A DNA stretch of 64,000 nt from Thermoflexus hugenholtzii JAD2. Its GTDB lineage: Bacteria; Chloroflexota; Chloroflexia; Chloroflexales; Roseiflexaceae. The notes beneath the pieces are model-generated. The model was not told where the DNA came from. It searched no databases and saw only the letters and a program-made list of their open reading frames with translations. Below, one piece after another: positions 1 to 64,000 of this stretch. Location: assembly GCA_945881915.1 (NCBI GenBank), contig CAMCVW010000006.1, forward strand, positions 1 to 64,000. Direction: 5' to 3'. The translations under genes and the position numbers were made by a program. The first letter of the stretch is position 1, and each line of letters starts with the position of its first letter.

Positions 1-97
1 AAAGGAAACGGATTTTACCACCGTCTCAAACCAGCAGCTTTCATCAGCTGTTGCGCTGATTAATTACCGTCCTCGGAAATGTCATCAGTGGCGATCG

Positions 98-147
98 ACG
101 AGTGAGTTATTCCTTACAGCGTTGTCGCAGTTGAAGTGACAATCTGC
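98..147. repeat. partial copy of a dispersed repeat
   Basis: This stretch (starting gacgagtgagttattcc) is almost identical to 25312-25362, which lies downstream of a secreted-protein gene. The rest of positions 1-193 shows no coding region. It is the tail end of a longer degenerate repeat family seen at 25150-25370 and 26400-26590. Confidence 0.7.
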
Positions 148-155
148 CCTCTGCA

Positions 156-189
156 AATTCCTAATTTCTAATTCATAATTCCTAATTCT
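156..189. repeat. heptamer tandem repeat (CTAATTC/ATAATTC type)
   Basis: About five imperfect 7-bp units lie just downstream of the DMT transporter stop codon. On the opposite strand the units read GAATTAG and GAATTAT, the same motif found at 33614, 35842, 45533, 50193 and 50703. Confidence 0.75.
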
Positions 190-193
190 ATTG

Positions 194-1072
194 CTACCCC
201 CGTCGTGCCAACGTCAATCCAGTGATGATGGTGGCGGCGCCGATGATATCTCGCGTCGTAATGGGGTCGCCGAGGATGTAATATGCCGAAATCACGCCGC
301 AGGCAGGTAACAAGCTCATATAGATACCGGTACGGGTCGAACCGACTTTGCTGACGCCGTTGTACCAGAGGATGTATGCAATCGTAATACTAAAAATCAC
401 CGAATACCCCATTGCACCCCAGTCCTGTACCCGCACAGCCGACCAATCCACGTGTGTAATTTGGCGTGCACCGAGCAACAGGACAGGGATTGCCCCGACC
501 GACAACGCAATGGCAGTAATCCGCAGGGGCGTATAGATTTTCAATAATGCTTTGGCGGCAATCGTGTAATACGCCCAGCATATAGCTGAACACAGGATGA
601 GGATGTCGCCGGTCATCGCATCCACACTCATTACCCTGCCGTCAATGAGGATGACAAAGACACCGCCGAACGACACTAATATTCCTACCCAGCCTATTCG
701 GGATAGCTTCTCTGAGCCACGTATTTGTCCCCACAGCGCCACCCAGATGGGCGTCGTAGCAGCCAGGAGTGCTGCGCTACTCGAATTGGTCAGATTGAGT
801 CCGAGCACAAAGAAATATTGGTACCCGCCCACGCCGATGAGGCCAATCAGCCCGACCGTCACCCAGTCCTTGCGCGCGATGTACAAACTTTTTTCAAGCA
901 AATAGACGATACTCAAAATCAATGGCGGCACCATCAGGAAGCGGGCCGTGTTGAACGCCAGTGGGTCCATGGTGGTGAATGCCGTTTTGACGATGGGCAT
1001 ATTGAGCGCCCAAAACAAAATAGTGGTCAGGAGGCCAAGATCGCTCCAGGGGATTTTTGAACGGATGGTCAC
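194..1072 (-). CDS. EamA/DMT-superfamily membrane transporter
   Basis: This is a 292-residue, very hydrophobic protein with about ten predicted membrane segments arranged as two EamA repeats, the usual size and layout of drug/metabolite transporters of the RhaT/YdcZ type. Such proteins export small metabolites or amino acids; the substrate cannot be read from sequence. The chosen start is a GTG at 1072 preceded by an AGGA box about seven bases upstream. It lies 28 bp downstream of the glycoside-hydrolase-like gene on the same strand and could be co-transcribed with it. The family call is firm, the function open. Confidence 0.9.
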   Translation of the reverse strand: MTIRSKIPWSDLGLLTTILFWALNMPIVKTAFTTMDPLAFNTARFLMVPPLILSIVYLLEKSLYIARKDWVTVGLIGLIGVGGYQYFFVLGLNLTNSSSAALLAATTPIWVALWGQIRGSEKLSRIGWVGILVSFGGVFVILIDGRVMSVDAMTGDILILCSAICWAYYTIAAKALLKIYTPLRITAIALSVGAIPVLLLGARQITHVDWSAVRVQDWGAMGYSVIFSITIAYILWYNGVSKVGSTRTGIYMSLLPACGVISAYYILGDPITTRDIIGAATIITGLTLARRG

Positions 1073-1100
1073 GTGTAGGTCCTAACTGTCTGACGATGCC

Positions 1101-2903
1101 TTATTTGGGCATGTTCTTGAGTGCGGTGTACGCAGGACGTGGGCTCCAATCGCCGTTCAACACACCAAACGCGGCTTGTTCGTGGAGTGGATTCCCAACT
1201 GCCTTCCATGGAATCGCAAAGTTCAAATTCCATACAAACATTCCCGTCAGCCAGCCGCTGTGATGGGTGTGTGTGTATTGGATTGCACGGACCAAATAAT
1301 CTGCCTGCTGCTCCATACTGAGCTGATTGCCGTATTCGTATCCTGGCGTCGTATTGGTCGTCGCCCAGCCGAATTCGGTCACCCAGACCGGTTTTGTTGC
1401 GAGTCCATGTTTGAGCATCAGGGTGCGTACATCCTCGACACGGCGGAAGTAGAACTCACGACTATTGAGGAAGTTTGGTCCCGGCCCAGGTTTGTCTGGC
1501 CACAGCGACTCCGGAGGATTGGAATGGGCGCCCGGATGGACTCCGACGATATCTACGACCTGCCCAAAGCGCGCATCGCGAAACATTCCCTCATAGTAGC
1601 GCAGATCGCTCATCGCCACCGTGGGCCAGTTTGTCTCGGTCGAGGCGAGTGCACCCGACACGATGAGCGCGCTAGGGTCAGCGGCTTTGATGGCCAAGGC
1701 TGCACCGACGAGCAAGTCCATATAGTCTGCGACGCCACTCACGGTCCCGCCGTTTTCGACAGCGAGGTTTTGTTCGTTCCAGATTTCGTACGCGCGCACG
1801 CGACCCGCGTAGCGGTGGGCGAGTTGTTCGACAAATGTATTGAAGGTGGCATAGTGGGCCCGGTCGGGCATGCCATGCAAGCCATTGGCAGTGGTCCAGC
1901 GTGGTGCAGCGACGATGCTCAGGAGTAATTTGGTCTGTCGATTCGTTGCATCTGCGACGATACGGTCTAATTCACCCCAGTAGATAGTGCCCGATTTGTC
2001 GTGGAGGTCCATCCAGCGCACTTGTTGGCGAATCCAAGGCATGCCCGCTTCCATTGCCAGGTTCATCAGTCGCGGACGGTCCTGCCAGGTGGTGCCGTGA
2101 CTGCCGCCGTAGAGCACTGCATTGAATCCGTACACAAACCCTGCGAGCGGATTGATTGCACCGGGATCGCTGACTGCTGCTGGACTCGGTACGGTTGCTG
2201 TGGGTGAAAAAGCCGCCTCGCCTGTGTGCTGCTGGTCACGGTATTCGCTCCCCAACAATCCCAACAGGATGCGAAATCGCGGATTCGGCTCATCAGGGTG
2301 CCATTCCAGACGTTGTCGTTCGAAGTACTGGACCCAGTAGGTTTTACCGTCGGCTTGGTTGACTTCTTGGGTCTGTTCCGACAGCGGTCTTCCATAGACG
2401 CGTAATCCGCCGTTGTTGGCATAAAAATCGCGGAACGGCGCAGGCGAATTGCGCAGTGTGTGCCCACTCACACGGTCAAATGTGCCGTCGCCGGGGTCGA
2501 CGACTGCAATAAATGCCGGTTCGACGCGGCGCATGACGACCATTGCAGCGCCGAGCAGACGTCCTTGGACGTAGTATCCCGTCCCGGCCAAGTCGGGGTT
2601 TTCTTCGAGAATGGCGCGTTCAAAGTATTGGACGCGATAGTACTCACCAGGAGTGCTGATACTCTCTTCGATGAAGGGTTGCGAAATGGGCAATCCGTAG
2701 ACAAACAATGGATTGGGTGCAGCGTTCCAGGTTTTCAGGAAGTAATCAGCAACGGTAAACCCCGTCTCGCCAAAGGTGCGTGCGGTACCAGTTTTGATAG
2801 AAGCAGGTACTTCAGCAGGACTATGCGGCGCGGCGAGTGCGGCTGTCGGTGCCAGTGATGCAGCCAACAGACAGAGCAGAATGATTCGATGAAACCGCGG
2901 CAT
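1101..2903 (-). CDS. secreted clan-A glycoside-hydrolase-like protein with two VQYFER modules
   Basis: A 600-residue exported protein. It starts with a signal peptide (hydrophobic LLCLLAASLAPTAALA), followed by two copies of a ~110-residue module with the signatures 'VYGLPISQPF ... VQYFERA' and 'VYGRPLSEQ ... VQYFERQRLEWHP', typical of Chloroflexota surface proteins. From about residue 255 a TIM-barrel domain follows, with EIWNEQN near residue 375 (expected acid/base Glu) and WVTEFGWAT near residue 509 (expected nucleophile Glu), the paired-glutamate arrangement of clan GH-A. Substrate unknown; plausibly a cell-envelope or environmental polysaccharide. Paralogous to 4301-6097 over its full length and to 3014-4291 over the barrel. 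Confidence 0.85.
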   Translation of the reverse strand: MPRFHRIILLCLLAASLAPTAALAAPHSPAEVPASIKTGTARTFGETGFTVADYFLKTWNAAPNPLFVYGLPISQPFIEESISTPGEYYRVQYFERAILEENPDLAGTGYYVQGRLLGAAMVVMRRVEPAFIAVVDPGDGTFDRVSGHTLRNSPAPFRDFYANNGGLRVYGRPLSEQTQEVNQADGKTYWVQYFERQRLEWHPDEPNPRFRILLGLLGSEYRDQQHTGEAAFSPTATVPSPAAVSDPGAINPLAGFVYGFNAVLYGGSHGTTWQDRPRLMNLAMEAGMPWIRQQVRWMDLHDKSGTIYWGELDRIVADATNRQTKLLLSIVAAPRWTTANGLHGMPDRAHYATFNTFVEQLAHRYAGRVRAYEIWNEQNLAVENGGTVSGVADYMDLLVGAALAIKAADPSALIVSGALASTETNWPTVAMSDLRYYEGMFRDARFGQVVDIVGVHPGAHSNPPESLWPDKPGPGPNFLNSREFYFRRVEDVRTLMLKHGLATKPVWVTEFGWATTNTTPGYEYGNQLSMEQQADYLVRAIQYTHTHHSGWLTGMFVWNLNFAIPWKAVGNPLHEQAAFGVLNGDWSPRPAYTALKNMPK

Positions 2904-2958
2904 GCGGGGGTACTCCGTGTGTTGGTGAATGTCGTCGCATTATACAAGGCATACAGCC

Positions 2959-2996
2959 GAAAAAAACCACCCATTCGCGGATGCGAATGGGTGGTC
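2959..2996 (-). terminator. rho-independent terminator
   Basis: On the minus strand a perfect 12-bp stem (CCACCCATTCGC with GCGAATGGGTGG) and a 4-nt loop is followed by a run of T. It ends the two-gene unit 6097-3014. Confidence 0.9.
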
Positions 2997-3013
2997 TGCA
3001 TCGAAGCCGTGGA

Positions 3014-4291
3014 TTAGCGGCGGCCTTCTTGCTTGATGTAGTTCATGAAGCCTTGGACGGCATTGAATGCCGGACGTGGGCTCCAGTCAGGATTGAGGAT
3101 GCCGAATGAAGCCTGTTCGTGCATTGGTTGATCCTGTGCACCCCACAAGACAGCGAAGTTCATATTCCAGAGGAACATGTTGGCTAACCATGGCGAACCG
3201 TCTGGGTTGCGGTACTTGTTGTATGCCAGCTGCATGGCCCCAAGGATGTACTCGCCTTGTTGGTCCAAGGTCACCTGGTTACCGAATTCGTATCCGGGGG
3301 TTTCGTTTGCGGTCGCCCAGCCGAATTCCGTAATCCAGATTTGATGATCACCGACGCCTTCTTCGATCATGAACTTGCGAACATTCTCGACGTGGCGGAA
3401 GTAGAAGGTAGGATCTGTCGTCCAGCCTTCGGCGTTGCTCGGGTTATCTGGCCACATCGTTTCGGGAGGATTGGCCGAACCGCCGGGGTGGACTGCTTGG
3501 ACGTCGAAGTAATCCTTGATCATGCCGTCTTTGTAGCGGTACATCTCGCGATAGTAGGTCTCATCGGCCACAGCCAACGCAGGGTCGGTGATGCCAGACG
3601 ACGATGGTGCGCCAGAGAGAACGATCGTGGATGGTTCGACGGCTTTGATGCGGGTATAGCATTCAGCCAATAGCTCGACGTACCGACCTGCGTCTTCGGG
3701 GACGATGCGTCCGCCGTTTTCGTGGGCCAGGTTCTGCTCATTCCAGATTTCGACTGCCTTGATTTTGGTGCCGTAGTGCTTCATCATTGCTTCGACGAAG
3801 TCACCCATTGCTTTGGGGTCGTCCGGCATACCGTTCGATTCGCTATAAAACGTCGGCGCCTGGACAATCGAAATGAGTAACTTCAAGTTGTGGGCATTTG
3901 TTTCATCGACGATGTCGTCGAGCTGGTCCCACAAGTAGTTACCGGCTGGTCCTTCGATATCCTTCCAAACGATTTGCTGACGCACCCAGTCGAAGCCAGC
4001 AATGTTGGTCAGCGCGAGGACACGTTCACGGTCGGTGTAATAGAGATGATCGACGATGCCGAACTCCATAATGGCGGAGGTAAGCGGCTGACCGGGTGCC
4101 GGAGCTGGCGCTGCGATCGGGACCGCTGTTTCGGTGGGTTGGGAGAGTGGCGTTGCTGTAGCAGGTACTGCGGTATTGTTTGCAGGGGCTGGGGTCGGCT
4201 CTACAGCCGCCCCGCCACTACACGCCACAAGAAGTGGCAAAACACAGACTGCTGACCAGAACCCACGTAATGCACGTGCATGGTTCATCAT
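3014..4291 (-). CDS. lipoprotein with clan-A glycoside-hydrolase-like barrel
   Basis: A 425-residue predicted lipoprotein: the signal peptide ends in a lipobox at VACSGG (Cys about residue 24), followed by a Pro/Thr/Ala-rich linker to about residue 70. The rest is the same TIM barrel as in its neighbours, with EIWNEQNLAHENGG near residue 182 and ITEFGWAT near residue 321 carrying the two expected catalytic glutamates. It lacks the two VQYFER modules. The gene starts 9 bp after the stop of the 598-residue paralogue, so the two form an operon closed by the terminator at 2959-2996. Substrate unknown. Confidence 0.85.
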   Translation of the reverse strand: MMNHARALRGFWSAVCVLPLLVACSGGAAVEPTPAPANNTAVPATATPLSQPTETAVPIAAPAPAPGQPLTSAIMEFGIVDHLYYTDRERVLALTNIAGFDWVRQQIVWKDIEGPAGNYLWDQLDDIVDETNAHNLKLLISIVQAPTFYSESNGMPDDPKAMGDFVEAMMKHYGTKIKAVEIWNEQNLAHENGGRIVPEDAGRYVELLAECYTRIKAVEPSTIVLSGAPSSSGITDPALAVADETYYREMYRYKDGMIKDYFDVQAVHPGGSANPPETMWPDNPSNAEGWTTDPTFYFRHVENVRKFMIEEGVGDHQIWITEFGWATANETPGYEFGNQVTLDQQGEYILGAMQLAYNKYRNPDGSPWLANMFLWNMNFAVLWGAQDQPMHEQASFGILNPDWSPRPAFNAVQGFMNYIKQEGRR

Positions 4292-4300
4292 TGTCTCCGA

Positions 4301-6097
4301 TTATTTGGGCATTGCCTGGAGTGCGCGATAGGCCGGACGTGTGCTGTAATCGCCGTTAATGACGCCGTACGAAGCCTGCTCGTGGAGCTCGTTCCCATTG
4401 GCCTTCCATGACACCGCAAAGTTTAGCTGCCAGACAAACATGCCGCCCATCCAGTCTTTGTAGTTCGTGCGGGCAAGCTGGAATGCGCGGACGATGTATG
4501 ATGCCTGTGCGTCATAGCTAATCTTGTTGCCGAACTCGTAGCCTTCGGAATTGTTCTTGGTAGCCCAACCAAACTCGGTGACCCACATTTTCTTGTTGAC
4601 ACCCTTGCGTTGCATCAGTGCATGGACGTCTTCGACGCGGCGGAAGTAGAATTCACGGCTCTTGGTGAAGTCACCTGTGTGTGGATTATCTGGCCACATC
4701 GTGTCCGGAGGATTACCAGCCCCGCCGGGATGGACGCCGACGATATCGACGGCCCCATTGAAGCGTGCGTCGCTGAACATGGAATCGAGATAGGTGATAT
4801 CACTAATGGCGACGCTCCAGCTGTTTGTTTCGGTCGATGATGGTGCACCCGACACGATGATTGCACTGGGGTCGTTGGCTTTGATAGCCTGAGAAGCACC
4901 GACCAACATATCCATGTAGAAGGTTGGGTTAGCGACACGGCCGGCGTTTTCGTGGGCGAGATTCTGCTCGTTCCAGATTTCGTAGGCGCTGATTTTGCCT
5001 TTGTAGCGTTTGGCCATTTCGCCCATGAAGTAGTTGTAGTCTTTGAAGTGGTCGCGATCCGGCATGCCGTTTTTGCCATTGCTGGTAGCCCAGCTTGGTG
5101 CAGCCAAGACCGATACGAGCAGCTTCACGCCCATGCTCGAGGCATCGTTGACGATGTCGTCAAGCTCGCCCCAATAGATGGTGCCGGAGCGGTCATGCAG
5201 GTCCATCCAGCGCACTTGCTGGCGAATCCATGGCATGCCGGCGTCTTTGGCCAGCTGCAGGGAACGTTTGCGATCAACCGCACCATCCTGATTGTAGAGA
5301 ATGGCATTAAACCCATACACAAAGCCTGAGGTGGTCGGGGCAGATGCACCGTTGTTTGCTCCCGATAACTCGTTCGGCAATGCCGCACCCGCGGTGAACG
5401 CAGGATTTGTTTTGTGGTTGCCGTCACGGAATTCATTACCCAGCAACCCCAACATAATGCGGTATTTGGCGTTTGGCTCGTCTGGGTGCCACTCCATGCG
5501 CTGGCGCTCGAAGTATTGGACCCAGTAGGTCTTGCCGTCTGCTTTGTTCAATTCTTGGAACGGCTCGGACAGCGGTCGTCCAAACGCATTTAACCCGCCG
5601 TTTTTGTCATAAAACGACTTGAAAGGTGCAGGGGAATCGCTTAGGTTGTGCTTGGTGACGTTGTCGTAGGCTCCGGTACCTTTGGCAGCCGGCTTGAAGG
5701 CGCCTTCACCGCTGCGAGCTGCAGCCAACTTGTAACCGAGCAATCGACCTAAAATGTAATACTGACCGCCGGCGTTCTCTGGGTGTTCTTCCAGGATTGC
5801 GCGTTCAAAGTACTGCACACGATAGAATTCACCAGGATTGGAGAAACTCTGCTCGATGAATGGCTGCGAAATGGGCAGACCATAGACGAACATGGCATTT
5901 GGTGTGGCATTCCACGTCTTGAGGAAGTAGTTGGCTACCGTGAAGCCGGTCTCGCTAAAGGTGCGCGATCCTGCAGTCTGTTGTGATTGGGGCACTTCGC
6001 CAGGATTGTGCGGTGTTGCCTGGGCAACTTTGGGCACAATCAGCGCCGATGTGACGACCGTGATGAGAGCGATAGAAAGTAGAAAACGTTGAAACAA
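4301..6097 (-). CDS. secreted clan-A glycoside-hydrolase-like protein with two VQYFER modules
   Basis: A 598-residue paralogue of 1101-2903 with the same order: signal peptide (to about residue 27, VAQA), two VQYFER modules, then a TIM barrel with EIWNEQNLAHENAG near residue 376 and WVTEFGWATKN near residue 507. The start is a TTG at 6097, eight bases after a clear AAGGAG box; no in-frame ATG is better placed. First gene of a two-gene unit with the lipoprotein at 3014-4291. Three linked copies of one barrel indicate local duplication. The glycosidase assignment is inferred from the paired Glu motifs. Confidence 0.85.
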   Translation of the reverse strand: MFQRFLLSIALITVVTSALIVPKVAQATPHNPGEVPQSQQTAGSRTFSETGFTVANYFLKTWNATPNAMFVYGLPISQPFIEQSFSNPGEFYRVQYFERAILEEHPENAGGQYYILGRLLGYKLAAARSGEGAFKPAAKGTGAYDNVTKHNLSDSPAPFKSFYDKNGGLNAFGRPLSEPFQELNKADGKTYWVQYFERQRMEWHPDEPNAKYRIMLGLLGNEFRDGNHKTNPAFTAGAALPNELSGANNGASAPTTSGFVYGFNAILYNQDGAVDRKRSLQLAKDAGMPWIRQQVRWMDLHDRSGTIYWGELDDIVNDASSMGVKLLVSVLAAPSWATSNGKNGMPDRDHFKDYNYFMGEMAKRYKGKISAYEIWNEQNLAHENAGRVANPTFYMDMLVGASQAIKANDPSAIIVSGAPSSTETNSWSVAISDITYLDSMFSDARFNGAVDIVGVHPGGAGNPPDTMWPDNPHTGDFTKSREFYFRRVEDVHALMQRKGVNKKMWVTEFGWATKNNSEGYEFGNKISYDAQASYIVRAFQLARTNYKDWMGGMFVWQLNFAVSWKANGNELHEQASYGVINGDYSTRPAYRALQAMPK

Positions 6098-6217
6098 AAT
6101 GCGTTCTCCTTGACTCGTACGCCGAATAAATTGGTTTAAGTTCCGTTCATCATTCTACCACAGTCCGTAGCAAACATACAGATTGGGCTTGCTGATAGAG
6201 ACCTGAGAATATGCTTA

Positions 6218-7330
6218 CTACCCGGGCAAATCGACGTGCTCTGCTGAATCTGTGGGCACGGGGATGGGTTCGGTTATGGTTTGTGTACGCATATAAAAGT
6301 AGTTTGCAATCGAGGCTGCTACTCCCGCCAATGGCGTCCCAAACAAAATACCATATGGACCCGCTACTTGTGCACCAATCAGCAACGCCGCAAACACCAG
6401 CAGAGGATGTAATCCGACAATCCGACCGACCATACGCGGGAGGATGACGCTGAACAATATCTGCTGAATCACCAACATGACCAATACAAACGGCGCCAGA
6501 ATTCCCGCAGCTCCGGACGCCAGGATGACCACAATTGGTGGAATCAACGCAATCACTCCGCCGACCACCGGAACCATCACTATGATGCTCACGATCACGG
6601 TCGTGAGTGTGATGCTGTTGAGTCCAAAAATCCACATCACCACCGCATTACACAAAGCGTAGATGAGCGAACTAATAATCTGCACGCGCATGTAGCCGCC
6701 AAAAGTATTCGAAATGATGTTCCCAAACGTCTGTACTTCATCACGCCACGCACTCGGGGACAAACGAATCAACTTGTCGAATGCTTTTTGGCCATCAAAC
6801 GCCATATAGAAACTCAAAATCAACACAATGAACAGGTTGAATATCACGATTGCCACACTACTGGCAGCACCGAGCGTCTGCGAAAACGCTTCGCGACCGA
6901 CCATCCCGGCTTGTGACAAAAACGTATCTGCATTGAAGTAGGTTCGTATGTCGCTGTTGACCCCGACCTTCGACAATTGCAGTTGAATATCATCCAACGT
7001 CGACCAAAATACGGCCGTCAACTCCGGCGATGCCACGATCAGTCCCTGAATCTGAGTTGCCACAATCGGGATAATCGCAATCACGCCAAAGGCAATCAAC
7101 GACAACAACAGCACATACACAACGGGCACTGAAAAACCCCGGGGAATGCGTGCGCGTGCGCCCCACTCGAAGATAGGCTCGATGATGATGGCAATCAACC
7201 AGGCAAAGGCGAACATCAAGAGTGGCCCGGCCAATAATTCGGTGATTACGGCGAAGCGTTCGACGAGATAAAACGAAATCCCGATGATACCCAGCCAGAG
7301 CACCGCGTTGGACAGGCGTGGATTCGGCAT
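6218..7330 (-). CDS. AI-2E family transporter-like permease (DUF20)
   Basis: A 370-residue membrane protein with the hydrophobic pattern of the AI-2E/YdiK/PerM family: paired N-terminal helices, a soluble central stretch of about 90 residues, and a C-terminal block with GLHPLLVFAALLIGAQVAGP, the family's characteristic end motif. Members have been linked to autoinducer export or Na+/H+ antiport; which applies here is unknown. It starts 3 bp after the polyphosphate kinase stop, so both are very likely one transcript. Confidence 0.9.
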   Translation of the reverse strand: MPNPRLSNAVLWLGIIGISFYLVERFAVITELLAGPLLMFAFAWLIAIIIEPIFEWGARARIPRGFSVPVVYVLLLSLIAFGVIAIIPIVATQIQGLIVASPELTAVFWSTLDDIQLQLSKVGVNSDIRTYFNADTFLSQAGMVGREAFSQTLGAASSVAIVIFNLFIVLILSFYMAFDGQKAFDKLIRLSPSAWRDEVQTFGNIISNTFGGYMRVQIISSLIYALCNAVVMWIFGLNSITLTTVIVSIIVMVPVVGGVIALIPPIVVILASGAAGILAPFVLVMLVIQQILFSVILPRMVGRIVGLHPLLVFAALLIGAQVAGPYGILFGTPLAGVAASIANYFYMRTQTITEPIPVPTDSAEHVDLPG

Positions 7331-7333
7331 TGA

Positions 7334-9445
7334 TTACTCCATCGTGGCCAAACGGGCAAAAAATTCCTGGCAATCACGTTGCAACGAAACATCAGATTCC
7401 GTCGCACGCTTCCACGTTCCATCATACTGCAGAAGCCGCGCACGCTGTGTATCGGCGAGGTACGCACCCAAAAACTCGTTGCCTATCCACGCACGGATGT
7501 CTGGATCGTTAATGGGGAAGAGTGTTTCGACACGACGATCAAGATTGCGCTCCATCAAATCTGCGCTGCCGATGTAGACTTCCGGTGCTCCGGCATTGCC
7601 GAACCAAAACACGCGACTATGCTCCAGGAATCGCCCAACGATACTGCGAATGCGAATATTGGCGCTCATCCCTGGTACACCTGGAATGAGGCAGCACATC
7701 CCACGGATAATCAAGTCGATGTGTACCCCTGCGTTGGATGCACGGTAGAGTTGTTCGATGATTGCTGGGTCGACAAATGAATTTGATTTGAACACAATGT
7801 TGGCCGAACGACCCGCTTCGGCATGATCAACTTCGCGTTCGATGAGCGCCATCAGACGCAGACGCATATTGACCGGCGCAACCAGAAGCGCCTTGAAGTC
7901 AGCGTGTTTTGCGTAGCCGGTCAGATAGTTAAACACATTCGCGACATCAGCAGTTATTGCTTCGTTGCTGGTCATCAGACCGATGTCGGTGTAGATGCGT
8001 GCGGTGCCTGCGTTGTAATTACCCGTCCCGAGGTGCACGTAGCGTCGCAAAACACTTCCTTCACGGCGGATGACGAGCGCCATCTTGGCATGGGTTTTGA
8101 GGTTTGGCACCCCATAGACGACATGGACGCCGGCACGTTCGAGGGCCCGTGCCCAGGTAATATTGTTTTCTTCGTCGAAGCGTGCTTTGAGTTCGACGAG
8201 TACCGTGACCTGTTTGTCTAATTCACGTGCGCGCACCAGCGCATGCACAATCGGCGAATTATTGCCGACCCGGTAGAGCGTCTGTTTGATGGCGAGCACA
8301 TCGGGATCGGTGGCAGCGGTGTCGATGAAGTCGATGACAGGCTGGAACGAGTCGTATGGATGATGCATCACCACGTCGCGCTGACGCAGGGTATTCCAGA
8401 GTTGACCAGGAATCTGCATGTCACGCAGCGGTGTCGGGATCCGTGCAGACAACGTTGCATCTTTTAACTCTGGTCGGTCGATTTTGAGGAGTGACATCAA
8501 TGCAGACAACCCTAGCTGGCCGCGGATTTCGTACAAATCATCGCTCTCGAGGTGCAGGTTATTGAGCAGCAATACGCGCAAAGAGGCAGGCATATCGTGC
8601 TGTACAGCGATACGTACGACCGTACCAAAGCGCCGTTGGCGGATGTTTTCTTCGATAGCGGCAAGCAAATCATCGGCTTCGTCGTCTTCTATTTCGAAGT
8701 CGGCATTGCGCGTAATGCGGAAGGCATGTACCGCCAGGACGGTCTCGGCGGGGAACAAGTTATGCAGATTGGCCGCGATGACTTGTTCGATCCAAACCCA
8801 GCCGACACACTGTGCGGGGCTCAGTCCAGACGGCACCTGCGCGGCATCGAGTACCACTGGAATGAGGCGCGGCAAAACGGCGGGTACTTTGACACGCACA
8901 AATCGTTCTTCGCCGTCGCTGCCGATGACCACTGCCAAGTTCAAGCTCAGATTGGATATCAGCGGGAACGGATGACTCGCATCGAATGCCAGCGGCGTCA
9001 GAACCGGTTGAATCTGATCAAAATAATACTGATCAATCGCTGCTCTTTGCGTGGTCGATAATTCTGGATAATCCAAAACACATATACCCTGCGCCCGCAA
9101 CGCTGGGTTGATATCGGTCAACCAGCACTCCCGTTGCACGGCGAGCTGTGACAGTACCGCGGTGCGAATGGCACTCAATTGCTCGCTCGGGCTGAGCCCG
9201 TCCGGCGATGTGGTCTGTACGCCGACTCGTCGTTGTTCGCGTAATCCTGCCACCCGAATCATAAAGAACTCGTCCATGTTGGTGCTGCAAATGGCCAAAA
9301 ACTTGGCCCGCTCCAGCAGTGGATTGCGTGTGTCGAGTGCTTCGCTCAAGACGCGCTCGTTGAATTCGATCCAGCTCTGTTCACGATTAAACAACCGAGG
9401 AGCAGCGGGGCCGCGCTGCGTTGTGGTACGGCGTGTGCGGGGCAT
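7334..9445 (-). CDS. ppk1: polyphosphate kinase 1
   Basis: A 703-residue PPK1, the enzyme that polymerises the gamma-phosphate of ATP into inorganic polyphosphate. Diagnostic regions are FNREQSWIEFNERVLSEA at residues 20-37, STNMDEFFMIRVAGL near residue 55, the catalytic-histidine segment LKTHAKMALVIRREG in the first phospholipase-D-like domain, and the second domain with HSRVFWFGN. Length is normal for the family. It heads a two-gene unit with the AI-2E permease. Confidence 0.97.
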   Translation of the reverse strand: MPRTRRTTTQRGPAAPRLFNREQSWIEFNERVLSEALDTRNPLLERAKFLAICSTNMDEFFMIRVAGLREQRRVGVQTTSPDGLSPSEQLSAIRTAVLSQLAVQRECWLTDINPALRAQGICVLDYPELSTTQRAAIDQYYFDQIQPVLTPLAFDASHPFPLISNLSLNLAVVIGSDGEERFVRVKVPAVLPRLIPVVLDAAQVPSGLSPAQCVGWVWIEQVIAANLHNLFPAETVLAVHAFRITRNADFEIEDDEADDLLAAIEENIRQRRFGTVVRIAVQHDMPASLRVLLLNNLHLESDDLYEIRGQLGLSALMSLLKIDRPELKDATLSARIPTPLRDMQIPGQLWNTLRQRDVVMHHPYDSFQPVIDFIDTAATDPDVLAIKQTLYRVGNNSPIVHALVRARELDKQVTVLVELKARFDEENNITWARALERAGVHVVYGVPNLKTHAKMALVIRREGSVLRRYVHLGTGNYNAGTARIYTDIGLMTSNEAITADVANVFNYLTGYAKHADFKALLVAPVNMRLRLMALIEREVDHAEAGRSANIVFKSNSFVDPAIIEQLYRASNAGVHIDLIIRGMCCLIPGVPGMSANIRIRSIVGRFLEHSRVFWFGNAGAPEVYIGSADLMERNLDRRVETLFPINDPDIRAWIGNEFLGAYLADTQRARLLQYDGTWKRATESDVSLQRDCQEFFARLATME

Positions 9446-9529
9446 GGCGTATTCCTCGCGACGGTGGCTAATTTGCGTATCATACCGCAGTTGTTTGTGC
9501 GTGCTGTTAAATATATGTCAAAAGCATAC

Positions 9530-9572
9530 AAAAAAAACCGACGCCACTCGGTGCGTACCGAGTGACGTCGAT
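9530..9572 (-). terminator. rho-independent terminator
   Basis: Read on the minus strand, a ~15-bp stem (ATCGACGTCACTCGGT with ACCGAGTGGCGTCGGT, one wobble pair) and a 4-nt loop is followed by eight T. It terminates the Gfo/Idh/MocA oxidoreductase gene. Confidence 0.9.
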
Positions 9573-9586
9573 GCGGGTAGCACGCG

Positions 9587-10657
9587 CTAGAGCGAGACTT
9601 CGCGTTTTTCACTGGCAGATCTGTAGGTCGCCTCTAGCAGGCGCAGAATCGCCAATCCATCGTCACCACTGGCAACCACCGAGCCGGTCCCCCGGATGGC
9701 GTCGATGTAACCTGCGTAGACCAGATTGTGTGCCGCGTCGATGCGCGGAATCGTCGGGATTGTTTCGATCGGGCTGCCGTTGTCGTCACTGTAGAAGCGC
9801 AACGGCTTCTCGCTGCCATAGAGTGTCGGGTAGTAGTCGAAGCCGCCCTGATCGCCAATCAACTGGATGCGCTCTTCGTTCTGGGCATAGATAGCCCAAG
9901 TCACCTCGATGGTCACCAAACCACCATCTGCGAGGCGTAGATGCAACGACGCCAAATCGTCCACATCGAACGTGCCATCCATCACCCGGTCAGAACCCCA
10001 GCCACCCAGTCCACGCCGTTGTGGGCCGTGAACTGCCTGGACTTCACCGCGGATGGCGCTGACTTTGGGATTGCCCAACGAATAGAGCACCATGTCGAGC
10101 ATATGAACCCCGATGTCGAGCAGAGCGCCCCCGCCGGACAGTTCTTTGCGGGTGAACCAACTGCCAAAGCCGGGAATGCCGGCGCGACGAATCATCCGGC
10201 CCTGGGCGTAACTGATTTTGCCGATTTTGCCTTCGGCGACTTTGGCCTTCATGTATTGCACTTCGGCACGTGGACGATTGCTCATATTGATGGCCAACAC
10301 ACGGCCTTCTTTGTGCGCCGTGGCGACCATTTCTTCGCCTTGCGCGACGGTCATCGCGAGGGGTTTTTCGCATAGTACATGTTTGCCGGCCTTGAGCGCC
10401 GCAATCGAAACTTCTGCGTGGAGTGCGTTGGGCAGTGCAACAGTGACGGCATCGACGTTCGGGTCGGCGATGATGTCGCGCCAGTTGGTATAGACCGTGC
10501 TGATGCCATTGCTGGCTGCCAATGCATTGGCACGATCCTTGTTGGTGTCACACACGGCCACGACGCTGCCATGGGGATGTTTTTTGATGCCGGGGATGTG
10601 CCCATGCATGGCAATGGCGCCTGCTCCGATGATTCCGACGCGGGTAGATGTGCTCAT
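9587..10657 (-). CDS. Gfo/Idh/MocA family NAD(P)-dependent oxidoreductase
   Basis: A 356-residue oxidoreductase. An N-terminal Rossmann fold begins with GIIGAGAIAMHGHIPG (residues 8-23), followed by the family motif CEKPLAM around residue 95, and the C-terminal substrate domain contains GGGALLDIGVHMLDM. Members act on sugars, inositols or biliverdin-like substrates; specificity is not apparent. A strong GGGAGGT ribosome-binding site supports the ATG at 10657. It stands alone with its own terminator. Sugar-acid metabolism genes lie some kilobases away (dgoD), but no direct link is visible. Confidence 0.93.
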   Translation of the reverse strand: MSTSTRVGIIGAGAIAMHGHIPGIKKHPHGSVVAVCDTNKDRANALAASNGISTVYTNWRDIIADPNVDAVTVALPNALHAEVSIAALKAGKHVLCEKPLAMTVAQGEEMVATAHKEGRVLAINMSNRPRAEVQYMKAKVAEGKIGKISYAQGRMIRRAGIPGFGSWFTRKELSGGGALLDIGVHMLDMVLYSLGNPKVSAIRGEVQAVHGPQRRGLGGWGSDRVMDGTFDVDDLASLHLRLADGGLVTIEVTWAIYAQNEERIQLIGDQGGFDYYPTLYGSEKPLRFYSDDNGSPIETIPTIPRIDAAHNLVYAGYIDAIRGTGSVVASGDDGLAILRLLEATYRSASEKREVSL

Positions 10658-10745
10658 AGGACCTCCCTAAACGACGATGTTTCTCCCGCTAGAATACCAT
10701 ATGCACGTCATCGTACGATGTGCCGGTAGACCGTAGTCACTTGGG

Positions 10746-10751
10746 TATAAT
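10746..10751 (+). promoter_or_regulatory. probable -10 box (TATAAT) of the cyclophilin operon
   Basis: A consensus TATAAT lies 32 bp upstream of the GTG start of the peptidyl-prolyl isomerase. No good -35 box is seen. Confidence 0.5.
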
Positions 10752-10782
10752 AGAAGTGGAATGTATACGAGAGGAACCTACC

Positions 10783-11286
10783 GTGACCAATCACAAACAA
10801 TGGAGCACCCCGCCCGAGATGTCGATCGACGTCACCAAAAAGTACATCGCCACGATGAGCACCTCGAAGGGTGAAGTCGTCCTCGAGCTCGACCCATCTG
10901 CTGCCCCCAAAACGGTCAATAACTTTGTCTTTTTGGCCAATCAGGGCTATTACGACAACATCACCTTCCACCGCGTCATCGCCAACTTCATGACGCAGGG
11001 CGGCGATCCGACCGGCACCGGTATGGGTGGCCCGGGCTACAAATTCGAAGACGAATGCAAAAACAACCCACTCATCCACGATGCAGGCGTCATTTCGATG
11101 GCGAATGCCGGCCCAAACACCAACGGCAGCCAGTTCTTTTTGGTGCACAACCGCCCAGGTACTGCACACCTCGATGGCAAGCATACGGTTTTTGGCAAAT
11201 CGACCAGCGGTACGGATGTGATTTTGGCCATCCGCCAAGGTGACCAATTGATGAAGGTCACCATCAGCGAAGCTGCAGGTAGTTAA
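10783..11286 (+). CDS. cyclophilin-type peptidyl-prolyl cis-trans isomerase
   Basis: A 167-residue cytoplasmic cyclophilin catalysing proline isomerisation. Core signatures are FHRVIANFMTQGGDPTGTG, GVISMANAGPNTNGSQFF and HLDGKHTVFG. I chose the GTG at 10783 because it follows a GAGGAA box, while an upstream ATG at 10720 would put the likely promoter TATAAT inside the gene. No signal peptide is present. It is the first gene of a tight operon: the acetyltransferase starts 2 bp after its stop. Confidence 0.95.
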   Translation: MTNHKQWSTPPEMSIDVTKKYIATMSTSKGEVVLELDPSAAPKTVNNFVFLANQGYYDNITFHRVIANFMTQGGDPTGTGMGGPGYKFEDECKNNPLIHDAGVISMANAGPNTNGSQFFLVHNRPGTAHLDGKHTVFGKSTSGTDVILAIRQGDQLMKVTISEAAGS

Positions 11287-11288
11287 TC

Positions 11289-11819
11289 GTGACCCTCGGT
11301 AGTTCGCAGGCGCGCAAAGCGCGCCTGCACATTTACCCCAGCCCTGGTCCACACAACAGCCTGCACTACTTCCCGCAAGTGACTGGTGGGCTTGTGCGTG
11401 TCGCCTGGCGCTCCATCATTGTCCAAATCGCCCGCTACACCCCGTGGCTCGGCGTCAAACGCTGGCTATACCGGAGTATCGGCGTTTCCATTGGTGACTA
11501 TGCATCGGTCGGTTTGATGGTCATGTTCGACGTCTTTTTTCCGATGGATATTTTCATCGGTGACGAAGCCATCATCGGCTACAACACAACGATTCTCTGT
11601 CACGAATTTTTGCGTCACGAGTGGCGCCGGGGGCCGGTCACGATCGGCCGTGACGTCATGATCGGCGCGAATTGCACGATTTTGCCAGGCGTTGTCATCG
11701 GTGATGGGGCGAGTGTCGCCGCAGGCAGCCTCGTCAATCGCGATGTGCCTGCGGGTGCGGTGGTGGCCGGAGTACCCATTCAGCTCATTCGAGCTGCACA
11801 GAAAGAAGCACGTGAATGA
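11289..11819 (+). CDS. hexapeptide-repeat (left-handed beta-helix) acyltransferase
   Basis: A 176-residue protein whose second half shows isoleucine-patch hexapeptides (IGDYASVG, IGDEAIIGYN, IGRDVMIGANCTILPG, VIGDGASVAAGS) ending in the GVPIQLI tail typical of maltose/galactoside O-acetyltransferase-like enzymes. It probably transfers an acetyl or other acyl group to a sugar or envelope precursor. GTG start. The next gene's start codon overlaps its stop by 4 bp, implying translational coupling. Confidence 0.9.
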   Translation: MTLGSSQARKARLHIYPSPGPHNSLHYFPQVTGGLVRVAWRSIIVQIARYTPWLGVKRWLYRSIGVSIGDYASVGLMVMFDVFFPMDIFIGDEAIIGYNTTILCHEFLRHEWRRGPVTIGRDVMIGANCTILPGVVIGDGASVAAGSLVNRDVPAGAVVAGVPIQLIRAAQKEARE

Positions 11820-12463
11820 CCGCAGTGGTAGTGTTTGCAGATAGCGCATTGCGGCGCCTCTTGGGTTGGATTATGGCAGTGCCTGTGATTTTCTGGGCGG
11901 TCATGTGCATCGATTTTCTCGGATTTTCGATCGGCACAGTGGGTTGGTACGGCGTGCAATTACTCAATGCACCGTGGTGGGCATGGCCCTTCATTCCCGA
12001 CTGCCCACTGGCAGCGCTCTACGGAATGTTGGTGTTTTATCGCATCAGATCGGGAAAATTACCCAACTGGCTGACCGTCGTGGCTGCCCTCTCGTGCATC
12101 AAATATGGGATCTGGACGGTGATTTTTTGGGGGACCAAGTGGGCTGCCACGGGTGAGTACCTGCCTATCGAAGTCGGACTCGTCTTCGTCCACCTCGCCA
12201 TGGCTGGTCAAGGAGTCTTGTTGCTCCCATATCTCAAAACACTGTCTATTGCCACACGGATGGTGGCAATCGGTTGGTTGGCAGTTTCGGTAGTGGTCGA
12301 CTATGGATACGGGCACCACCCAGCCCTGGCGTTCCCCATTACCCCAGTCCAAGCAGGCACATGGGCTGCGGTTCTGACCGCGTTGTTGGCAGTGCTGATG
12401 TTCGTGGTATATACACCGAACTCGATCAGCGCAACCACGGCTCGATCAGACGGACGGTCATAG
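11816..12463 (+). CDS. DUF1405 family integral membrane protein
   Basis: A 215-residue multi-pass membrane protein (about six helices) resembling DUF1405 / Bacillus YpjA, including the characteristic FIPDCPLAALYGMLVFYRI. Function unknown. It is the third gene of the cyclophilin-acyltransferase unit with an ATGA overlap, and its 3' end overlaps the convergent LD-carboxypeptidase gene by 38 bp, so no intergenic terminator separates them. Confidence 0.88.
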   Translation: MTAVVVFADSALRRLLGWIMAVPVIFWAVMCIDFLGFSIGTVGWYGVQLLNAPWWAWPFIPDCPLAALYGMLVFYRIRSGKLPNWLTVVAALSCIKYGIWTVIFWGTKWAATGEYLPIEVGLVFVHLAMAGQGVLLLPYLKTLSIATRMVAIGWLAVSVVVDYGYGHHPALAFPITPVQAGTWAAVLTALLAVLMFVVYTPNSISATTARSDGRS

Positions 12464-13469
12464 CACTGCAATCTATTTCGGCGCGCACACCCAACGGTAG
12501 GATGCACTGCGGGTCGGTGTGCCCGACGTCGAAGTTTGTGATTATTGGCAGCTGCTCGATGCCGAATTCGTGGTGAACCACACGCAGCACCGCCGCATCG
12601 AGCGCCAGTTGCTGACTGAGGGTGTAGCCGTGCGGTCTGCCGATAATCAATGCAGAAATATCGCCCAGCGCACCCATCAGACCGTAATTGCGCAGCCAGC
12701 GCGCCACCTGCTGGATGGTGGGTTTTTCTTCTGATGTTTCGAGAAACAAAATTTTGCCATGCCAAAACGACGGCTTTGGCCAGAATGCCGTTCCTTTGAG
12801 GAATTCGAGCACCTCTATGCACCCACCGAACAGCTGTCCTGTCACCACACCACGCCCCTGTAAAAACTGCCAACCCCGACTATAGTGCTGCTCCGCGAGG
12901 ACGTTGGGTTGTGTCTGGTCCGCCCAATCGCGGTAGCCGTTGCTGTAGTGTGTAGCCGCTTGATACGCATGCTGATCCTGCCGACGAAACAACATCGCAT
13001 GCACGTGGTTGCGGCTGGTGACGGACTGGCTGGCGAACTGCGCTATCCCCGCCATCACGCTCGGTCCGTGGAACGTCACCATCCCCATCAGGTGAATGGC
13101 GGTCAGCAATGTGGTGGTGTCGGAATACCCCATCAGAATCTTGGGCGACCGACCAATGCGTTGGGCATCGAGGTACGGCAATATGCGCATGCTGTCGTCG
13201 CCGCCGATGCTGGCAAACACTGCGGCAATGGAATCGTCGCCAAATGCATCATTGATATCGGCAGCACGCAGCGCGGGATCGGCCGTCAACACGGCATCCG
13301 GTTGCAGCGTGCTGGGGTATTCGCGGATGCGCAATCCCCAGCCACGCAACACGGCGAGCCCTTGCTGGTAGATGTGGGGGAATGCCTCAGGCCCGCCCCA
13401 TGATGGCGAAACCACCGCGACGGTGTCGCCTGGGATGAGCGCTCGTGGCCGACGATACTGCATCGTCAT
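12426..13469 (-). CDS. LD-carboxypeptidase / MccF-like S66 serine peptidase
   Basis: A 347-residue protein of peptidase family S66, which cleaves the terminal L-D bond in murein tetrapeptides or detoxifies microcin-C-like compounds. Hallmarks are GDTVAVVSPSWG at the N-terminus, the nucleophile segment GYSDTTTLLTAIH near residue 119, and FLETSEEKPT and GRPHGYT in the C-terminal domain. Longer and more MccF-like than E. coli LdcA. A GGAGGAA box supports the ATG at 13469. No signal peptide, so it acts in the cytoplasm. Confidence 0.92.
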   Translation of the reverse strand: MTMQYRRPRALIPGDTVAVVSPSWGGPEAFPHIYQQGLAVLRGWGLRIREYPSTLQPDAVLTADPALRAADINDAFGDDSIAAVFASIGGDDSMRILPYLDAQRIGRSPKILMGYSDTTTLLTAIHLMGMVTFHGPSVMAGIAQFASQSVTSRNHVHAMLFRRQDQHAYQAATHYSNGYRDWADQTQPNVLAEQHYSRGWQFLQGRGVVTGQLFGGCIEVLEFLKGTAFWPKPSFWHGKILFLETSEEKPTIQQVARWLRNYGLMGALGDISALIIGRPHGYTLSQQLALDAAVLRVVHHEFGIEQLPIITNFDVGHTDPQCILPLGVRAEIDCSAMTVRLIEPWLR

Positions 13470-13486
13470 AGGATTCCTCCTCGGTA

Positions 13487-13532
13487 TAAAAAAACCCCGA
13501 ACAACGCATCGAAATGCGAACGTCCGAGGTTT
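13487..13532 (-). terminator. terminator downstream of the two tRNA genes
   Basis: On the minus strand a long imperfect stem (ACCTCGGACG... with ...TTCGGGGT) is followed by seven T, six bases after the tRNA-Ser 3' end. It also reads toward the LD-carboxypeptidase gene. Confidence 0.8.
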
Positions 13533-13538
13533 AGCGTG

Positions 13539-13626
13539 TGGCGGGAAGGGAGAGATTCGAACTCTCGAGGGCTTGCACCCTGCTCGTTTTCGAGACGAGG
13601 ACGTTCAACCACTCCGCCACCTTCCC
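13539..13626 (-). tRNA. tRNA-Ser (anticodon CGA)
   Basis: An 88-nt class II tRNA with a long variable arm, acceptor GGGAAGG pairing CCTTCCC, T-loop TTCGAAT and encoded CCA. The 7-nt anticodon loop CTCGAAA gives anticodon CGA, reading UCG. The same transcript probably carries tRNA-Arg upstream. Confidence 0.95.
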
Positions 13627-13675
13627 GGGGGATTTAAAAAGCGGATGACGCTTGGCATCATCCACTTTTGTGAAC

Positions 13676-13752
13676 TGGTGACCCTGGCGCGACTCGAACG
13701 CGCGACCTCTTCCTCCGCAGGGAAGCGCTCTAATCCACTGAGCTACAGAGTC
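13676..13752 (-). tRNA. tRNA-Arg (anticodon GCG)
   Basis: A 77-nt cloverleaf: acceptor GACTCTG pairing CAGGGTC (one G-T pair), D-stem GCTC/GAGC, anticodon stem CTTCC/GGAAG, T-stem GCGCG/CGCGC, encoded CCA. The loop CTGCGGA gives anticodon GCG, reading CGC. Most bacteria instead read CGU/CGC/CGA with an A34-to-inosine tRNA-Arg(ACG), so this isoacceptor is notable. Confidence 0.93.
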
Positions 13753-13955
13753 ACAACACAGTAAATATAGCACCCAGCAACACAAAATGCAAATGATTCC
13801 CAAAAATTGCTTCGGGAACCTTCCCAATACCCTCGCCCGTCAGCTGATGTGGTCTGTAATCAATTCGTAGCGTGGAAGGGTTGGGCTATACAAGCCATTG
13901 TGCTAGTATTCACAACATATACTTTTGCTCTAGTCAGACCGGACAACAGCGCGTC

Positions 13956-14984
13956 ATGCCACAGATTCCTGCCATCACCTATATATACGATATGCCCGCT
14001 GACCATATCAGCTCTTTTTGGACCGACGCGCTCATCGAAGACTTGTCCCGAGCACACATTCGCCTCTGTATCGCCATCCGCGATACGTCAGACGCCCGGG
14101 CTACGCTCATCCAACGACTCAATCTGGCCCACATCCCCGTGGTCTGTTGGCTGGTCCGCGACGATCTGGATATCATGCGCGACTATCGCACCGGCGATGC
14201 CAACCAGCTCCATGCACGCTATCGCGATGTGATGCGCTGGTCCGTCGAACAATCACTGCGCTGGGATGCAATAGGGATAGACATCAGCGCCGACGTCCGC
14301 GACACCGTCCGCTTCGGCGATTACCCGGCAGTCGACGTCAATACGTTCCTGCGGCGCATCAGCAATCGCTGGCACATCGACGCTGCAACCAAAAGTTACG
14401 AGAACTTGCTTTCACTCATCCGTGCGGATAATCACCGCATCGAAAGCTACGAAATCCCCTTCATCCGCGACGATCGCGTCAGCGGTTCTACCCTTGCCCG
14501 ACGTCTGCTCGGGCTGCCTGCAATCGCTGCGGATGCCGTCGTTGTCAGTCTCTATAGCAGCCATTCTCGCCCCTATGGGCCTGGCCTGATTTCTACCTAT
14601 GCACCTGAATGTGCCGCAGTGGCTATCGGCGACTGTACCACTGACGGGAACAATCAACCGATGAGTGAGCACGAACTCTGGCGTGATCTGCAACACGTGT
14701 CTGGCTGCGGCGTGCCCCACATCTACATCGCTGGGTTCCCGTCTATCGTCGAAAAAGGCTGGCACGCCAAAATCATCGCCGGCGGCTGGGTTCGCCGATC
14801 ACTGCCACCCACAGACGAGGTCCATCATCAGGTTGCTCGTATGCGCGCTGGCCTGCGTGCCTTGCTCTGGGCCGGTGCGCGCCCCAGCGTACTCTTGCCA
14901 CTCCTCATCCCCGTGTTGATGCTTGTGCGTCGGATGGTCCGCAATCACGATGTGACCCCCGCCGAGGAGAGCACGCGATCGTGA
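13956..14984 (+). CDS. protein of unknown function with C-terminal membrane anchor
   Basis: A 342-residue protein from the ATG at 13956; upstream GTG starts lack a ribosome-binding site. I do not recognise a family. Alternating beta/alpha segments (ITYIYDMPADHI, IPVVCWLVRDDLD, DAIGIDISADVRD, VPHIYIAGFPSI) suggest a TIM-barrel-like fold, and the C-terminus has one hydrophobic helix (VLLPLLIPVLMLVRRMVR). It begins a three-gene operon: its stop overlaps the GTG of the kinase gene by 4 bp. The glycosidase-like barrel is speculation. Confidence 0.75.
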   Translation: MPQIPAITYIYDMPADHISSFWTDALIEDLSRAHIRLCIAIRDTSDARATLIQRLNLAHIPVVCWLVRDDLDIMRDYRTGDANQLHARYRDVMRWSVEQSLRWDAIGIDISADVRDTVRFGDYPAVDVNTFLRRISNRWHIDAATKSYENLLSLIRADNHRIESYEIPFIRDDRVSGSTLARRLLGLPAIAADAVVVSLYSSHSRPYGPGLISTYAPECAAVAIGDCTTDGNNQPMSEHELWRDLQHVSGCGVPHIYIAGFPSIVEKGWHAKIIAGGWVRRSLPPTDEVHHQVARMRAGLRALLWAGARPSVLLPLLIPVLMLVRRMVRNHDVTPAEESTRS

Positions 14985-15970
14985 ATATCAATGCGCTCCA
15001 GTCTGCATACAGCATCCCTTCCCCGTGGGACTTTGACTTTTTGGCGAGTCGGTCGCATAACCATCTCGCTCTGGTGCGCAGTGCAGATGATCACGAATAT
15101 GTCCTCTGCACCTATGCCAGCAGTAATCCAGCCCCCGTACAGTACATCCAGCATATTCTGCACAGCATCAATGCAGCAGCGCTCCCATTCCACCTCCCTA
15201 TTGCGGTGCCTACGACCGCCGGCGCATACGTCGAAGTCCAACATGACGGGTATCGTCAATGGGTGGCCACGCTGACCCCACTGCTGGTGGGCGATCAGCC
15301 TTCCCCCGAAGACACCACCGCTGCTGCACGCGCCGGCATCGCACTCGGGCAATTGACCCACCAGCTCGCGCAGGTGACTCCACCGCCCATACCCTGCCCA
15401 ACTCCAGCGGTCGGTTCGCTGACTCAGATTCATCCCGCTATTACGAATCCCGAAATGAACGTCCACGTCGCGCCGCTGTCTGTCGATCGGGTCGTCAAAC
15501 TCATGCAGGTCGTCGAACTCTGCACGGCTTTTGGACTACACACCGAACGCATGCCGCAGCAATTGGTCCATGGCGAATTCACCTACCAGAATGTGTTGTT
15601 CGACAACGACGAGTTGACTGCGGTCCTTGACTTTGAACAACTCCACCGTGACGCCCGCATCTACGATCTGGCAATCGCCTTGTCGTCGTGGTGTACCTTC
15701 GACGATACGTACGACCGGCGCGTGCTTCGTGCGTTCGGTCGTGGCTACTGCAGCGAGGTCACGCTCCAAAGTGGCGAGCGCGACGGTCTGCTCGATGCCA
15801 TGCGCATGGTCCGCATGCACCGATTCCTGCGTACCTTGGGCGACTACCAGTCTGGCACGGTCACCAAAGTACACGTCGAACGCGCCGCAGCTGCCCTCCT
15901 CACCTATGAATCGTGGCTCAAACGCCGGAGCGAAGAGGCCCGTTTCGATATCCAGAGTTGGTCTGTATGA
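14981..15970 (+). CDS. APH/choline-kinase-fold phosphotransferase
   Basis: A 329-residue small-molecule kinase of the aminoglycoside phosphotransferase/homoserine kinase II fold. The catalytic loop is HGEFTYQNVLF near residue 197 (Brenner-type, with HGE in place of HGD) followed by the Mg-binding AVLDFEQLHRDARIYDLAIAL. The substrate is unknown; resistance need not be implied. GTG start inside the upstream gene's end (GTGA overlap), and its own stop overlaps the SirB1-like gene (ATGA), so the three products are likely made in fixed proportion. Confidence 0.9.
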   Translation: MNINALQSAYSIPSPWDFDFLASRSHNHLALVRSADDHEYVLCTYASSNPAPVQYIQHILHSINAAALPFHLPIAVPTTAGAYVEVQHDGYRQWVATLTPLLVGDQPSPEDTTAAARAGIALGQLTHQLAQVTPPPIPCPTPAVGSLTQIHPAITNPEMNVHVAPLSVDRVVKLMQVVELCTAFGLHTERMPQQLVHGEFTYQNVLFDNDELTAVLDFEQLHRDARIYDLAIALSSWCTFDDTYDRRVLRAFGRGYCSEVTLQSGERDGLLDAMRMVRMHRFLRTLGDYQSGTVTKVHVERAAAALLTYESWLKRRSEEARFDIQSWSV

Positions 15971-16800
15971 TGCGTCATTCCCTTGCGCATCCCGCACGCA
16001 ACGCATTCCTCCGTGCCATGGTTCCGCCTGCCCCCGACGTTCTCGAGGCCGCCCTCTGTATCGCCTGGGAAGACCAAGGCAGCGACCACCGCAGCATGGT
16101 CAGACTCATGCTCGACGATATGGCGGAAGCCATCAGCACCCACATCGAGTCGGCCGAAACACTGTTGGATCACATCGGCGCAGTGAGTGCGTTCTTCTTC
16201 GACGAACTCGGCTTCCACGGCAATGAATCTAATTACAACGCCGTTGCCAACAGTTACCTCGACCAGGTTTTGCTCAATCGTACTGGCTTGCCCATCACCC
16301 TGTCGCTGCTCTATATCGCGTTCGCGCGCCGCTGTGGACTGGCATTCCATGGTGTAGCCCTGCCCGGGCACTTCATGGTGCAGTTCCGCCCACGCAATGC
16401 CGATCCCATCATCATCGACCCGTTCCGCAGCGGCAAGCGTTGGAGCATGAGCGAAGTAGCCGCGTATCTGCACCGTAACGGCCAACACACGAATGTCCAA
16501 GAATGGCTCGTGCCGCCCACCCCCGAACAAATCATCGTGCGCGTCCTGCGCAACCTCAAAGGCAGTCTGGTGATGCACGGCAATTACCGCGGCGCTGCCA
16601 ACGCCATCGAACGCATCCTGGTGCTCGAGCCGAGTTCCGCCCAAGACGTCCGTGACTATGGCCTCATCCTGTCGCGCCTCAACATGCCGGCCCAGAGCAT
16701 TGCCTACCTCGAACGCTACGCCCACCTCGCCCCCGCTGCCGCAGACTTGCAGAGCATTCGCCATCACGCCAAAACTATGTTGGGCACCGTCGAAAACTAA
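15967..16800 (+). CDS. SirB1-like protein (transglutaminase-like fold plus TPR tail)
   Basis: A 277-residue protein of the SirB1/YchA family. The transglutaminase-like core has NRTGLPITLSLLY, then RCGLAFHGVALPGHFMV with the Cys and His, and IIIDPF with the Asp of a possible catalytic triad; the C-terminal 90 residues look like tetratricopeptide helices. The biochemical role of the family is not established. The start ATG at 15967 overlaps the previous stop. Third and last gene of the unit, closed by a terminator 28 bp downstream. Confidence 0.88.
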   Translation: MMRHSLAHPARNAFLRAMVPPAPDVLEAALCIAWEDQGSDHRSMVRLMLDDMAEAISTHIESAETLLDHIGAVSAFFFDELGFHGNESNYNAVANSYLDQVLLNRTGLPITLSLLYIAFARRCGLAFHGVALPGHFMVQFRPRNADPIIIDPFRSGKRWSMSEVAAYLHRNGQHTNVQEWLVPPTPEQIIVRVLRNLKGSLVMHGNYRGAANAIERILVLEPSSAQDVRDYGLILSRLNMPAQSIAYLERYAHLAPAAADLQSIRHHAKTMLGTVEN

Positions 16801-16828
16801 GCAGATTCGTTTTGTTCCGCGCGATGAC

Positions 16829-16852
16829 ACCTCCCGCATGGGGAGGTTTTTT
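16829..16852 (+). terminator. rho-independent terminator
   Basis: ACCTCCC-GCATG-GGGAGGT followed by five T ends the three-gene operon 13956-16800. Confidence 0.92.
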
Positions 16853-17083
16853 GTCGGGTTTCGCTATCATGGGAAAAGGAATCGCGGGAGGGTAAAAACG
16901 AACGCTATTCGCATACTCACAAAAAGCATTCGTATCTGCGTGTGTACTTCTTGGGGGTTTTTAGGGGCACAGAAAACCGCCCGGCGCACACTGTCTGTGC
17001 CACTCCCGGGTGCAGTCCGCACCGCTGTGCGCATGGACGCAGTGTGGAACGTCCAATCGCCGTGACATCCCGTTCAGATACAC
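16853..17083. other. intergenic stretch without recognised content
   Basis: This space lies between two convergent terminators (plus-strand at 16829 and minus-strand at 17084). I see no coding region, RNA gene or repeat in it. Confidence 0.5.
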
Positions 17084-17118
17084 AAAACCGCCCGCGCACG
17101 GTGTTGTGCGCGGGCGGT
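17084..17118 (-). terminator. rho-independent terminator
   Basis: A perfect 12-bp GC-rich stem (CCGCCCGCGCAC with GTGCGCGGGCGG) is followed on the minus strand by TTTTG. It closes the aminotransferase-aldehyde dehydrogenase unit. Confidence 0.9.
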
Positions 17119-17138
17119 AGAACGATGCGATGACTGCG

Positions 17139-18617
17139 CTAGTAGAGTTTGCCTTCGCGCTTGCTGCCGGTATAGTCGATGTAGACTGCTTTGGTCTCGG
17201 TATAGAAGTCGAAGACTTCGGTGCCTTGTTCCCGTGGGCCGACGCCGGTGTTTTTGAGGCCACCGAATGGCATCTGTGCCTCGCCGCCCAGGGTCGGTGA
17301 GTTGACGTGGGTAATGCCGGTCTCGATTTCGTGGATGTAGCGGAAGGCGCGGCTCAAATCACGCGTATAGACGCTCGACGTGAGGCCAAACTCACAGGAA
17401 TTGGCGGCGTCGAGGGCTTCGTCGAACGATTCGACGCGGACAATCGACAACACGGGACCGAAGATTTCTTCATTGTGAATCCGCATATCGGTACGCACTT
17501 TATCGAAGATGGTCGGATTGACAAAGAAGCCATGCGCCGTTTCGGTCGTGGTGGGCTTATCGCCCCCTACGAGCAGTTCCGCGCCCTGGTTTTTGCCGAT
17601 ATCGATGTAGTCCATCACGGTCTTGAGTTGTGACGCGTCGACGCTAGGGCCCATGTCGGTATCGGCCTCGAGTGGGTTGCCGATCTTCATGCTGTGCACT
17701 TTGGCCAGCAAACGCTCGAGGAATGCATCGGCCACACCGTGTTGGATGATTACGCGGCTGGTGGCGGTGCAACGCTGGCCGGACGAGCCGAAGGCGCCCG
17801 AATAGACGCCAGCGACGGCCAAATCGAGGTCGGCGTCGTCGCAGACGATGACGGGATTTTTGCCGCCCATCTCGCACTGTGCACGGATGCCACGGCCGGC
17901 TGCGCGCTTGTAGATGCCCAGCCCAATCTCGGTCGAGCCAGTGAACGACACCAAACGCACATCGGGGTGATCGACAAACGTATTGCCCACTTCGCCGCCC
18001 GAGCCGATGATCATGTTGAGCACGCCGGCCGGTAGACCGGCTTCGACGAAGCAGTGCATCAACAGCTCGGCAGTCGCTGGTGTCAACGAAGCGGGTTTAA
18101 AGACGACCGTGTTGCCGGCGACCAGGGCAGGGGCTATCTTCCAAATGGGAATGGCGGCGGGGAAGTTCCACGGGGTAATCAACGCTGCCACGCCGACTGG
18201 ATCCTTCATCGTGTAGCCGACGTTGTCGGCGAGTTCGAGTGGGATGACCTCGCCGTTCAGGCGACGCCCGTGGGCGGCACAGAATTCACTGATGTTGATG
18301 GCACGTTGGATCTCGCCCAGCGCTTCGCTGAGCAGTTTGCCTTCTTCGCGGGTGAGGGTACGGGCAATCTCTTGACGCCGTTCGCCTATCAGCTGAGCGG
18401 CTTTGGCCACAATGGCACCGCGTTTGGGCGCGGGCATGCGCTTCCAGCTTTTGAAGGCTTTGGCAGCGGCATCAACTGCGGCAGCGGCTTCTTCCTTGGT
18501 CGACAAAATCACTTCGCCGAGGACGTCGCGTGTGTCGGCGGGATTGGTATTGAGGATGCGCTTGCTGCCCTTTGATTCGACGAATTCACCGCCGATGAAG
18601 TTTTTATAGACCTGCAT
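17139..18617 (-). CDS. NAD(P)-dependent aldehyde dehydrogenase
   Basis: A 492-residue aldehyde dehydrogenase. The nucleotide-binding ITPWNFPAAIPIWK, the general-base segment EMGGKNPVIV, and the catalytic Cys in GQRCTATS (near residue 282) are all intact, with EIFGPVLSIVRV near the C-terminus. The sequence style is closest to 2-oxoglutarate-semialdehyde / succinate-semialdehyde dehydrogenases, but specificity is inferred. It starts 9 bp after the class III aminotransferase stop, so the pair probably converts an omega-amino compound to an aldehyde and oxidises it. Confidence 0.93.
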   Translation of the reverse strand: MQVYKNFIGGEFVESKGSKRILNTNPADTRDVLGEVILSTKEEAAAAVDAAAKAFKSWKRMPAPKRGAIVAKAAQLIGERRQEIARTLTREEGKLLSEALGEIQRAINISEFCAAHGRRLNGEVIPLELADNVGYTMKDPVGVAALITPWNFPAAIPIWKIAPALVAGNTVVFKPASLTPATAELLMHCFVEAGLPAGVLNMIIGSGGEVGNTFVDHPDVRLVSFTGSTEIGLGIYKRAAGRGIRAQCEMGGKNPVIVCDDADLDLAVAGVYSGAFGSSGQRCTATSRVIIQHGVADAFLERLLAKVHSMKIGNPLEADTDMGPSVDASQLKTVMDYIDIGKNQGAELLVGGDKPTTTETAHGFFVNPTIFDKVRTDMRIHNEEIFGPVLSIVRVESFDEALDAANSCEFGLTSSVYTRDLSRAFRYIHEIETGITHVNSPTLGGEAQMPFGGLKNTGVGPREQGTEVFDFYTETKAVYIDYTGSKREGKLY

Positions 18618-18626
18618 GATGCTTCC

Positions 18627-19973
18627 TTATGCCACGTACGCATCGACAATGTCGAGTGCGTTGTCGATGACGGCCAGGCCTTCGCGCAATTGCGCCTCGG
18701 TGATGGTGAGCGGTGGATTGACAAAGAACGTATGCCAGCGCACAAAGGTAAAGATGCCGTGTTCGCGCAGGAACGCATTGAATGCCGGCATTGGTCCGAG
18801 CTCGGTCGGTTTGGGGTTGTAGGGGGTCAGCGCTTCGCGCGTCTCGCGGTTTTTGACCAGCTCGACGATACTAAACAACCCAATCGACCGGACGTCGCCG
18901 ATAGACGGGTGTTTGGCTTTGAGTTTGTTGAGCTCGACGGCGAGGATTGCGCCCATGCGGGCGGCGTTTTCGATCAAGTTATCCGACTTATAGACGTTGA
19001 TACAAGCCACAGCTGCGGCACAACCGACCGAATGGGCGTTATAGGTCAGACCAGCCAGCAGGGGTTTGTCTTCGAAGTATTCAGCAATGGTATCGCTCAC
19101 GACGGCGGCACCGAGGGGCACGTAGGCCGAGGTCAGGCCCTTGGCCATCGTCATGATGTCGGGCACGACATTCCAATGATCGACGGCAAACCATTTGCCG
19201 GTGCGCCCGAATCCGCTCATCACTTCGTCGCAGATGAGCATGATGCCGTACTTATCGCACAGCATGCGTAAGCCCTGCATATAGCCGTCGGGTGGGATGA
19301 TGATGCCGTTGGTGCCGACGACAGATTCGACCACGATGGCTGCCACGGTGTGCGGTCCTTCGAACTGAATGATGTCTTCGATGCTGTTGAGGCAGTCCAT
19401 CGTACAGCCGTCTTTGCTGCCACAGAAGCGGCAGCGGTAACGGTACGGATCAGGGGCACGAACGATACCGGGGATGCCCGGCTCGGCGCCCCACCGGCGT
19501 GGATCGCCGGTCATGGTGATGGCACCGGCCGTCGCACCGTGGTACGAGCGGTAACGTACGATGATTTTGTGGCGGCCGGTGACGGTGCGGGCGATTTTGA
19601 TAGCGTTTTCGTTGGCTTCGGCACCACCGTTCGTAAAGAACGCTTTGGACAAGTTGCCAGGGGTTATCTCTTTGAGCAGTTTGCCCAATTCGGCGCGGAT
19701 GGCAGTGGTGGCCGCCGTCGGCGCAACATACGCGATTTGTTTGAGTTGGGCGGTGATGGCGTCGATGACGCGCTGATCGCCGTGACCGATGTTGACGCAC
19801 ATCAGCTGCGAGTTGAAGTCCATATAGCGCTTGCCGTCGACGTCCCACAAATAGATGCCCTCGGCGCGGTCGATGACCATCGGTTTGATGGCCTTCTGGG
19901 CAGTCCATTCGTACAGTGTGGTCTCACGCGTCAGATCGAGAATCTCTTGGCGGGTGCGTGGTGGTGTGGTCAT
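18627..19973 (-). CDS. class III PLP-dependent aminotransferase
   Basis: A 448-residue fold-type I aminotransferase of the omega-amino acid/taurine:pyruvate group. FTNGGAEANENAIKIAR binds PLP phosphate, RYRSYHGATAGA and LICDEVMSGFGRTGKWF are family signatures, and the Schiff-base Lys is in MTMAKGLTSAYVPLGA. An unusual insertion near residues 178-191 has four cysteines spaced C-x2-C-x5-C-x3-C, suggesting a bound metal. I use the ATG at 19973 because GGGAGGT sits four bases upstream; an in-frame ATG at 19985 would overlap that box. Co-transcribed with the aldehyde dehydrogenase. Confidence 0.92.
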   Translation of the reverse strand: MTTPPRTRQEILDLTRETTLYEWTAQKAIKPMVIDRAEGIYLWDVDGKRYMDFNSQLMCVNIGHGDQRVIDAITAQLKQIAYVAPTAATTAIRAELGKLLKEITPGNLSKAFFTNGGAEANENAIKIARTVTGRHKIIVRYRSYHGATAGAITMTGDPRRWGAEPGIPGIVRAPDPYRYRCRFCGSKDGCTMDCLNSIEDIIQFEGPHTVAAIVVESVVGTNGIIIPPDGYMQGLRMLCDKYGIMLICDEVMSGFGRTGKWFAVDHWNVVPDIMTMAKGLTSAYVPLGAAVVSDTIAEYFEDKPLLAGLTYNAHSVGCAAAVACINVYKSDNLIENAARMGAILAVELNKLKAKHPSIGDVRSIGLFSIVELVKNRETREALTPYNPKPTELGPMPAFNAFLREHGIFTFVRWHTFFVNPPLTITEAQLREGLAVIDNALDIVDAYVA

Positions 19974-20152
19974 ATGACCTCCCATGCGTCTAAAATCAGT
20001 GCTCTGGCGCTATTGTACGCCGTACCGGGCGTGGGCGTCAATGCACTGTGCAAACGTGTGCGCAGTCAGTATGGCCGCGTGGAAACCAGCACCAAAACGC
20101 ATAGGTGCAGTGCTAAAATAGACACAGCAATGTTGCTACACAGGAGTCAGCG

Positions 20153-21301
20153 ATGAAAATCACGAGTATCGAGCTGTTCACCGTTCCCCCACGTTGGTTG
20201 TTCCTCAAAATCAGCACCGACGAAGGCATCAGCGGCTGGGGTGAACCCATCGTCGAAGGGCGCGCAGCGACGACCGCCGCCGCCGTCAACGAACTCAGCG
20301 AATACCTCATCGGCCGTGACCCCAACGACATCGAAGACATCTGGCAGGTGCTCTATCGCGGCGGATTTTACCGCGGCGGTGCGTTGGCCATGAGTGCCAT
20401 CGCCGGCATCGACCAGGCATTGTGGGATATCAAAGGCAAGCGCTACGGCGTCCCCATCTATCAATTGATGGGTGGTGCAGTCCGGCACTCCATCCGTGTC
20501 TATTCGTGGATCGGCGGCGATCGCCCACAGGATATTGCCGAATCCGCCAAAAAAGCCGTGGCGCAAGGCTTTTCTGCCCTCAAAATGAACGCGACCGAAG
20601 AGCTGATGTACCTCGACACACCCGGCAAAATCGACTTGGCTGCCGAACGCGCTGCAGCAGTGCGCGAAGCAGTTGGGCCGAACGTCAGCTTCGCCATGGA
20701 CTTCCACGGTCGCGTCCATCGGCCGATGGCCAAGGTGTTGGCCCGGGCGCTCGAGCCGCATCAATTGTTGTTCATCGAAGAGCCGGTCTTGTCCGAAAAC
20801 TACGAAGCGCTGCGTGACATCGTCAACACCGCATCGATTCCGATTGCCTTGGGCGAGCGCTTGTTCTCGCGCTGGGACTTCAAGCGCATCTTGGCCGAGG
20901 GTCTGGTCGACGTCATCCAGCCCGATTTGTCGCACGCCGGCGGCATCACCGAATGCAAAAAAATCGCTACCATGGCCGAGGCCTACGACGTCGCCTTGGC
21001 ACCACACTGCCCGCTCGGGCCGATAGCGCTGGCGGCCTGTCTGCAAATCGACGCCACCTGCCACAACGCCACCATCCAAGAGCAGAGCCTGGGCATCCAC
21101 TACAACAAGGGCAATGATCTACTCGACTATCTCGTCGATCCGACGGTGTTCAAGTACGACAACGGCATGGTCAAAATCCCCACCGGCCCTGGCTTGGGCA
21201 TCGAAATCAACGAAGAATACGTGCGTGCCAAGGCCAAAGAAGGCCACAACTGGAAGAATCCCATCTGGCGCCACAAGGATGGTTCCGTCGCCGAGTGGTA
21301 A
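20153..21301 (+). CDS. dgoD: D-galactonate dehydratase (enolase superfamily)
   Basis: A 382-residue enolase-superfamily enzyme that removes water from D-galactonate to give 2-keto-3-deoxygalactonate. The N-terminal capping domain starts [15 protein letters not shown]; the barrel carries [14 protein letters not shown] (metal Asp plus catalytic His), [19 protein letters not shown] and the C-terminal [19 protein letters not shown] (catalytic His). Length and motifs match DgoD closely. An AGGAG box precedes the ATG at 20153. No other De Ley-Doudoroff genes are adjacent, so the pathway must be completed elsewhere. Confidence 0.93.
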
Positions 21302-21310
21302 GCGGAGTAG

Positions 21311-21339
21311 GTTACAGGTTTGAGGTTACAGGTTTGAGG
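21311..21339. repeat. heptamer-based tandem repeat (TTACAGG/TTTGAGG)
   Basis: Two copies of a 14-bp unit made of two heptamers lie immediately downstream of dgoD. Confidence 0.75.
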
Positions 21340-21409
21340 TAGGTTTAAAGTCAGAACCCCATGCACCTGCGTGCATGGCGATGGAGCAGGGGCGAGGTCA
21401 TTCAGAAGC

Positions 21410-21451
21410 GGGCGAGGTCGTCATGCCCCGCGAAGCGGGGTACCTCGCCCC
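21410..21451. repeat. dispersed double palindrome, copy A
   Basis: Outer arms GGGCGAGGT / ACCTCGCCC enclose an inner hairpin CCCCGC-GAA-GCGGGG. Near-identical copies lie at 22752-22791 and 24041-24081. It is followed by a T-rich run and may also act as a terminator for dgoD. Confidence 0.8.
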
Positions 21452-21500
21452 TTTCTTTTAAATACAGCAAGCAAGCTTGCTTCCTTCCTTGCTTTTTTGC

Positions 21501-21506
21501 TATAAT
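21501..21506 (+). promoter_or_regulatory. -10 box (TATAAT) upstream of the first vapB
   Basis: TATAAT lies 27 bp upstream of the first antitoxin start. Just before it is the palindrome AAGCAAGCTTGCTT, a plausible operator for VapB autoregulation. The second copy of the locus keeps a related inverted repeat (21883-21905) but has a degenerate -10. Confidence 0.5.
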
Positions 21507-21532
21507 TTTGGCAACGTGAAGGAGGACGCACC

Positions 21533-21841
21533 ATGAAAATGACCATCGATCTGCCCGAGGAGCTCATCAAAGCAATCAAAATCCGGGCTGCCCAAGAGCA
21601 ACGCACCGTGCGTGAGTTAGTAGCGGCGTATTTGACCGACGGGTTGTACCCGAGTGACTCGACGCCGACGCCGGCACCGACAGCGACCGATATCGAGATG
21701 GCACCGTGGGGCTTGCCGATTATCCGGAGCATTCCGGGATCACCGCAGTGCACGATGACGGGTGAAGAGTGGATTGAGTTCGTCAATACCTCGTTGACTG
21801 AGCTTGATTACGAAAGATACGAGAATGCTATACGACGCTAA
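21533..21841 (+). CDS. vapB: VapB-type ribbon-helix-helix antitoxin, copy 1 (orphan)
   Basis: A 102-residue antitoxin. The N-terminal 40 residues (MKMTIDLPEELIKAIKIRAA...) form a ribbon-helix-helix DNA-binding domain, and the C-terminal half would wrap a PIN toxin. It is a near copy of the 102-residue protein at 21951-22259. The ribosome-binding site is AAGGAGG. Its partner toxin frame starts 17 bp inside its 3' end exactly as in the second copy, but is truncated by a stop after 14 codons (21825-21869), so this antitoxin has no local toxin. Confidence 0.88.
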   Translation: MKMTIDLPEELIKAIKIRAAQEQRTVRELVAAYLTDGLYPSDSTPTPAPTATDIEMAPWGLPIIRSIPGSPQCTMTGEEWIEFVNTSLTELDYERYENAIRR

Positions 21842-21869
21842 CGTGTGGGTGGCGCTGTTGATTGCGTAG
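21825..21869 (+). pseudogene. vapC: truncated VapC toxin remnant
   Basis: The frame reads MLYDANVWVALLIA and stops at TAG (21867). The first 12 residues match the intact VapC at 22243 (MLYDANMWVAML) apart from two substitutions, with the same 17-bp overlap on vapB. Everything after the first PIN-domain strand is gone; the next copy of the locus begins about 15 bp later. This looks like a tandem duplication followed by toxin loss. Confidence 0.85.
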
Positions 21870-21950
21870 CACGTCTCAACACTCGAAGAAAGCAAGCTTT
21901 CTTGCTTCCTTTTTTTGATTTAATTCCGGCAACGTGAAGGAGGCCGCACC

Positions 21951-22259
21951 ATGAAAATGACCATCGATCTGCCCGAGGAGCTCATCAAAGCCATCAAAAT
22001 CCGGGCCGCCCAAGAGCAACGCACCGTGCGCGAGCTGGTCGCGGCGTATCTGACCGACGGGTTGTATCCATCCGAGCCGGCTACTGCGGCAGAGCACAAG
22101 CCAACCGAGATCGAGATGGCGCCATGGGGCTTGCCCATTATCCGGAGTATTCCGGGATCGCCGCCGTGCACCATGACGGGTGAAGAGACCATCGAGTTTA
22201 TCAACAACGCGCTCACCGAACTGGACTACGAAAGATATCTGAATGCTATACGACGCTAA
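21951..22259 (+). CDS. vapB: VapB-type ribbon-helix-helix antitoxin, copy 2
   Basis: A 102-residue antitoxin with the same RHH N-terminus as copy 1 and a divergent linker (residues 43-54). It has the identical GTGAAGGAGG ribosome-binding region. The downstream toxin start lies 17 bp before its stop, the usual overlapping arrangement that makes antitoxin first. It should neutralise the VapC encoded at 22243-22677 and repress the operon. Confidence 0.9.
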   Translation: MKMTIDLPEELIKAIKIRAAQEQRTVRELVAAYLTDGLYPSEPATAAEHKPTEIEMAPWGLPIIRSIPGSPPCTMTGEETIEFINNALTELDYERYLNAIRR

Positions 22260-22677
22260 CATGTGGGTAGCGATGCTCATTCCACGGCATGTGCATCACG
22301 AACGAGCGCTCTCACACTACGATAGTGTGGCTGGAACTGGATATGTGTTGTTGTCGCAGAGCGTACGTATCAGTGTGCTGCGTCTGCTGACGCAACCGAG
22401 TATCCATCGTGTGTACGCGCTCGAACCAATCACCAACACTGCAGCGTTCGACTACCTAGCGCGCATCACCCAATCACCCAAAGTGCGCAACCTACTCGAA
22501 CCAGCCGAGCTGTTTGTGACGTTGCGTGATCTGGCCTCCCATCCGCACCCAGCCCCCAACCGCTGGATGGATGCCTATTTGTGTGCCGTTGCGCGCCACG
22601 CCGGTGTACCCATCGTGACGCTCGACCGCGGCATGCTCCACTATGCGCAGTATGGGGTGGATGTCGTGGTGCTGTAA
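22243..22677 (+). CDS. vapC: VapC-type PIN-domain toxin (ribonuclease)
   Basis: A 144-residue PIN-domain protein. It begins MLYDANMWVAMLIP with the first catalytic Asp at position 4; the C-terminal part has NRWMDAYLCAVARHAGVPIVTLDRGM with the conserved Asp pair. The second acidic position usually seen in the 'LRLLT' region is not obvious here (SQSVRISVLRLLTQP), so the active site may be slightly atypical. Members cleave tRNA or rRNA. Paired with the overlapping vapB. Confidence 0.88.
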   Translation: MLYDANMWVAMLIPRHVHHERALSHYDSVAGTGYVLLSQSVRISVLRLLTQPSIHRVYALEPITNTAAFDYLARITQSPKVRNLLEPAELFVTLRDLASHPHPAPNRWMDAYLCAVARHAGVPIVTLDRGMLHYAQYGVDVVVL

Positions 22678-22709
22678 TGGTTCATCGGGGGAGCAATCAC
22701 GCAGAGTAC

Positions 22710-22733
22710 CCGCACACGCACGTGTGCGGGTAT
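22710..22733. repeat. perfect palindrome
   Basis: ACCCGCACACG-CA-CGTGTGCGGGT is an 11-bp perfect stem between vapC and the secreted-protein cluster. There is no T-run. Confidence 0.6.
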
Positions 22734-22751
22734 GACGGTTACAGACCGTAG

Positions 22752-22791
22752 GGGCGAGGTCGTCATACCCCGCAAAGCGGGGTACTCGCCC
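22752..22791. repeat. dispersed double palindrome, copy B
   Basis: Same element as 21410-21451: GGGCGAGGT, inner hairpin around GCAAAGC, then ACTCGCCC. Confidence 0.8.
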
Positions 22792-22841
22792 GCACCTACG
22801 CACACCCGTGTAGCGATGTACCTCGCCCACGCATTCAATCG

Positions 22842-22869
22842 AGCGGGGCGTATCACAATAAGCCCCGCT
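22842..22869. repeat. hairpin AGCGGGGC/GCCCCGCT
   Basis: A perfect 8-bp stem with a 12-nt loop. The arms resemble the hairpin found downstream of each secreted paralogue (23712, 24983, 26098). Confidence 0.6.
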
Positions 22870-22926
22870 TACAAAAGAAAACCGAACTGATTGTCATTAC
22901 AATTACCCGTTCCACTATCATTAAAA

Positions 22927-22944
22927 CGTAAAACGCTATATTAT
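22927..22944 (+). promoter_or_regulatory. shared promoter motif, secreted paralogue 1
   Basis: CGTAAAACG followed by TATTAT, ending 28 bp before the ATG. The same GTAAAA(C/T)G motif plus an AT-rich -10-like box sits at almost the same distance upstream of the two other paralogues, so the three genes are probably co-regulated. Confidence 0.55.
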
Positions 22945-22972
22945 AGAAATCGAATTTACGTAAGGAGTTTAA

Positions 22973-23638
22973 ATGAAAACGCACAGCACAGCACAATACC
23001 TCAAGTGGGTCCTCTTTGTCGCATTGATAGTGTGTAGCTTTTTCGTGCCGATGGCTTCGGAGAAGGCCAAGGCGGAAGGGGTAGGACGGGCAGGGTATGC
23101 GAATGGATTTAATGATCAATTCACTGCAAATAATGGCAATTGGGGGTCTTGGTCTGGCAGTAGTTGGTCCTATAAAGCCGGTGTTATCCGTGGGATTGGA
23201 CAAAAAGATAAATTATCTGGATTAGAGTTTACCAAAGCACAATATGCAAATCTCGAATATCAAGCAAAAATGAAACGTATCGGATGTGCAACGTGCGTAA
23301 ATAGGCTTTACATACGATCGACAGCAGTCGGGTGGATTTATTATGGATATACTAACACAGGTCAGTTCTATGTAGAGTCATGTAATTCTGTGTCCTGCAC
23401 TATGTGGCAGAGTTTCAAAGCGAGTAACAAAATCGTAAAAGGTGGATTCAATACTCTTAAAGTGTTGGCAGTGAACAATAGCTATAAGTTCTACATAAAT
23501 AACTCGATGGTATATTCAAGAACGGTTACTGGACCTCTTACGTTAATCAAAACCGGGTATGTAGGAGTCGGTTTTTACTCAACCTCAGCTGTTGGGAATA
23601 GCCTTGATGTAGATTTTGCGATTTTGGTGAAAAAATAA
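22973..23638 (+). CDS. secreted protein, concanavalin-A/LamG-like fold (paralogue 1)
   Basis: A 221-residue exported protein. The N-terminus is MKTHSTAQYLKWVLFVALIV with a signal peptide ending near AKAEG (residue 35). The mature part begins NGFNDQFTANNGNWG and ends with GYVGVGFYSTSAVGNSLDVDFAIL, the start and end pattern of concanavalin-A-like (DUF1080/LamG-type) beta-sandwich domains. A Cys pair (CATC) and NSVSC may form disulfides. Carbohydrate binding is a guess. The TAAGGAG box supports the ATG. Base composition is more AT-rich than the flanking core genes. Two paralogues follow. Confidence 0.82.
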   Translation: MKTHSTAQYLKWVLFVALIVCSFFVPMASEKAKAEGVGRAGYANGFNDQFTANNGNWGSWSGSSWSYKAGVIRGIGQKDKLSGLEFTKAQYANLEYQAKMKRIGCATCVNRLYIRSTAVGWIYYGYTNTGQFYVESCNSVSCTMWQSFKASNKIVKGGFNTLKVLAVNNSYKFYINNSMVYSRTVTGPLTLIKTGYVGVGFYSTSAVGNSLDVDFAILVKK

Positions 23639-23838
23639 CATGTCCGTTTGCCATTTTGCTTGCGATGCGAGAGAACCATCTGACAGTTGAAGATCTGAGA
23701 TGAAACGATGGAGCGGGGCTTTTTGCAAAAAGCTCCGCTTCGTGTTCCATGCAGGTTTAGTAGACATCAGAAAGGAATCAGTACGGGCGAGGTATCCCTT
23801 GTCCATTTGTGATGGCTTCTCTGGACGGAGGAGCGATC
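23509..23838. repeat. 330-bp direct repeat, copy 1
   Basis: This covers the last ~43 codons of paralogue 1 and ~200 bp of 3' flank. It is about 98-99% identical to 24780-25109 (I count only about four or five differences), whereas the upstream coding parts have diverged much more. This points to recent gene conversion. It contains the hairpin AGCGGGGCTTTTTG/CAAAAAGCTCCGCT (23712-23739). Confidence 0.88.
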
Positions 23839-23975
23839 ACGCAGCGGCGTGGAGAGGCTGATTCACAGGCGTGGCGATCACGCAGAGCCGCTGAGGAGAT
23901 GATTCAAAGGGTGGCGATCACACAGAGCCGCTGTAATCTTTCACAGGGGGAGCGATCACGCAGAGCCGCGGAGGA
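23833..23975. repeat. four imperfect ~40-bp repeats containing GCGATCACGCAG
   Basis: Units begin at 23833, 23874, 23914 and 23952 (spacing 41, 40, 38). The core is GCGATCACGCAGAGCCGC plus a G/A-rich tail. Single units recur at 25104, 26219 and 26369. Positions 23639-24164 hold no gene, only these repeats and the palindrome at 24041. Confidence 0.75.
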
Positions 23976-24040
23976 AAAAGAGAGCGCAGAAAAGATAGAA
24001 CGGAACGTTTTGCAAAAAGGCCTGCTCCAATAATGAGTAA

Positions 24041-24081
24041 GGGCGAGGTCGTCATGCCCCGCGAAGCGGGGTAACTCGCCC
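24041..24081. repeat. dispersed double palindrome, copy C
   Basis: Same element as at 21410 and 22752, with inner hairpin CCCCGC-GAA-GCGGGG. Confidence 0.8.
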
Positions 24082-24164
24082 GTTAGATCCACCGTATGGA
24101 AGAGCTCGCGCCTAGTCATGCAAAGAGTCTGACATTACACTTTTACTTACTACTAGCAATTTAA

Positions 24165-24180
24165 CGTAAAATGTTATAAA
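24165..24180 (+). promoter_or_regulatory. shared promoter motif, secreted paralogue 2
   Basis: CGTAAAATG followed by TATAAA, ending 31 bp before the ATG at 24212. It is equivalent to 22927-22944 and 25381-25398. Confidence 0.55.
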
Positions 24181-24211
24181 ATAATTTAGATTGTTATTGT
24201 AGGGAGTCGGT

Positions 24212-24909
24212 ATGCATAAGCACAGCACAGCACAGCACAGCACAGCACAGCACAGCACAGCACAGCACAGCACATTAAATGGCTGCTATTGTCAGTAGTG
24301 TTGGTGTGTAGTTTCTTTGTGCCGATGTCGGCCAAGGCGGAAGGGGTAGCAAGGGCGGGCTACGTAAATGGATTTAATGATCAATTCACTGCAAATACTG
24401 GCAATTGGGTTCCTTTGTATGGTAGTAGTTGGTCCTATAGTAGACGCGGTTCGGTTATTATTGGGAAAGGGCAAACGAAACAGTGGACTGGAATATTGTT
24501 TAGCAAAGCACAATATGCAAATTTCGAATATGAAGTAAAAATGAAACGTATTGGGTGTGACACGTGCACAAATCAGCTTTTCATACGATCGTCAAAAGTC
24601 GGGATAATTTATTATGGGTATACCAACTCAGGTTTTTTTACTATTTATTCATGTAATTCTGTATCCTGCACTACGTGGCAGAGTTTCAAAGCGAGTGACA
24701 TAATCGTAAAATTTGGATCCAATACTCTTAAAGTGTTGGCTGTGAACAATGACTATAAGTTCTACATAAATAAACGGGTGGTATATTCAAGAACGGTTAC
24801 TGGACCTCTTACGTTAATCAAAACCGGGTATGTAGGAGTCGATTTTTACTCAACCTCAGCTGTTGGGAATAGCCTTGATGTAGATTTTGCGATTTTGGTG
24901 AAAAAATAA
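24212..24909 (+). CDS. secreted ConA-like protein (paralogue 2), out of frame through a (CACAG)10 tract
   Basis: The ATG at 24212 has a GGGAG box and corresponds to the starts of paralogues 1 and 3. It is followed after two codons by ten CACAG units; the frame then hits TAG at 24296. The paralogous reading frame (signal peptide core VVLVCSFFVPMSAKAEG, then NGFNDQFTANTGNW to the stop at 24907) is displaced. Removing one 5-bp unit (nine repeats) joins it to the ATG, giving MHK, three HSTAQ blocks, then HIKWLLLSVVLV, which aligns with MKTHSTAQYLKW of paralogue 1. Twelve units would also work. In the displaced frame only a TTG at 24289 could start, without a ribosome-binding site. Best read as a phase-variable gene in its OFF state. 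Confidence 0.8.
24221..24270. repeat. pentanucleotide microsatellite (CACAG)10
   Basis: Ten perfect 5-bp units (plus a trailing CACA) lie three codons into paralogue 2. A 5-bp unit is not a multiple of three, so each gain or loss changes the reading frame; slipped-strand mispairing would switch expression. Confidence 0.97.
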
Positions 24910-25109
24910 CATGTCCGTTTGCCATTTTGCTTGCGATGCGAGAGAATCATCTGACAGTTGAAGATCTGAGATGAAACGATGGAGCGGGGCTTTTTGCAAA
25001 AAGCTCCGCTTCGTGTTCCATGCAGGTTTAGTAGACATCAGAAAGGAATCAGTACGGGCGAGGTATCCCTTGTCCATTTGTGATGGCTTCTCTGGGCGGA
25101 GGAGCGGTC
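24780..25109. repeat. 330-bp direct repeat, copy 2
   Basis: Counterpart of 23509-23838, offset by 1271 bp. It spans the 3' end of paralogue 2 and its downstream hairpin (24983-25010). Confidence 0.88.
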
Positions 25110-25370
25110 ACGTAACGTCGCGGTGGGGCTGAGAAAAGAGAAAGTTTGAGGAGTCTGGTGTGTGGTTGCAAGAAGGTATCTCACATCAGCGGCGTCGAAT
25201 TTTTTATCAACCATTCACGCGCCGCTACACTGGCGTTGTGCGAATGTCGGTCAGCGCTGATTACTCTAGACACTTCCGCACAGCAGCGAACGGCGTTATC
25301 AGCATACGATCTACGCGTGAGTTATTCCTTACAGCGTTGTCGCAGTTGAAGGCACAATCTACCTATCACT
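25104..25370. repeat. degenerate dispersed repeat, copy 1
   Basis: Shares ordered blocks with 26217-26590: a GCGATCACGCAG-like start, GAGGAGTSTGGTGTGTGGT, TTGTGCGAATGTCGGTCAGC and GCAGCGAACGGCGTTATCAG. The tail 25312-25362 recurs at 98-147. The 515-bp gap between paralogues 2 and 3 contains no convincing gene, only this element and the end of the 330-bp repeat. Confidence 0.7.
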
Positions 25371-25380
25371 TTCAATTTAT

Positions 25381-25398
25381 AGTAAAACGTTGTAGTAT
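25381..25398 (+). promoter_or_regulatory. shared promoter motif, secreted paralogue 3
   Basis: AGTAAAACG followed by TAGTAT, ending 26 bp before the ATG at 25425. Confidence 0.5.
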
Positions 25399-25424
25399 AA
25401 ATTGGTAGTTTAAAAGGAGTCATT

Positions 25425-26075
25425 ATGAAAAAGTATAACACCGTGAAGCCGGTGAAGTGGCTTGTATTTGCCCTCGTGTTGGTGTGTAGCTTCTATGTTC
25501 CGATGTCGTCAAAGACGACCAAAGCGTCAGGGGTAGCCAGGGTAGGGTATGCCAACGGATTCAACGAGCAATTTACAACCTCAGCAAGCAACTGGTTTAT
25601 CGTAAGCGGCAAATGGACGTATGGCTCTGGGGTCTTCCGAGGGAATGCCGTCGCGTCAGATACGTCCAGTGTTTTTTTCAAACAAGCGGAATATGCAAAT
25701 TTTGATTTTCAGGTAAAAATGCGCCGCAAAGGGTGCTCAGGTTGCGATAACAGCCTATCGGTGAGAAACTGTTGCGCTCGCAGTTTGAATTTTCATTACG
25801 ATAACTTGCAACGTTATAGCATAATAGCGGAAACTGGAATAGGCTATAAGACTATTCAACCGTCGACTAAATCTACTGCAATCATATCTGGTGGATTTAA
25901 TGTGCTTCGGGTAGTTGCAATAGGAAATGCATACGAGTTTTATGTGAATAACAAACTCCTAAAAAAATTCACTTACTTCGGCCAAAGCAGTGGTCATGTA
26001 GGGATTGAGTTTTTTGCATGGGAAACGAAGGGAAACTACATCGAGGTTGATTACGCAATTCTCAAAACAAAATAA
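25425..26075 (+). CDS. secreted protein, concanavalin-A/LamG-like fold (paralogue 3)
   Basis: A 216-residue exported protein, the most diverged of the three paralogues. The signal peptide (MKKYNTVKPVKWLVFALVLVCSF) ends near residue 36; the mature protein has GYANGFNEQFTTSASNW at the start and GHVGIEFFAWETKGNYIEVDYAIL at the end, the same ConA-like pattern. It has CSGC and NCC cysteine groups in the middle. It lacks the HSTAQ insert and has no simple repeat near its start, so it is constitutively in frame. An AAAAGGAG box precedes the ATG. Confidence 0.8.
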   Translation: MKKYNTVKPVKWLVFALVLVCSFYVPMSSKTTKASGVARVGYANGFNEQFTTSASNWFIVSGKWTYGSGVFRGNAVASDTSSVFFKQAEYANFDFQVKMRRKGCSGCDNSLSVRNCCARSLNFHYDNLQRYSIIAETGIGYKTIQPSTKSTAIISGGFNVLRVVAIGNAYEFYVNNKLLKKFTYFGQSSGHVGIEFFAWETKGNYIEVDYAILKTK

Positions 26076-26096
26076 GGATCACAACTAAAGACTTAC

Positions 26097-26250
26097 GAGC
26101 GGGGCTTTTTGCAAATAGCTCCGCTTCGTGTTCCATGCAGGTTTAGTAGACATCAGAAAGGAATCAGTACGGGCGAGGTATCCCTTGTCCATTTGTGATG
26201 GCTTCTTTGGACGGAAGAGCGATCACGCAGCGTCGCGGAGGGGCTGAGGA
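26097..26250. repeat. third, partial copy of the paralogue 3'-flanking repeat
   Basis: From GAGCGGGGCTTTTTGC through CCATTTGTGATGGCTTCT this matches 23711-23850 and 24982-25121 with few changes. It shows that the flank repeat travels with each paralogue even though the coding 3' end of paralogue 3 has diverged. Confidence 0.8.
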
Positions 26251-26590
26251 CACAGCTGATTGAGGAGTGTGGTGTGTGGTCGCAAGAGGGGTGCAAGTTG
26301 CCGTGCCAAGACACGCTCAGCGAGAGGTATACCTTTTTGATTTACGATGATGTTCCCTGGACGGAAGAGCGATCACGCAGCGTCGCGGAGCCGCTGAGAC
26401 AAAGCAGATTGAGGAGTGTGGTGTGTGGTCGCAAGAGTGAGATTACGCATCAGCTGCGGTTTTTTTGTCAGCCGTTCGCGCACCGCTGCGCAGGGTTGTG
26501 CGAATGTCGGTCAGCGCTGATTCCTATAGACACATTCTGCACAGCAGCGAACGGCGTTATCAGCATACGAGCTGAAACACCGCGCTGAGG
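26217..26590. repeat. degenerate dispersed repeat, copies 2 and 3
   Basis: Two successive partial copies (26217-26290 and 26363-26590) of the element described at 25104-25370. The 640-bp gap 26076-26716 holds these repeats and a heptamer tract but no convincing gene. Confidence 0.7.
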
Positions 26591-26672
26591 AACTTTTTTC
26601 ATTTCTGAAGCTCGAGAGAACAGATCACACTACCGACTCATCACGCACTCTGACTGATAACTACTAACTCAT

Positions 26673-26703
26673 TACTGAAAACTGAAAACTGAAAACTGAA
26701 AAC
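26673..26703. repeat. heptamer tandem repeat (ACTGAAA)4
   Basis: Four 7-bp units directly downstream of the META-domain lipoprotein stop codon (minus strand). Confidence 0.8.
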
Positions 26704-26716
26704 GAACAGCTGTAGC

Positions 26717-27157
26717 CTATTTTTCTGTGTATACCAAAACCACCGTGCCGGCAGCATTCGACAGGGTCAGCTCGTTGCCATCGAGGGTCATACTGGTGAC
26801 TTCATTGAGGGCAGCGAAGTAGCTGGTGTCGAGCAGCATGAGGGTGGGGTCCGCACAGGCCATTTCGGTCATGGCAATGGTACCCGGAGTGAGCGCAGCA
26901 CCATCGCCGGTGTAAGGACCTGAGTAGAGGTTGCAATAGCCTTTGCCACGGAGCTCACTGCCATCGAACATAATGTGCGGGGCGTTTTCGGGTAAGACTG
27001 CATCCGCATAGAGGGTCTGTAGGGTGTAGTCGCGGCCGATGTACTGGAACGACGACGGGTCAGGGTAGGGGTATGGGTAGCCGTTCCCAGCGGTACTGCA
27101 CGCGGCAAGCGCAACGAACAGCACGAGGACGCTCAAGAGACGAAAGAATTGCTTCAT
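26717..27157 (-). CDS. META/HslJ-like domain lipoprotein
   Basis: A 146-residue lipoprotein. The signal peptide MKQFFRLLSVLVLFVALAACS has a lipobox cysteine at residue 20. The rest fits a META (HslJ-type) domain: GRDYTLQTLY, IMFDGSELRGKGYCNLYSGPY, IAMTEMACADPTLMLLDTSYFAAL and a final LTLSNAAGTVVLVY. META proteins are surface or periplasmic and poorly understood. I chose the start at 27157 over an upstream in-frame ATG because the signal peptide begins there. Confidence 0.88.
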   Translation of the reverse strand: MKQFFRLLSVLVLFVALAACSTAGNGYPYPYPDPSSFQYIGRDYTLQTLYADAVLPENAPHIMFDGSELRGKGYCNLYSGPYTGDGAALTPGTIAMTEMACADPTLMLLDTSYFAALNEVTSMTLDGNELTLSNAAGTVVLVYTEK

Positions 27158-27246
27158 CGATGATGTACTCCACACGTCATGAATCATACTAAGAGTATGG
27201 TAGCACCAGCGGGGCGCACCGTCTTGAAGAGAACATGAGCGCGCAC

Positions 27247-27277
27247 AAAAAAACAGGGCTGGCATGTGCCAACCCTG
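27247..27277 (-). terminator. rho-independent terminator
   Basis: An 11-bp stem (CAGGGTTGGCA with TGCCAGCCCTG) and 2-nt loop is followed by seven T on the minus strand. It terminates the macrodomain gene. Confidence 0.9.
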
Positions 27278-27289
27278 CGGAATTGCTGT

Positions 27290-27841
27290 CTAATTGCCTA
27301 TGACGCTGGGACTTGCCAGATGACGGCGAGCAGCGTAGCGGAATGCCTCGAATGTTTCGTCATTCATAAACACGAAACGCACCAGAGAAATCTGCGTCTG
27401 TTGTTCGAGGAAGTGGGCCACGGTACGCACGGCGATAGCGGCAGCTTCGTCGAGCGGATAGCCAAAGATTCCCGTACTGATGGCCGGGAAGGCAATACTC
27501 TGGCAGTCGTTTTGGGAAGCCAATGTGAGCGCGCTGAGATATGCTGACTCGAGCTGCACCGCATCGGCACTGCGGCTGTGCCACATGGGACCAACGGCAT
27601 GGATGACGTACTTGGCAGCCAACTTGAAGCCCGGGGTAATCCGAGATTCACCGGTGGGGCAACCACCAATTGTGTTGCACGCGACTGCCAGTTCAGGACC
27701 AGCTGCTTTGTGGATTGCACCACAAACCCCACCACCAGCACTGAGCTGCTCGTTTGCGGCATTGACAATTCCATCGACCTGTTGGTGACAGATGTCGCCA
27801 GGGACTAATTCGAGGATATTCGCGCCACATTGATACTGCAT
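27290..27841 (-). CDS. macrodomain protein (ADP-ribose/O-acetyl-ADP-ribose hydrolase family)
   Basis: A 183-residue macrodomain. LVPGDICHQQVDGIVNAANEQLSAGGGVCGAI matches the ligand-binding start of the YmdB/MacroD family, followed by ITPGFKLAAKYVIHAVGPMW and FPAISTGIFGYPLDEAA, the phosphate-binding loop. It probably removes ADP-ribose or deacetylates O-acetyl-ADP-ribose. It is a single gene with its own terminator. Confidence 0.94.
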   Translation of the reverse strand: MQYQCGANILELVPGDICHQQVDGIVNAANEQLSAGGGVCGAIHKAAGPELAVACNTIGGCPTGESRITPGFKLAAKYVIHAVGPMWHSRSADAVQLESAYLSALTLASQNDCQSIAFPAISTGIFGYPLDEAAAIAVRTVAHFLEQQTQISLVRFVFMNDETFEAFRYAARRHLASPSVIGN

Positions 27842-28013
27842 TTGGTCACCTCACACACACAAACCCTCTGCAGGTGCGTCACAGCGTACGTTGCTGTGCT
27901 CGGCCCCATTGCTGTTCATCGCAGATGCTATCGAGTGCTGATAATTCGCCCTGATTCTATGGGTAGGTGGCTGAATTGTCAAGTTTTCGGGGTGTCTTGT
28001 GGTAACTCATCAC

Positions 28014-28535
28014 CTATGGAATGTGCCGCACGGTTATGCGGTGAATCGTCATCGCTGGCGTCAACGTCTGATTCACTGTCGGCGCTGAATGGATGCGCCG
28101 GACCACATCCATCCCGCAGATAACCTGGCCAAATGCCGCAAACCCACAGCTGTCCGGATTACGCGCCCCACCGGCGTCGAGCTCGGGTTGGTCGCCAATG
28201 CACACAAAGAAATCTGCCTGCGCCGAATCGGGTGCAAAACGCGCCATCGAAATCGTCCCGTCACGATGTGCGTGCCCCGTCGTGTGTGTCTGTTCCATTG
28301 CAATTGCCGGATACTTGACGAAGTCGGCGCGGCAGGTTGCCTGGATGACGTCGATTTTGATATCTTGGCCGGGCTGATTGTCTGGATGTGTCGTGACGGT
28401 GCGCCAGAATGCGCCGTCGGTATATGCGCCTGCCGCGCAGTAGCGGACGAAGTTTTCGCATGATGCTGGTGCTGCGTGAGTATCGAGGAGCACTTCGATG
28501 TCGCCATACATCGTGGTAATCGTGATCAAGATCAT
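28014..28535 (-). CDS. cyclophilin-type peptidyl-prolyl isomerase-like protein
   Basis: A 173-residue cyclophilin-like protein starting at the ATG at 28535 (MILITITTMYGDIEVLLD) behind a GGAGG box. It keeps the fold landmarks (ENFVRYCAAGAYTDGAFWR, DGTISMARFAPDSAQADFFVCI, GFAAFGQVICGMDVVRRI), but the usual FHR catalytic Arg is in FWR and the GSQFF motif reads QADFF, so it resembles the divergent E. coli PpiB-like group. Its start overlaps the OsmC-like stop by 4 bp. Confidence 0.87.
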   Translation of the reverse strand: MILITITTMYGDIEVLLDTHAAPASCENFVRYCAAGAYTDGAFWRTVTTHPDNQPGQDIKIDVIQATCRADFVKYPAIAMEQTHTTGHAHRDGTISMARFAPDSAQADFFVCIGDQPELDAGGARNPDSCGFAAFGQVICGMDVVRRIHSAPTVNQTLTPAMTIHRITVRHIP

Positions 28536-28930
28536 CGTGCATCCTCCGTCGACTCGTCTATGGCTATCGTGTGTGTCAGTGCGGTACTGTGTGCAACGGT
28601 CGCGTGGACGGGGCAGTATCGCGGCACGATGTGCAGTGCCCGTTCGAGGCTCGTGTGGTCGCAGGTCGTGCCAGCGCAGTAGATCGAAAGGGAAATCGAT
28701 TCCCACACCTGAGGATGGGCGAGGCGTTGCAGGGCGCTGACATCGACACGATACCGCGTGACGCTGTTGCGTTGTTTGATGATGATGCTGTCGAGCGTCA
28801 GAATCGTGCAGCGTACGAGTGCAGTAACCAGCAATTGCATCGGGCCTTGGCTGCTGAGATCGACATCACTCCAAACCATCCCCTGCGAGGAAGGGAAGGC
28901 ACGATAGGTCTGTGAGAAAACATATTGCAT
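28532..28930 (-). CDS. OsmC/Ohr-family protein
   Basis: A 132-residue OsmC-type thiol peroxidase-like protein. The two redox cysteines of the family are present in LVRCTILTLDSI (about residue 41) and YCPVHATV (about residue 109). Such proteins reduce organic hydroperoxides with lipoyl or other thiol donors. First gene of a two-gene unit with the downstream cyclophilin, and divergent from coxG. Confidence 0.85.
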   Translation of the reverse strand: MQYVFSQTYRAFPSSQGMVWSDVDLSSQGPMQLLVTALVRCTILTLDSIIIKQRNSVTRYRVDVSALQRLAHPQVWESISLSIYCAGTTCDHTSLERALHIVPRYCPVHATVAHSTALTHTIAIDESTEDAR

Positions 28931-29069
28931 GGCGTTTTCACCGTCGATGAGTGGGGGAATGTGGCTATTGTAGTGTAAAATACATACACAACGTTCAATG
29001 CAGATACTCGCGACGTCTACTTTTTCATGTGTATTGTATGGTCATGTCTGGCCACATCCAGGAGGATGT

Positions 29070-29756
29070 ATGAAGATCACCGGAACTGCTAACATCAAAG
29101 CACCACAATCCGCTGTCTGGGCAGCGCTGAACGATATGGACGTGCTGGCACGGGTGGTTCCCGGCTGCGAGTCGTTGAATGATTTGGGCGACAACCACTA
29201 TGAGGGTGTGGTCAAAATCGGTATCGCCGGCATCAAGGGCAGCTATAGTGGCAAAATCCGCCTCGAAGACATCGAAGCCCCCAAACACTACAAACTCGTC
29301 GCAGCCGGCAAAGGCTCGAACGGTGTGGTAGACGCGGTGGGCACGGTCGACCTCGAGACTTTGGCCGATGGAACGACGCAACTCAACTACGGCGGCGAAG
29401 CCCAAATCGGCGGCATGTTGGCCAGCGTGGGCCAACGTCTGATTGAGGGTGCGGCGCGTCAGTTGATTGGCCAGGCGGTCAAGGCGCTGGAAGCACAGAT
29501 CATGCAACGCATGCCGGCTGATGCACAGAGCGCACCTGCGGGGAGCGCAACGGATCAGTCTGTCGGTATGGCCCAAGCCGCTCCTTCGGATGCCGAGCCC
29601 GTGCGCAAGCGTGTCGTACTCAGCGAAGCGGAGCAACTCAAGCCCGAAACGCTCATCAGTGGCATGATCAACGAGTGGCTGGCGACGACTACCGGCAAAG
29701 TGATTGCAGTCGTCGTGTTGCTGTTCATTGGGTTTTTGTTGGGCAGAATGCGCTAA
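29070..29756 (+). CDS. coxG: CoxG-like carbon monoxide dehydrogenase accessory protein (SRPBCC fold)
   Basis: A 228-residue protein with an N-terminal SRPBCC/CoxG domain (MKITGTANIKAPQSAVWAAL, VVPGCESLNDLGDNHYEGVVKIGIAGIKGSYSGKI) and a C-terminal membrane helix (VIAVVVLLFIGFLLG) after a charged linker. CoxG is thought to anchor CO dehydrogenase or its cofactor-loading machinery to the membrane. The ATG at 29070 has a perfect AGGAGG. It is followed by coxS, so it opens the cox cluster. Confidence 0.93.
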   Translation: MKITGTANIKAPQSAVWAALNDMDVLARVVPGCESLNDLGDNHYEGVVKIGIAGIKGSYSGKIRLEDIEAPKHYKLVAAGKGSNGVVDAVGTVDLETLADGTTQLNYGGEAQIGGMLASVGQRLIEGAARQLIGQAVKALEAQIMQRMPADAQSAPAGSATDQSVGMAQAAPSDAEPVRKRVVLSEAEQLKPETLISGMINEWLATTTGKVIAVVVLLFIGFLLGRMR

Positions 29757-29830
29757 GAATATTTCTGATGCTTTTGCGTCGCCGCAGAAGTGCAGACACG
29801 ACACGTTGATCGTGACGAAGGAGGTATGGA

Positions 29831-30322
29831 GTGGCTAAAATCACCGTAACAGTCAATGGGACCTCGCACACGAGTGACGTAGAAGATCGTACGCTGTTGG
29901 TGAACTATCTGCGCGAACAGTTGAATCTGACGGGTACACACGTCGGGTGTGACACCAGCCAGTGTGGCGCTTGTGTGGTGCTGGTAGACGGCAAATCAGT
30001 CAAATCATGCACGATGTTGGCAGCGCGCTGCGAAGGCGCTGCGATTACGACCATCGAAGGGTTGTCGACCGACGGCAGCATGCACCCACTCCAAGAAGGA
30101 TTCTGGGAGTGCCATGGGTTGCAGTGTGGCTTTTGTACGCCAGGGATGATTATGGCAGCAACCGATTTGCTCAAACAGAACCCCAATCCGACCGACGAAG
30201 AAATCCGTCACGGCCTCGAGGGCAATCTGTGCCGCTGCACGGGCTACCACAACATTGTCCGTTCGGTGCAATACGCCGCAGCCAAGATGCGCGGTGAGGC
30301 TGTTTCGTCACAGAACGCATAA
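29831..30322 (+). CDS. coxS: aerobic CO dehydrogenase small subunit, [2Fe-2S]
   Basis: A 163-residue iron-sulfur subunit of the xanthine oxidase family. It has a plant-type ferredoxin cluster (Cys40, Cys45, Cys48, Cys60) and a second helical cluster (Cys99, Cys102, Cys134, Cys136: CGFCTPG ... CRCTGYHNI), all intact. The subunit passes electrons from the Mo site of CoxL to the FAD of CoxM. The start is the GTG at 29831 behind GGAGG. The matching large subunit is broken in the next 1.6 kb, so this product may serve a CoxL made elsewhere or be losing function. Confidence 0.94.
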
Positions 30323-30680
30323 TCCAGACGTGCCTCTATACCCGTTAATGATTTTCGGTTTGGAGGATGTTTGCGGTACTATCAGCAACGCAGCGAATGG
30401 TACGTCAGGCATGCAAACGCGGAGCAAATCCATAGCGTTTCGCGGGACATGAGAGAGTTTCCTCAACGACATCTCCCTGCATGGTATGGCACACGCTCGA
30501 TTCTGCGTGTGCCTGGATGCCTGGATCCCTACAATCGACATCACCCAGGCACAGGCTCTGACGGGAGGGATTGATGTATACATCGGTGCAGACATGACCG
30601 ATCTACTTTACAACCGCAAGCAAGCCACAATTTGACTCACGCAAAGACAATAACGAACGCAACAGCTAGGGATTTTTCCT

Positions 30681-30881
30681 ATGCGCGGTATCAAAAAACA
30701 AGACTTGCCCTCAAAGCCATGCGTCACCTGTGGGCGTCCGTTTACATGGCGTAAAAGTCTCGCCAAAACCTGGGACGATGTCAAATATTGTAGTGCCGCG
30801 TGTCGCCGCTACAAGCAAAGCGGTGGTAAACCACCGAGCACAAAACAAAGCCTTGCATGTATGATTCTCACGCAACTTTGA
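30681..30881 (+). CDS. DUF2256 family small zinc-ribbon-like protein
   Basis: A 66-residue basic protein matching DUF2256: KQDLPSKPCVTCGRPFTWRKS followed by WDDVKYCSAACRRYK. Two CxxC-like pairs (CVTC and CSAAC) suggest a zinc knuckle. Function unknown. It lies inside the deleted centre of the coxL pseudogene, so it arrived with, or filled, the deletion. The C-terminal 20 residues are not part of the family and may be read-through into junk. Confidence 0.85.
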   Translation: MRGIKKQDLPSKPCVTCGRPFTWRKSLAKTWDDVKYCSAACRRYKQSGGKPPSTKQSLACMILTQL

Positions 30882-30997
30882 ATGTGCCACAGGTGAAGAA
30901 GGAATATTCTCCTGTCCAGATTAGCGTAGCCGGTGCAACGGATAAACGCATGTATACTGAGTTTGACGTTGCAGTAACAACAACGTTTTCCTTTCTG

Positions 30998-31035
30998 CAC
31001 AATCGTCGTATCCCTGATGGGATACGGCGATTGTG
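30998..31035. repeat. perfect inverted repeat
   Basis: CACAATCG(T)CGTATCCC-TGAT-GGGATACG(G)CGATTGTG forms a ~17-bp hairpin downstream of the DUF2256 ORF. A second hairpin (GTGTATCTT/AAGATACAC) lies at 31109-31135. Both are within the sequence that replaces the middle of coxL and may mark its ends. Confidence 0.65.
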
Positions 31036-31923
31036 TTTCGTGGGGTCTGTAACCAGTGGGGGTGTATGTTATCAATGTGCATGACTCACAACGTTTTTTG
31101 CCTGTGTCGTGTATCTTGTGTTTTTGAAGATACACGGAGAACAGTTTGATCCGCTGCGACGCCCTTTGGCTATGGCACGAAAGGGAGTTGCAGTCTGGCA
31201 GTGGGTGGCACGGCGATGTGCAAGACGGTCCAACAAATCAGAGTAAAGATCAACGCCTGACAGCCCACGTGCTCGAAGCGAACCCTCATGTTTTGACATA
31301 CGCCGACGGCAACGTATCGGGCAAAGGATCCCCTGATCGCTCCCCATCGTTTGGTGACATTGCAGCCTACGCGGGGAGCAGTGCGAATATGCCGGTAGGT
31401 GACGAGCCGGTTCTTGACGAGAGGGGGTGCGATAAAACACCCAAATGAACGTTTCCCATTGGGACACATATCAGAGTCGTCGAAGGAACGCCCAAAACAG
31501 GTCAGGTCGCGTTGATGCGTTCTGTTGCGGTGGATGATGTAGGAACTATCAACTATCCATTGATTGCACATGGCCGGTTGCATGCAGGTATCGTCCTTGG
31601 AATTACCTAAGCGCTGTACGAGCAGCCAGTGTAGGGTTATAATGGTTGTGCATTGAGTGATACATTGATGGACGATGCCAGCGCCAATACCACGCCATTG
31701 CTCAACGGCGAGATAGGGCAGACCGTTTCACCTCGTTCTGTTGACTCGTTGGGTGCTGAGGGTGGCTGGAGCAGGCACAATTGGTAGCGTGCAGTGTGTC
31801 TTGAATGCCGTGATCGACGCGTTGTCGCTGATGAGCGTACGCCACATAAAGATTCCACCGACGACGGAGCGTGTTTGGATTGTCTTATAGGCGCATGCCA
31901 AAGAAGTACAGAGGAGCAGAGAA

Positions 31924-32790
31924 ATGATTCCTGCAGCGTTTGAATATGTGAAGGCGAGCAGCGTGGCCCAGGCCATTGCATTGCTGAACCAACACGGCGA
32001 AGATGCCAAAGTCATTGCAGGCGGGCATTCGTTGCTGCCAGCGATGAAGTTGCGCCTCAGCCAGCCGGCGGTGTTGATCGACATCGCTGCCGTGGCCGAG
32101 CTCAAGGGCATCAAGATCAACGGTGGCACACTGACCATTGGCGCTGGCGAGACATACCATGCCATCGCGACATCGAGCACGGTCAAAAATGCCTGCCCCG
32201 TGATTGCTGCCTGCACCGGCCAAATCGGTGACATCCAGGTACGCAATGCCGGTACCATCGGCGGCGCCTTGGCGCATGCTGATCCTGCAGCTGACTTGAC
32301 TGCGGTATTTCTGGCGATCGGTGGCACGGTCACTGTTCAGAATGCCGGTGGTACGCGGACCATTGCCGCCGACGACATGTTTGTGTCGATGCTGATGACC
32401 TCCCTCGAGAGCGGTGAGCTCATCACGGCAGTCAATGTACCCGTCATGAGCAAGGGCCAGGGCGCATCCTACGCCAAGCTCAAGCATCCCGCCTCGCGCT
32501 ATGCGATTGTCGGTGTCGCAGCCAGTGTGACCGTCGCAAACGGTGTCGTCAGCGCGTGTCGCGTGGCGGTCACGGGTGCCGGTCCGCAGGCAGTGCGCCA
32601 ACCGAGTGTCGAAAAGGCACTCATGGGTACGGCCGGCGACGCAGCTGCCATCAAGGCAGCATGTGCGAGTGCTGGTGCAGATATGGAATACCTCGGTGAT
32701 ATTCATGCCTCAGAAGACTACCGCCGTGCCATGGTCAAGGTCTATGCCGCTCGTGCATTGACCGATGCCATCGCAGCAGCCCGCGCATAA
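31924..32790 (+). CDS. coxM: aerobic CO dehydrogenase medium subunit, FAD-binding
   Basis: A 288-residue FAD subunit of the xanthine oxidase family. FAD-binding motifs AGGHSLLP (residues 32-39) and TIGGALAHADPAAD (111-124) are intact, and the C-terminal CO_deh_flav_C domain is complete. It would oxidise the reduced Fe-S subunit and pass electrons to the quinone pool. A GAGGAG box precedes the ATG. The end of the coxL remnant lies 34 bp upstream. A terminator follows at 32805. Confidence 0.94.
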   Translation: MIPAAFEYVKASSVAQAIALLNQHGEDAKVIAGGHSLLPAMKLRLSQPAVLIDIAAVAELKGIKINGGTLTIGAGETYHAIATSSTVKNACPVIAACTGQIGDIQVRNAGTIGGALAHADPAADLTAVFLAIGGTVTVQNAGGTRTIAADDMFVSMLMTSLESGELITAVNVPVMSKGQGASYAKLKHPASRYAIVGVAASVTVANGVVSACRVAVTGAGPQAVRQPSVEKALMGTAGDAAAIKAACASAGADMEYLGDIHASEDYRRAMVKVYAARALTDAIAAARA

Positions 32791-32804
32791 TTCGAATCAC
32801 GAAG

Positions 32805-32838
32805 CCCGGGGTGTCGCGCAGCGATACCCCGGGTTTTC
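32805..32838 (+). terminator. rho-independent terminator
   Basis: A 13-bp stem (CCCGGGGTGTCGC with GCGATACCCCGGG, one wobble) with a 3-nt loop and TTTT closes the cox cluster after coxM. Confidence 0.88.
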
Positions 32839-32859
32839 TGTACCGGAAGAGGATTCCGC

Positions 32860-33612
32860 ATGCAACGCTTCTCGCACAAACATGTCGTGGTCACCGGGGC
32901 TGGCAGTGGAATTGGTGCAGCCTGCGTAGCGCGTCTCGTCGATGAAGGAGCAACGGTCACTGCCGTTGACCGCAATCAGAGCGCGCTCCAGGAACTCTGC
33001 GCCCGCCAAGGGGATCAGGTCACACCATTGGTGCTCGATCTGACCGATGGCGCCGCAGTACTGGCAGCCCTGGGAAGAGTAGAACGCATCGATGGGCTGT
33101 GCACCGCGGCGGGTGGGAGTGGGCGCAGCGCAGGTGATGGGCCGGTCGGTACGTGTACGCTGGATGGTTGGCTGGCGACACTGGATTTGAACTTGAACAG
33201 TCAGTTTTATACCATCAAAGCGTGCCTGCCTGGGTTGTTGGCGGCTCGTGGTGCAGTGGTCAGCATTGCGTCGGTGCTGGGGATGGTGGGCGGCGATGCA
33301 GACTTCGGCACGCACGCCTATGCCACCGCCAAAGCGGGCATCATCGGGTTGACGCGTTCGATTGCGGCGTATTACGCCACAGACGGTCTGCGTGCCAATG
33401 TGGTTGCCCCCGGCCTGATTGCCACGCCGATGAGTGCGCGGGCGCAACAGAACCCTGCAATTGTGGCGCGCTTGGCTTCCCTGCAACCACTCACGAGTGA
33501 CTTCGGCCTGCCCGAGGATGTCGCAGCAGCTGTCGCGTACCTGCTGTCGGACGATGCCCGCTTTGTCACGGGGACGGTTCTGCCGGTCGATGGTGGATGG
33601 ACCGTGAAGTAA
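32860..33612 (+). CDS. short-chain dehydrogenase/reductase
   Basis: A 250-residue classical SDR. Cofactor motif TGAGSGIGAACV at residues 11-22, the NAG-like position reads TAAGGSG, the catalytic Ser is in VVSIASVLG and YATAKAG supplies Tyr and Lys, and the C-terminus VTGTVLPVDGGWTVK is typical. NAD(P)H-dependent reduction of a keto or aldehyde group; substrate unknown. It lies behind the cox terminator, so it is probably separately expressed. Confidence 0.93.
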   Translation: MQRFSHKHVVVTGAGSGIGAACVARLVDEGATVTAVDRNQSALQELCARQGDQVTPLVLDLTDGAAVLAALGRVERIDGLCTAAGGSGRSAGDGPVGTCTLDGWLATLDLNLNSQFYTIKACLPGLLAARGAVVSIASVLGMVGGDADFGTHAYATAKAGIIGLTRSIAAYYATDGLRANVVAPGLIATPMSARAQQNPAIVARLASLQPLTSDFGLPEDVAAAVAYLLSDDARFVTGTVLPVDGGWTVK

Positions 33613-33613
33613 T

Positions 33614-33665
33614 GATGAATTATGAATTATGAATTATGAATTTGAGAATTATGAATTTGAGAATT
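33614..33665. repeat. heptamer tandem repeat (GAATTAT/GAATTTGA)
   Basis: Three perfect GAATTAT units followed by irregular GAATTTGA units begin just after the SDR stop. The last unit supplies TTGAGA 19 bp ahead of a TATAAT, so the repeat may contribute the promoter of the next gene. Confidence 0.85.
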
Positions 33666-33681
33666 GAAACCGGCAAACTGC

Positions 33682-33687
33682 TATAAT
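33682..33687 (+). promoter_or_regulatory. -10 box (TATAAT) for the PH-domain gene
   Basis: A consensus TATAAT lies 29 bp upstream of the ATG. A TTGAGA at 33657-33662 (19-bp spacing) lies within the heptamer repeat. Confidence 0.5.
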
Positions 33688-33715
33688 TTGATATATTCAA
33701 ACGAAAGGAAGTCAC

Positions 33716-34090
33716 ATGATAGAGTTCAACAAAGACACCGTCATCAAGTTGTATCCAATTCCTACCGCAGAAGTCATGCCCACGATTACGAGCTTTTTGA
33801 TACCGGGTGAAGAAGCCGTGATGGTCTTCAAAACGGTACGTGACCAAGTCGTGTTCACCAATAAGCGGATCATTGCCACGAATGTGCAGGGGATTATCGG
33901 CAAGAAAGTCGATTACACGAGTGTCCCGTATCGCAAAATCAACATGTATTCGGTCATCACTGCGGCGCTGCTCGATCTGAGTTGCGAGCTGGAATTGAAT
34001 ATCAGCGAAGTGGGCAAAGTACGCTTCGAGATCAATGGCAGCTTCGACATCATCAAACTCAACCGCATCATCAGCGAGTATGCGCTGTAG
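33716..34090 (+). CDS. bacterial PH-domain protein (bPH_1/PF08000-like)
   Basis: A 124-residue protein consisting almost entirely of one bacterial pleckstrin-homology domain: MVFKTVRDQVVFTNKRIIATN then GKKVDYTSVPYRKI are the hallmark strands. Small proteins of this kind are frequent and of unknown function; no membrane segment is present. The GAAAGGAAG box supports the ATG. Confidence 0.87.
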   Translation: MIEFNKDTVIKLYPIPTAEVMPTITSFLIPGEEAVMVFKTVRDQVVFTNKRIIATNVQGIIGKKVDYTSVPYRKINMYSVITAALLDLSCELELNISEVGKVRFEINGSFDIIKLNRIISEYAL

Positions 34091-34164
34091 GGGTTGTGCT
34101 TTGTGATACCACCGAAGAGCAATCTCGGTGGTGTGTCATACCAAACTTGGCATAACCATATAAA

Positions 34165-34198
34165 ATACCGCCGTCAGACAGCTGTCTGACGGCGGTAT
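34165..34198 (-). terminator. palindromic terminator
   Basis: A 34-nt perfect palindrome (17-bp arms, ATACCGCCGTCAGACAG and its complement). On the minus strand it is followed by TTTTAT, ending the membrane-protein gene at 34213; it may also block read-through from the PH-domain gene. Confidence 0.8.
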
Positions 34199-34212
34199 GC
34201 GTTTTGGGATTG

Positions 34213-35076
34213 CTAGATGACCGAGAGGATAATCGAAGACATCAGGACCGCCCCGATAATGCTGTATTCCCAGTAGGGACGGGAGGTGTGATTTTCGGTG
34301 AGAGCGTTCTGGAGCATGCCGGTGACGACATAAAAGATGACGAGTAGCATCGCGCCACCCAGCAAAAAAGGCGCGGCCCAGTAGTTGAGTGCCCACAACG
34401 CTTGCGCCAGGACGAGGCCGACCATGAACGATAACAAGCCGAGGTTCGCGCGCGTCTGCGTCCACTGCAGCTGTGAGTATGCCAAAAAGGCACCGCAACT
34501 ACCCACCAGAACGGCCGAATAGAGGGTCCGCAGGCGTGCATAATAGATTGCACTGAACAAGCCAAAGGCCATCAGCAGTGCCAGGCCCTGGAGGACCATG
34601 AGGGCGATTTGCCGTACTTCGGGCTGGCGATCCATGGAGTAGTGCTGGGCAATCAGGGCTGCCAGCAGGAGGACGCCAGTAGCGATGAGGGCCAGCACGA
34701 AGGCAAACATCTGCAAGCCCGTGCTGAATAACCGAAAAAACGTAAACGAAGTGATGACGGCATACGCGGGTAAAATCCAGAACCCTGGAGCCAATTCGAT
34801 GACGGTGACGCGTAAATCGAGCAACCAGAGCGGGCGTGCATGCACCTGCGGATGGTCACGGGTGAACAAATCAGCGGCGGTGCTGGTCAAAATCACGATG
34901 GCTGCCAGAATCACCCACGAGACCGTGATGACCGGCAGGTCGCCGCCTAATTGGGCGCGAATGATATTGGGGTTGATATCGACAAGGAAGACGACTGCCA
35001 TCCCGAGGAGCACCAGCAGGACGAGCGAGACGATCCGATCATAGCGTGGCATCGAGGCATCGGTATTCATACTCAC
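34213..35076 (-). CDS. multi-pass membrane protein of unknown function
   Basis: A 287-residue protein with about seven or eight predicted membrane helices, for example VSLVLLVLLGMAVVFLVDI near the start and FLLGGAMLLVIFYVVTG near the end. I do not recognise the family. It is a single gene between a terminator and the divergent methyltransferase gene. Confidence 0.75.
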   Translation of the reverse strand: MSMNTDASMPRYDRIVSLVLLVLLGMAVVFLVDINPNIIRAQLGGDLPVITVSWVILAAIVILTSTAADLFTRDHPQVHARPLWLLDLRVTVIELAPGFWILPAYAVITSFTFFRLFSTGLQMFAFVLALIATGVLLLAALIAQHYSMDRQPEVRQIALMVLQGLALLMAFGLFSAIYYARLRTLYSAVLVGSCGAFLAYSQLQWTQTRANLGLLSFMVGLVLAQALWALNYWAAPFLLGGAMLLVIFYVVTGMLQNALTENHTSRPYWEYSIIGAVLMSSIILSVI

Positions 35077-35171
35077 CCTTTCGGAACACTACTCTTGGAT
35101 TATACCCTAGCGACGGGATGTGGTACAATCGGCGCTGAATGGAATCACCGGACATACCAAAGGAGTCTGGG

Positions 35172-35834
35172 ATGCGTGACGATATAACCAATTCCGAAAT
35201 CGAAGAATATCTGGCCAGTCTGATGCCGCCGCGACCGTCCCCACTCAACGATATGGAGCGTATTGGCCGCGAGAGTGGCTGGCCGCTGGTTGGTGCAGTC
35301 GAAGGGCAATTTTTGTATATGCTGGCTCGTACCAGCGGCGTTCAAAATGCACTCGAGATAGGTACCGCCACCGGCTATGCCGCAATCTGGCTTTTGCGCG
35401 CGCTGGTGCAGCACCCGGAAGGGCGATTGACCGCTATCGAAAAAGATCCCCAGCGCTATACCCGCGCGCGCGAGTGGGTCGCCAAGGCCGGCTATAGTGA
35501 CCGGTTTTCGATTCATGAGGGTGATTGGTTCGAAGAATTAGCCAATATGCGCGGACCGTTCGATTTGATTTTCCTCGACATCCTGCGTCATCTCAATAAT
35601 GAAAAAGAAGCACTGCAGGCCTTGCAGATGTGTGTCCCACTGTTGCGCCGCGGCGGCATCCTGGTGGCGGATAACGTGCTGTGCAATGCACTCGTCCTCG
35701 AAGACGAACGCGAAGCAGCGCCCATTGTGCGCGGCATCCAAGAGTTCAATCGGGCGATTATGCACCACATCGATTTGGAATCAGTGATTTTGCCCATCCG
35801 TGACGGCATCGCAGTGTGTCGCCGGAAAGGATAA
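35172..35834 (+). CDS. class I SAM-dependent O-methyltransferase
   Basis: A 220-residue methyltransferase of the catechol/caffeoyl-CoA O-methyltransferase (Methyltransf_3) family. SAM motif I is NALEIGTATGYAAIWLL, the acidic end of strand 2 is TAIEKDPQR, and DLIFLDILRHLN plus RRGGILVADNVL give the metal-binding Asp and Asp-Asn pair. The acceptor is unknown. I use the ATG at 35172 behind AAGGAG rather than an upstream in-frame ATG at 35139. Confidence 0.92.
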   Translation: MRDDITNSEIEEYLASLMPPRPSPLNDMERIGRESGWPLVGAVEGQFLYMLARTSGVQNALEIGTATGYAAIWLLRALVQHPEGRLTAIEKDPQRYTRAREWVAKAGYSDRFSIHEGDWFEELANMRGPFDLIFLDILRHLNNEKEALQALQMCVPLLRRGGILVADNVLCNALVLEDEREAAPIVRGIQEFNRAIMHHIDLESVILPIRDGIAVCRRKG

Positions 35835-35841
35835 GCGGCAC

Positions 35842-35902
35842 GAATTATGAATTAGGAATTAGGAATTAGGAATTATGAATTAGGAATTAGGAATTAGGAA
35901 TT
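35842..35902. repeat. heptamer tandem repeat (GAATTAG/GAATTAT, ~8 units)
   Basis: About eight 7-bp units in a row directly after the methyltransferase stop; the longest of the heptamer tracts in the window. Confidence 0.9.
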
Positions 35903-35952
35903 GCCACAGCATGCTTTCGAGGCGTTGCCTCGCCGGTTTTTTTGTGCGCGCG

Positions 35953-36708
35953 TCATTCGCCGGAAGCGGGCTCATCGTAGGGATATTCTGGTTGGATGAT
36001 GATGCGTGCTGTTTGGCCGTACGAGCTTTTGAGGCTGACAAAGCCATTGACGATGATGACAAAACCCCAGCCGATGAGTCCTAGGCTACAGACCAACCCA
36101 ATCGTCATTAACCAGGTATTGTTGGATAAATACGACATCGCATAATATGGTGCACCGATGAGTGCATAGGTCAATAATTGTAATCCACACCAAATCGGAA
36201 TTAACTGGAGCGTCACTGCCAGTGGTAAGCGCCAGTATTCGAAGAGTACCCGCAACATGGCAGCTGCACAGAAGGTATGGAGCAGCGCAAGAAACAACGA
36301 AAAGGGAAATCCAAAAGCGGCTATTTCGTTGTCGTATGACCATAACCCGGTCTGTACACCGAGTAACTCGATGACCCAAAAATAGATCAGCATCCCGCCG
36401 ATGACCGACCAGGATTGGAATATGCCGTATTCTCCAAATTGGCGACGCAATGCCATAAACACGACGAGGGTCGGGAAGACCAGCACCCATCCACCCAAAA
36501 CCGCAATTGTCGGCACGGTTGCGCCAAAAATGGTTGAAAGCTCGGGGTTATAGGCAATTCCGTAGAGGATGTGCCAGAGCGGGGTACCCATCCCCGTGAG
36601 CATCGCGGTCAGGCTGACAATGATAAAAACCGGTGAGCGACTCGAGAGTCCAACGTAGCCACATAACAAGAGACAGACTGCAGTGGCGAGGAATAGGATT
36701 AGTTCCAT
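35953..36708 (-). CDS. multi-pass membrane protein of unknown function
   Basis: A 251-residue protein with about seven membrane helices and a charged C-terminal tail (residues 233-251). The segment WVIELLGVQTGLWSYDN faintly resembles carotenoid-cyclase/hydratase-type membrane proteins, but this is not enough for an assignment. It follows the DUF1444 gene by 22 bp and is the third gene of the purL transcript. Confidence 0.75.
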   Translation of the reverse strand: MELILFLATAVCLLLCGYVGLSSRSPVFIIVSLTAMLTGMGTPLWHILYGIAYNPELSTIFGATVPTIAVLGGWVLVFPTLVVFMALRRQFGEYGIFQSWSVIGGMLIYFWVIELLGVQTGLWSYDNEIAAFGFPFSLFLALLHTFCAAAMLRVLFEYWRLPLAVTLQLIPIWCGLQLLTYALIGAPYYAMSYLSNNTWLMTIGLVCSLGLIGWGFVIIVNGFVSLKSSYGQTARIIIQPEYPYDEPASGE

Positions 36709-36730
36709 GGGGAATCCTCTTTCCTATGGA

Positions 36731-37531
36731 TTAAACGCCTTTGTAGTCGCGAATTTCACCATCTGTGATGGTGAACAAGCTGGTCGTCAGCCCATGGGCG
36801 TGTTGACGCATGTCTTGGGTGATTTGCAGGGCGACTGCCGTGACGCGATCGGGATCGTCATCACTGAACACGACCATGAAATCTCGATTCGGGATACCGA
36901 TGACGAGATTGCCGGGGATGTTGTGTGCGGCGTGTTGGATGAGTTCTGGGAGCAGCAACCGGGCTGCGTCCAGCCCGTCATTCACATTAAAGATGACGAC
37001 TCGTTGCGAACCATTGCCTGCCACGTGGTAGGGGATGTCTTGTGATTTGGCTCTGAGGTTACGCATGGCTTGTTCGTGAATGGTCTGTTCGCTGACGCCC
37101 CAACGCTCGATTTGTGTCTCGGTCAGGTAGGACAATCGTTGCCGATCACGGATAGCGTAGGTGAGCATCATATCAGCTAAAAAGAGTCGATAGATGATAG
37201 GTTCCGCGCCGCGGTCGACCATATCGACCAACAGCGCGACAGGTTTGAGTTGCGGAACGATGAGTTCAGCGATGGTCTGGTAGCCCAGGTCAGGGACGCC
37301 TTGTTCGCCTTTGCTGACGCGCAACAATGTACTGACGACTGCGTCGATGGCGTCCGGACGGCGCCGGTAGGCACGTTCGAATGGTTCAATGGCGATAGGC
37401 AGCGACACATCAGCGCGCACGATGACGATGTCTGTGCCTACCTGCTGAACGTCTGTGATCGACTCGTCGAGTTCAGGCAGCGTAGTCATCAAATAGGCGA
37501 TGAATGTATCGAAGTCGTTGCTTGGTGTCAT
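36731..37531 (-). CDS. DUF1444 family protein
   Basis: A 266-residue soluble protein of the DUF1444 (YtpQ-like) family: the domain ends with GNLVIGIPNRDFMVVFSDDD and a conserved C-terminal region (ITQDMRQHAHGLTTSLFTI). Function unknown. Its ATG overlaps the purL stop by 4 bp (ATGA), so it is translationally coupled to purine synthesis. Confidence 0.85.
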   Translation of the reverse strand: MTPSNDFDTFIAYLMTTLPELDESITDVQQVGTDIVIVRADVSLPIAIEPFERAYRRRPDAIDAVVSTLLRVSKGEQGVPDLGYQTIAELIVPQLKPVALLVDMVDRGAEPIIYRLFLADMMLTYAIRDRQRLSYLTETQIERWGVSEQTIHEQAMRNLRAKSQDIPYHVAGNGSQRVVIFNVNDGLDAARLLLPELIQHAAHNIPGNLVIGIPNRDFMVVFSDDDPDRVTAVALQITQDMRQHAHGLTTSLFTITDGEIRDYKGV

Positions 37532-40398
37532 AAGATGTCCGTATGAAATGCATCGACGAGCGAATCGATGGAGACGATTGCGATGGTTGATTGTTGGTGG
37601 GTAAAAATTACCCGCGGTTCGGTACGCACGGTCCCGATGCGGGCATGGGTGACGTGAGCCATGGCTGCGGTGAAGGCTGCTTCGTGGGCAGGGCTGACCT
37701 CGACGAGGAACCGTGTCGGACTTTCGCTGTACATGCGCACCCAGACGGAATCACTGCGTGTGGGCAGAGCGTCGAGTTCGATGTCTGCGCCGAGGCGACC
37801 TGCAAGCGCCATTTCGGCGACTGCAACGGCCAGGCCGCCCTCACTGAGGTCGTGGCAGGCAGCGACCAGACCCTTCTGGATTGCATGGTGGAGGTGCTCC
37901 AACGTGCTCGGTGCCTGGGCGAGGTCGACTTGGGGTATGCGCCAGTCGCTGCCGGGTACCGCCCCCACGATACGACTGACGTGTGCGCCGGCCATTGCGC
38001 TATCGGTCGTACCGACGATGTAGAGTGCGTTGCCGGCGGCTTTGAGGTCACTGGTCTGGGAATGGCGGATATCAGGATGATATGCCAGTGCTGAGATGAG
38101 CAGTGTGCCGGGGATCGCGGTGCGCACCCCCTGCGCATTGCGGTATTCGTTATTGAGCGAATCCTTGCCCGAAATGAATGGTGTCCCGTAGGCGAGCGCT
38201 GCGTCGTGGCAGCCGGCCGTTGCACGGGTCAGGCCACCCATGCGGTCGGCTTGCTTGGGGTCACCCCAGCAAAAATTATCGAGGATTGCGCAGGCTGTTG
38301 GGTCTGCGCCGACCGCGACGACATTGCGTAGTGCTTCGTCGACCGAAAGGAGTGCCATCCAATAGGGGTCGAATTGACTGAGCTGCGGCGCCATGCCACA
38401 ACCGAGGGCGATGCCGGTCATGGTGTGCGGGTGGATTTGCAAGACCGCGGCATCGCCGGGTCCATCACTGTAGGCGCCGACGAGTGGCTTGATAATCGAG
38501 CGGCCCTGGATTTCGTGATCGTAGCCGCGGATGATGGGTTCGCGGCTGGCGATGTTGGGGTGGCTGAGGAGGGCCGCGATGACCGCTGCGTGGTCGCGTG
38601 GTTGCCACTGCGGCGCAGCGGATGTGTCTGCCTGCCAGGTGGCGGTGAGGGTGCGTTGGGGGCGACCATCGTGGAGGAAGTGCATGTCCAAATCGACAAC
38701 GCTGCGGCCCTCGTAGGTCACCGTGAGACGGCCGCTGCCGTCGAACGTGCCGACCGCAGTGGCTTCGACTTCTTCGGCGGCACACATGGCCAATAATCTA
38801 CTCAGATGTTGCGGTGGAACGGCCATCACGATGCGTTCTTGGGCTTCGGAGAGCCAAATTTCCCACGGTTGCAAGCCGGCGTATTTGAGGGGGACGGTGG
38901 TCAATTCAACGTTGGCACCGATTTGTTCGCCCATTTCGCCGATGGCCGATGACAATCCGCCCGCGCCGCAGTCGGTGATAGCACTATAGAGTCGCGCATC
39001 GCGGGCTTGAATGACGATGTCGATGAGTTTTTTCTCGGTAATGGGGTCACCAATCTGCACGGCACTGCCGGCTTCTTGGGCGGTGGTGTGGGTCAGCTCA
39101 ATGGACGAAAACGTCGCACCGTGAATACCATCGCGACCGGTCCGACCACCGAGGACGACGATCGTATCCCCGGCTGACACATTGCGCGGGTGGCTGTTGC
39201 GCGGTGCGAGGCCGACGGTACCACAAAAAACCAACGGGTTGGCGATATAGCCCGGATCATAGAAAACCGCACCGTTGACAATCGGCACACCGATTTTGTT
39301 GCCGTAGTCCTGTACTCCGGCCACCACGCCATGGGCGACTTGCAGGGTGGGCAACACGGTGCCGCCATACGCGCTCAGGTCGGCATGGGCAGGGCCGAAG
39401 CAAAACACATCGGTGGCGGCGATGGGTTTGGCCGACACACCGAGGACATCGCGCAGGACGCCACCCATCCCGGTGTTCGCACCTCCAAAGGGCTCGAGGG
39501 CTGAGGGATGATTATGCGTTTCGACTTTGAACGAAACCTCAGTGTCGGCGTCGAATGCCAAAATGCCGGCGTTATCGACGAATGCCGATATGAGGGTCAG
39601 ATTTTTGAGGTTGGGTGCGGTCGCATTGGTGGCACGCATCAGATGAGTTTTGATGAGGCTGTCGATGGTCGCACTGGTACCGAGCTCTTGTAATGCAGGG
39701 TGTAGATGTGCGCTGTGTGCGGGGAGGGGCGTGGCGTCACCGGTATAGACCACGCGGCCTTTGAAGGTTTTGTGGGAGCAGTGTTCGCTCCAGGTTTGGG
39801 CGATGGTCTCGAGCTCGCCATCGGTGGGATCGCGCTCGACGGTGCGGAAGTACGCCTGGATGGTGCGCATTTCGTCGAGATCGAGTGCCAACAATCCTTG
39901 TGTGCTGGCAAGAAGCAACCCTGCGTCATCGAGGACCCGGATCGGTACTGCTGCAATGTGGCTGGTGCGTGGAGTGGGAGCAGCGACGAGGTTTTGGTAA
40001 AAAACGATCCGCGCGGATGCATCACCGGGAGTGAATGTCTGGCAGAGTTCGATGAGGTCGTTGTGCCGTACGGGGGTAGTTGTGGTGCGTTGTGGGTAGC
40101 GCCGCAACGTCCGGACGGCTGCAACGGGAACGCTCAGATGGCGCGCGCCGACGGCGATGCTTTCGGCTTCGTTGTCGGTGACTCCGGGGCGGTAGGCGAC
40201 TTCGTCGACGGGCTGTGTCAGTGTATCGAGGACGCCCCTGCCGAGGTCATACCAGGTAGATTGTTGGGTGATTGGGTCGGTGAGGAGTGTATCGACCAGG
40301 CGTTGGATATCGCTCGGCGTGAGTGAACCACTGATGAGGTAGAGCGTCTTTTCGTCGGGATGGGTTGGGGTGGTGACAATGACCAAAAAAACCGCCAT
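37528..40398 (-). CDS. purL: phosphoribosylformylglycinamidine synthase, PurS-PurL fusion
   Basis: A 956-residue FGAM synthase for step four of de novo purine synthesis. The N-terminal ~190 residues resemble a PurS-like domain; the PurL core follows, with EHCSHKTFKGRV, VETHNHPSALEPFGGA, GGRTGRDGIHGATFSS and GGLSSAIGEMGEQIGA, and the second AIRS-like half ends with ACHDLSEGGLAVAVAEMAL. There is no C-terminal glutaminase (Cys-His-Glu) domain, so a separate PurQ must supply ammonia. It is the first gene of a unit with DUF1444 and a membrane protein, divergent from the PH-like gene at 40519. Confidence 0.95.
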   Translation of the reverse strand: MAVFLVIVTTPTHPDEKTLYLISGSLTPSDIQRLVDTLLTDPITQQSTWYDLGRGVLDTLTQPVDEVAYRPGVTDNEAESIAVGARHLSVPVAAVRTLRRYPQRTTTTPVRHNDLIELCQTFTPGDASARIVFYQNLVAAPTPRTSHIAAVPIRVLDDAGLLLASTQGLLALDLDEMRTIQAYFRTVERDPTDGELETIAQTWSEHCSHKTFKGRVVYTGDATPLPAHSAHLHPALQELGTSATIDSLIKTHLMRATNATAPNLKNLTLISAFVDNAGILAFDADTEVSFKVETHNHPSALEPFGGANTGMGGVLRDVLGVSAKPIAATDVFCFGPAHADLSAYGGTVLPTLQVAHGVVAGVQDYGNKIGVPIVNGAVFYDPGYIANPLVFCGTVGLAPRNSHPRNVSAGDTIVVLGGRTGRDGIHGATFSSIELTHTTAQEAGSAVQIGDPITEKKLIDIVIQARDARLYSAITDCGAGGLSSAIGEMGEQIGANVELTTVPLKYAGLQPWEIWLSEAQERIVMAVPPQHLSRLLAMCAAEEVEATAVGTFDGSGRLTVTYEGRSVVDLDMHFLHDGRPQRTLTATWQADTSAAPQWQPRDHAAVIAALLSHPNIASREPIIRGYDHEIQGRSIIKPLVGAYSDGPGDAAVLQIHPHTMTGIALGCGMAPQLSQFDPYWMALLSVDEALRNVVAVGADPTACAILDNFCWGDPKQADRMGGLTRATAGCHDAALAYGTPFISGKDSLNNEYRNAQGVRTAIPGTLLISALAYHPDIRHSQTSDLKAAGNALYIVGTTDSAMAGAHVSRIVGAVPGSDWRIPQVDLAQAPSTLEHLHHAIQKGLVAACHDLSEGGLAVAVAEMALAGRLGADIELDALPTRSDSVWVRMYSESPTRFLVEVSPAHEAAFTAAMAHVTHARIGTVRTEPRVIFTHQQSTIAIVSIDSLVDAFHTDIL

Positions 40399-40518
40399 GA
40401 CAAACCTCGCTCTGTGGCAATCGGTAGCCTTCAGTATAGCGGTCTGCAGGCAGTATGGTCAAGCATTCGGGCGTGTATGGTATGATAAAACGTGTTTTGG
40501 AAATGCAAAGGAATCTGC

Positions 40519-41070
40519 ATGCAGACGCCTCAAATCGTACTATGCGCACCACTCGACGCCCGCAGTCAACGGTTGACACAGGGCTTTGTATTGGTCGGTG
40601 GGATATCGACATTGCCGGCGTTGTTCCTCGCGCTGAGTGGGTTATTGCGCTACCCGGTTGCCTTCTATGGTGCCGTGGTGTGTGCGGCGGTGGCAGCGGC
40701 TTTTTTGACGTTCCTGGTGCTGACCTGGGCGGGGATGCCGCTGCAGCTGCAGATAGACGCGGATGCGGTCGTCGTCGTGCGGCGCTGGCATCGCCAAGTA
40801 CGCATCCCATTCAGCGATATCGAAGCAGTGACGGCTTTGCCGGTTGCGACCGACATGCAGGCGACAAGATTTGCCTTTAATGCGGGGGTATTTGGGTATC
40901 AAGGACCATTTGTGTCGGAGCGATATGGGCGGTTCTTTGCTTATGCGACCGATCGTGAGAAAACCGTTGCAATCGCGCGGCGGAATGCGCAGATGCTGGT
41001 GGTGAGTCCCCTGTTGCCGTTTGCCTTCGTGGGTGCGTTGCGTGAAGCGCTGGCAGGGAAGGAAGACTGA
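40519..41070 (+). CDS. membrane protein with bacterial PH-like domain
   Basis: A 183-residue protein with two membrane helices near the N-terminus (GFVLVGGISTLPALFLALSG, VVCAAVAAAFLTFLVLTW) followed by a PH-like domain of the PF10882 type: RWHRQVRIPFSDIEAV, FGYQGPFVSERYGRFFAYATDREKTVAI, VVSPLLPFAFVGAL. Function unknown. An AAAGGA box precedes the ATG, and an extended -10-like TATGAT lies at 40480. The next gene starts within its stop codon. Confidence 0.8.
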   Translation: MQTPQIVLCAPLDARSQRLTQGFVLVGGISTLPALFLALSGLLRYPVAFYGAVVCAAVAAAFLTFLVLTWAGMPLQLQIDADAVVVVRRWHRQVRIPFSDIEAVTALPVATDMQATRFAFNAGVFGYQGPFVSERYGRFFAYATDREKTVAIARRNAQMLVVSPLLPFAFVGALREALAGKED

Positions 41071-41624
41071 TGCGTTTTGCTGCAACAGATGCCCTGGATT
41101 TTCGTGCTGCATACGCGGCCTACGACGTGGGTGAATTACATACCGATGGGCGGCGCTATTTGCCCACCCACTGGTTGGCGAGTGCTGCGGTTGCGCCAGG
41201 GCTGGCAGACTGGACAGGACTCGTGTATCGACTACCGGTGGTTGATCGACATCACCGGGTGGCAGAGCAAGCTGCAGGCATCGCGGTGAGCGCACAATTG
41301 GTGTTGTTGCTGAGCCAGTTTAGGCTGCAGGACGGCCCCTATCGGATGGGTTTGGAGCGAGTGGCAGGCGGCATCGCAGGCGCACCGTTGGTGCACGGCA
41401 AGGTAACCCAGGTGGCCGTTTGGGAAATTCCCGAGACTCCATTGCCGTATGAGTCGTTGTATTGCGAATACGTCATTGACATTGGTGTCGGTACAGTCGG
41501 TGTCCGCACGCACGCTACTGCGGTGGACTTGGCGATGGCATTGGGGACACGGCGGCTCGAGGTGGGTGAGTGGGTGACGGTGCGGCGCCCACGGATTGAT
41601 ATATTGGGGATGAGTGTGCGCTGA
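41070..41624 (+). CDS. protein of unknown function
   Basis: A 184-residue soluble protein that I do not recognise. It contains no cysteine-rich or nucleotide-binding motif; the C-terminal half alternates short beta strands (YCEYVIDIGVGTVGVRTHA, EVGEWVTVRRPRIDILGM), suggesting a beta-barrel. Its start overlaps the stop of the upstream PH-like gene (TGATG), so both are probably expressed together. Confidence 0.7.
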   Translation: MRFAATDALDFRAAYAAYDVGELHTDGRRYLPTHWLASAAVAPGLADWTGLVYRLPVVDRHHRVAEQAAGIAVSAQLVLLLSQFRLQDGPYRMGLERVAGGIAGAPLVHGKVTQVAVWEIPETPLPYESLYCEYVIDIGVGTVGVRTHATAVDLAMALGTRRLEVGEWVTVRRPRIDILGMSVR

Positions 41625-41657
41625 GGAAGTGCGCATTGCCCAATTGTGAAATTGCGT

Positions 41658-41685
41658 TTGACAGTGCATGAGATTGTGATAAAAT
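41658..41685 (+). promoter_or_regulatory. sigma70-type promoter of the auracyanin gene
   Basis: TTGACA (41658-41663), 16-bp spacer, TAAAAT (41680-41685), ending 60 bp before the ATG. It is the best consensus promoter in the window, in line with strong expression. Confidence 0.75.
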
Positions 41686-41745
41686 ACGCAGGCTAATGGA
41701 ATGAACGTGCCAACGAAGCGAATGCAGTCAAAAGGAGTGAGAACC

Positions 41746-42213
41746 ATGAAGATTTCCGCAAAAGCAATGGTCGTTAGCGTAATGTTGCTCGGTGCTTTGG
41801 CATTGGCAGCATGTGGTGGTAGCGCAAGCAGCGGCGCTGCAAGCGGCGCACTCGAAGTCGGCACCGACGGCGAGAACCTGGCCTACAACAACGTCGCATT
41901 GACGGCAAAGGCCGGCGAGAAGGTATCGATTACCTTCAAGAACAACTCATCTGCACAGAGCCATAACCTCATCGTCGTCAACGGCGGTGATGACGTCGCA
42001 AATGCTGTCAACGATGCTGCTGCTGAAGCAGGCGACGCAGCAGGGTATGTCCCAGCTGATGGCGCAGACTTGATTGCACATACCGCATTGTTGGCCCCAG
42101 GCGCCAGCGAAACCATCGAATTCACCGCTCCTGCAGCCGGTACCTACAGCTTCGTCTGCACGTACCCAGGCCACTACGGTGCTGGTATGAAGGGTGTTTT
42201 GACCGTCAACTAA
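41746..42213 (+). CDS. auracyanin-like blue copper lipoprotein
   Basis: A 155-residue cupredoxin lipoprotein. The signal peptide ends in the lipobox LAAC (Cys23). The type I copper ligands are all present: His73 (AQSHNLIVVNGGDD), Cys138 (FVCTYPGH), His143 and Met148 (GAGM). The sequence between them (LIAHTALLAPGASETIEFTAPAAGTYSF) matches auracyanins, the mobile electron carriers of Chloroflexales that take electrons from alternative complex III. AAAGGAG box before the ATG; own promoter and terminator. Confidence 0.92.
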   Translation: MKISAKAMVVSVMLLGALALAACGGSASSGAASGALEVGTDGENLAYNNVALTAKAGEKVSITFKNNSSAQSHNLIVVNGGDDVANAVNDAAAEAGDAAGYVPADGADLIAHTALLAPGASETIEFTAPAAGTYSFVCTYPGHYGAGMKGVLTVN

Positions 42214-42226
42214 GACGATCAGACGG

Positions 42227-42262
42227 ACTCCCCCAACACGTATGTGTAGGGGGAGTTTTTTT
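42227..42262 (+). terminator. rho-independent terminator
   Basis: ACTCCCCC ... GGGGGAGT (8-bp stem, 14-nt loop that can pair further) followed by seven T ends the auracyanin gene. Confidence 0.92.
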
Positions 42263-42449
42263 GTGTTCTGCGCGTGGTGTGGCCGCGACCATTATGGTGC
42301 TGGTGCGTGTGCCTCGTGCAGATTTGTCATTCCAGCCGGCAAACGTCACGGTTCCTGTAGGCTAGCCGGGAATACTCACGTGCGCAAATGGCTCCGCCTT
42401 TTCCCATGACGCGCCTCCTCGAAAAAAGCGACATCGTCGCATCGGGGGG

Positions 42450-43490
42450 TTAGCGGGTCTCGGTGACTTTGTGTAAGCCGATGGGTGCATTGGCATCGCG
42501 ACCGCGGGCGCCGGCGGCTGCGGCAGCCACGCGTTGCCAGGCGACGATGGTGACGATGGGTGCCAGTCGTTCGTCACAGACGGGAATGGGCAGTGCCACA
42601 TCGGCCGCATCGAGGTGGGTTTGGGCCGAGCTCGCGACGACGATGAGGGCGCCGGCTGTACGGACGCGGTGGATGAGTTGCGTCGTGTCGGCTTGGGAGG
42701 CGCCGACGTCGCCGCTCAGCAGGACGGGGAAGCGCTGCTCGACCGTCGTCACTGGCCCATGCAGGACATCGGCCGAAGAATACCCTTCGACGGGCATACC
42801 GCTGAGTTCTTTGATTTTGAGGGCTGCCTCGAGGGCGGTGGCGTACTGCAAGCCCCGTCCGATGCTCATGGCGGCCGAGCCGCTGACCAGCAGCCGGGCA
42901 GCGGCATCGATGGTCGTCTGCGGGATTGCCAAAACGGCAGAAATCAGGTCGGGGAGTGATGCGATGAGATCAATGAATCGGCCATCACCGGCGAGGTGGC
43001 CGGCGAGAAGTGCGACGGTGGCCAGCTGGTTGGTGTAGGTCTTGGTGGCGGCGACACTCTGCTCGACCCCGGCGACGATGTCGAGGTGGTACTCGGCTGC
43101 TTGGGCGAGTGGCGAGCTGGGCACGTTGGTGATTCCCAGGGTGAGTACCGATTGCCGGCGGGCGCTGGCGACATACTCACAAATATCGGGGGAACGACCG
43201 GATTGCGAGATGCCCAGTACCAGCGCGCGCCGGAAGTGCAACTCGGTACCATACAACGTCGCCAGCGATGGTGTGGCAAGCCCGACTGGGAGGCGGAGCA
43301 TTATGCCAAAAAGGTATTGTGCGTAGCGAGCAGCGTTATCGGATGTACCGCGAGCGGCAATCATGACCGAGTACGGATCACGGGCGCTGATGTGCCCTGC
43401 AATCGTTGCACAGGCTGGTGATTGGCTGCTGACCGCGCGGATGGCATCGGCCTGGCTGAATATCTCGGCTTCGAGGAGTGATTGGGTCAT
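42450..43490 (-). CDS. SIS-domain sugar-phosphate isomerase/deaminase (GlmS C-half/AgaS-like)
   Basis: A 346-residue protein with two SIS domains, equivalent to the isomerase half of GlmS without the glutaminase. Signatures include VMIAARGTSDNAARYAQYL, VLGISQSGRSPDI, VEQSVAATKTYTNQL, a second SIS with MSIGRGLQYATALEAALKIKE, and SSADVLHGPV. It probably interconverts a hexosamine-6-phosphate and a ketose-6-phosphate (AgaS or FrlB type). I use the ATG at 43490 behind GAGG; an upstream in-frame ATG at 43604 lacks support. Confidence 0.9.
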   Translation of the reverse strand: MTQSLLEAEIFSQADAIRAVSSQSPACATIAGHISARDPYSVMIAARGTSDNAARYAQYLFGIMLRLPVGLATPSLATLYGTELHFRRALVLGISQSGRSPDICEYVASARRQSVLTLGITNVPSSPLAQAAEYHLDIVAGVEQSVAATKTYTNQLATVALLAGHLAGDGRFIDLIASLPDLISAVLAIPQTTIDAAARLLVSGSAAMSIGRGLQYATALEAALKIKELSGMPVEGYSSADVLHGPVTTVEQRFPVLLSGDVGASQADTTQLIHRVRTAGALIVVASSAQTHLDAADVALPIPVCDERLAPIVTIVAWQRVAAAAAGARGRDANAPIGLHKVTETR

Positions 43491-43702
43491 GTGGCCCTCA
43501 ATTTCTTTGCTCGCGCCAGTATACCCGATACGGACGCAGCTCGAATGTTGCGGCAGTGTGGCGCGCGAGGCCCATGTAGAGGTAGCAATGGTGAGGCTGT
43601 GCACAGGACTTTTTCACGAGATTCACAGCGATTTGGCGAGACTATCGCACGTTGTTAACAATGGTCAGTCATGCTATTGGTGAGTTTACTGTGGAGGGTC
43701 AG

Positions 43703-44410
43703 ATGTATATTGAGCAGTTGCATACCGCCGATTTGCATGTCCACACCACCATCAGCGATGGGCACTCGAGTCCTGAAGAAGTGATTGCTTTTACCTTGGC
43801 GCATACATCAGTGACGATGATTGCCATCACCGATCACGATCAGATACACGGTGCGAAGCGGGCCGCAGTGGCAGCGGCGGGAACACGGTTGCAAGTTATC
43901 ATCGGCGAAGAGGTGTCATCGCGGGATGGGCACATTCTGGCGTACTTTGTCCACGAGCGCATCGCACCGGGAATGAGCACACGCGATACGATTCGGGCTA
44001 TTCACGAACAAGGTGGTCTAGCGGTGTGCGCCCATCCCTACGATTGGATGGTGCGTTCGTGTGGGCGGGCCGGGTTGCTGCGGCGCGCCTCGGGTCCGGA
44101 CGCTGAATGGCAGTTTGACGCAATCGAAACCCTCAATGCAAGCCTCCGACCGCGCGCGGCGAATACGCAGGCAGCGGCAGCGGCAAGCCTGCTTGGTCTG
44201 CCGATGGTAGGTGGCAGTGATTCCCACTGTGTGACGACGATTGGGTATGGATACACGAATTTTGTTGGGACTACTCCTGAAGATCTGCGTGCGGCGATTG
44301 CCCAACATCGCACTACGGCAGCGGGTCAGCACTGGTCTTGGGGTGATATGGCCGAAGCCGGGGCAAAGTTGCTCACACGCACCCTCAATCCATGGGCTGT
44401 GCGGGCCTAA
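43703..44410 (+). CDS. PHP-domain phosphoesterase
   Basis: A 235-residue PHP-family metallohydrolase. Metal-binding motifs run in order: ADLHVHTTISDGHSSPEE, AITDHDQIHGAKRA, IGEEVSSRDGHILAYFV, AVCAHPYDW and GGSDSHCVTTIGYGYT. Such enzymes hydrolyse nucleotide 3',5'-bisphosphates or other phosphoesters; the substrate is not determined. A GGAGGG box supports the ATG at 43703. It lies 66 bp upstream of the peptidase gene. Confidence 0.92.
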   Translation: MYIEQLHTADLHVHTTISDGHSSPEEVIAFTLAHTSVTMIAITDHDQIHGAKRAAVAAAGTRLQVIIGEEVSSRDGHILAYFVHERIAPGMSTRDTIRAIHEQGGLAVCAHPYDWMVRSCGRAGLLRRASGPDAEWQFDAIETLNASLRPRAANTQAAAAASLLGLPMVGGSDSHCVTTIGYGYTNFVGTTPEDLRAAIAQHRTTAAGQHWSWGDMAEAGAKLLTRTLNPWAVRA

Positions 44411-44475
44411 GACAGTGTCGCTTTGTGGCGAAAATGGTGGATAATAGCACCATCCGTTACAGAGAGGAACTGACG

Positions 44476-45534
44476 ATGAGCGATGCAGCCCGAGATTGTC
44501 TGATGCGTTTGTTGGGCACCACGAGCCCTTCCGGGGACGAAATAGCGGCAGCCCGTGTGTGGCGTCACGAAGCCCAGAGCTTTGCGGACCGGGTATGGGG
44601 AGATGTGCTGGGGAGTTCGTATGCTGTCGTCGAAGGCGGCGAGCCGCGGGTATTGCTGGCAGGACACATCGACGAAATAGGGTTGATGATTTCGCACATC
44701 GACGACAAGGGCTTCTGCTACTTCCAACCCATTGGCGGCTGGGATAGCCAAGTCCTTGTCGGGCAGCGCATCCGGATTTTGGGACGTAACGGCGTGGTAC
44801 GTGGCGTCATCGGCAAAAAACCCATCCATTTAATGACCCCCGAAGACCGCACCAAAGTATCTAAAATCGAAGATTTGTGGATTGACATTGGCGCAGCCAC
44901 GTTGGCCGAAGCAAACGAGCTAGTGCGCGTCGGTGCCTCAGCGGTCATCGATGCAGACCCAATCGTGTTGGCGAACGGCCGCATCATCGGTCGCGGCGTC
45001 GACAATCGCATTGGTGCATTTGTGGTACTGGAAGCCTTACGACTCCTGGCTGCAGACCGACCGCACGCCAGTGTGGCTGCAGTGGCGACTGCCCAAGAAG
45101 AAATCACGTTCGCCGGCGCCCGAACTTCGGCTTTTGCTTACGATCCACACGTGGCGATTGCGGTGGACGTGACCTTTGCGACGGACCATCCGAGTGCCAG
45201 CCGCAATTCGCAGGGCGATATCGCCATTGGTGGTGGTCCGGTGTTGACGCGCGGATCGGCCAATGCACCGTTGCTGGTCGAGATGCTGATTGAGACAGCA
45301 GAACAAAACAGCATTCCCTACCGCATCCAGGCGAACCCCTCGCGCACTGCAACCGATGCGGATGCGATTCACACTGCCCGTGCGGGTGTGGCGACGGCGG
45401 TCATCTCGATTCCCAATCGGTACATGCATTCGCCCAACGAGATGATCGACATCAACGACGCACTCAATGCTGCCAAGTTGATCGCCGCGCTGGTGCGCCG
45501 GTTGAATGCGGATACGTCGTTTGTACCGAGATAA
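44476..45534 (+). CDS. M42 family metallo-aminopeptidase
   Basis: A 352-residue M42 peptidase (glutamyl aminopeptidase/TET/FrvX type), formerly annotated as endoglucanase. Zinc ligands and catalytic residues are visible: AGHIDEIGLMISHID, GRGVDNRIGAFVVLEAL, ATAQEEITFAGARTSAF, IAVDVTFATDHP and the C-terminal IPNRYMHSPNEMIDI. It forms large cytoplasmic oligomers that trim peptides. An AGAGGAA box precedes the ATG at 44476; an upstream in-frame ATG overlaps the PHP gene and is unlikely. Confidence 0.93.
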   Translation: MSDAARDCLMRLLGTTSPSGDEIAAARVWRHEAQSFADRVWGDVLGSSYAVVEGGEPRVLLAGHIDEIGLMISHIDDKGFCYFQPIGGWDSQVLVGQRIRILGRNGVVRGVIGKKPIHLMTPEDRTKVSKIEDLWIDIGAATLAEANELVRVGASAVIDADPIVLANGRIIGRGVDNRIGAFVVLEALRLLAADRPHASVAAVATAQEEITFAGARTSAFAYDPHVAIAVDVTFATDHPSASRNSQGDIAIGGGPVLTRGSANAPLLVEMLIETAEQNSIPYRIQANPSRTATDADAIHTARAGVATAVISIPNRYMHSPNEMIDINDALNAAKLIAALVRRLNADTSFVPR

Positions 45535-45565
45535 TTATGAATTAGGAATTATGAATTAGCAATTG
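45533..45565. repeat. heptamer tandem repeat (GAATTAG/GAATTAT)
   Basis: About four 7-bp units lie at the stop codon of the M42 peptidase gene. Confidence 0.8.
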
Positions 45566-45573
45566 GTTTTGTT

Positions 45574-45602
45574 GTGCGGTGCTTTTGCAAAAAGCACCGC
45601 AC
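45574..45602. repeat. hairpin GTGCGGTGCTTTT/AAAAAGCACCGCAC
   Basis: A near-perfect 12- to 13-bp stem centred on GCAA, structurally similar to the GCTTTTTGCAAAAAGC hairpins after the secreted paralogues at 23712 and 24983. It may serve as terminator between the convergent M42 and ABC-F genes. Confidence 0.6.
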
Positions 45603-45655
45603 ATGGTTTTCATAAACACGGCGAAGAGTAGCAGGCGTTTTGTAGCGCGTCCGCA

Positions 45656-45686
45656 ACTGATAACTGATAACTGATAACTGATAACT
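45656..45686. repeat. heptamer tandem repeat (ACTGATA)4
   Basis: Four 7-bp units directly at the stop codon of the ABC-F gene (minus strand). Confidence 0.85.
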
Positions 45687-47667
45687 ACACCGTAAGTGCA
45701 GCCCATTCGTCATAGCGGGTGAGGAGGGTGCGTTCTATTTCGCTGTAGCGAGTGGCGAGGGCAGCGATGCGTTTGGGGTCTGTTTCGAGGCCGGAGAGGG
45801 ACGCCGTGATTTGGAGTTTTTCGGCTTCGAGGGCGGCAATTTCCTGTTCGATTTGTTCGCCACGGCGTTGCCGTTTGCGTTGATCGCGTTCTTGATCTTT
45901 GTTGAGTGCGGGAGCCGGAGCTGCCTTCGCGGCGGTGGGATTTGTGGCTGCTGCGGCTTTGGGCACCGTGGGGTTGATTAGTGCGGTGCTGGTGCGCTTG
46001 GTCTGGGCTTCTTTGGCTTCGAGCAGCTCGCGGTGCTCGCTGTAATTGCCATCGAAGACCGTGATTGCATTGTTGTCGACGGTCCACAGGGTATCGGCGA
46101 CGGCATCGATGAAGTAGCGATCGTGCGAGACGAACAGAATGGTGCCGTCGTATTCGTTGAGCACGTCTTCGAGGGCTTCGCGGGCGCCGATGTCGAGGTG
46201 ATTGGTTGGTTCATCGAGGATGAGCAGATTCCCGCCGATGAGCGTCAGTTGTGCCAGAGCGACACGTCCGCGTTCACCGCCGGATAGGGTGCCGATGCGT
46301 TTGAAGACGTCGTCACCGCTGAACAAGAAGCGCCCGAGGAAGGTGCGTGCTTCGGTCTCTTTGATGAGGGGGCGGACGCGGCGCATCTCGTCCAAAATAG
46401 AATTGGACATGACCAAGCCCTCGTGGGCTTGTGCGTAGTAGTTGATTTGGACGTTACTGCCCAGGCGCGCATGGCCACGCAGGGGTGGGAGTTCACCCAC
46501 CATGGTGCGCACGAGGGTCGTTTTGCCGCTCCCATTCACTCCCATCAAGGCGACGCGCTGTTGGCGGCGCAGCACGAGCTCGGGAATGGTGATGAGCGTG
46601 ACGTGCTGGTTGTTGGGTAGGATATAGCCGATGTCCATGCGCTCGAAGATCATCACCTGGTCGCCGCCACGCTGGCTGGCTTGCATGGCAAGGCTGAGCT
46701 TTTTTTGCTCTTCGGGGCGCAACATGACGGATTCGACCTTGCCGCTGCCGCCTTGCCAGCCTTCCTTCATGCGTTCGAGGCGTCGTTCACGGCCGCGCGC
46801 TTGGGTCGATAGCGTGCTGTTTTTGTAGCGCCGGATGAAGGATTCGAGCCGTCCTATTTCTTCTTGTTGGGCTTGGTATTGCTTCCACATGAGTTCCATC
46901 TTCTCGGCTTTGAGCTGCTGGAACTTGATGTAGCCGCCGGGGTAATCGCCGTCGAGGCGGCCGAAGGCTATTTCGAGGGTGCGGTTGGTCACGCGGTCGA
47001 GGAAGTAGCGATCGTGCGAGACGACAATCAAGGTGCCGTCCCATGACTTGAGGAATTTCTCGAGCCATTCGAGTGCGGCGAGGTCGAGGTGATTGGTCGG
47101 TTCGTCGAGCAACAAAATATCGGGGCTCGACAACAAGATTGCAGCCAGAGCAGCGCGAGTCTTCATGCCGCCCGAAAACTGTGAAAGGCGTTGTGGGCCG
47201 TGATAAGCGGGATCGAAGCCGAGACCGGTGAGTACACGTTCGATGGTGCGTTCGATGTCGTAGCCGCCGGCATGCTCGAAGCGCGACAGCAGTTCGCCGT
47301 AGCGGTCCATGCGGTCGGCCCAATCGGGATGGTTGGTGTCGGCGATGTCGTGTTCGAGGGTGGTTATCTCGCTCTGCATGGTATGCAATGCGACGAGGGC
47401 CTCATCGAGCAGACCACGCAACGTCTGGGTATCGTCGAAGCGGGCTTCTTGGGCCAGATACGACATGCGGATGCTTCGGGCAGTCGAAATTGAGCCCGCG
47501 CTCGATGGCTCTTCGTTGGCGATGATACGCAAGAGGGTGCTCTTGCCGGCGCCATTGACGCCCACGATGGCTACACGTTCGCCGCGTGCGACGTTGAAGC
47601 TAATACCCGAAAAAATATTCGCTGCGCCGAAGAATTTACCGACATTGTGTACCGAGAGAATCGACAT
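45685..47667 (-). CDS. ABC-F family ATPase (Uup/EttA-like)
   Basis: A 660-residue protein with two ABC ATPase domains and no membrane segments. Domain 1: Walker A GVNGAGKSTLL, signature LSQFSGGMKTR, Walker B ILLLDEPTNHLDL. Domain 2: GVNGSGKTTLV, LSGGERGRVALA, LLILDEPTNHLDI. A charged linker lies between them, and a C-terminal coiled-coil tail (EQIEQEIAALEAEKLQ) resembles Uup/YfmR. ABC-F proteins act on stalled ribosomes. It follows the small membrane protein gene by 18 bp. Confidence 0.94.
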   Translation of the reverse strand: MSILSVHNVGKFFGAANIFSGISFNVARGERVAIVGVNGAGKSTLLRIIANEEPSSAGSISTARSIRMSYLAQEARFDDTQTLRGLLDEALVALHTMQSEITTLEHDIADTNHPDWADRMDRYGELLSRFEHAGGYDIERTIERVLTGLGFDPAYHGPQRLSQFSGGMKTRAALAAILLSSPDILLLDEPTNHLDLAALEWLEKFLKSWDGTLIVVSHDRYFLDRVTNRTLEIAFGRLDGDYPGGYIKFQQLKAEKMELMWKQYQAQQEEIGRLESFIRRYKNSTLSTQARGRERRLERMKEGWQGGSGKVESVMLRPEEQKKLSLAMQASQRGGDQVMIFERMDIGYILPNNQHVTLITIPELVLRRQQRVALMGVNGSGKTTLVRTMVGELPPLRGHARLGSNVQINYYAQAHEGLVMSNSILDEMRRVRPLIKETEARTFLGRFLFSGDDVFKRIGTLSGGERGRVALAQLTLIGGNLLILDEPTNHLDIGAREALEDVLNEYDGTILFVSHDRYFIDAVADTLWTVDNNAITVFDGNYSEHRELLEAKEAQTKRTSTALINPTVPKAAAATNPTAAKAAPAPALNKDQERDQRKRQRRGEQIEQEIAALEAEKLQITASLSGLETDPKRIAALATRYSEIERTLLTRYDEWAALTV

Positions 47668-47685
47668 CGCTCCATCCCAACCTGT

Positions 47686-48237
47686 CTATTGCACAATCGA
47701 ATTGTTGGTCGTGTTGGCGGGCATACTGCCACGGGCAATATACATTCCCAACAACCCGCCAATGAGTGAAAATCCCAATGACATAATCCCTGATATCACA
47801 CCGATGACTGCCGTTCCCCACATCGCAAAAGACAACCCACTGCGGAGTCCATCCAGGTCGAGGGCGACATCTGGCTGAACGTCCTTCATTTGGGTCAAAA
47901 TCTGCCGCAGCATGGCGTCGTCGACCATTGAAGTCACGAGTGCGCCGGCTATGACCCAAAAGAGGATGCATCCCAGCAGAGCGCCGACTCCCGATATCAC
48001 ACCTGCAGTCACTCCTTGACCAGTGATTTCGTCACGGTCAGGATGCCATTTCGCGGCGAAGTACCCCGACGGCATGGCCATCAATATTGCGGCAATCGGT
48101 GCAAAACAACAGCCGATGATGCCGGCAGGGTTGCCCGCCAACAAGACAATCGGCAGAAAACCTAGCACCGTGGCGCAGATCATGATAATGAGTTGAGGGA
48201 GGAGAAAGAGTAGTCCGGCTTTGGTTCCTGCACTCAT
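47686..48237 (-). CDS. small multi-pass membrane protein
   Basis: A 183-residue protein with about four membrane helices (LLFLLPQLIIMICATVLGFL, AGIIGCCFAPIAAILMAMPSG, GVISGVGALLGCILFWVIAG, a C-terminal pair). No family recognised with confidence; it resembles short DUF-type membrane proteins. I use the ATG at 48237 behind GGAGGAA. Just upstream of, and probably co-transcribed with, the ABC-F gene. Confidence 0.75.
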   Translation of the reverse strand: MSAGTKAGLLFLLPQLIIMICATVLGFLPIVLLAGNPAGIIGCCFAPIAAILMAMPSGYFAAKWHPDRDEITGQGVTAGVISGVGALLGCILFWVIAGALVTSMVDDAMLRQILTQMKDVQPDVALDLDGLRSGLSFAMWGTAVIGVISGIMSLGFSLIGGLLGMYIARGSMPANTTNNSIVQ

Positions 48238-48357
48238 GGCGTTCCTCCAATCGAGACAATCAACACTCATTATACCTGAGGTGCTCGAATGTGCGATACG
48301 TTGCATCCTGACGCGTATTCCTGCCGTTCGAGTACACGCATGGTAAAATAGCGAAAA

Positions 48358-48819
48358 ATGCGTGGAGTGCACGTGGTGATTCGACGCCTATCAATCCAAC
48401 CTGCTGTGGTCACGCACTCGCTGCTCTGCGTCGCTGCGCTCGTCGCGGTGTATGGTATTTTTGTGTCTGCCCCGCAGCGTGTCAGCATTCCCGTCACCGA
48501 TAAGACGCTCGTGGATGGTGTGTGGGGCAATGATGGTGCCGGGGTATGAAGCAACGGCGAGAGCCTCATCGACATAGATCGTATTCCCTGGACGCCGTGG
48601 AGCGTCGTGCATTTTGATTGGTTGCGACCACCGGGGGACCAGCTGCCGGTGACGGTGCGGAGTGGCAGCGTGACGATGACTGCCAATCCCGATTTGGCAG
48701 CCCGGCACGTGCAACTGTTGTTGCTGCAGCCCCAAGACCGCACTGCGCTGCAGCTGACGAGTGCGACGCGGCGAGTAGGTACAGACCGCCGCGGTCTGGG
48801 TGTTTTTTTGCTGACGTGA
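48358..48819 (+). pseudogene. broken membrane-anchored protein gene
   Basis: The frame starts MRGVHVVIRRLSI with an N-terminal membrane helix (SLLCVAALVAVYGIFV) and is interrupted by TGA at 48547. The same frame continues to 48817 with HFDWLRPPGDQLPVTVRSG and TATRRVG-like sequence ending GLGVFLLT. It may have been the N-terminal part of the membrane protein that continues in another frame from 48816. No function assigned. Confidence 0.6.
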
Positions 48820-50172
48820 TAATCGAGCGACTCGAACCGTCCTGGGGTGTTTTTGTGCTGGTGTTGCTGGGCTATGCGTTGCCGTTGTTGGGCGCCGCGC
48901 CCTGGTTACTGCGCGGCAATTGGTTTGGTACGCTTGTCTACGTAAAATTTCCTGCACTCTACCTGACGCTCCTCCACCAAGAAGTCCAATCCGGCTTTGC
49001 GTATCCCACGTTGTTGCTCGTATCGCCGTGGCGCGAAGTATTCAGTCTGTTTTTTGTGGTGATGGCGATTCGCCGCCCGTGTGGCAAAGAATTGGTCATT
49101 CCGCGTGGTGGTCGGCGCTTCAGATTAGACCTCGCCCGCGGAACTGCGCTGTTGATTGTATTGGTGGCGCATTTTATCCCGCTGATGTTACCCGAATGGA
49201 GTCAAAACCGCGATATCTTCCGCTGGTTTTTGATTACGGGGGCGATGGCGGTCGATACGTTTTTCACCCTCAGTGGCTATTTGATTGGTGCTATTTTGTT
49301 GCGCAGTTGCCGCAGTTGCCGCAGTTGCCGCAGTTGTATGCGTGGCCTGCGGTGCGGCGCTTCTGGGCACGACGCTGGCTCCGCACGCTGCCGGCGGCCT
49401 ATGTGTCGGCGCTAGTGGTCTGGCTCATCGCTGCACCGCGCGATGTGGGTGGGTATCTGCAGCGCATCTTTTTCGTGGCGAACGTGAATCCCTACCACGT
49501 GCCAGCGGAACTGGCGTTCTGGTGGAGCTTGGGGGTCGAAGAAGCCTTCTATCTGCTTGCCCCGCTCGTGTTGTATATGTTGTTGCAACGAATGCGTGCG
49601 GTGCCGGCTTTTGTGACGACACTCGTTGCCATTGCGGCAAGCGCGCTGTGTGTGCGTACGATTCTGGTGTTGCTGTTGCCCCCAGACATCGCAGGTAATG
49701 TCAGTTTTGCCATCTATGCCCGCCTCGATTCGATGATGTGGGAGTTCTGGTAGCGCTGCTGCGTGTCCATCGGCACCACTGGTATGTATGGATTGCCCAG
49801 TATGGCGCGCAGGTGGGCTTGGTGGTCGGAGCAACGTGGATTATGCTCTTGCTCGATGCCCTTCGTTGGGTCGCGGCGAGTATCATCGGTGGGCACGTGG
49901 CGACGACGATTGGCGCAGCGCTCCTGATCCCCGCCATGGAACGATGGTCGACGCTGGGTGGCAAATGGCGCGATGGAGTGGTGCGTGGGATGGCACTCAT
50001 CAGCTACTCGGTCTACCTGTATCACAGCATGTGGGGTCAACGCGTGCATGGCTGGTTTGGTTCGGCGACCGACTGGCCCTCATGGCTACGCAACGTGACG
50101 GTCTATCTGCTGGGGACTATGGTGCTTGCGGTGCTGAGTTATCGGTTGGTCGAGGTGCCGGTATTGCGCTGA
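48816..50172 (+). pseudogene. acyltransferase 3 family protein, at least two frameshifts
   Basis: From GTG 48816 the frame encodes membrane helices and the acyltransferase-3 start LDLARGTALLIVLVAHF and VDTFFTLSGYLIGAI. Near 49310, at a 9-bp repeat (CAGTTGCCG, about 3.5 units), homology moves to another frame (RRFWARRWLRTLPAAYV, FWWSLGVEEAFYLLAP), and near 49735 it moves again (ALISYSVYLYHSMW to the stop at 50170). Intact, it would be a membrane O-acyltransferase modifying a surface polysaccharide. Gene decay or assembly errors could explain the breaks. Confidence 0.78.
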
Positions 50173-50192
50173 CGCGACGAAAAACACAGGGA

Positions 50193-50223
50193 AGAATTAT
50201 GAATTATGAATTATGAATTATGA
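50193..50223. repeat. heptamer tandem repeat (GAATTAT)4
   Basis: Four perfect 7-bp units lie between the broken acyltransferase and the S23 gene. Confidence 0.88.
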
Positions 50224-50296
50224 GTGCGTATGCTTGGTAATGATTTGGTAACGCCCATGAACTACGCTTCGAGCAATTCTTTGCAGAGGAGCATTC

Positions 50297-50656
50297 ATGA
50301 AGAAGCCAAACATCGTTGTGGACAAGAGTTACGCATTTGCGCTGAGCGTACTCCGGATCTACAAAGCACAAGCCAATGACCATACACTGAGACCGTTGTT
50401 GATTCAACTGGTACGATCTGGTACAAGTATCGGCGCAAATGTCCACGAAGGGATTGCTGCGGAGTCACGTGCCGACTTTCGTCACAAAATGGCAATTGCC
50501 TACAAAGAGGCCAATGAGTGTGTGTTTTGGTTGAATATTCTGCACGATGCGTCGTGTATTACTCCGAATGTGTATGAGCAATGCTACCCACTCGGTGTGG
50601 AACTCACGAAGATACTCGGCAGCATCAACAAAACGCTCAAGGAAAATGCCTCGTAA
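50297..50656 (+). CDS. four-helix-bundle protein (23S rRNA IVP/S23 family)
   Basis: A 119-residue protein of the S23/IVP family (PF05635 type): KSYAFALSVLRIYKA, LIQLVRSGTSIGANVHEGIAAESRADF and KMAIAYKEANECVFWL are family hallmarks. First described inside 23S rRNA intervening sequences, but common as stand-alone genes of unknown function. Here it lies in an intergenic setting bounded on both sides by GAATTAT heptamer tracts. A GAGGAG box precedes the ATG. Confidence 0.93.
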   Translation: MKKPNIVVDKSYAFALSVLRIYKAQANDHTLRPLLIQLVRSGTSIGANVHEGIAAESRADFRHKMAIAYKEANECVFWLNILHDASCITPNVYEQCYPLGVELTKILGSINKTLKENAS

Positions 50657-50702
50657 CGCTGCGTCATTCATAATTCCTATTGCGGCGTGACTCTGTGCAA
50701 AA

Positions 50703-50739
50703 CCCATTCATAACTCCTCATTCATAATTCATAATTCCC
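50703..50739. repeat. heptamer repeat (ATAATTC/CATAACT type)
   Basis: About four imperfect units of the GAATTAT/GAGTTAT family in the opposite orientation, downstream of the S23 gene; another trace lies at 50668. Confidence 0.75.
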
Positions 50740-50785
50740 AATGCACGAGCGCCCTGACTGTCGTCAGAAGCGCTCGTGCATTGGG
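50737..50785 (-). terminator. hairpin downstream of the PT-repeat protein gene
   Basis: Perfect 16-bp arms (CCCAATGCACGAGCGC and its complement) with a 17-nt loop. No strong T-run follows, so it may be a rho-assisted or mRNA-stabilising structure. Confidence 0.6.
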
Positions 50786-50791
50786 AGCTCG

Positions 50792-52303
50792 TTAGCGGGT
50801 GATGCGGAATGCCGTCGGCATGATCGTTGGTTCAGCCGTTGGCTCTGCAGTAGGAACGTCAGTCGGAGCAATCGTTGGTTCTGCGGTAGCGGTAGCCGTT
50901 GGCTCTGCAGTAGGAACGTCAGTCGGAGCAATCGTTGGCTCTGCGGTAGCGGTAGCCGTTGGTTCTGCAGTAGGAACGTCTGTCGGAGCAATCGTTGGCT
51001 CTGCGGTAGCCGTTGGTGGGACAGCCGTCACAGTCGGGACGATGACCGTACGGGTAGCGGTTGGCAGAGTGCGCGCTGGGACGCGGACGGTAGCGATGCG
51101 GCTAACCGCTCGGGTACCGATGCTGTCTGTCACGACTGCGTGGTACAAGAACGAACCGGCGGTTGCGTTGACGATGCGGATACTGGCGACTCGGCCGGTA
51201 CCGACGACTGCACCCGGTGCTGCTGGCGTGCCGGCGTACCATGTGTAGGTCAGAGTTCCTGCGCCTCCGGAAGCCGATGCGCTCAGGCTGAACAAGGCAT
51301 CACTGCCTGACCAGCGGGCTGTCACACTGGTGGTCGAGCTGACAATCCTGATAGGCTGTGCGACGACGCGGACGGTGGCGGTACGTGACGTGATCAGATT
51401 CCCATTGGCGTCGGTCACTTCCACACTATAGCTGCGGGCGGGATCGGTGACGGCGCTGAACGAAACTGACAGCTTTGCATCTGTGCCGACCGAGGACCCC
51501 TCGAGGAGCCAATTGTAACTATACGGTGCAACACCGCCCTGGACCTTGCTGCGCAAGGTGGTCACGGTCGTGGTGGCTCCACGCCACAGCACATTTGCGT
51601 TGGCTGGCTCGGTCACGAAGGCCAATGGCTCTTCATTGACGGTGACGTTGATGGTGGACGAGTCCACGACGTCGCCGTTTGCATCGGTGACCTGTGCCCA
51701 GTATGCATAGATGCCGGGGATGAGGTCCATGCGAATTTCCTTACCACTGCCGTAGACATTGGCGGTGTCGCCTGAATCACCCTCGTACCAAATGGTGTCG
51801 TACGGCTGTGTGCCGCCTGCGGCTTCGACCTTGAGCTGGATGTTCTTGCTCCCATAGGTGGCAATCACGTCGAGGTCGCCGGTCTGTGATTTGATGGCCA
51901 GGGGAAGTTCGCCCGGGGCGATGAATTCAATCGTTGCCTCGTTTGAATTGACCGAGTTCCCGTTGCGGTCGGTCACATTGGCCCAGTAGGTGTAGGTACC
52001 TGGAGTAATGACAATACGTGCTTCGGAACGGGTGCTCACCTGCGTGCTGATGTCGCCCAACGAACCCTCGTACCAGGTGTATGTATAAGGCTTGACGCCG
52101 CCCTGGACTTCGATTTTGAGTTGCATCCGTTTGCTTGGATCTGCCGACTCAAAACTGCTGCTGCGTGGCTGGCGCTTAATCACCAGGGGTCGCGTGCTGC
52201 TACCACTGCTGTTACCGCTAGCGGCTGGGCGTGCCGGTGCTGCCATGGCAATTGTCGGTAACAATGCGGCGATGAGCGCCATGATTGTTAAGATTCTTTT
52301 CAT
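50792..52303 (-). CDS. secreted repeat protein with Ig/PKD-like domains and PT-rich tail
   Basis: A 503-residue exported protein. The signal peptide MKRILTIMALIAALLPTIAMA is followed by four beta-sandwich-like repeats of about 95 residues with the recurring pattern 'GGxxPYxYxWxEG ... VTDANGN' (for example GGVKPYTYTWYEG, GGTQPYDTIWYEG, GGVAPYSYNWLLEG, GGAGTLTYTWYAG). The C-terminal ~80 residues are Pro/Thr/Ala/Glu-rich and built on 20-residue repeats. It is probably a surface-exposed adhesive or structural protein. An AGAGGA box supports the ATG at 52303; an ORF extension upstream lacks a start signal. Confidence 0.85.
   Translation of the reverse strand: MKRILTIMALIAALLPTIAMAAPARPAASGNSSGSSTRPLVIKRQPRSSSFESADPSKRMQLKIEVQGGVKPYTYTWYEGSLGDISTQVSTRSEARIVITPGTYTYWANVTDRNGNSVNSNEATIEFIAPGELPLAIKSQTGDLDVIATYGSKNIQLKVEAAGGTQPYDTIWYEGDSGDTANVYGSGKEIRMDLIPGIYAYWAQVTDANGDVVDSSTINVTVNEEPLAFVTEPANANVLWRGATTTVTTLRSKVQGGVAPYSYNWLLEGSSVGTDAKLSVSFSAVTDPARSYSVEVTDANGNLITSRTATVRVVAQPIRIVSSTTSVTARWSGSDALFSLSASASGGAGTLTYTWYAGTPAAPGAVVGTGRVASIRIVNATAGSFLYHAVVTDSIGTRAVSRIATVRVPARTLPTATRTVIVPTVTAVPPTATAEPTIAPTDVPTAEPTATATAEPTIAPTDVPTAEPTATATAEPTIAPTDVPTAEPTAEPTIMPTAFRITR
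50837..51016. repeat. 60-bp tandem repeat, three copies, in the PT-rich tail
   Basis: Three almost identical 60-bp units (50837, 50897, 50957) encode 20-residue blocks of the type EPTIAPTDVPTAEPTATATA. The unit is a multiple of three, so copy-number change alters protein length without a frameshift. Confidence 0.92.
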
Positions 52304-52528
52304 GAAATCCTCTGTGTAATGAACGAGTGTCCCTCGTGCAAATGAGACGCAACGACGCGCGCATAAGTTCCTTGTGGAACAAAAGCGAGCAGGTTCCGTT
52401 TTTTTGTGCGCACCATAATCATCAATAGATTTTGGGATGCAACAAAACCAATCCGGCAAAAATCTGTAAGACAACGGGTAGCGCGCTTGGCAACATATCG
52501 GCACGGATTTTCGCCAGACAAATATGCA

Positions 52529-52560
52529 CAAAAACACCCTCCAATACGTCGTGGAGGGTG
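52529..52560 (-). terminator. rho-independent terminator
   Basis: CACCCTCCA / TGGAGGGTG (9-bp stem, 8-nt loop) followed by TTTTTG on the minus strand, 34 bp after the purB stop. Confidence 0.9.
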
Positions 52561-52593
52561 CATGTACGCACGGTCTCATTGAGAAGATAAATT

Positions 52594-53970
52594 TTACTGT
52601 TTGCGCACGATGAGTGCTGCCAGTTTGGGAGCGACGCCGATGTATGTCTCGGGCGTGAGTGCACGCAGTTCGGTTTTGAGCGCGTCGTCGACGGGTAGCG
52701 TGTCGATGAAGGCATGCAGATCCGCCATGGTGACCGTGGTTTTGCCACGGGTCAGGGTTTTGAGCAGCTCGTAGGGTTCGTTGACGTTGGCGCGGCGCAG
52801 AATCGTCTGGTACGCCTCGGCCAACACCTCAGGGTGATCGACGACGTGCTGGTGCATGAGTTCGCGGTTGGTACTTATTTTGCTCAATCCCTTGGCGGCA
52901 CGTTTGCAGCCGATGACCATGTGGCCGAATGCCACGCCCAGATTGCGCAGGACGGTGCTGCCGGTCAAATCACGCTGCAGGCGCGAGACCGGCAGTTTGC
53001 GCGCAAAGAATTCGAGCAGCGCGATAGCGATGCCCAAATTGCCCTCGGAGTTTTCGAAGTCGATGGGGTTGACTTTGTGGGGCATCGTCGACGAGCCGAC
53101 TTCGCCTGCTTTGGGACGCTGGACGAGGTAGCCGTCGGATATGTAGCGCCACAGATCCTGGTCCATATCGGTCAGAATCGTACAGATGCGGCGCATGGCG
53201 TCGCAGACCTCGGCCAGCGAGTCGTTGGGCTCGATTTGGGTGGTGAGCATGAGTGGTTCGAGGTCGAGGATGCGCACAAACGCACGTGAAAAGACCATCC
53301 AATCGACGTCGGGCATAGCCACTGCGTGGGCAGCCAAGGTGCCGGTGGCGCCGTTGAGTTTACCGGTCAGGGGGATTGCGTTGAGCGTGTCACGGGCGCG
53401 TTGCAGGCGTGCCAGGATGACGGCCATTTCTTTGCCGAAGGTGGTCGGGGTGGCGATTTGGCCGTGGGTGCGGGCGGGCATGACGGTGTGTGCTTCTTCG
53501 AGGCTGAGGGTATGCAGGTGGTTCATCACCTCGCCGATGACCGGCGAGAGCACCTGGTCGCGGGCTTCGCGGACCATCAACGCGTACGACAGATTGTTGA
53601 CGTCTTCGGAGGTCAGTCCGAAGTGGACCATTTCTTTGAGGTGGCCGATCCCCAGGGCATCGAGGCGGTCACGCAACCAGTATTCGATGGCTTTGACGTC
53701 GTGGTTGACGCGTTTGTCGATGGCCGAAATGGCTGCGGCTTCGGCCGGTCCAAATGCCGAGTAGAGGGCACGCAGCGCGTCGATTTTGGCGGGTTCGAGG
53801 TTGGCGACGGCCACGACGGGTCGCGCTTTGCAGAGCATGATGAGGTACTCGACCTCGACGCGGATGCGGTAGCGCATCAGGGCGCTCTCGGCAAAATAAC
53901 TCGCCAATTCGGCGACGTCGCCGTGGTAGCGCCCGTCGAGGGGCGAAAGTGCCGTCAGTGCGTCTGCCAT
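52594..53970 (-). CDS. purB: adenylosuccinate lyase
   Basis: A 458-residue adenylosuccinate lyase (E. coli PurB type), acting twice in purine synthesis (SAICAR and adenylosuccinate cleavage). LTALSPLDGRYHGDVAEL at the start is diagnostic; the fumarase-superfamily signature is GEVGSSTMPHKVNPIDFENSEGN (Ser/Lys active loop), with the His-containing VHFGLTSEDVNNL and TVMPARTHGQIATPTTFGKE. The ATG at 53970 starts at the conserved N-terminus; a longer in-frame extension runs into the ABC gene and is not real. It lies 40 bp behind the iron-ABC genes and may be read from their transcript. Confidence 0.96.
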   Translation of the reverse strand: MADALTALSPLDGRYHGDVAELASYFAESALMRYRIRVEVEYLIMLCKARPVVAVANLEPAKIDALRALYSAFGPAEAAAISAIDKRVNHDVKAIEYWLRDRLDALGIGHLKEMVHFGLTSEDVNNLSYALMVREARDQVLSPVIGEVMNHLHTLSLEEAHTVMPARTHGQIATPTTFGKEMAVILARLQRARDTLNAIPLTGKLNGATGTLAAHAVAMPDVDWMVFSRAFVRILDLEPLMLTTQIEPNDSLAEVCDAMRRICTILTDMDQDLWRYISDGYLVQRPKAGEVGSSTMPHKVNPIDFENSEGNLGIAIALLEFFARKLPVSRLQRDLTGSTVLRNLGVAFGHMVIGCKRAAKGLSKISTNRELMHQHVVDHPEVLAEAYQTILRRANVNEPYELLKTLTRGKTTVTMADLHAFIDTLPVDDALKTELRALTPETYIGVAPKLAALIVRKQ

Positions 53971-54010
53971 ACTGCCTCGTTCTGCTTTTCGTAATGGTAT
54001 TGTAGCAAAG

Positions 54011-55087
54011 TCATGACCGGCGACCGGTGTCCACGGCGGTGACGTGGCCACAGGCGACTTCTGCTGCAAAGCAGACCATGGGATGGGTCGCTGCAAATGA
54101 CAAGCCGATTCGTTGACCGATGGGGATTTTGGTTTCGTGCGGGGTGCGGCAGTGCACGCATTCCCCATTATCGAGGCGACAGGTGTAGTGATAGTGAGGG
54201 CCTTCGAAGAGGCGTTCGATGACCTCTGCATTGGGTTGTGTCGTGTCGACGGTCACGGCAATATCGTCGTAGCGTACCAACACACTCAGATTGGCAGCCA
54301 TCGCTACTGTTCCGACGGGTGTGACCGTTCCGAGCGGCGTGTGGAATTGGGCATTGACCGACACAAAATCGGCAGAGCCCATGAACTGCGCGGCAAAGCG
54401 GGTCCGAGGTTCGCCGAAGAGATCTTCGGGGGTGCCGATTTGGTGCAAAATGCCATCGTGCAGGAGGGCGACACGATCGGCGATTGCGAGCGCCTCGGTC
54501 TGGTCGTGGGTGACGATAATCGCTGCGGTATTTGCCGCGCGCAGAATCGTCCGCAGTTCGGTCCGGACGCGGTCGCGAATGGCGGTGTCGAGGTTGCTGA
54601 ACGGTTCGTCCAGCAGGATGACGCTGGGTTGTGGGGCGAGTGCCCGCGCAATCGCGACGCGTTGCTGTTGGCCGCCCGATAACTGATGCGGCATGCGCTG
54701 TTCGAGTCCCGCTAAGCCCACTTGCGCAATGGCATGCATGGCCTGGTCGAGTTGCTGGGGCTTGGGCGTTGCATGCAAGGCGAAGCGGACGTTTTCGAGC
54801 ACCGTCATATGTGGGAACAGGGCGTAGTCTTGGAAGACCATGCCCACCCGGCGCGCTTCGGGCGGCATGGTGCGTCCCGCTGGCACGCCACGAATGGTGA
54901 TCAATCCATCATCGGGAAGCTCGAGCCCAGCGATGAGGCGGAGCGTCGTTGTTTTGCCCGAACCGCTCGGTCCCAACAGCACCAGCACTTCGGCTGGGTA
55001 GAGTTCGAGACTCAATGATTTGACAATCGGTTGTGTCGCGGTGCGCGGGTGATAGGTCACCTGATGGAGTCGAATGATTGGTTCCAT
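54011..55087 (-). CDS. fbpC: Fe(III) ABC transporter ATP-binding protein
   Basis: A 358-residue ABC ATPase of the FbpC/PotA-like group: Walker A GPSGSGKTTTLRL, signature LSGGQQQRVAIARALA, Walker B VILLDEPFSNLDTA, followed by a C-terminal TOBE-type regulatory domain (about residues 240-358). It energises the permease encoded 12 bp upstream. The Fe assignment follows from the adjacent binding protein. Third gene of the operon. Confidence 0.92.
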   Translation of the reverse strand: MEPIIRLHQVTYHPRTATQPIVKSLSLELYPAEVLVLLGPSGSGKTTTLRLIAGLELPDDGLITIRGVPAGRTMPPEARRVGMVFQDYALFPHMTVLENVRFALHATPKPQQLDQAMHAIAQVGLAGLEQRMPHQLSGGQQQRVAIARALAPQPSVILLDEPFSNLDTAIRDRVRTELRTILRAANTAAIIVTHDQTEALAIADRVALLHDGILHQIGTPEDLFGEPRTRFAAQFMGSADFVSVNAQFHTPLGTVTPVGTVAMAANLSVLVRYDDIAVTVDTTQPNAEVIERLFEGPHYHYTCRLDNGECVHCRTPHETKIPIGQRIGLSFAATHPMVCFAAEVACGHVTAVDTGRRS

Positions 55088-55099
55088 TGCGTAGATACT

Positions 55100-56728
55100 C
55101 TATTCTTCGACGCGGCGGTCGCGTCGCATATCGTGTACCAAGATTTGGGAAAGCGGGAGCACTGCGCCCAGTAGCAACAAGAGTGCAGGGAGGGCTGCGG
55201 CATGGTACATGCCTTCACTCGCCGGCATCCAAATATGTACTGCCAGTGTATCAAACCCCACGGGACGTAACAACAACGTGGCTGGTAATTCTTTGAGCAA
55301 TCCGAGTGCAATCAATGCCCATCCGGCGAGTACGCCTGGTCTTGCAAGCGGCATCATGATGCGCCAAAACACCCGAGCAGACGATGCTCCCATCCCGCGG
55401 GCAGCCTCACGGTAGACGTGCGGGATTGGCATAAATGCTGCATCACTACTCTGAATCGTTTGCGGTGCCGAGCGAATGATGTACGCTAGAATCAACGGCA
55501 AAAGACTGCCACGCAGCCACGGAACCCAGTCGCTCACCACAAAAACCACTCCCAATGCCACCACAATCCCCGGCATTGCACTGCCTGCCTGACCGATGCG
55601 CGCCAACACCGCACCCCAGAATCCGCCCGTCCGCAATACCAGTGCCGGTGCCAGCGCAATCATGGTGGTCAGACTCGCCACAGCGCCCACTACCAAAAAC
55701 GTCCGCACTGCACCCGACGCCAGTACCAGCCAATGCACCTGCGTCGCTGCTGCATACGGGGCGGGTTGGAGCACCCACGCGCCGAGCACCCCCAGCGGCA
55801 CGAGCAACGCACAGACACTCAGACCCAGCAATGTTGCATGGGCGAGGAATTGCATGCGCCGACTCCCCTCCCGCTCGGGACGAGGGCGCCAGGTCGGGCC
55901 ATGGTGGAGCGGTGCCTGCCCGCCGAGGCGGTTGGACCAGTGCAATAACCCCAACGCGGCACACACCAGTGGCAGACTCAGCAGCGCAGTGCCCGATTGA
56001 TCGATGTCGCCGATGTAGCGACTGAATATCGCCGTACTCAAGGTCGGCAGGCGCAACAACGACGGCAAACCGTATTCGCCCAGCGCGTAGATGAACACCA
56101 GCACCATCCCGCCAAACGCGCTGGGTGTCAGCATCGGAACGGTCACATGCCACCAGCGGGTGTACCACGGGACCCCACACAAGCGGGCTTGCTCGTCCAA
56201 ATGACCACTCGTTTGGCGGAGCGCTGCACTGACGGGCAAGAACACATAGGGCGACAAGCAGAGTGCCAGCAGCACAATGCTGCCAGCGAGGCCATAGAAC
56301 ATGCCGAACGGGAGCGTGCCCCATTCCGTCCAGTGCTGTTCGACCAACCAGCGTTCCAGCGATCCTCGCGGTCGTGCTACCGAGCCGACCGTCATCGCCA
56401 GCACGTAGGGTGGCATGGCCAAGGGCAACACTGCGACGACCCGCCACAGGCGCCGCCAGCGCATGGGTACCTGTTCGATGAGCAGTGCTTGACCGATGCC
56501 GATGATGCCGGTTATGCCGGCAGTGCCGAGGGCAAAAAGAGAAGTGTTTTGGAGCAGGCGCAACAGGAACGGCCAGGGCGGGAGTTCCTGTGTATACGGG
56601 GTCAGGAGCCCGCGCACCAACACCAGCACGATAGGAGTCGCAGCCAGGCCGGCAATCAGGAGCGTGAGCAGCCAGACGGCACGTCGTGGTGCGTGATAGG
56701 GTGTTGTCCGCACGCTCGCTGCGCGCAT
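55100..56728 (-). CDS. fbpB: Fe(III) ABC transporter permease (fused two-domain type)
   Basis: A 542-residue permease with about twelve membrane helices forming two binding-protein-dependent transport domains in one chain, the layout of FbpB/SfuB. EAA-like loops are seen in LDEQARLCGVPWYTRWWHVTVP (first domain) and YREAARGMGASSARVFWRIMMP (second domain), which contact the ATPase. It starts 3 bp after the binding-protein stop. Confidence 0.92.
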   Translation of the reverse strand: MRAASVRTTPYHAPRRAVWLLTLLIAGLAATPIVLVLVRGLLTPYTQELPPWPFLLRLLQNTSLFALGTAGITGIIGIGQALLIEQVPMRWRRLWRVVAVLPLAMPPYVLAMTVGSVARPRGSLERWLVEQHWTEWGTLPFGMFYGLAGSIVLLALCLSPYVFLPVSAALRQTSGHLDEQARLCGVPWYTRWWHVTVPMLTPSAFGGMVLVFIYALGEYGLPSLLRLPTLSTAIFSRYIGDIDQSGTALLSLPLVCAALGLLHWSNRLGGQAPLHHGPTWRPRPEREGSRRMQFLAHATLLGLSVCALLVPLGVLGAWVLQPAPYAAATQVHWLVLASGAVRTFLVVGAVASLTTMIALAPALVLRTGGFWGAVLARIGQAGSAMPGIVVALGVVFVVSDWVPWLRGSLLPLILAYIIRSAPQTIQSSDAAFMPIPHVYREAARGMGASSARVFWRIMMPLARPGVLAGWALIALGLLKELPATLLLRPVGFDTLAVHIWMPASEGMYHAAALPALLLLLGAVLPLSQILVHDMRRDRRVEE

Positions 56729-56731
56729 CGG

Positions 56732-57772
56732 TTACGGAATCCCTGCGTGTTGCATCAGTTGGATTGCCGCGTCTGCATCATCTGCGGCGTCGTCCATTGG
56801 CACGGTCGCCATGCGAAAATCGTCGGGTTGCGTCGTCCCGCTGTCTATCACCACCCCGGGGAGTACCGGGAACTCGAAGTTGACGTCGGCAAAGAGTTTT
56901 TGGGTGTCGGGCTGGAACAAAAACGCTGCGAATGTCGCAGCCGCATCAGGATGCGGTGCGCCGGCGAGCTGCGACACCGTCGCGGTATTCATCATGACGC
57001 CCATCTGACCCGCTGCTTGGTCCGGAAAGACGATGCCAATGTGATTATTCGTGGCCTCACGGCGCTGTACCTCGTAGTGATAGTGATTGGCAACCCCAAT
57101 GGCAAACTCCCCGCTGCCCACTGCCATGCGTAAATCCGTTGCGTTGCTGAGAAACTGTGTTTGGTTGGCGACCAACCCATTCACCCACGCCCGTGTCTGT
57201 TCTGGGCCAATCAGGTGCATCATCGCGGCGATTTGGGCTTGGAATGGTCCGTTGGTCGCATCGGCAAAGGCGACGTTGCCGCGCCAGCGCGGATCGGTCA
57301 GATCCAACATCGATGTCGGTGCATCGGCTGCATCCACCATATCGGTGTTGTACAGAATGACCCGCGCGCGCCATGTGACCGAGGTCCAGCGTCCTTGGGC
57401 GTCTTTGAGCGTGGCCGGCACTGATTCGCTGCCACGAGGCGGCATGGTTGCAAAGACCCCACTATCGACCATCCGGAGTGGCACCAGCATATCGGTGGTC
57501 AAAAAAATATCGGCTTGTGGGTTGCTGCGTTCTGCAAGAATCAACGCGGCAAGCTCGGTGTTTTTGGCGTATTTGATGTCGACGGTGATGTCAGGGTAGG
57601 CAGTGCGGAATGCGTCGATGACGGGGGTGAGGAACGCTTCGGTACGCCCGCTATAGATGACGAGGCGACGCGCCGCATCGTTCTGGCGCGGTATTTGGGA
57701 GGGGGTACACCCGGTAGCGCAGACAATGGTCAGCAATGTGACGATGCGGACAACCCACGGTGTGTTGGGCAT
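56732..57772 (-). CDS. fbpA: Fe(III)-binding periplasmic/lipoprotein component
   Basis: A 346-residue extracellular binding protein of the FbpA/FutA (IdiA) family. It has a lipoprotein-like signal (VTLLTIVCATGCTPS, lipobox Cys), then LVIYSGRTEAFLTPVIDAF, the usual start of this family, and the tyrosine-bearing NHYHYEVQ loop near the iron site, with FEFPVLPGVV near the end. It would deliver ferric iron to the FbpB/FbpC complex. Start chosen at ATG 57772 because the signal peptide begins there. Confidence 0.9.
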   Translation of the reverse strand: MPNTPWVVRIVTLLTIVCATGCTPSQIPRQNDAARRLVIYSGRTEAFLTPVIDAFRTAYPDITVDIKYAKNTELAALILAERSNPQADIFLTTDMLVPLRMVDSGVFATMPPRGSESVPATLKDAQGRWTSVTWRARVILYNTDMVDAADAPTSMLDLTDPRWRGNVAFADATNGPFQAQIAAMMHLIGPEQTRAWVNGLVANQTQFLSNATDLRMAVGSGEFAIGVANHYHYEVQRREATNNHIGIVFPDQAAGQMGVMMNTATVSQLAGAPHPDAAATFAAFLFQPDTQKLFADVNFEFPVLPGVVIDSGTTQPDDFRMATVPMDDAADDADAAIQLMQHAGIP

Positions 57773-58207
57773 GTTCGTTCCTGTGACGGGGTGATGATGT
57801 ATCATACCGCAGCCCTGTCGATAGGCAGACAACATCGTCTGCGCAGGACGCATGACCATTTGCCGGTCTGGGCCATGCCAAAAGCGCGGACGGCCGCACG
57901 TGCGCTGGGAAGAAAAAGCTGTCCGCGTGCAACCCCTCGCTGTGGATCTGGATCGTGCGCCGGCTCTGGTTAAGCACACTCCCACTTGAATGGTGACCAT
58001 GCAACGGGGCAACGGAACGATAATCCAATCCCAGCTGTGGGAGATGTGCACGATGGAACTGACCCCGAAGGCGACGCCCAGCATGCGTGGTGGCGGTTCG
58101 TTTGCGCGATTGTGTGATTACTGGCGTACTCCTTTTTTTGACAGAGGCAAAACATACAGGGGTCGACGGCGGTTGGGTCAAGATTTGATCTAAAGTGATT
58201 AAAACAT
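57773..58207. other. intergenic region between fbp and ssp operons
   Basis: No convincing gene is present: frames here are short, lack ribosome-binding sites and show no family motif. In particular there is no cysteine desulfurase (sspA). I looked for a recognisable riboswitch ahead of fbpA and found none. Confidence 0.6.
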
Positions 58208-58236
58208 TTGTGCTAAATGCAAGCCTAAGTTATAAT
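58208..58236 (+). promoter_or_regulatory. promoter of the ssp operon
   Basis: TTGTGC (58208-58213), 17-bp spacer, TATAAT (58231-58236), 80 bp upstream of sspB. It shows that sspB is the first gene of its transcript. Confidence 0.7.
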
Positions 58237-58316
58237 AAACCGCCTGAAGGGCGATTTGGAAGTGTCTAAGAACTACAGAGACTACCAATAACCAAAAAAT
58301 AACAGAGAGCAGCGCC

Positions 58317-59210
58317 ATGGAACACCCCCTCAATTACCAATTCAGTGGCCATGGAACATTTATATTGCGCAGTAATTGGCTCAAACGCCTCTACGATGAA
58401 TGCGTAATTGATCCAATGGTCTTCTCTCGTGCAGATGCACTTATTCGTTTTGGTGTCGGCAAAAACATGGTAGATGCAATTCGATATTGGGGAAGTGTGA
58501 CTGGAATTATTGCTTCGCATCCGGAGCGCGGGTGGCAACCTACAGAAATGGCTCATATCTTATTTGGTGCGGATGGTATTGACCCTTTTTTAGTAACTTC
58601 ATGGTCGAGGTGGTGGCTGCATTGGCGGTTAGTCAATTCCACAGCATTTACATGGAATTACGTGTTTATGCAAATGGCATCGAATGAAATTGATAGAGAA
58701 CAAATTACCCGAGACATTGCGTCAACATTGGGAACACTGGGTTTTAAGGTTCCATCCCAGGATGTTTTGAAACGAGACACAAATTGTTTGGTCAATAGTT
58801 ACTTAGCTCCTCATCACTCCGAAAGTAATATCGAAGAAACACTACTCTGCCCGCTAACTTCTCTTGGACTCCTGCAGGACAACGGAGAGTCAATTCGCAT
58901 ATTAAGTAGTGAACGTGATGATTTGCCTGACTCGATATTCATTAGTGCTATAGCGCAAGCCATGATTGCGAGTGGGAGAACTGCAATATCATTTTCTGAA
59001 ATAATGTGGGGTCGCAACGGTCCCGGAAGAATGTTTCGGTTAACGGAAGATGCTCTACTTTTTCGAGTATCAAGACTTGAAGAATTGACACATGGGGAAG
59101 CAATGTACAGCGATCAAGCCGGTGTGAGAACTCTCATGTGGCAGAACGTAAAGGACTTTGACACCCATGAGTACATCATGTTGCATGCCCAGCGCGAGGT
59201 GGGACGATGA
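58317..59210 (+). CDS. sspB: SspB-like DUF4007 protein, DNA phosphorothioation
   Basis: A 297-residue DUF4007 protein: NYQFSGHGTFILRSNWLKRLY at the N-terminus, then FSRADALIRFGVGKNMVDAIRYW, are the family signature. DUF4007 proteins are the SspB component of the SspABCD single-strand DNA phosphorothioation system, where SspB nicks DNA to allow sulfur insertion. The next gene overlaps by 4 bp (ATGA). The whole cluster is visibly more AT-rich than the core genes upstream, suggesting transfer. No sspA precedes it. Confidence 0.87.
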   Translation: MEHPLNYQFSGHGTFILRSNWLKRLYDECVIDPMVFSRADALIRFGVGKNMVDAIRYWGSVTGIIASHPERGWQPTEMAHILFGADGIDPFLVTSWSRWWLHWRLVNSTAFTWNYVFMQMASNEIDREQITRDIASTLGTLGFKVPSQDVLKRDTNCLVNSYLAPHHSESNIEETLLCPLTSLGLLQDNGESIRILSSERDDLPDSIFISAIAQAMIASGRTAISFSEIMWGRNGPGRMFRLTEDALLFRVSRLEELTHGEAMYSDQAGVRTLMWQNVKDFDTHEYIMLHAQREVGR

Positions 59211-62200
59211 CTCAAAGATACCTCCGTTCGGTAAATATTGCTCATGACTACTCAGAAAATGGTGCTGAACTACAGGGATATGTTGCTACACCACTTGTCC
59301 TTCAAACTCTCTCAAGAGTTGTGCGCGGAATCAACGACTCTGCTCAAGGACGTGCATATTCAATAATTGGGCCATATGGAACAGGTAAATCTGCGTTTGG
59401 TGTGTTTCTTGCACATTGGTTAAGTAAGAATGCTGCCGGCCGCAAAGATTTAATAGCTCAGCATGCACCAAAACTCACTGCAGACATTGATTTCGGTGTT
59501 GGTTCGTTATTCCCGGTTTTAATGAGTTCACGTGCCGCAACCCTTAGGCAAGCAATACTTTTGTCACTGCAATCTCAATTGGTGAAACAAACTAAGAAAA
59601 AGAAACTGACTCAACTACTCGAGCTCATTGGTCACGCTGCAGAAGACGGTGATGTTTCGCCAGAAATCGTAGCAGATTTACTTCAAGAAGCCATAGTATA
59701 TGTCAGAGAGCATAGTTCGTATGAAGGTATATTGCTCGTTATCGATGAGTTAGGGCAGCACCTTTCCCAGATTCATCGTTCCGGCGACACGCGGGATCTT
59801 TTCGTTCTTCAGACGATAGCCGAGGCTGCTTCAAGAACGAACGAAAACGCGTTGATGGTTGTAACAATTCTCCACCAAACCTTTGAGCGTTATAGTACGA
59901 CAGCAAGCGTTGCACAACAGACAGAGTGGGCAAAAGTGCAGGGTCGGTATATCGACCTAGTATTTCAAGAGCCGTACGCTCAAATGATGCGATTCGCTGC
60001 GAACGTATTAACTGACTATCAAAAACCAGCGGGCTGGTCCGAATTTGCAAGATTACTGGCAAATGAATCGAGCACCCTCGGATTAAAGCCTCACGAGATT
60101 GATGACGCCAATTGGTATTCACTCGTGCATGACAGTTATCCATTGCACCCAACGGTTCTTGTAGCATTACCATATCTTTTTCGATCAATCGCGCAGAATG
60201 AACGATCGCTCTTTGCGTTCTTGACAGCAAACGAACATGGTGGACTTCGTGAGCACGATTTTTCTGGAGACACGATTTCATTTTTTCGGTTACATGACCT
60301 GTATGGTTACGTTGAAAACACTCTGGGTCCCGGATTATTCGGTAGAGCAAAAGGTCGGCCCTGGGTTGAAGTAAGTGAGCTCCTTCGTCGAAGCAGAGAC
60401 TTACCAATGCTGGAGTTGCAGCTCCTTGCAACTATAGGAACCCTTGCAGCTCTTCACGAAGATCGTCTCCTCAAACCAAGCAAAGAACTTATTTCATTTT
60501 CGCTTGTAGACCAATCGGTATCGCATCAAATTCAATCGCTTTTGCAAAATCTCATTGATAAGCAGCTCATCCTCTACAGTTCATACCGTGATAGGTTGCG
60601 GCTTGCAGAAGCGAGCGATATCAATATTGATGAAAAGTTGCAAAATTGCCGTAACGACCTCTCGATGCAGCAAGATCTTGTTTCCTTGCTACAAGAATAT
60701 GTCTCATTTCGGCCAATCATCGCATACGAACATTCTTATAAAACAGGCACATTACGTTCATTTACGACAAGATTTGTTGAACACACGCGTGCATTTGCTT
60801 CTTCAGAACATATCGTTTCAGTGGGCGATGGCGAGATATGGTTTGTCGTCATTCCGGATGATGAAATCCGCGCTAAAGTGCTTACTTCTGCGCGCAAAGA
60901 CATCATATTGGTAATACCGGAGCGGACGACTCAGCTCCGCGAAGCACTGCTTGATGTTGCTGCTCATAGATTGCTAAACAAAGATACAGAGATAAACCAT
61001 GACAAAGTAGCTAAGCGAGAGCTTGCACTTCGTTTAGTAGAAGCAGAAGCAGGCTTAGCGGAACTCATTAGAACATCGTATGGAAACACACATGGTACAT
61101 GGTTGATTATTGGTTCTGTAGTCGACGTTCGGGATGCACGCAAACTGGACAATTCACTCAGTACGTACCTCGATGCACGTTTTCGGGATGCCCCACTTAT
61201 ACGAAATGAATTAATTGTACGAAGTAAATTGTCGGGGACAATTTCTCGTGCGCGTCGCATTCTGATAGAAAAATTGCTCGAACAGAATTCCACTCGACTG
61301 TTTGATGGCGATGCATTTCCTCCTGAGCGCGCTATCTATGAAAGCATCTTCATTGCTGGAGTCATCCACGTTGGAGAGGATGATGGCACATGGCGCCTCA
61401 GTTCTCCGCAACCACACAACGATCCGTTGCACCTTGGTCCAGTTTTCAGTGCCATTGAATCATTCTTTTCATCTGCGGAACATGCCCGTCGACCTTTGAC
61501 AGAGCTATATTCGCTTCTCGCTGCTCCACCATTTGGTGTGCGAGAACCTGTCATACCGCTGCTTTTTGTAGCGTTATACATAATCAACAGTGGTGAAGTT
61601 GCGCTCTATGAGCATGATTCGTTTGTTTCAGTACCTGACATCGCAGTGTTTGAGCGCTTGCTAGCAAAACCGAGTTACTTCTCACTGCGCCGGACACCAT
61701 CAAGCCGATTGCGTGCTGCATTATTTGAGCGGGTGGCAAAAGCGTTTGCGCCAATGGCACTGCAAAAGTCGGGCACAGTTGCCGTACTAGACGCTGTAAA
61801 ACCTATGCTTAAGTTTGCACAGCAACTCCCTGCTTACGTGAAATCTACCACCAATCTTTCTCTTAAAACACGTACAGTTCTCGATGTCTTGCTTACTGCT
61901 AAAGCGCCAGATGAACTTCTCTATCGAATGTTGCCAGAGGCACTAGGTTTGCCATCCGTCGCGATGTCGGAAGAGCTAGCCGCAACCTATGTCGATGAAT
62001 TTGCGGCAAATTTACGTACTGCGTTAGAAGAAATGCAAAATGCATATACAATACTGTACAACAATTGCATTTCTGACTTTGCTGCTGCGATAGTATCTCA
62101 AACGAGAGATCCTGTTTTGATGTACAGTGAGATTGCAGAGCGCATGCAGTTGGTGATCGACCAAAGCGCAGATACGCAATTGAGAGCTCTTGCATTACGT

Positions 62201-62581
62201 ATCAGTTCATCAGACCCAAAGAAGTGGATGGAGCCAGTGGCCGCATTGCTTGGGAAAAAACCGCTGAGTTCCTGGACCGATGCCGATGTAGGTGTTTTCA
62301 AACTTGCAGTGACTGATATTGGCAGAAGGTTACGCTTGTTTGAACAAGTTGCCACGGCAAGCAAGACACACTACCTAGGACATGCCCGACGCAGAATTGG
62401 TATAACAGACAATACTGGTGAACGAAGTGCAGTTGTTCAACTGCCAAGTGATGAAAAGATTTCAAATCTACGATCACAAATCGAACAAATCCTCGAGGGA
62501 GCAGGTCTCGATTTCGCAGATAAGTTGGGTTTACTGACATTACTCCTTGATAACGCACTTCCTAAGGAATCTGAAGGATAA
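59207..62581 (+). CDS. sspC: SspC-like P-loop ATPase, DNA phosphorothioation
   Basis: A 1124-residue cytoplasmic ATPase. Walker A is GPYGTGKS at residues 55-62 and Walker B is LLVIDELGQ at 176-184, followed by a sensor-like VVTILHQTFERY; the remaining ~900 residues are mostly alpha-helical with no known motif. Size, position between the DUF4007 and PP-loop genes, and overlap with sspB fit SspC, the ATPase that works with SspB and SspD. BrxC-like ATPases of BREX are a distant alternative, but pglZ and brxL are not in view. Confidence 0.82.
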   Translation: MTQRYLRSVNIAHDYSENGAELQGYVATPLVLQTLSRVVRGINDSAQGRAYSIIGPYGTGKSAFGVFLAHWLSKNAAGRKDLIAQHAPKLTADIDFGVGSLFPVLMSSRAATLRQAILLSLQSQLVKQTKKKKLTQLLELIGHAAEDGDVSPEIVADLLQEAIVYVREHSSYEGILLVIDELGQHLSQIHRSGDTRDLFVLQTIAEAASRTNENALMVVTILHQTFERYSTTASVAQQTEWAKVQGRYIDLVFQEPYAQMMRFAANVLTDYQKPAGWSEFARLLANESSTLGLKPHEIDDANWYSLVHDSYPLHPTVLVALPYLFRSIAQNERSLFAFLTANEHGGLREHDFSGDTISFFRLHDLYGYVENTLGPGLFGRAKGRPWVEVSELLRRSRDLPMLELQLLATIGTLAALHEDRLLKPSKELISFSLVDQSVSHQIQSLLQNLIDKQLILYSSYRDRLRLAEASDINIDEKLQNCRNDLSMQQDLVSLLQEYVSFRPIIAYEHSYKTGTLRSFTTRFVEHTRAFASSEHIVSVGDGEIWFVVIPDDEIRAKVLTSARKDIILVIPERTTQLREALLDVAAHRLLNKDTEINHDKVAKRELALRLVEAEAGLAELIRTSYGNTHGTWLIIGSVVDVRDARKLDNSLSTYLDARFRDAPLIRNELIVRSKLSGTISRARRILIEKLLEQNSTRLFDGDAFPPERAIYESIFIAGVIHVGEDDGTWRLSSPQPHNDPLHLGPVFSAIESFFSSAEHARRPLTELYSLLAAPPFGVREPVIPLLFVALYIINSGEVALYEHDSFVSVPDIAVFERLLAKPSYFSLRRTPSSRLRAALFERVAKAFAPMALQKSGTVAVLDAVKPMLKFAQQLPAYVKSTTNLSLKTRTVLDVLLTAKAPDELLYRMLPEALGLPSVAMSEELAATYVDEFAANLRTALEEMQNAYTILYNNCISDFAAAIVSQTRDPVLMYSEIAERMQLVIDQSADTQLRALALRISSSDPKKWMEPVAALLGKKPLSSWTDADVGVFKLAVTDIGRRLRLFEQVATASKTHYLGHARRRIGITDNTGERSAVVQLPSDEKISNLRSQIEQILEGAGLDFADKLGLLTLLLDNALPKESEG

Positions 62582-62585
62582 AGCA

Positions 62586-63416
62586 ATGACCTACATTGAT
62601 CCGTGTATAGAATGGGCCAAGCGACCTGGCCGTCATATTGTTAGCTTGAGTGGTGGCAAAGACAGTACAGGACTTGCCATTTTGCTAAAGGGAAAAATCC
62701 CCAATCTTGAATACGTGTTTTGTGACACGGACAAAGAATTGCCTGAAACATACGAATACCTCGACAAGTTAGAAGCGTATCTCGAACAACCAATTGTGCG
62801 GCTGAATGCTGGTCGAGGGTTTGATCATTGGCTGACCGTGTATGGAGGAGTCCTCCCTTCGGCTCAGACTCGCTGGTGCACGCGCAAACTGAAAATTGAA
62901 CCCTTTGAACAGTATGTTGGTAACGATATCATTTGGAGCTATATCGGCATCCGTGCTGATGAGAATCGTGATGGTTACATTTCTTCCAAAAAGAACATCA
63001 CGCCCGTTTATCCTTATAAAGAGTACGGATTGAAACTGCCAGATGTCGAGAAACTGCTACAGGAGAGCGGTATTGGCCTACCTACCTATTACGAGTGGCG
63101 CCAACGTAGTGGGTGTTACTTCTGTTTCTTTCAACGTTCTGCAGAATGGGTTGGCCTGAAAGAACGCCACCCGGAACTGTTCGAACAATCAAAGCGGTAT
63201 GAGGAAGATTTCGGCGGTAAGGGTTTCTATTGGCGCCAACGTGAGCAACTCGCAGAGCTCGAGCAGCCTGAACGTGTAGCCGAAATCAAAAAACTGCATA
63301 CTATACGATTGGAGCAAGAACGCTCTCGCCGACCAGATCGTCCGCTCATAGACCTCATTGGGGATGCACTCGATGCCGAAACGGAAGATTTTGGATGTAA
63401 CATCTGTCATCTATAG
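62586..63416 (+). CDS. sspD: SspD-like PP-loop ATP pyrophosphatase (PAPS-reductase fold)
   Basis: A 276-residue member of the PAPS-reductase/DndC-like adenine nucleotide alpha-hydrolase superfamily. The PP-loop SGGKDS is at residues 22-27 and WCTRKLK at 97-103; cysteines 98, 177, 180, 271 and 274 (GCYFC, CNIC) could bind a cluster or carry sulfur. It would activate the DNA backbone with ATP during phosphorothioation. Start ATG 62586 follows GAAGGA by seven bases and lies 4 bp after the sspC stop. Confidence 0.87.
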   Translation: MTYIDPCIEWAKRPGRHIVSLSGGKDSTGLAILLKGKIPNLEYVFCDTDKELPETYEYLDKLEAYLEQPIVRLNAGRGFDHWLTVYGGVLPSAQTRWCTRKLKIEPFEQYVGNDIIWSYIGIRADENRDGYISSKKNITPVYPYKEYGLKLPDVEKLLQESGIGLPTYYEWRQRSGCYFCFFQRSAEWVGLKERHPELFEQSKRYEEDFGGKGFYWRQREQLAELEQPERVAEIKKLHTIRLEQERSRRPDRPLIDLIGDALDAETEDFGCNICHL

Positions 63417-63425
63417 GAGTGTCAA

Positions 63426-64000
63426 ATGCCAAGTGCTATCCAAATCTTCACACGAAATGAAGTGAAATCACTTTCCGCTTTAGTGGATGTTGGTAGCCAG
63501 GGATTTATAATTCCAGCCTATCAACGGCAATACAAATGGGGAAAAGAAAATATTAGCCGGTTATTCGAGGATATATTGTCTGGCCTTAATGATGTCAAAA
63601 TGCCGCGTGCCGATGACGACACAATTTTTCTGGGTACTTTTATTGCTGTAGAAGCCAGTAATCAAGACCTGAAAACCTTCATTACGAATAAAGATTTCGC
63701 CGCACCTACAGGAAGACTCTATATTGTTGACGGTCAGCAACGGTTGTCGACTGTCGCATTGATTGCCATAAGTCTACATAACCAACTAAGTGAGTTGATG
63801 AAAACTTTGGAGTCATACGCTTACTGGATAGACGACGAAAAAACCAAAATAGAAGATCTTTGTAGGATAATCGAACAATGTATAACGGCTAAACTTGAAA
63901 GATTCTATTGTGTGGAAGTTTCTGGTAACGTTGATCCTAAACGTAAACCGATAATAGTGCGACTTTCCCAGGAATTTTGGATCAGAAATGGAAAAACCGG
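63426..64000 (+). CDS. sspE: SspE-like DUF262 restriction protein (5' part, cut by window end)
   Basis: The open frame starts at ATG 63426, six bases after AGGAG and nine bases after the sspD stop, and runs off the window (191 codons seen). It encodes a DUF262 (ParB/Srx-like, GmrS-type) domain: IPAYQRQYKW at residues 29-38 and DGQQRLS at 102-108, the NTP-hydrolysis motif. In SspE this domain senses phosphorothioate and a C-terminal DUF1524 HNH domain nicks unmodified DNA; that half lies outside the window and must be confirmed. Confidence 0.85.
   Translation, partial: MPSAIQIFTRNEVKSLSALVDVGSQGFIIPAYQRQYKWGKENISRLFEDILSGLNDVKMPRADDDTIFLGTFIAVEASNQDLKTFITNKDFAAPTGRLYIVDGQQRLSTVALIAISLHNQLSELMKTLESYAYWIDDEKTKIEDLCRIIEQCITAKLERFYCVEVSGNVDPKRKPIIVRLSQEFWIRNGKT

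Follow-up and report, generated by a model that had tools for sequence, protein, structure and literature searches.

What does an sspBCD-sspE operon without sspA encode in full, and is it more than the known phosphorothioate (PT) defense system SspBCD-SspE? The question arises at the end of a 64,000-base window (the whole stretch of DNA analyzed), which represents the start of contig C6 (125,935 bp) in a 3.09-Mb Roseiflexaceae (Chloroflexota) genome of 63 contigs (G000). Four consecutive genes on its forward strand, which the original prediction had described as encoding a DUF4007 protein, a 1124-residue ATPase, a PP-loop protein, and a DUF262 protein, show strong matches to Pfam and PADLOC models. 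sspB (58317..59210) encodes a 297-aa DUF4007 protein, the DNA-nicking/target-selection subunit of PT modification (Pfam DUF4007, 1e-64; PADLOC SspB, 2.4e-69; solved SspB structure 6juf, E=3.3e-22). sspC (59207..62581) encodes a 1124-aa BrxC-like ATPase (PADLOC SspC, 9.2e-270) with the Walker A motif GPYGTGKS at residue 55, and sspD (62586..63416, starting with the ATG at 62586) encodes a PAPS-reductase-like PP-loop sulfurtransferase with the motif SGGKDS (PADLOC SspD, 9.6e-110; PAPS_reduct, 1.1e-10). The fourth gene, sspE (63426..65735), is cut by the window end at 64000; its portion inside the window already matches PADLOC SspE (2e-33) and GmrSD_N (6e-20).

Past position 64000, sspE is completed to 769 aa (PADLOC, 1.1e-128 over the full length; GmrSD_N, 2e-25) and includes the DUF1524/GmrSD_C nuclease half that had been expected there (GmrSD_C, 3.8e-8). 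The SspE structure 6jiv aligns along the full length (7e-61). Kept motifs include YQR at 32, DGQQR at 102, and EHIAPQ/GNLTLLP in the nuclease region; in Streptomyces SspE, Y30/Q31 are the PT-sensing residues and DGQQR contains the GTPase residues (PMC9646914). SspBCD writes PT, and SspE senses PT on host DNA, hydrolyzes GTP, and nicks DNA (PMC9646914, PMC13251355). Systems of this known type act against phage by placing sulfur in the host's own DNA and cutting DNA that lacks it. The operon runs on beyond sspE, on the same strand and contig, into genes for a GHKL MORC/MutL-like ATPase (65744-67570) and a stand-alone sulfur-binding domain (SBD) protein (67573-68067). By sequence, it is an SspBCD modification module with SspE, extended by these two genes in the order sspB-sspC-sspD-sspE-GHKL-SBD, with intergenic spacings of -4, +4, +9, +8, and +2 bp, the first three of which bear out the tight coupling described earlier. 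The SspBCD-SspE interpretation therefore holds for the identity of the module and had missed the two downstream genes, which lie outside the window.

The six genes have a GC content of 43.6%, compared with 56 to 59% on either side (56% in the rest of the window), so the block is indeed more AT-rich than its surroundings. This is consistent with horizontal acquisition, without proving it. Neither a tRNA nor long flanking repeats were found at the insertion site, and in sister genomes the homologs of the genes neighboring the block sit on contigs other than those carrying ssp. A promoter had been placed directly before sspB; no sigma-70-like site passes the promoter scan there, where a lone TATAAT is accompanied by a poor -35 element.

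An sspA gene is absent from the cluster, as originally noted. The absence is no oddity, however, since the sspA-less form is known and functional in Escherichia coli 3234/A and no SspA match was found in any of 12 related loci of the order and class whose sequence extends 5.5 kb or more upstream of sspB. It had also been suggested that sspA might lie beyond sspE, where the GHKL and SBD genes are found instead. The lack of sspA is ordinary: E. coli 3234/A has the same arrangement, and in this order it is the rule. In that strain, sspBCDE works with sulfur supplied via IscS (PMC13251355); sspBCD is typically a three-gene operon for which IscS can stand in for SspA (PMC8092258). As a caveat, in Vibrio cyclitrophicus FF75 the chromosomal iscS failed to substitute for sspA (PMC7188994). 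Because sspA is absent, we propose that sulfur would come from a chromosomal NifS/IscS-type cysteine desulfurase. Judged by its sequence, the NifS/IscS/DndA-like desulfurase encoded at C21:52200-53285 (NifS, 456 bits; IscS, 341; DndA, 329) is a candidate donor.

Among known systems, SspBCD-SspE of E. coli 3234/A is alike in gene content and order, in lacking sspA, and in having an SspE with the PT-sensing patch, DGQQR, and a DUF1524-type nuclease half. That locus is described as confined to sspBCDE, which is sufficient there (PMC13251355), whereas the operon here continues into the GHKL and SBD genes. In SspABCD-SspFGH of Vibrio anguillarum FF-93, sspBCD is likewise joined to an effector cassette, there one other than SspE; SspF contains Walker A and SspH resembles FtsK, unlike the GHKL and SBD proteins. 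Type 4 BREX (BrxC/SspC, BrxP, DUF4007, PglZ, BrxL) contains homologs of SspB, SspC, and SspD. Type 4 BREX, Dnd, and SspFGH were each considered as identities for this operon and rejected: neither the operon nor the 19 kb after it (L002, L154) contains a match to PglZ or BrxL, dndD/E are not present downstream, and SspF with Walker A, SspG, and FtsK-like SspH are absent beside this sspBCD.

The last gene encodes a 164-aa sulfur-binding domain, the PT reader type known from SBD-HNH restriction enzymes, and its product is a predicted reader. In a single-sequence search, the protein matched PDB 8h0l (SBDHga1) with E=2.8e-4, and a profile of 19 relatives matched the same structure with E=8e-34. Folds of the SBD and GHKL proteins were predicted with AF2 from the orthologs at L036 rather than from this genome's own copies; L036 belongs to G439, a Roseiflexaceae MAG (Chloroflexales, Chloroflexota) of the same genus. 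For the SBD model (pLDDT 86.6), the confident matches were SBD structures only (8h0l, 7ccd, 7cc9, 7ccj, and 5zmm). We mapped the binding pocket onto ScoMcrA (PMC6224610) via the conserved P165-to-W175 spacing. P165 and R/K117, which are essential in the ScoMcrA SBD (PMC6224610), correspond to P82 and K33 (R117 in ScoMcrA), both invariant in the family. A168 corresponds to A85 and Y164 to M81, and the substitution Y164M in ScoMcrA gives stronger binding (PMC6224610). H116 is replaced by Y32, a Tyr that several of the order's SBD-HNH enzymes share at this position.

Short stand-alone SBDs occur in 3 of 82 genomes of the order (this genome, G380, and G439). The other SBDs of the order lie in frames of 208 to 380 aa, nearly all of 320 to 380 aa, as expected for SBD-HNH enzymes; one of these that was checked has an HNH domain and matches NCBIfam NF045808 (PT-DNA restriction endonuclease, 4e-39), and the longer relatives look like SBD-HNH enzymes. 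In comparison with ScoMcrA, SprMcrA, and NF045808 proteins, the 164-aa protein shares the SBD fold and the PT-pocket residues and differs in being a separate protein without HNH inside a modification operon; no HNH was found in its frame or in the sequence downstream of the gene. That the remaining SBDs of the order are all part of longer frames would suit a functionless relic of an SBD-HNH endonuclease stripped of its nuclease domain. We regard such decay as very improbable, because the gene is intact in three species at 30 to 34% protein identity (G000 versus G380/G439), keeps its pocket residues, has a proper start and stop right after the GHKL gene, and has further stand-alone counterparts in a type 4 BREX-like locus and in viral contigs (see below). 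The 164-aa frame was also considered as a decayed PLD protein and as an HNH enzyme with a frameshift; both readings were dropped, as it has no PLD or HNH similarity and matches SBDs instead. Small hypothetical proteins beside DndB-like genes in cyanobacterial and Roseobacter clusters, considered as its possible kin, proved unrelated on comparison.

The GHKL protein (608 aa; HATPase_c_3, 3.4e-24) has intact ATP-binding motifs, and its profile matched the solved MORC2, MORC3, and MORC4 structures at 8e-8. The AF2 model of its ortholog (pLDDT 81.8, pTM 0.65) matched SMCHD1, MORC2, MORC3, and MutL across the ATPase module. Residues 325 to 335 (G-I-S-I-V-R-A-D-R-E-L) are, by eye, one position off the published MORC S5 motif GhXhhpXXRhl. 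MzaB matches the protein at the N-terminal domain only. A likeness is also found in the MORC/paraMORC ATPases of restriction systems, GHKL proteins with an S5-type domain that usually lie near SF2 helicases and nucleases (PMC2292703). Iyer et al. (2008) had already described operons in which such proteins accompany helicases and nucleases, so the GHKL part represents a known protein type in a new context; their study noted cases with HKD/PLD nucleases and makes no mention of PAPS-reductase or phosphorothioation neighbors (PMC2292703).

Plasmid homologs of the GHKL gene are located within sspBCD clusters, mostly in the arrangement DEAD/ResIII helicase-GHKL-PLD protein. A scan of 84,980 species genomes yielded 80 best loci, distributed over nine phyla (Cyanobacteriota, Pseudomonadota, Actinomycetota, Chloroflexota, Bacteroidota, Bacillota, Acidobacteriota, Armatimonadota, and Myxococcota). 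At least two of sspB, sspC, and sspD lie near the GHKL gene in 61 of these 80 best loci and in 36 of the 43 where 9 kb is present on both sides; as a background frequency, DUF4007 occurs in 34 of 400 Chloroflexota genomes. Among the same 80, a helicase gene is adjacent in 75 and a PLD gene in 54, and a simple pattern detects the HKD motif in 38 of 55 PLD proteins. PADLOC has no model for this trio; its helicase matches PbeA (6e-22 to 3e-27) and its PLD protein matches DrmC/ZacB weakly. PbeABCD and CglI/NgoAVII similarly combine a PLD nuclease with an SF2 helicase, but in PbeA the PLD and helicase are fused and the partner is Dnd, the partner of CglI is a methyltransferase, and neither is described as having a GHKL partner of this family. 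Nor is the trio SspFGH, because SspFGH-like cassettes are recognized separately in Chloroflexota and have the Walker A and FtsK-like components that set them apart. From its gene content and neighborhood, the helicase-GHKL-PLD module beside sspBCD (L022-L032, L036-L115) is a candidate for a further Ssp effector module that is neither SspE nor SspFGH. In various cyanobacteria, the slot beside sspD in such loci contains SspE, DndB-like, or HNH proteins, and in L097 SspE lies directly 3' of the GHKL gene, at the usual PLD position. Same-family helicase-GHKL pairs with no sspBCD or PLD within the available flanks were observed in Anaerolineae/Chloroflexi (L053, L058, L063, and L072).

Given that the GHKL protein elsewhere has its own helicase and PLD nuclease, the GHKL and SBD proteins might together form an independent second restriction effector that acts in parallel with SspE as a reduced helicase-GHKL-PLD module. 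Such coexistence has a precedent, as SspFGH and SspE occur together in 36 genomes and protect additively (PMC8092258). We nevertheless consider this arrangement quite unlikely: neither protein contains a recognizable nuclease, no homolog of the trio's helicase or PLD nuclease was detectable in this genome (in a search with no positive control within that genome), and the SBD-linked GHKL proteins fall outside the helicase-linked ones in the tree, not inside, with the rooting uncertain. Since these helicase and PLD homologs were undetected, the mode of action of the GHKL protein may differ here from that of its relatives.

The sspE-GHKL-SBD order is present in three species of the genus, including this one. 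In G439 (L036/L152), sspC-sspD-sspE-GHKL-SBD lie on a single contig. In G380, sspC-sspD-sspE and the start of the GHKL gene lie on C302 and the end of the GHKL gene and the SBD gene on C290, so that the order spans one contig break. sspB is not visible in either genome because the contig begins inside sspC. The DNA of G380 and G439 is about 96% identical across sspC-sspD and across GHKL-SBD, whereas the sspE genes (L137:4004-6347 in G380, L152:3675-5999 in G439) share 46 to 68% DNA identity and 27% protein identity. One breakpoint lies immediately downstream of the sspD stop codon and the other immediately upstream of the ribosome-binding site of the GHKL gene, and sspE has a GC content of 33 to 38%, compared with 52 to 59% in its neighbors (G439/G380). 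On this pattern, sspE, the effector gene, seems to have been exchanged alone; these are MAG contigs, for which an assembly artifact is possible and a chimera at both gene borders unlikely. The comparison suggests a slot in which effectors can be exchanged, next to a GHKL-SBD pair that stays constant. At the sequence level, gene identity and order, intact motifs, and an architecture kept in three species are established. Higher identity of SspD between species (87%, versus 33 to 53% for the other proteins) was considered as a sign of recombination and dropped, SspD being a slow gene order-wide (69 to 75%, versus 37 to 44% for SspB/SspC).

Alternatively, the operon could be a plain SspBCD-SspE system whose GHKL and SBD genes are defense-island passengers, sharing a transcript and functionally independent (for example, as a separate GHKL-based system). 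Defense genes tend to cluster, and sspBCDE without sspA is enough in E. coli 3234/A (PMC13251355). This is unlikely in view of the close spacing of the GHKL and SBD genes (2 to 8 bp), the order common to three species, the exchange of sspE that left GHKL-SBD in place, and the tie of the GHKL family to sspBCD across nine phyla; moreover, the SBD profile and the ortholog fold predict a protein that binds PT, the expected product of the operon's own modification module. The SBD-GHKL pairing itself is seen in one genus only, a spread too narrow for a statistical argument from co-occurrence.

The most likely explanation, and one we think probable, is a six-gene PT defense operon in which the GHKL and SBD proteins form a second PT-checking unit next to SspE. 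For its workings, we infer PT activity, complex formation, clamp behavior, and the direction of signaling as follows. SspB, SspC, and SspD would introduce single-stranded PT modifications into host DNA, and the known effector would be SspE, which senses PT and acts as a GTPase and nickase. The SBD protein would bind PT sites and recruit the MORC/MutL-like ATPase, which may dimerize with ATP on DNA in the manner of MORC and MutL proteins and close as an ATP-dependent clamp. The clamp could couple the presence or absence of PT to a nuclease, SspE here and PLD or another nuclease in relatives, and the output would be either licensed attack on unmarked DNA or protection of marked self DNA. Because SspE itself reads PT, an additional reader could be redundant or have a regulatory role.

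A broader proposal, which we make tentatively although it could well be right, is an Ssp-associated effector class built on a MORC-like GHKL ATPase. It would comprise the widespread helicase-GHKL-PLD form by sspBCD and, in this genus, the SspE-GHKL-SBD form, in which a stand-alone PT reader would recruit the clamp and SspE would be exchangeable. As far as the open-licence PMC literature shows, where we found no report of either, both the extension of the operon by GHKL and SBD after SspE and the wider link of sspBCD to GHKL are new; sspBCDE without sspA is already known. Previously, 2,211 of 2,678 sspBCD clusters were found to lack both sspE and sspFGH, and the authors asked about further restriction partners (PMC8092258); a 2025 review gives three PT restriction branches only (PMC12707154). 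The GHKL module, with its link to sspBCD across nine phyla, offers a concrete and testable candidate for such a partner. The SBD-GHKL pair, if confirmed, would represent a bacterial MORC-like ATPase that operates alongside a protein devoted to reading an epigenetic mark. As the sspE swap between otherwise nearly identical loci suggests, the effector is exchanged and the reader/clamp pair retained.

Several related gene arrangements were observed elsewhere. On Chlorohelix and Rhizorhabdus plasmids (L034:13411-17984 and L035:3240-7496), a different histidine-kinase-like ATPase is paired with a hypothetical protein; the pair lies within or next to sspBCD clusters that include an FtsK-like gene. 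A stand-alone SBD of 163 aa (L127:11023-11511, in G142) belongs to a type 4 BREX-like locus that also contains PglZ and BrxL; there its gene is flanked by sspD and a second DUF4007 gene. In IMG/VR viral contigs, stand-alone SBDs of about 170 to 190 aa (L172:5920-6444, L173:5902-6474, and L174:5923-6438) adjoin large helicase-like genes.
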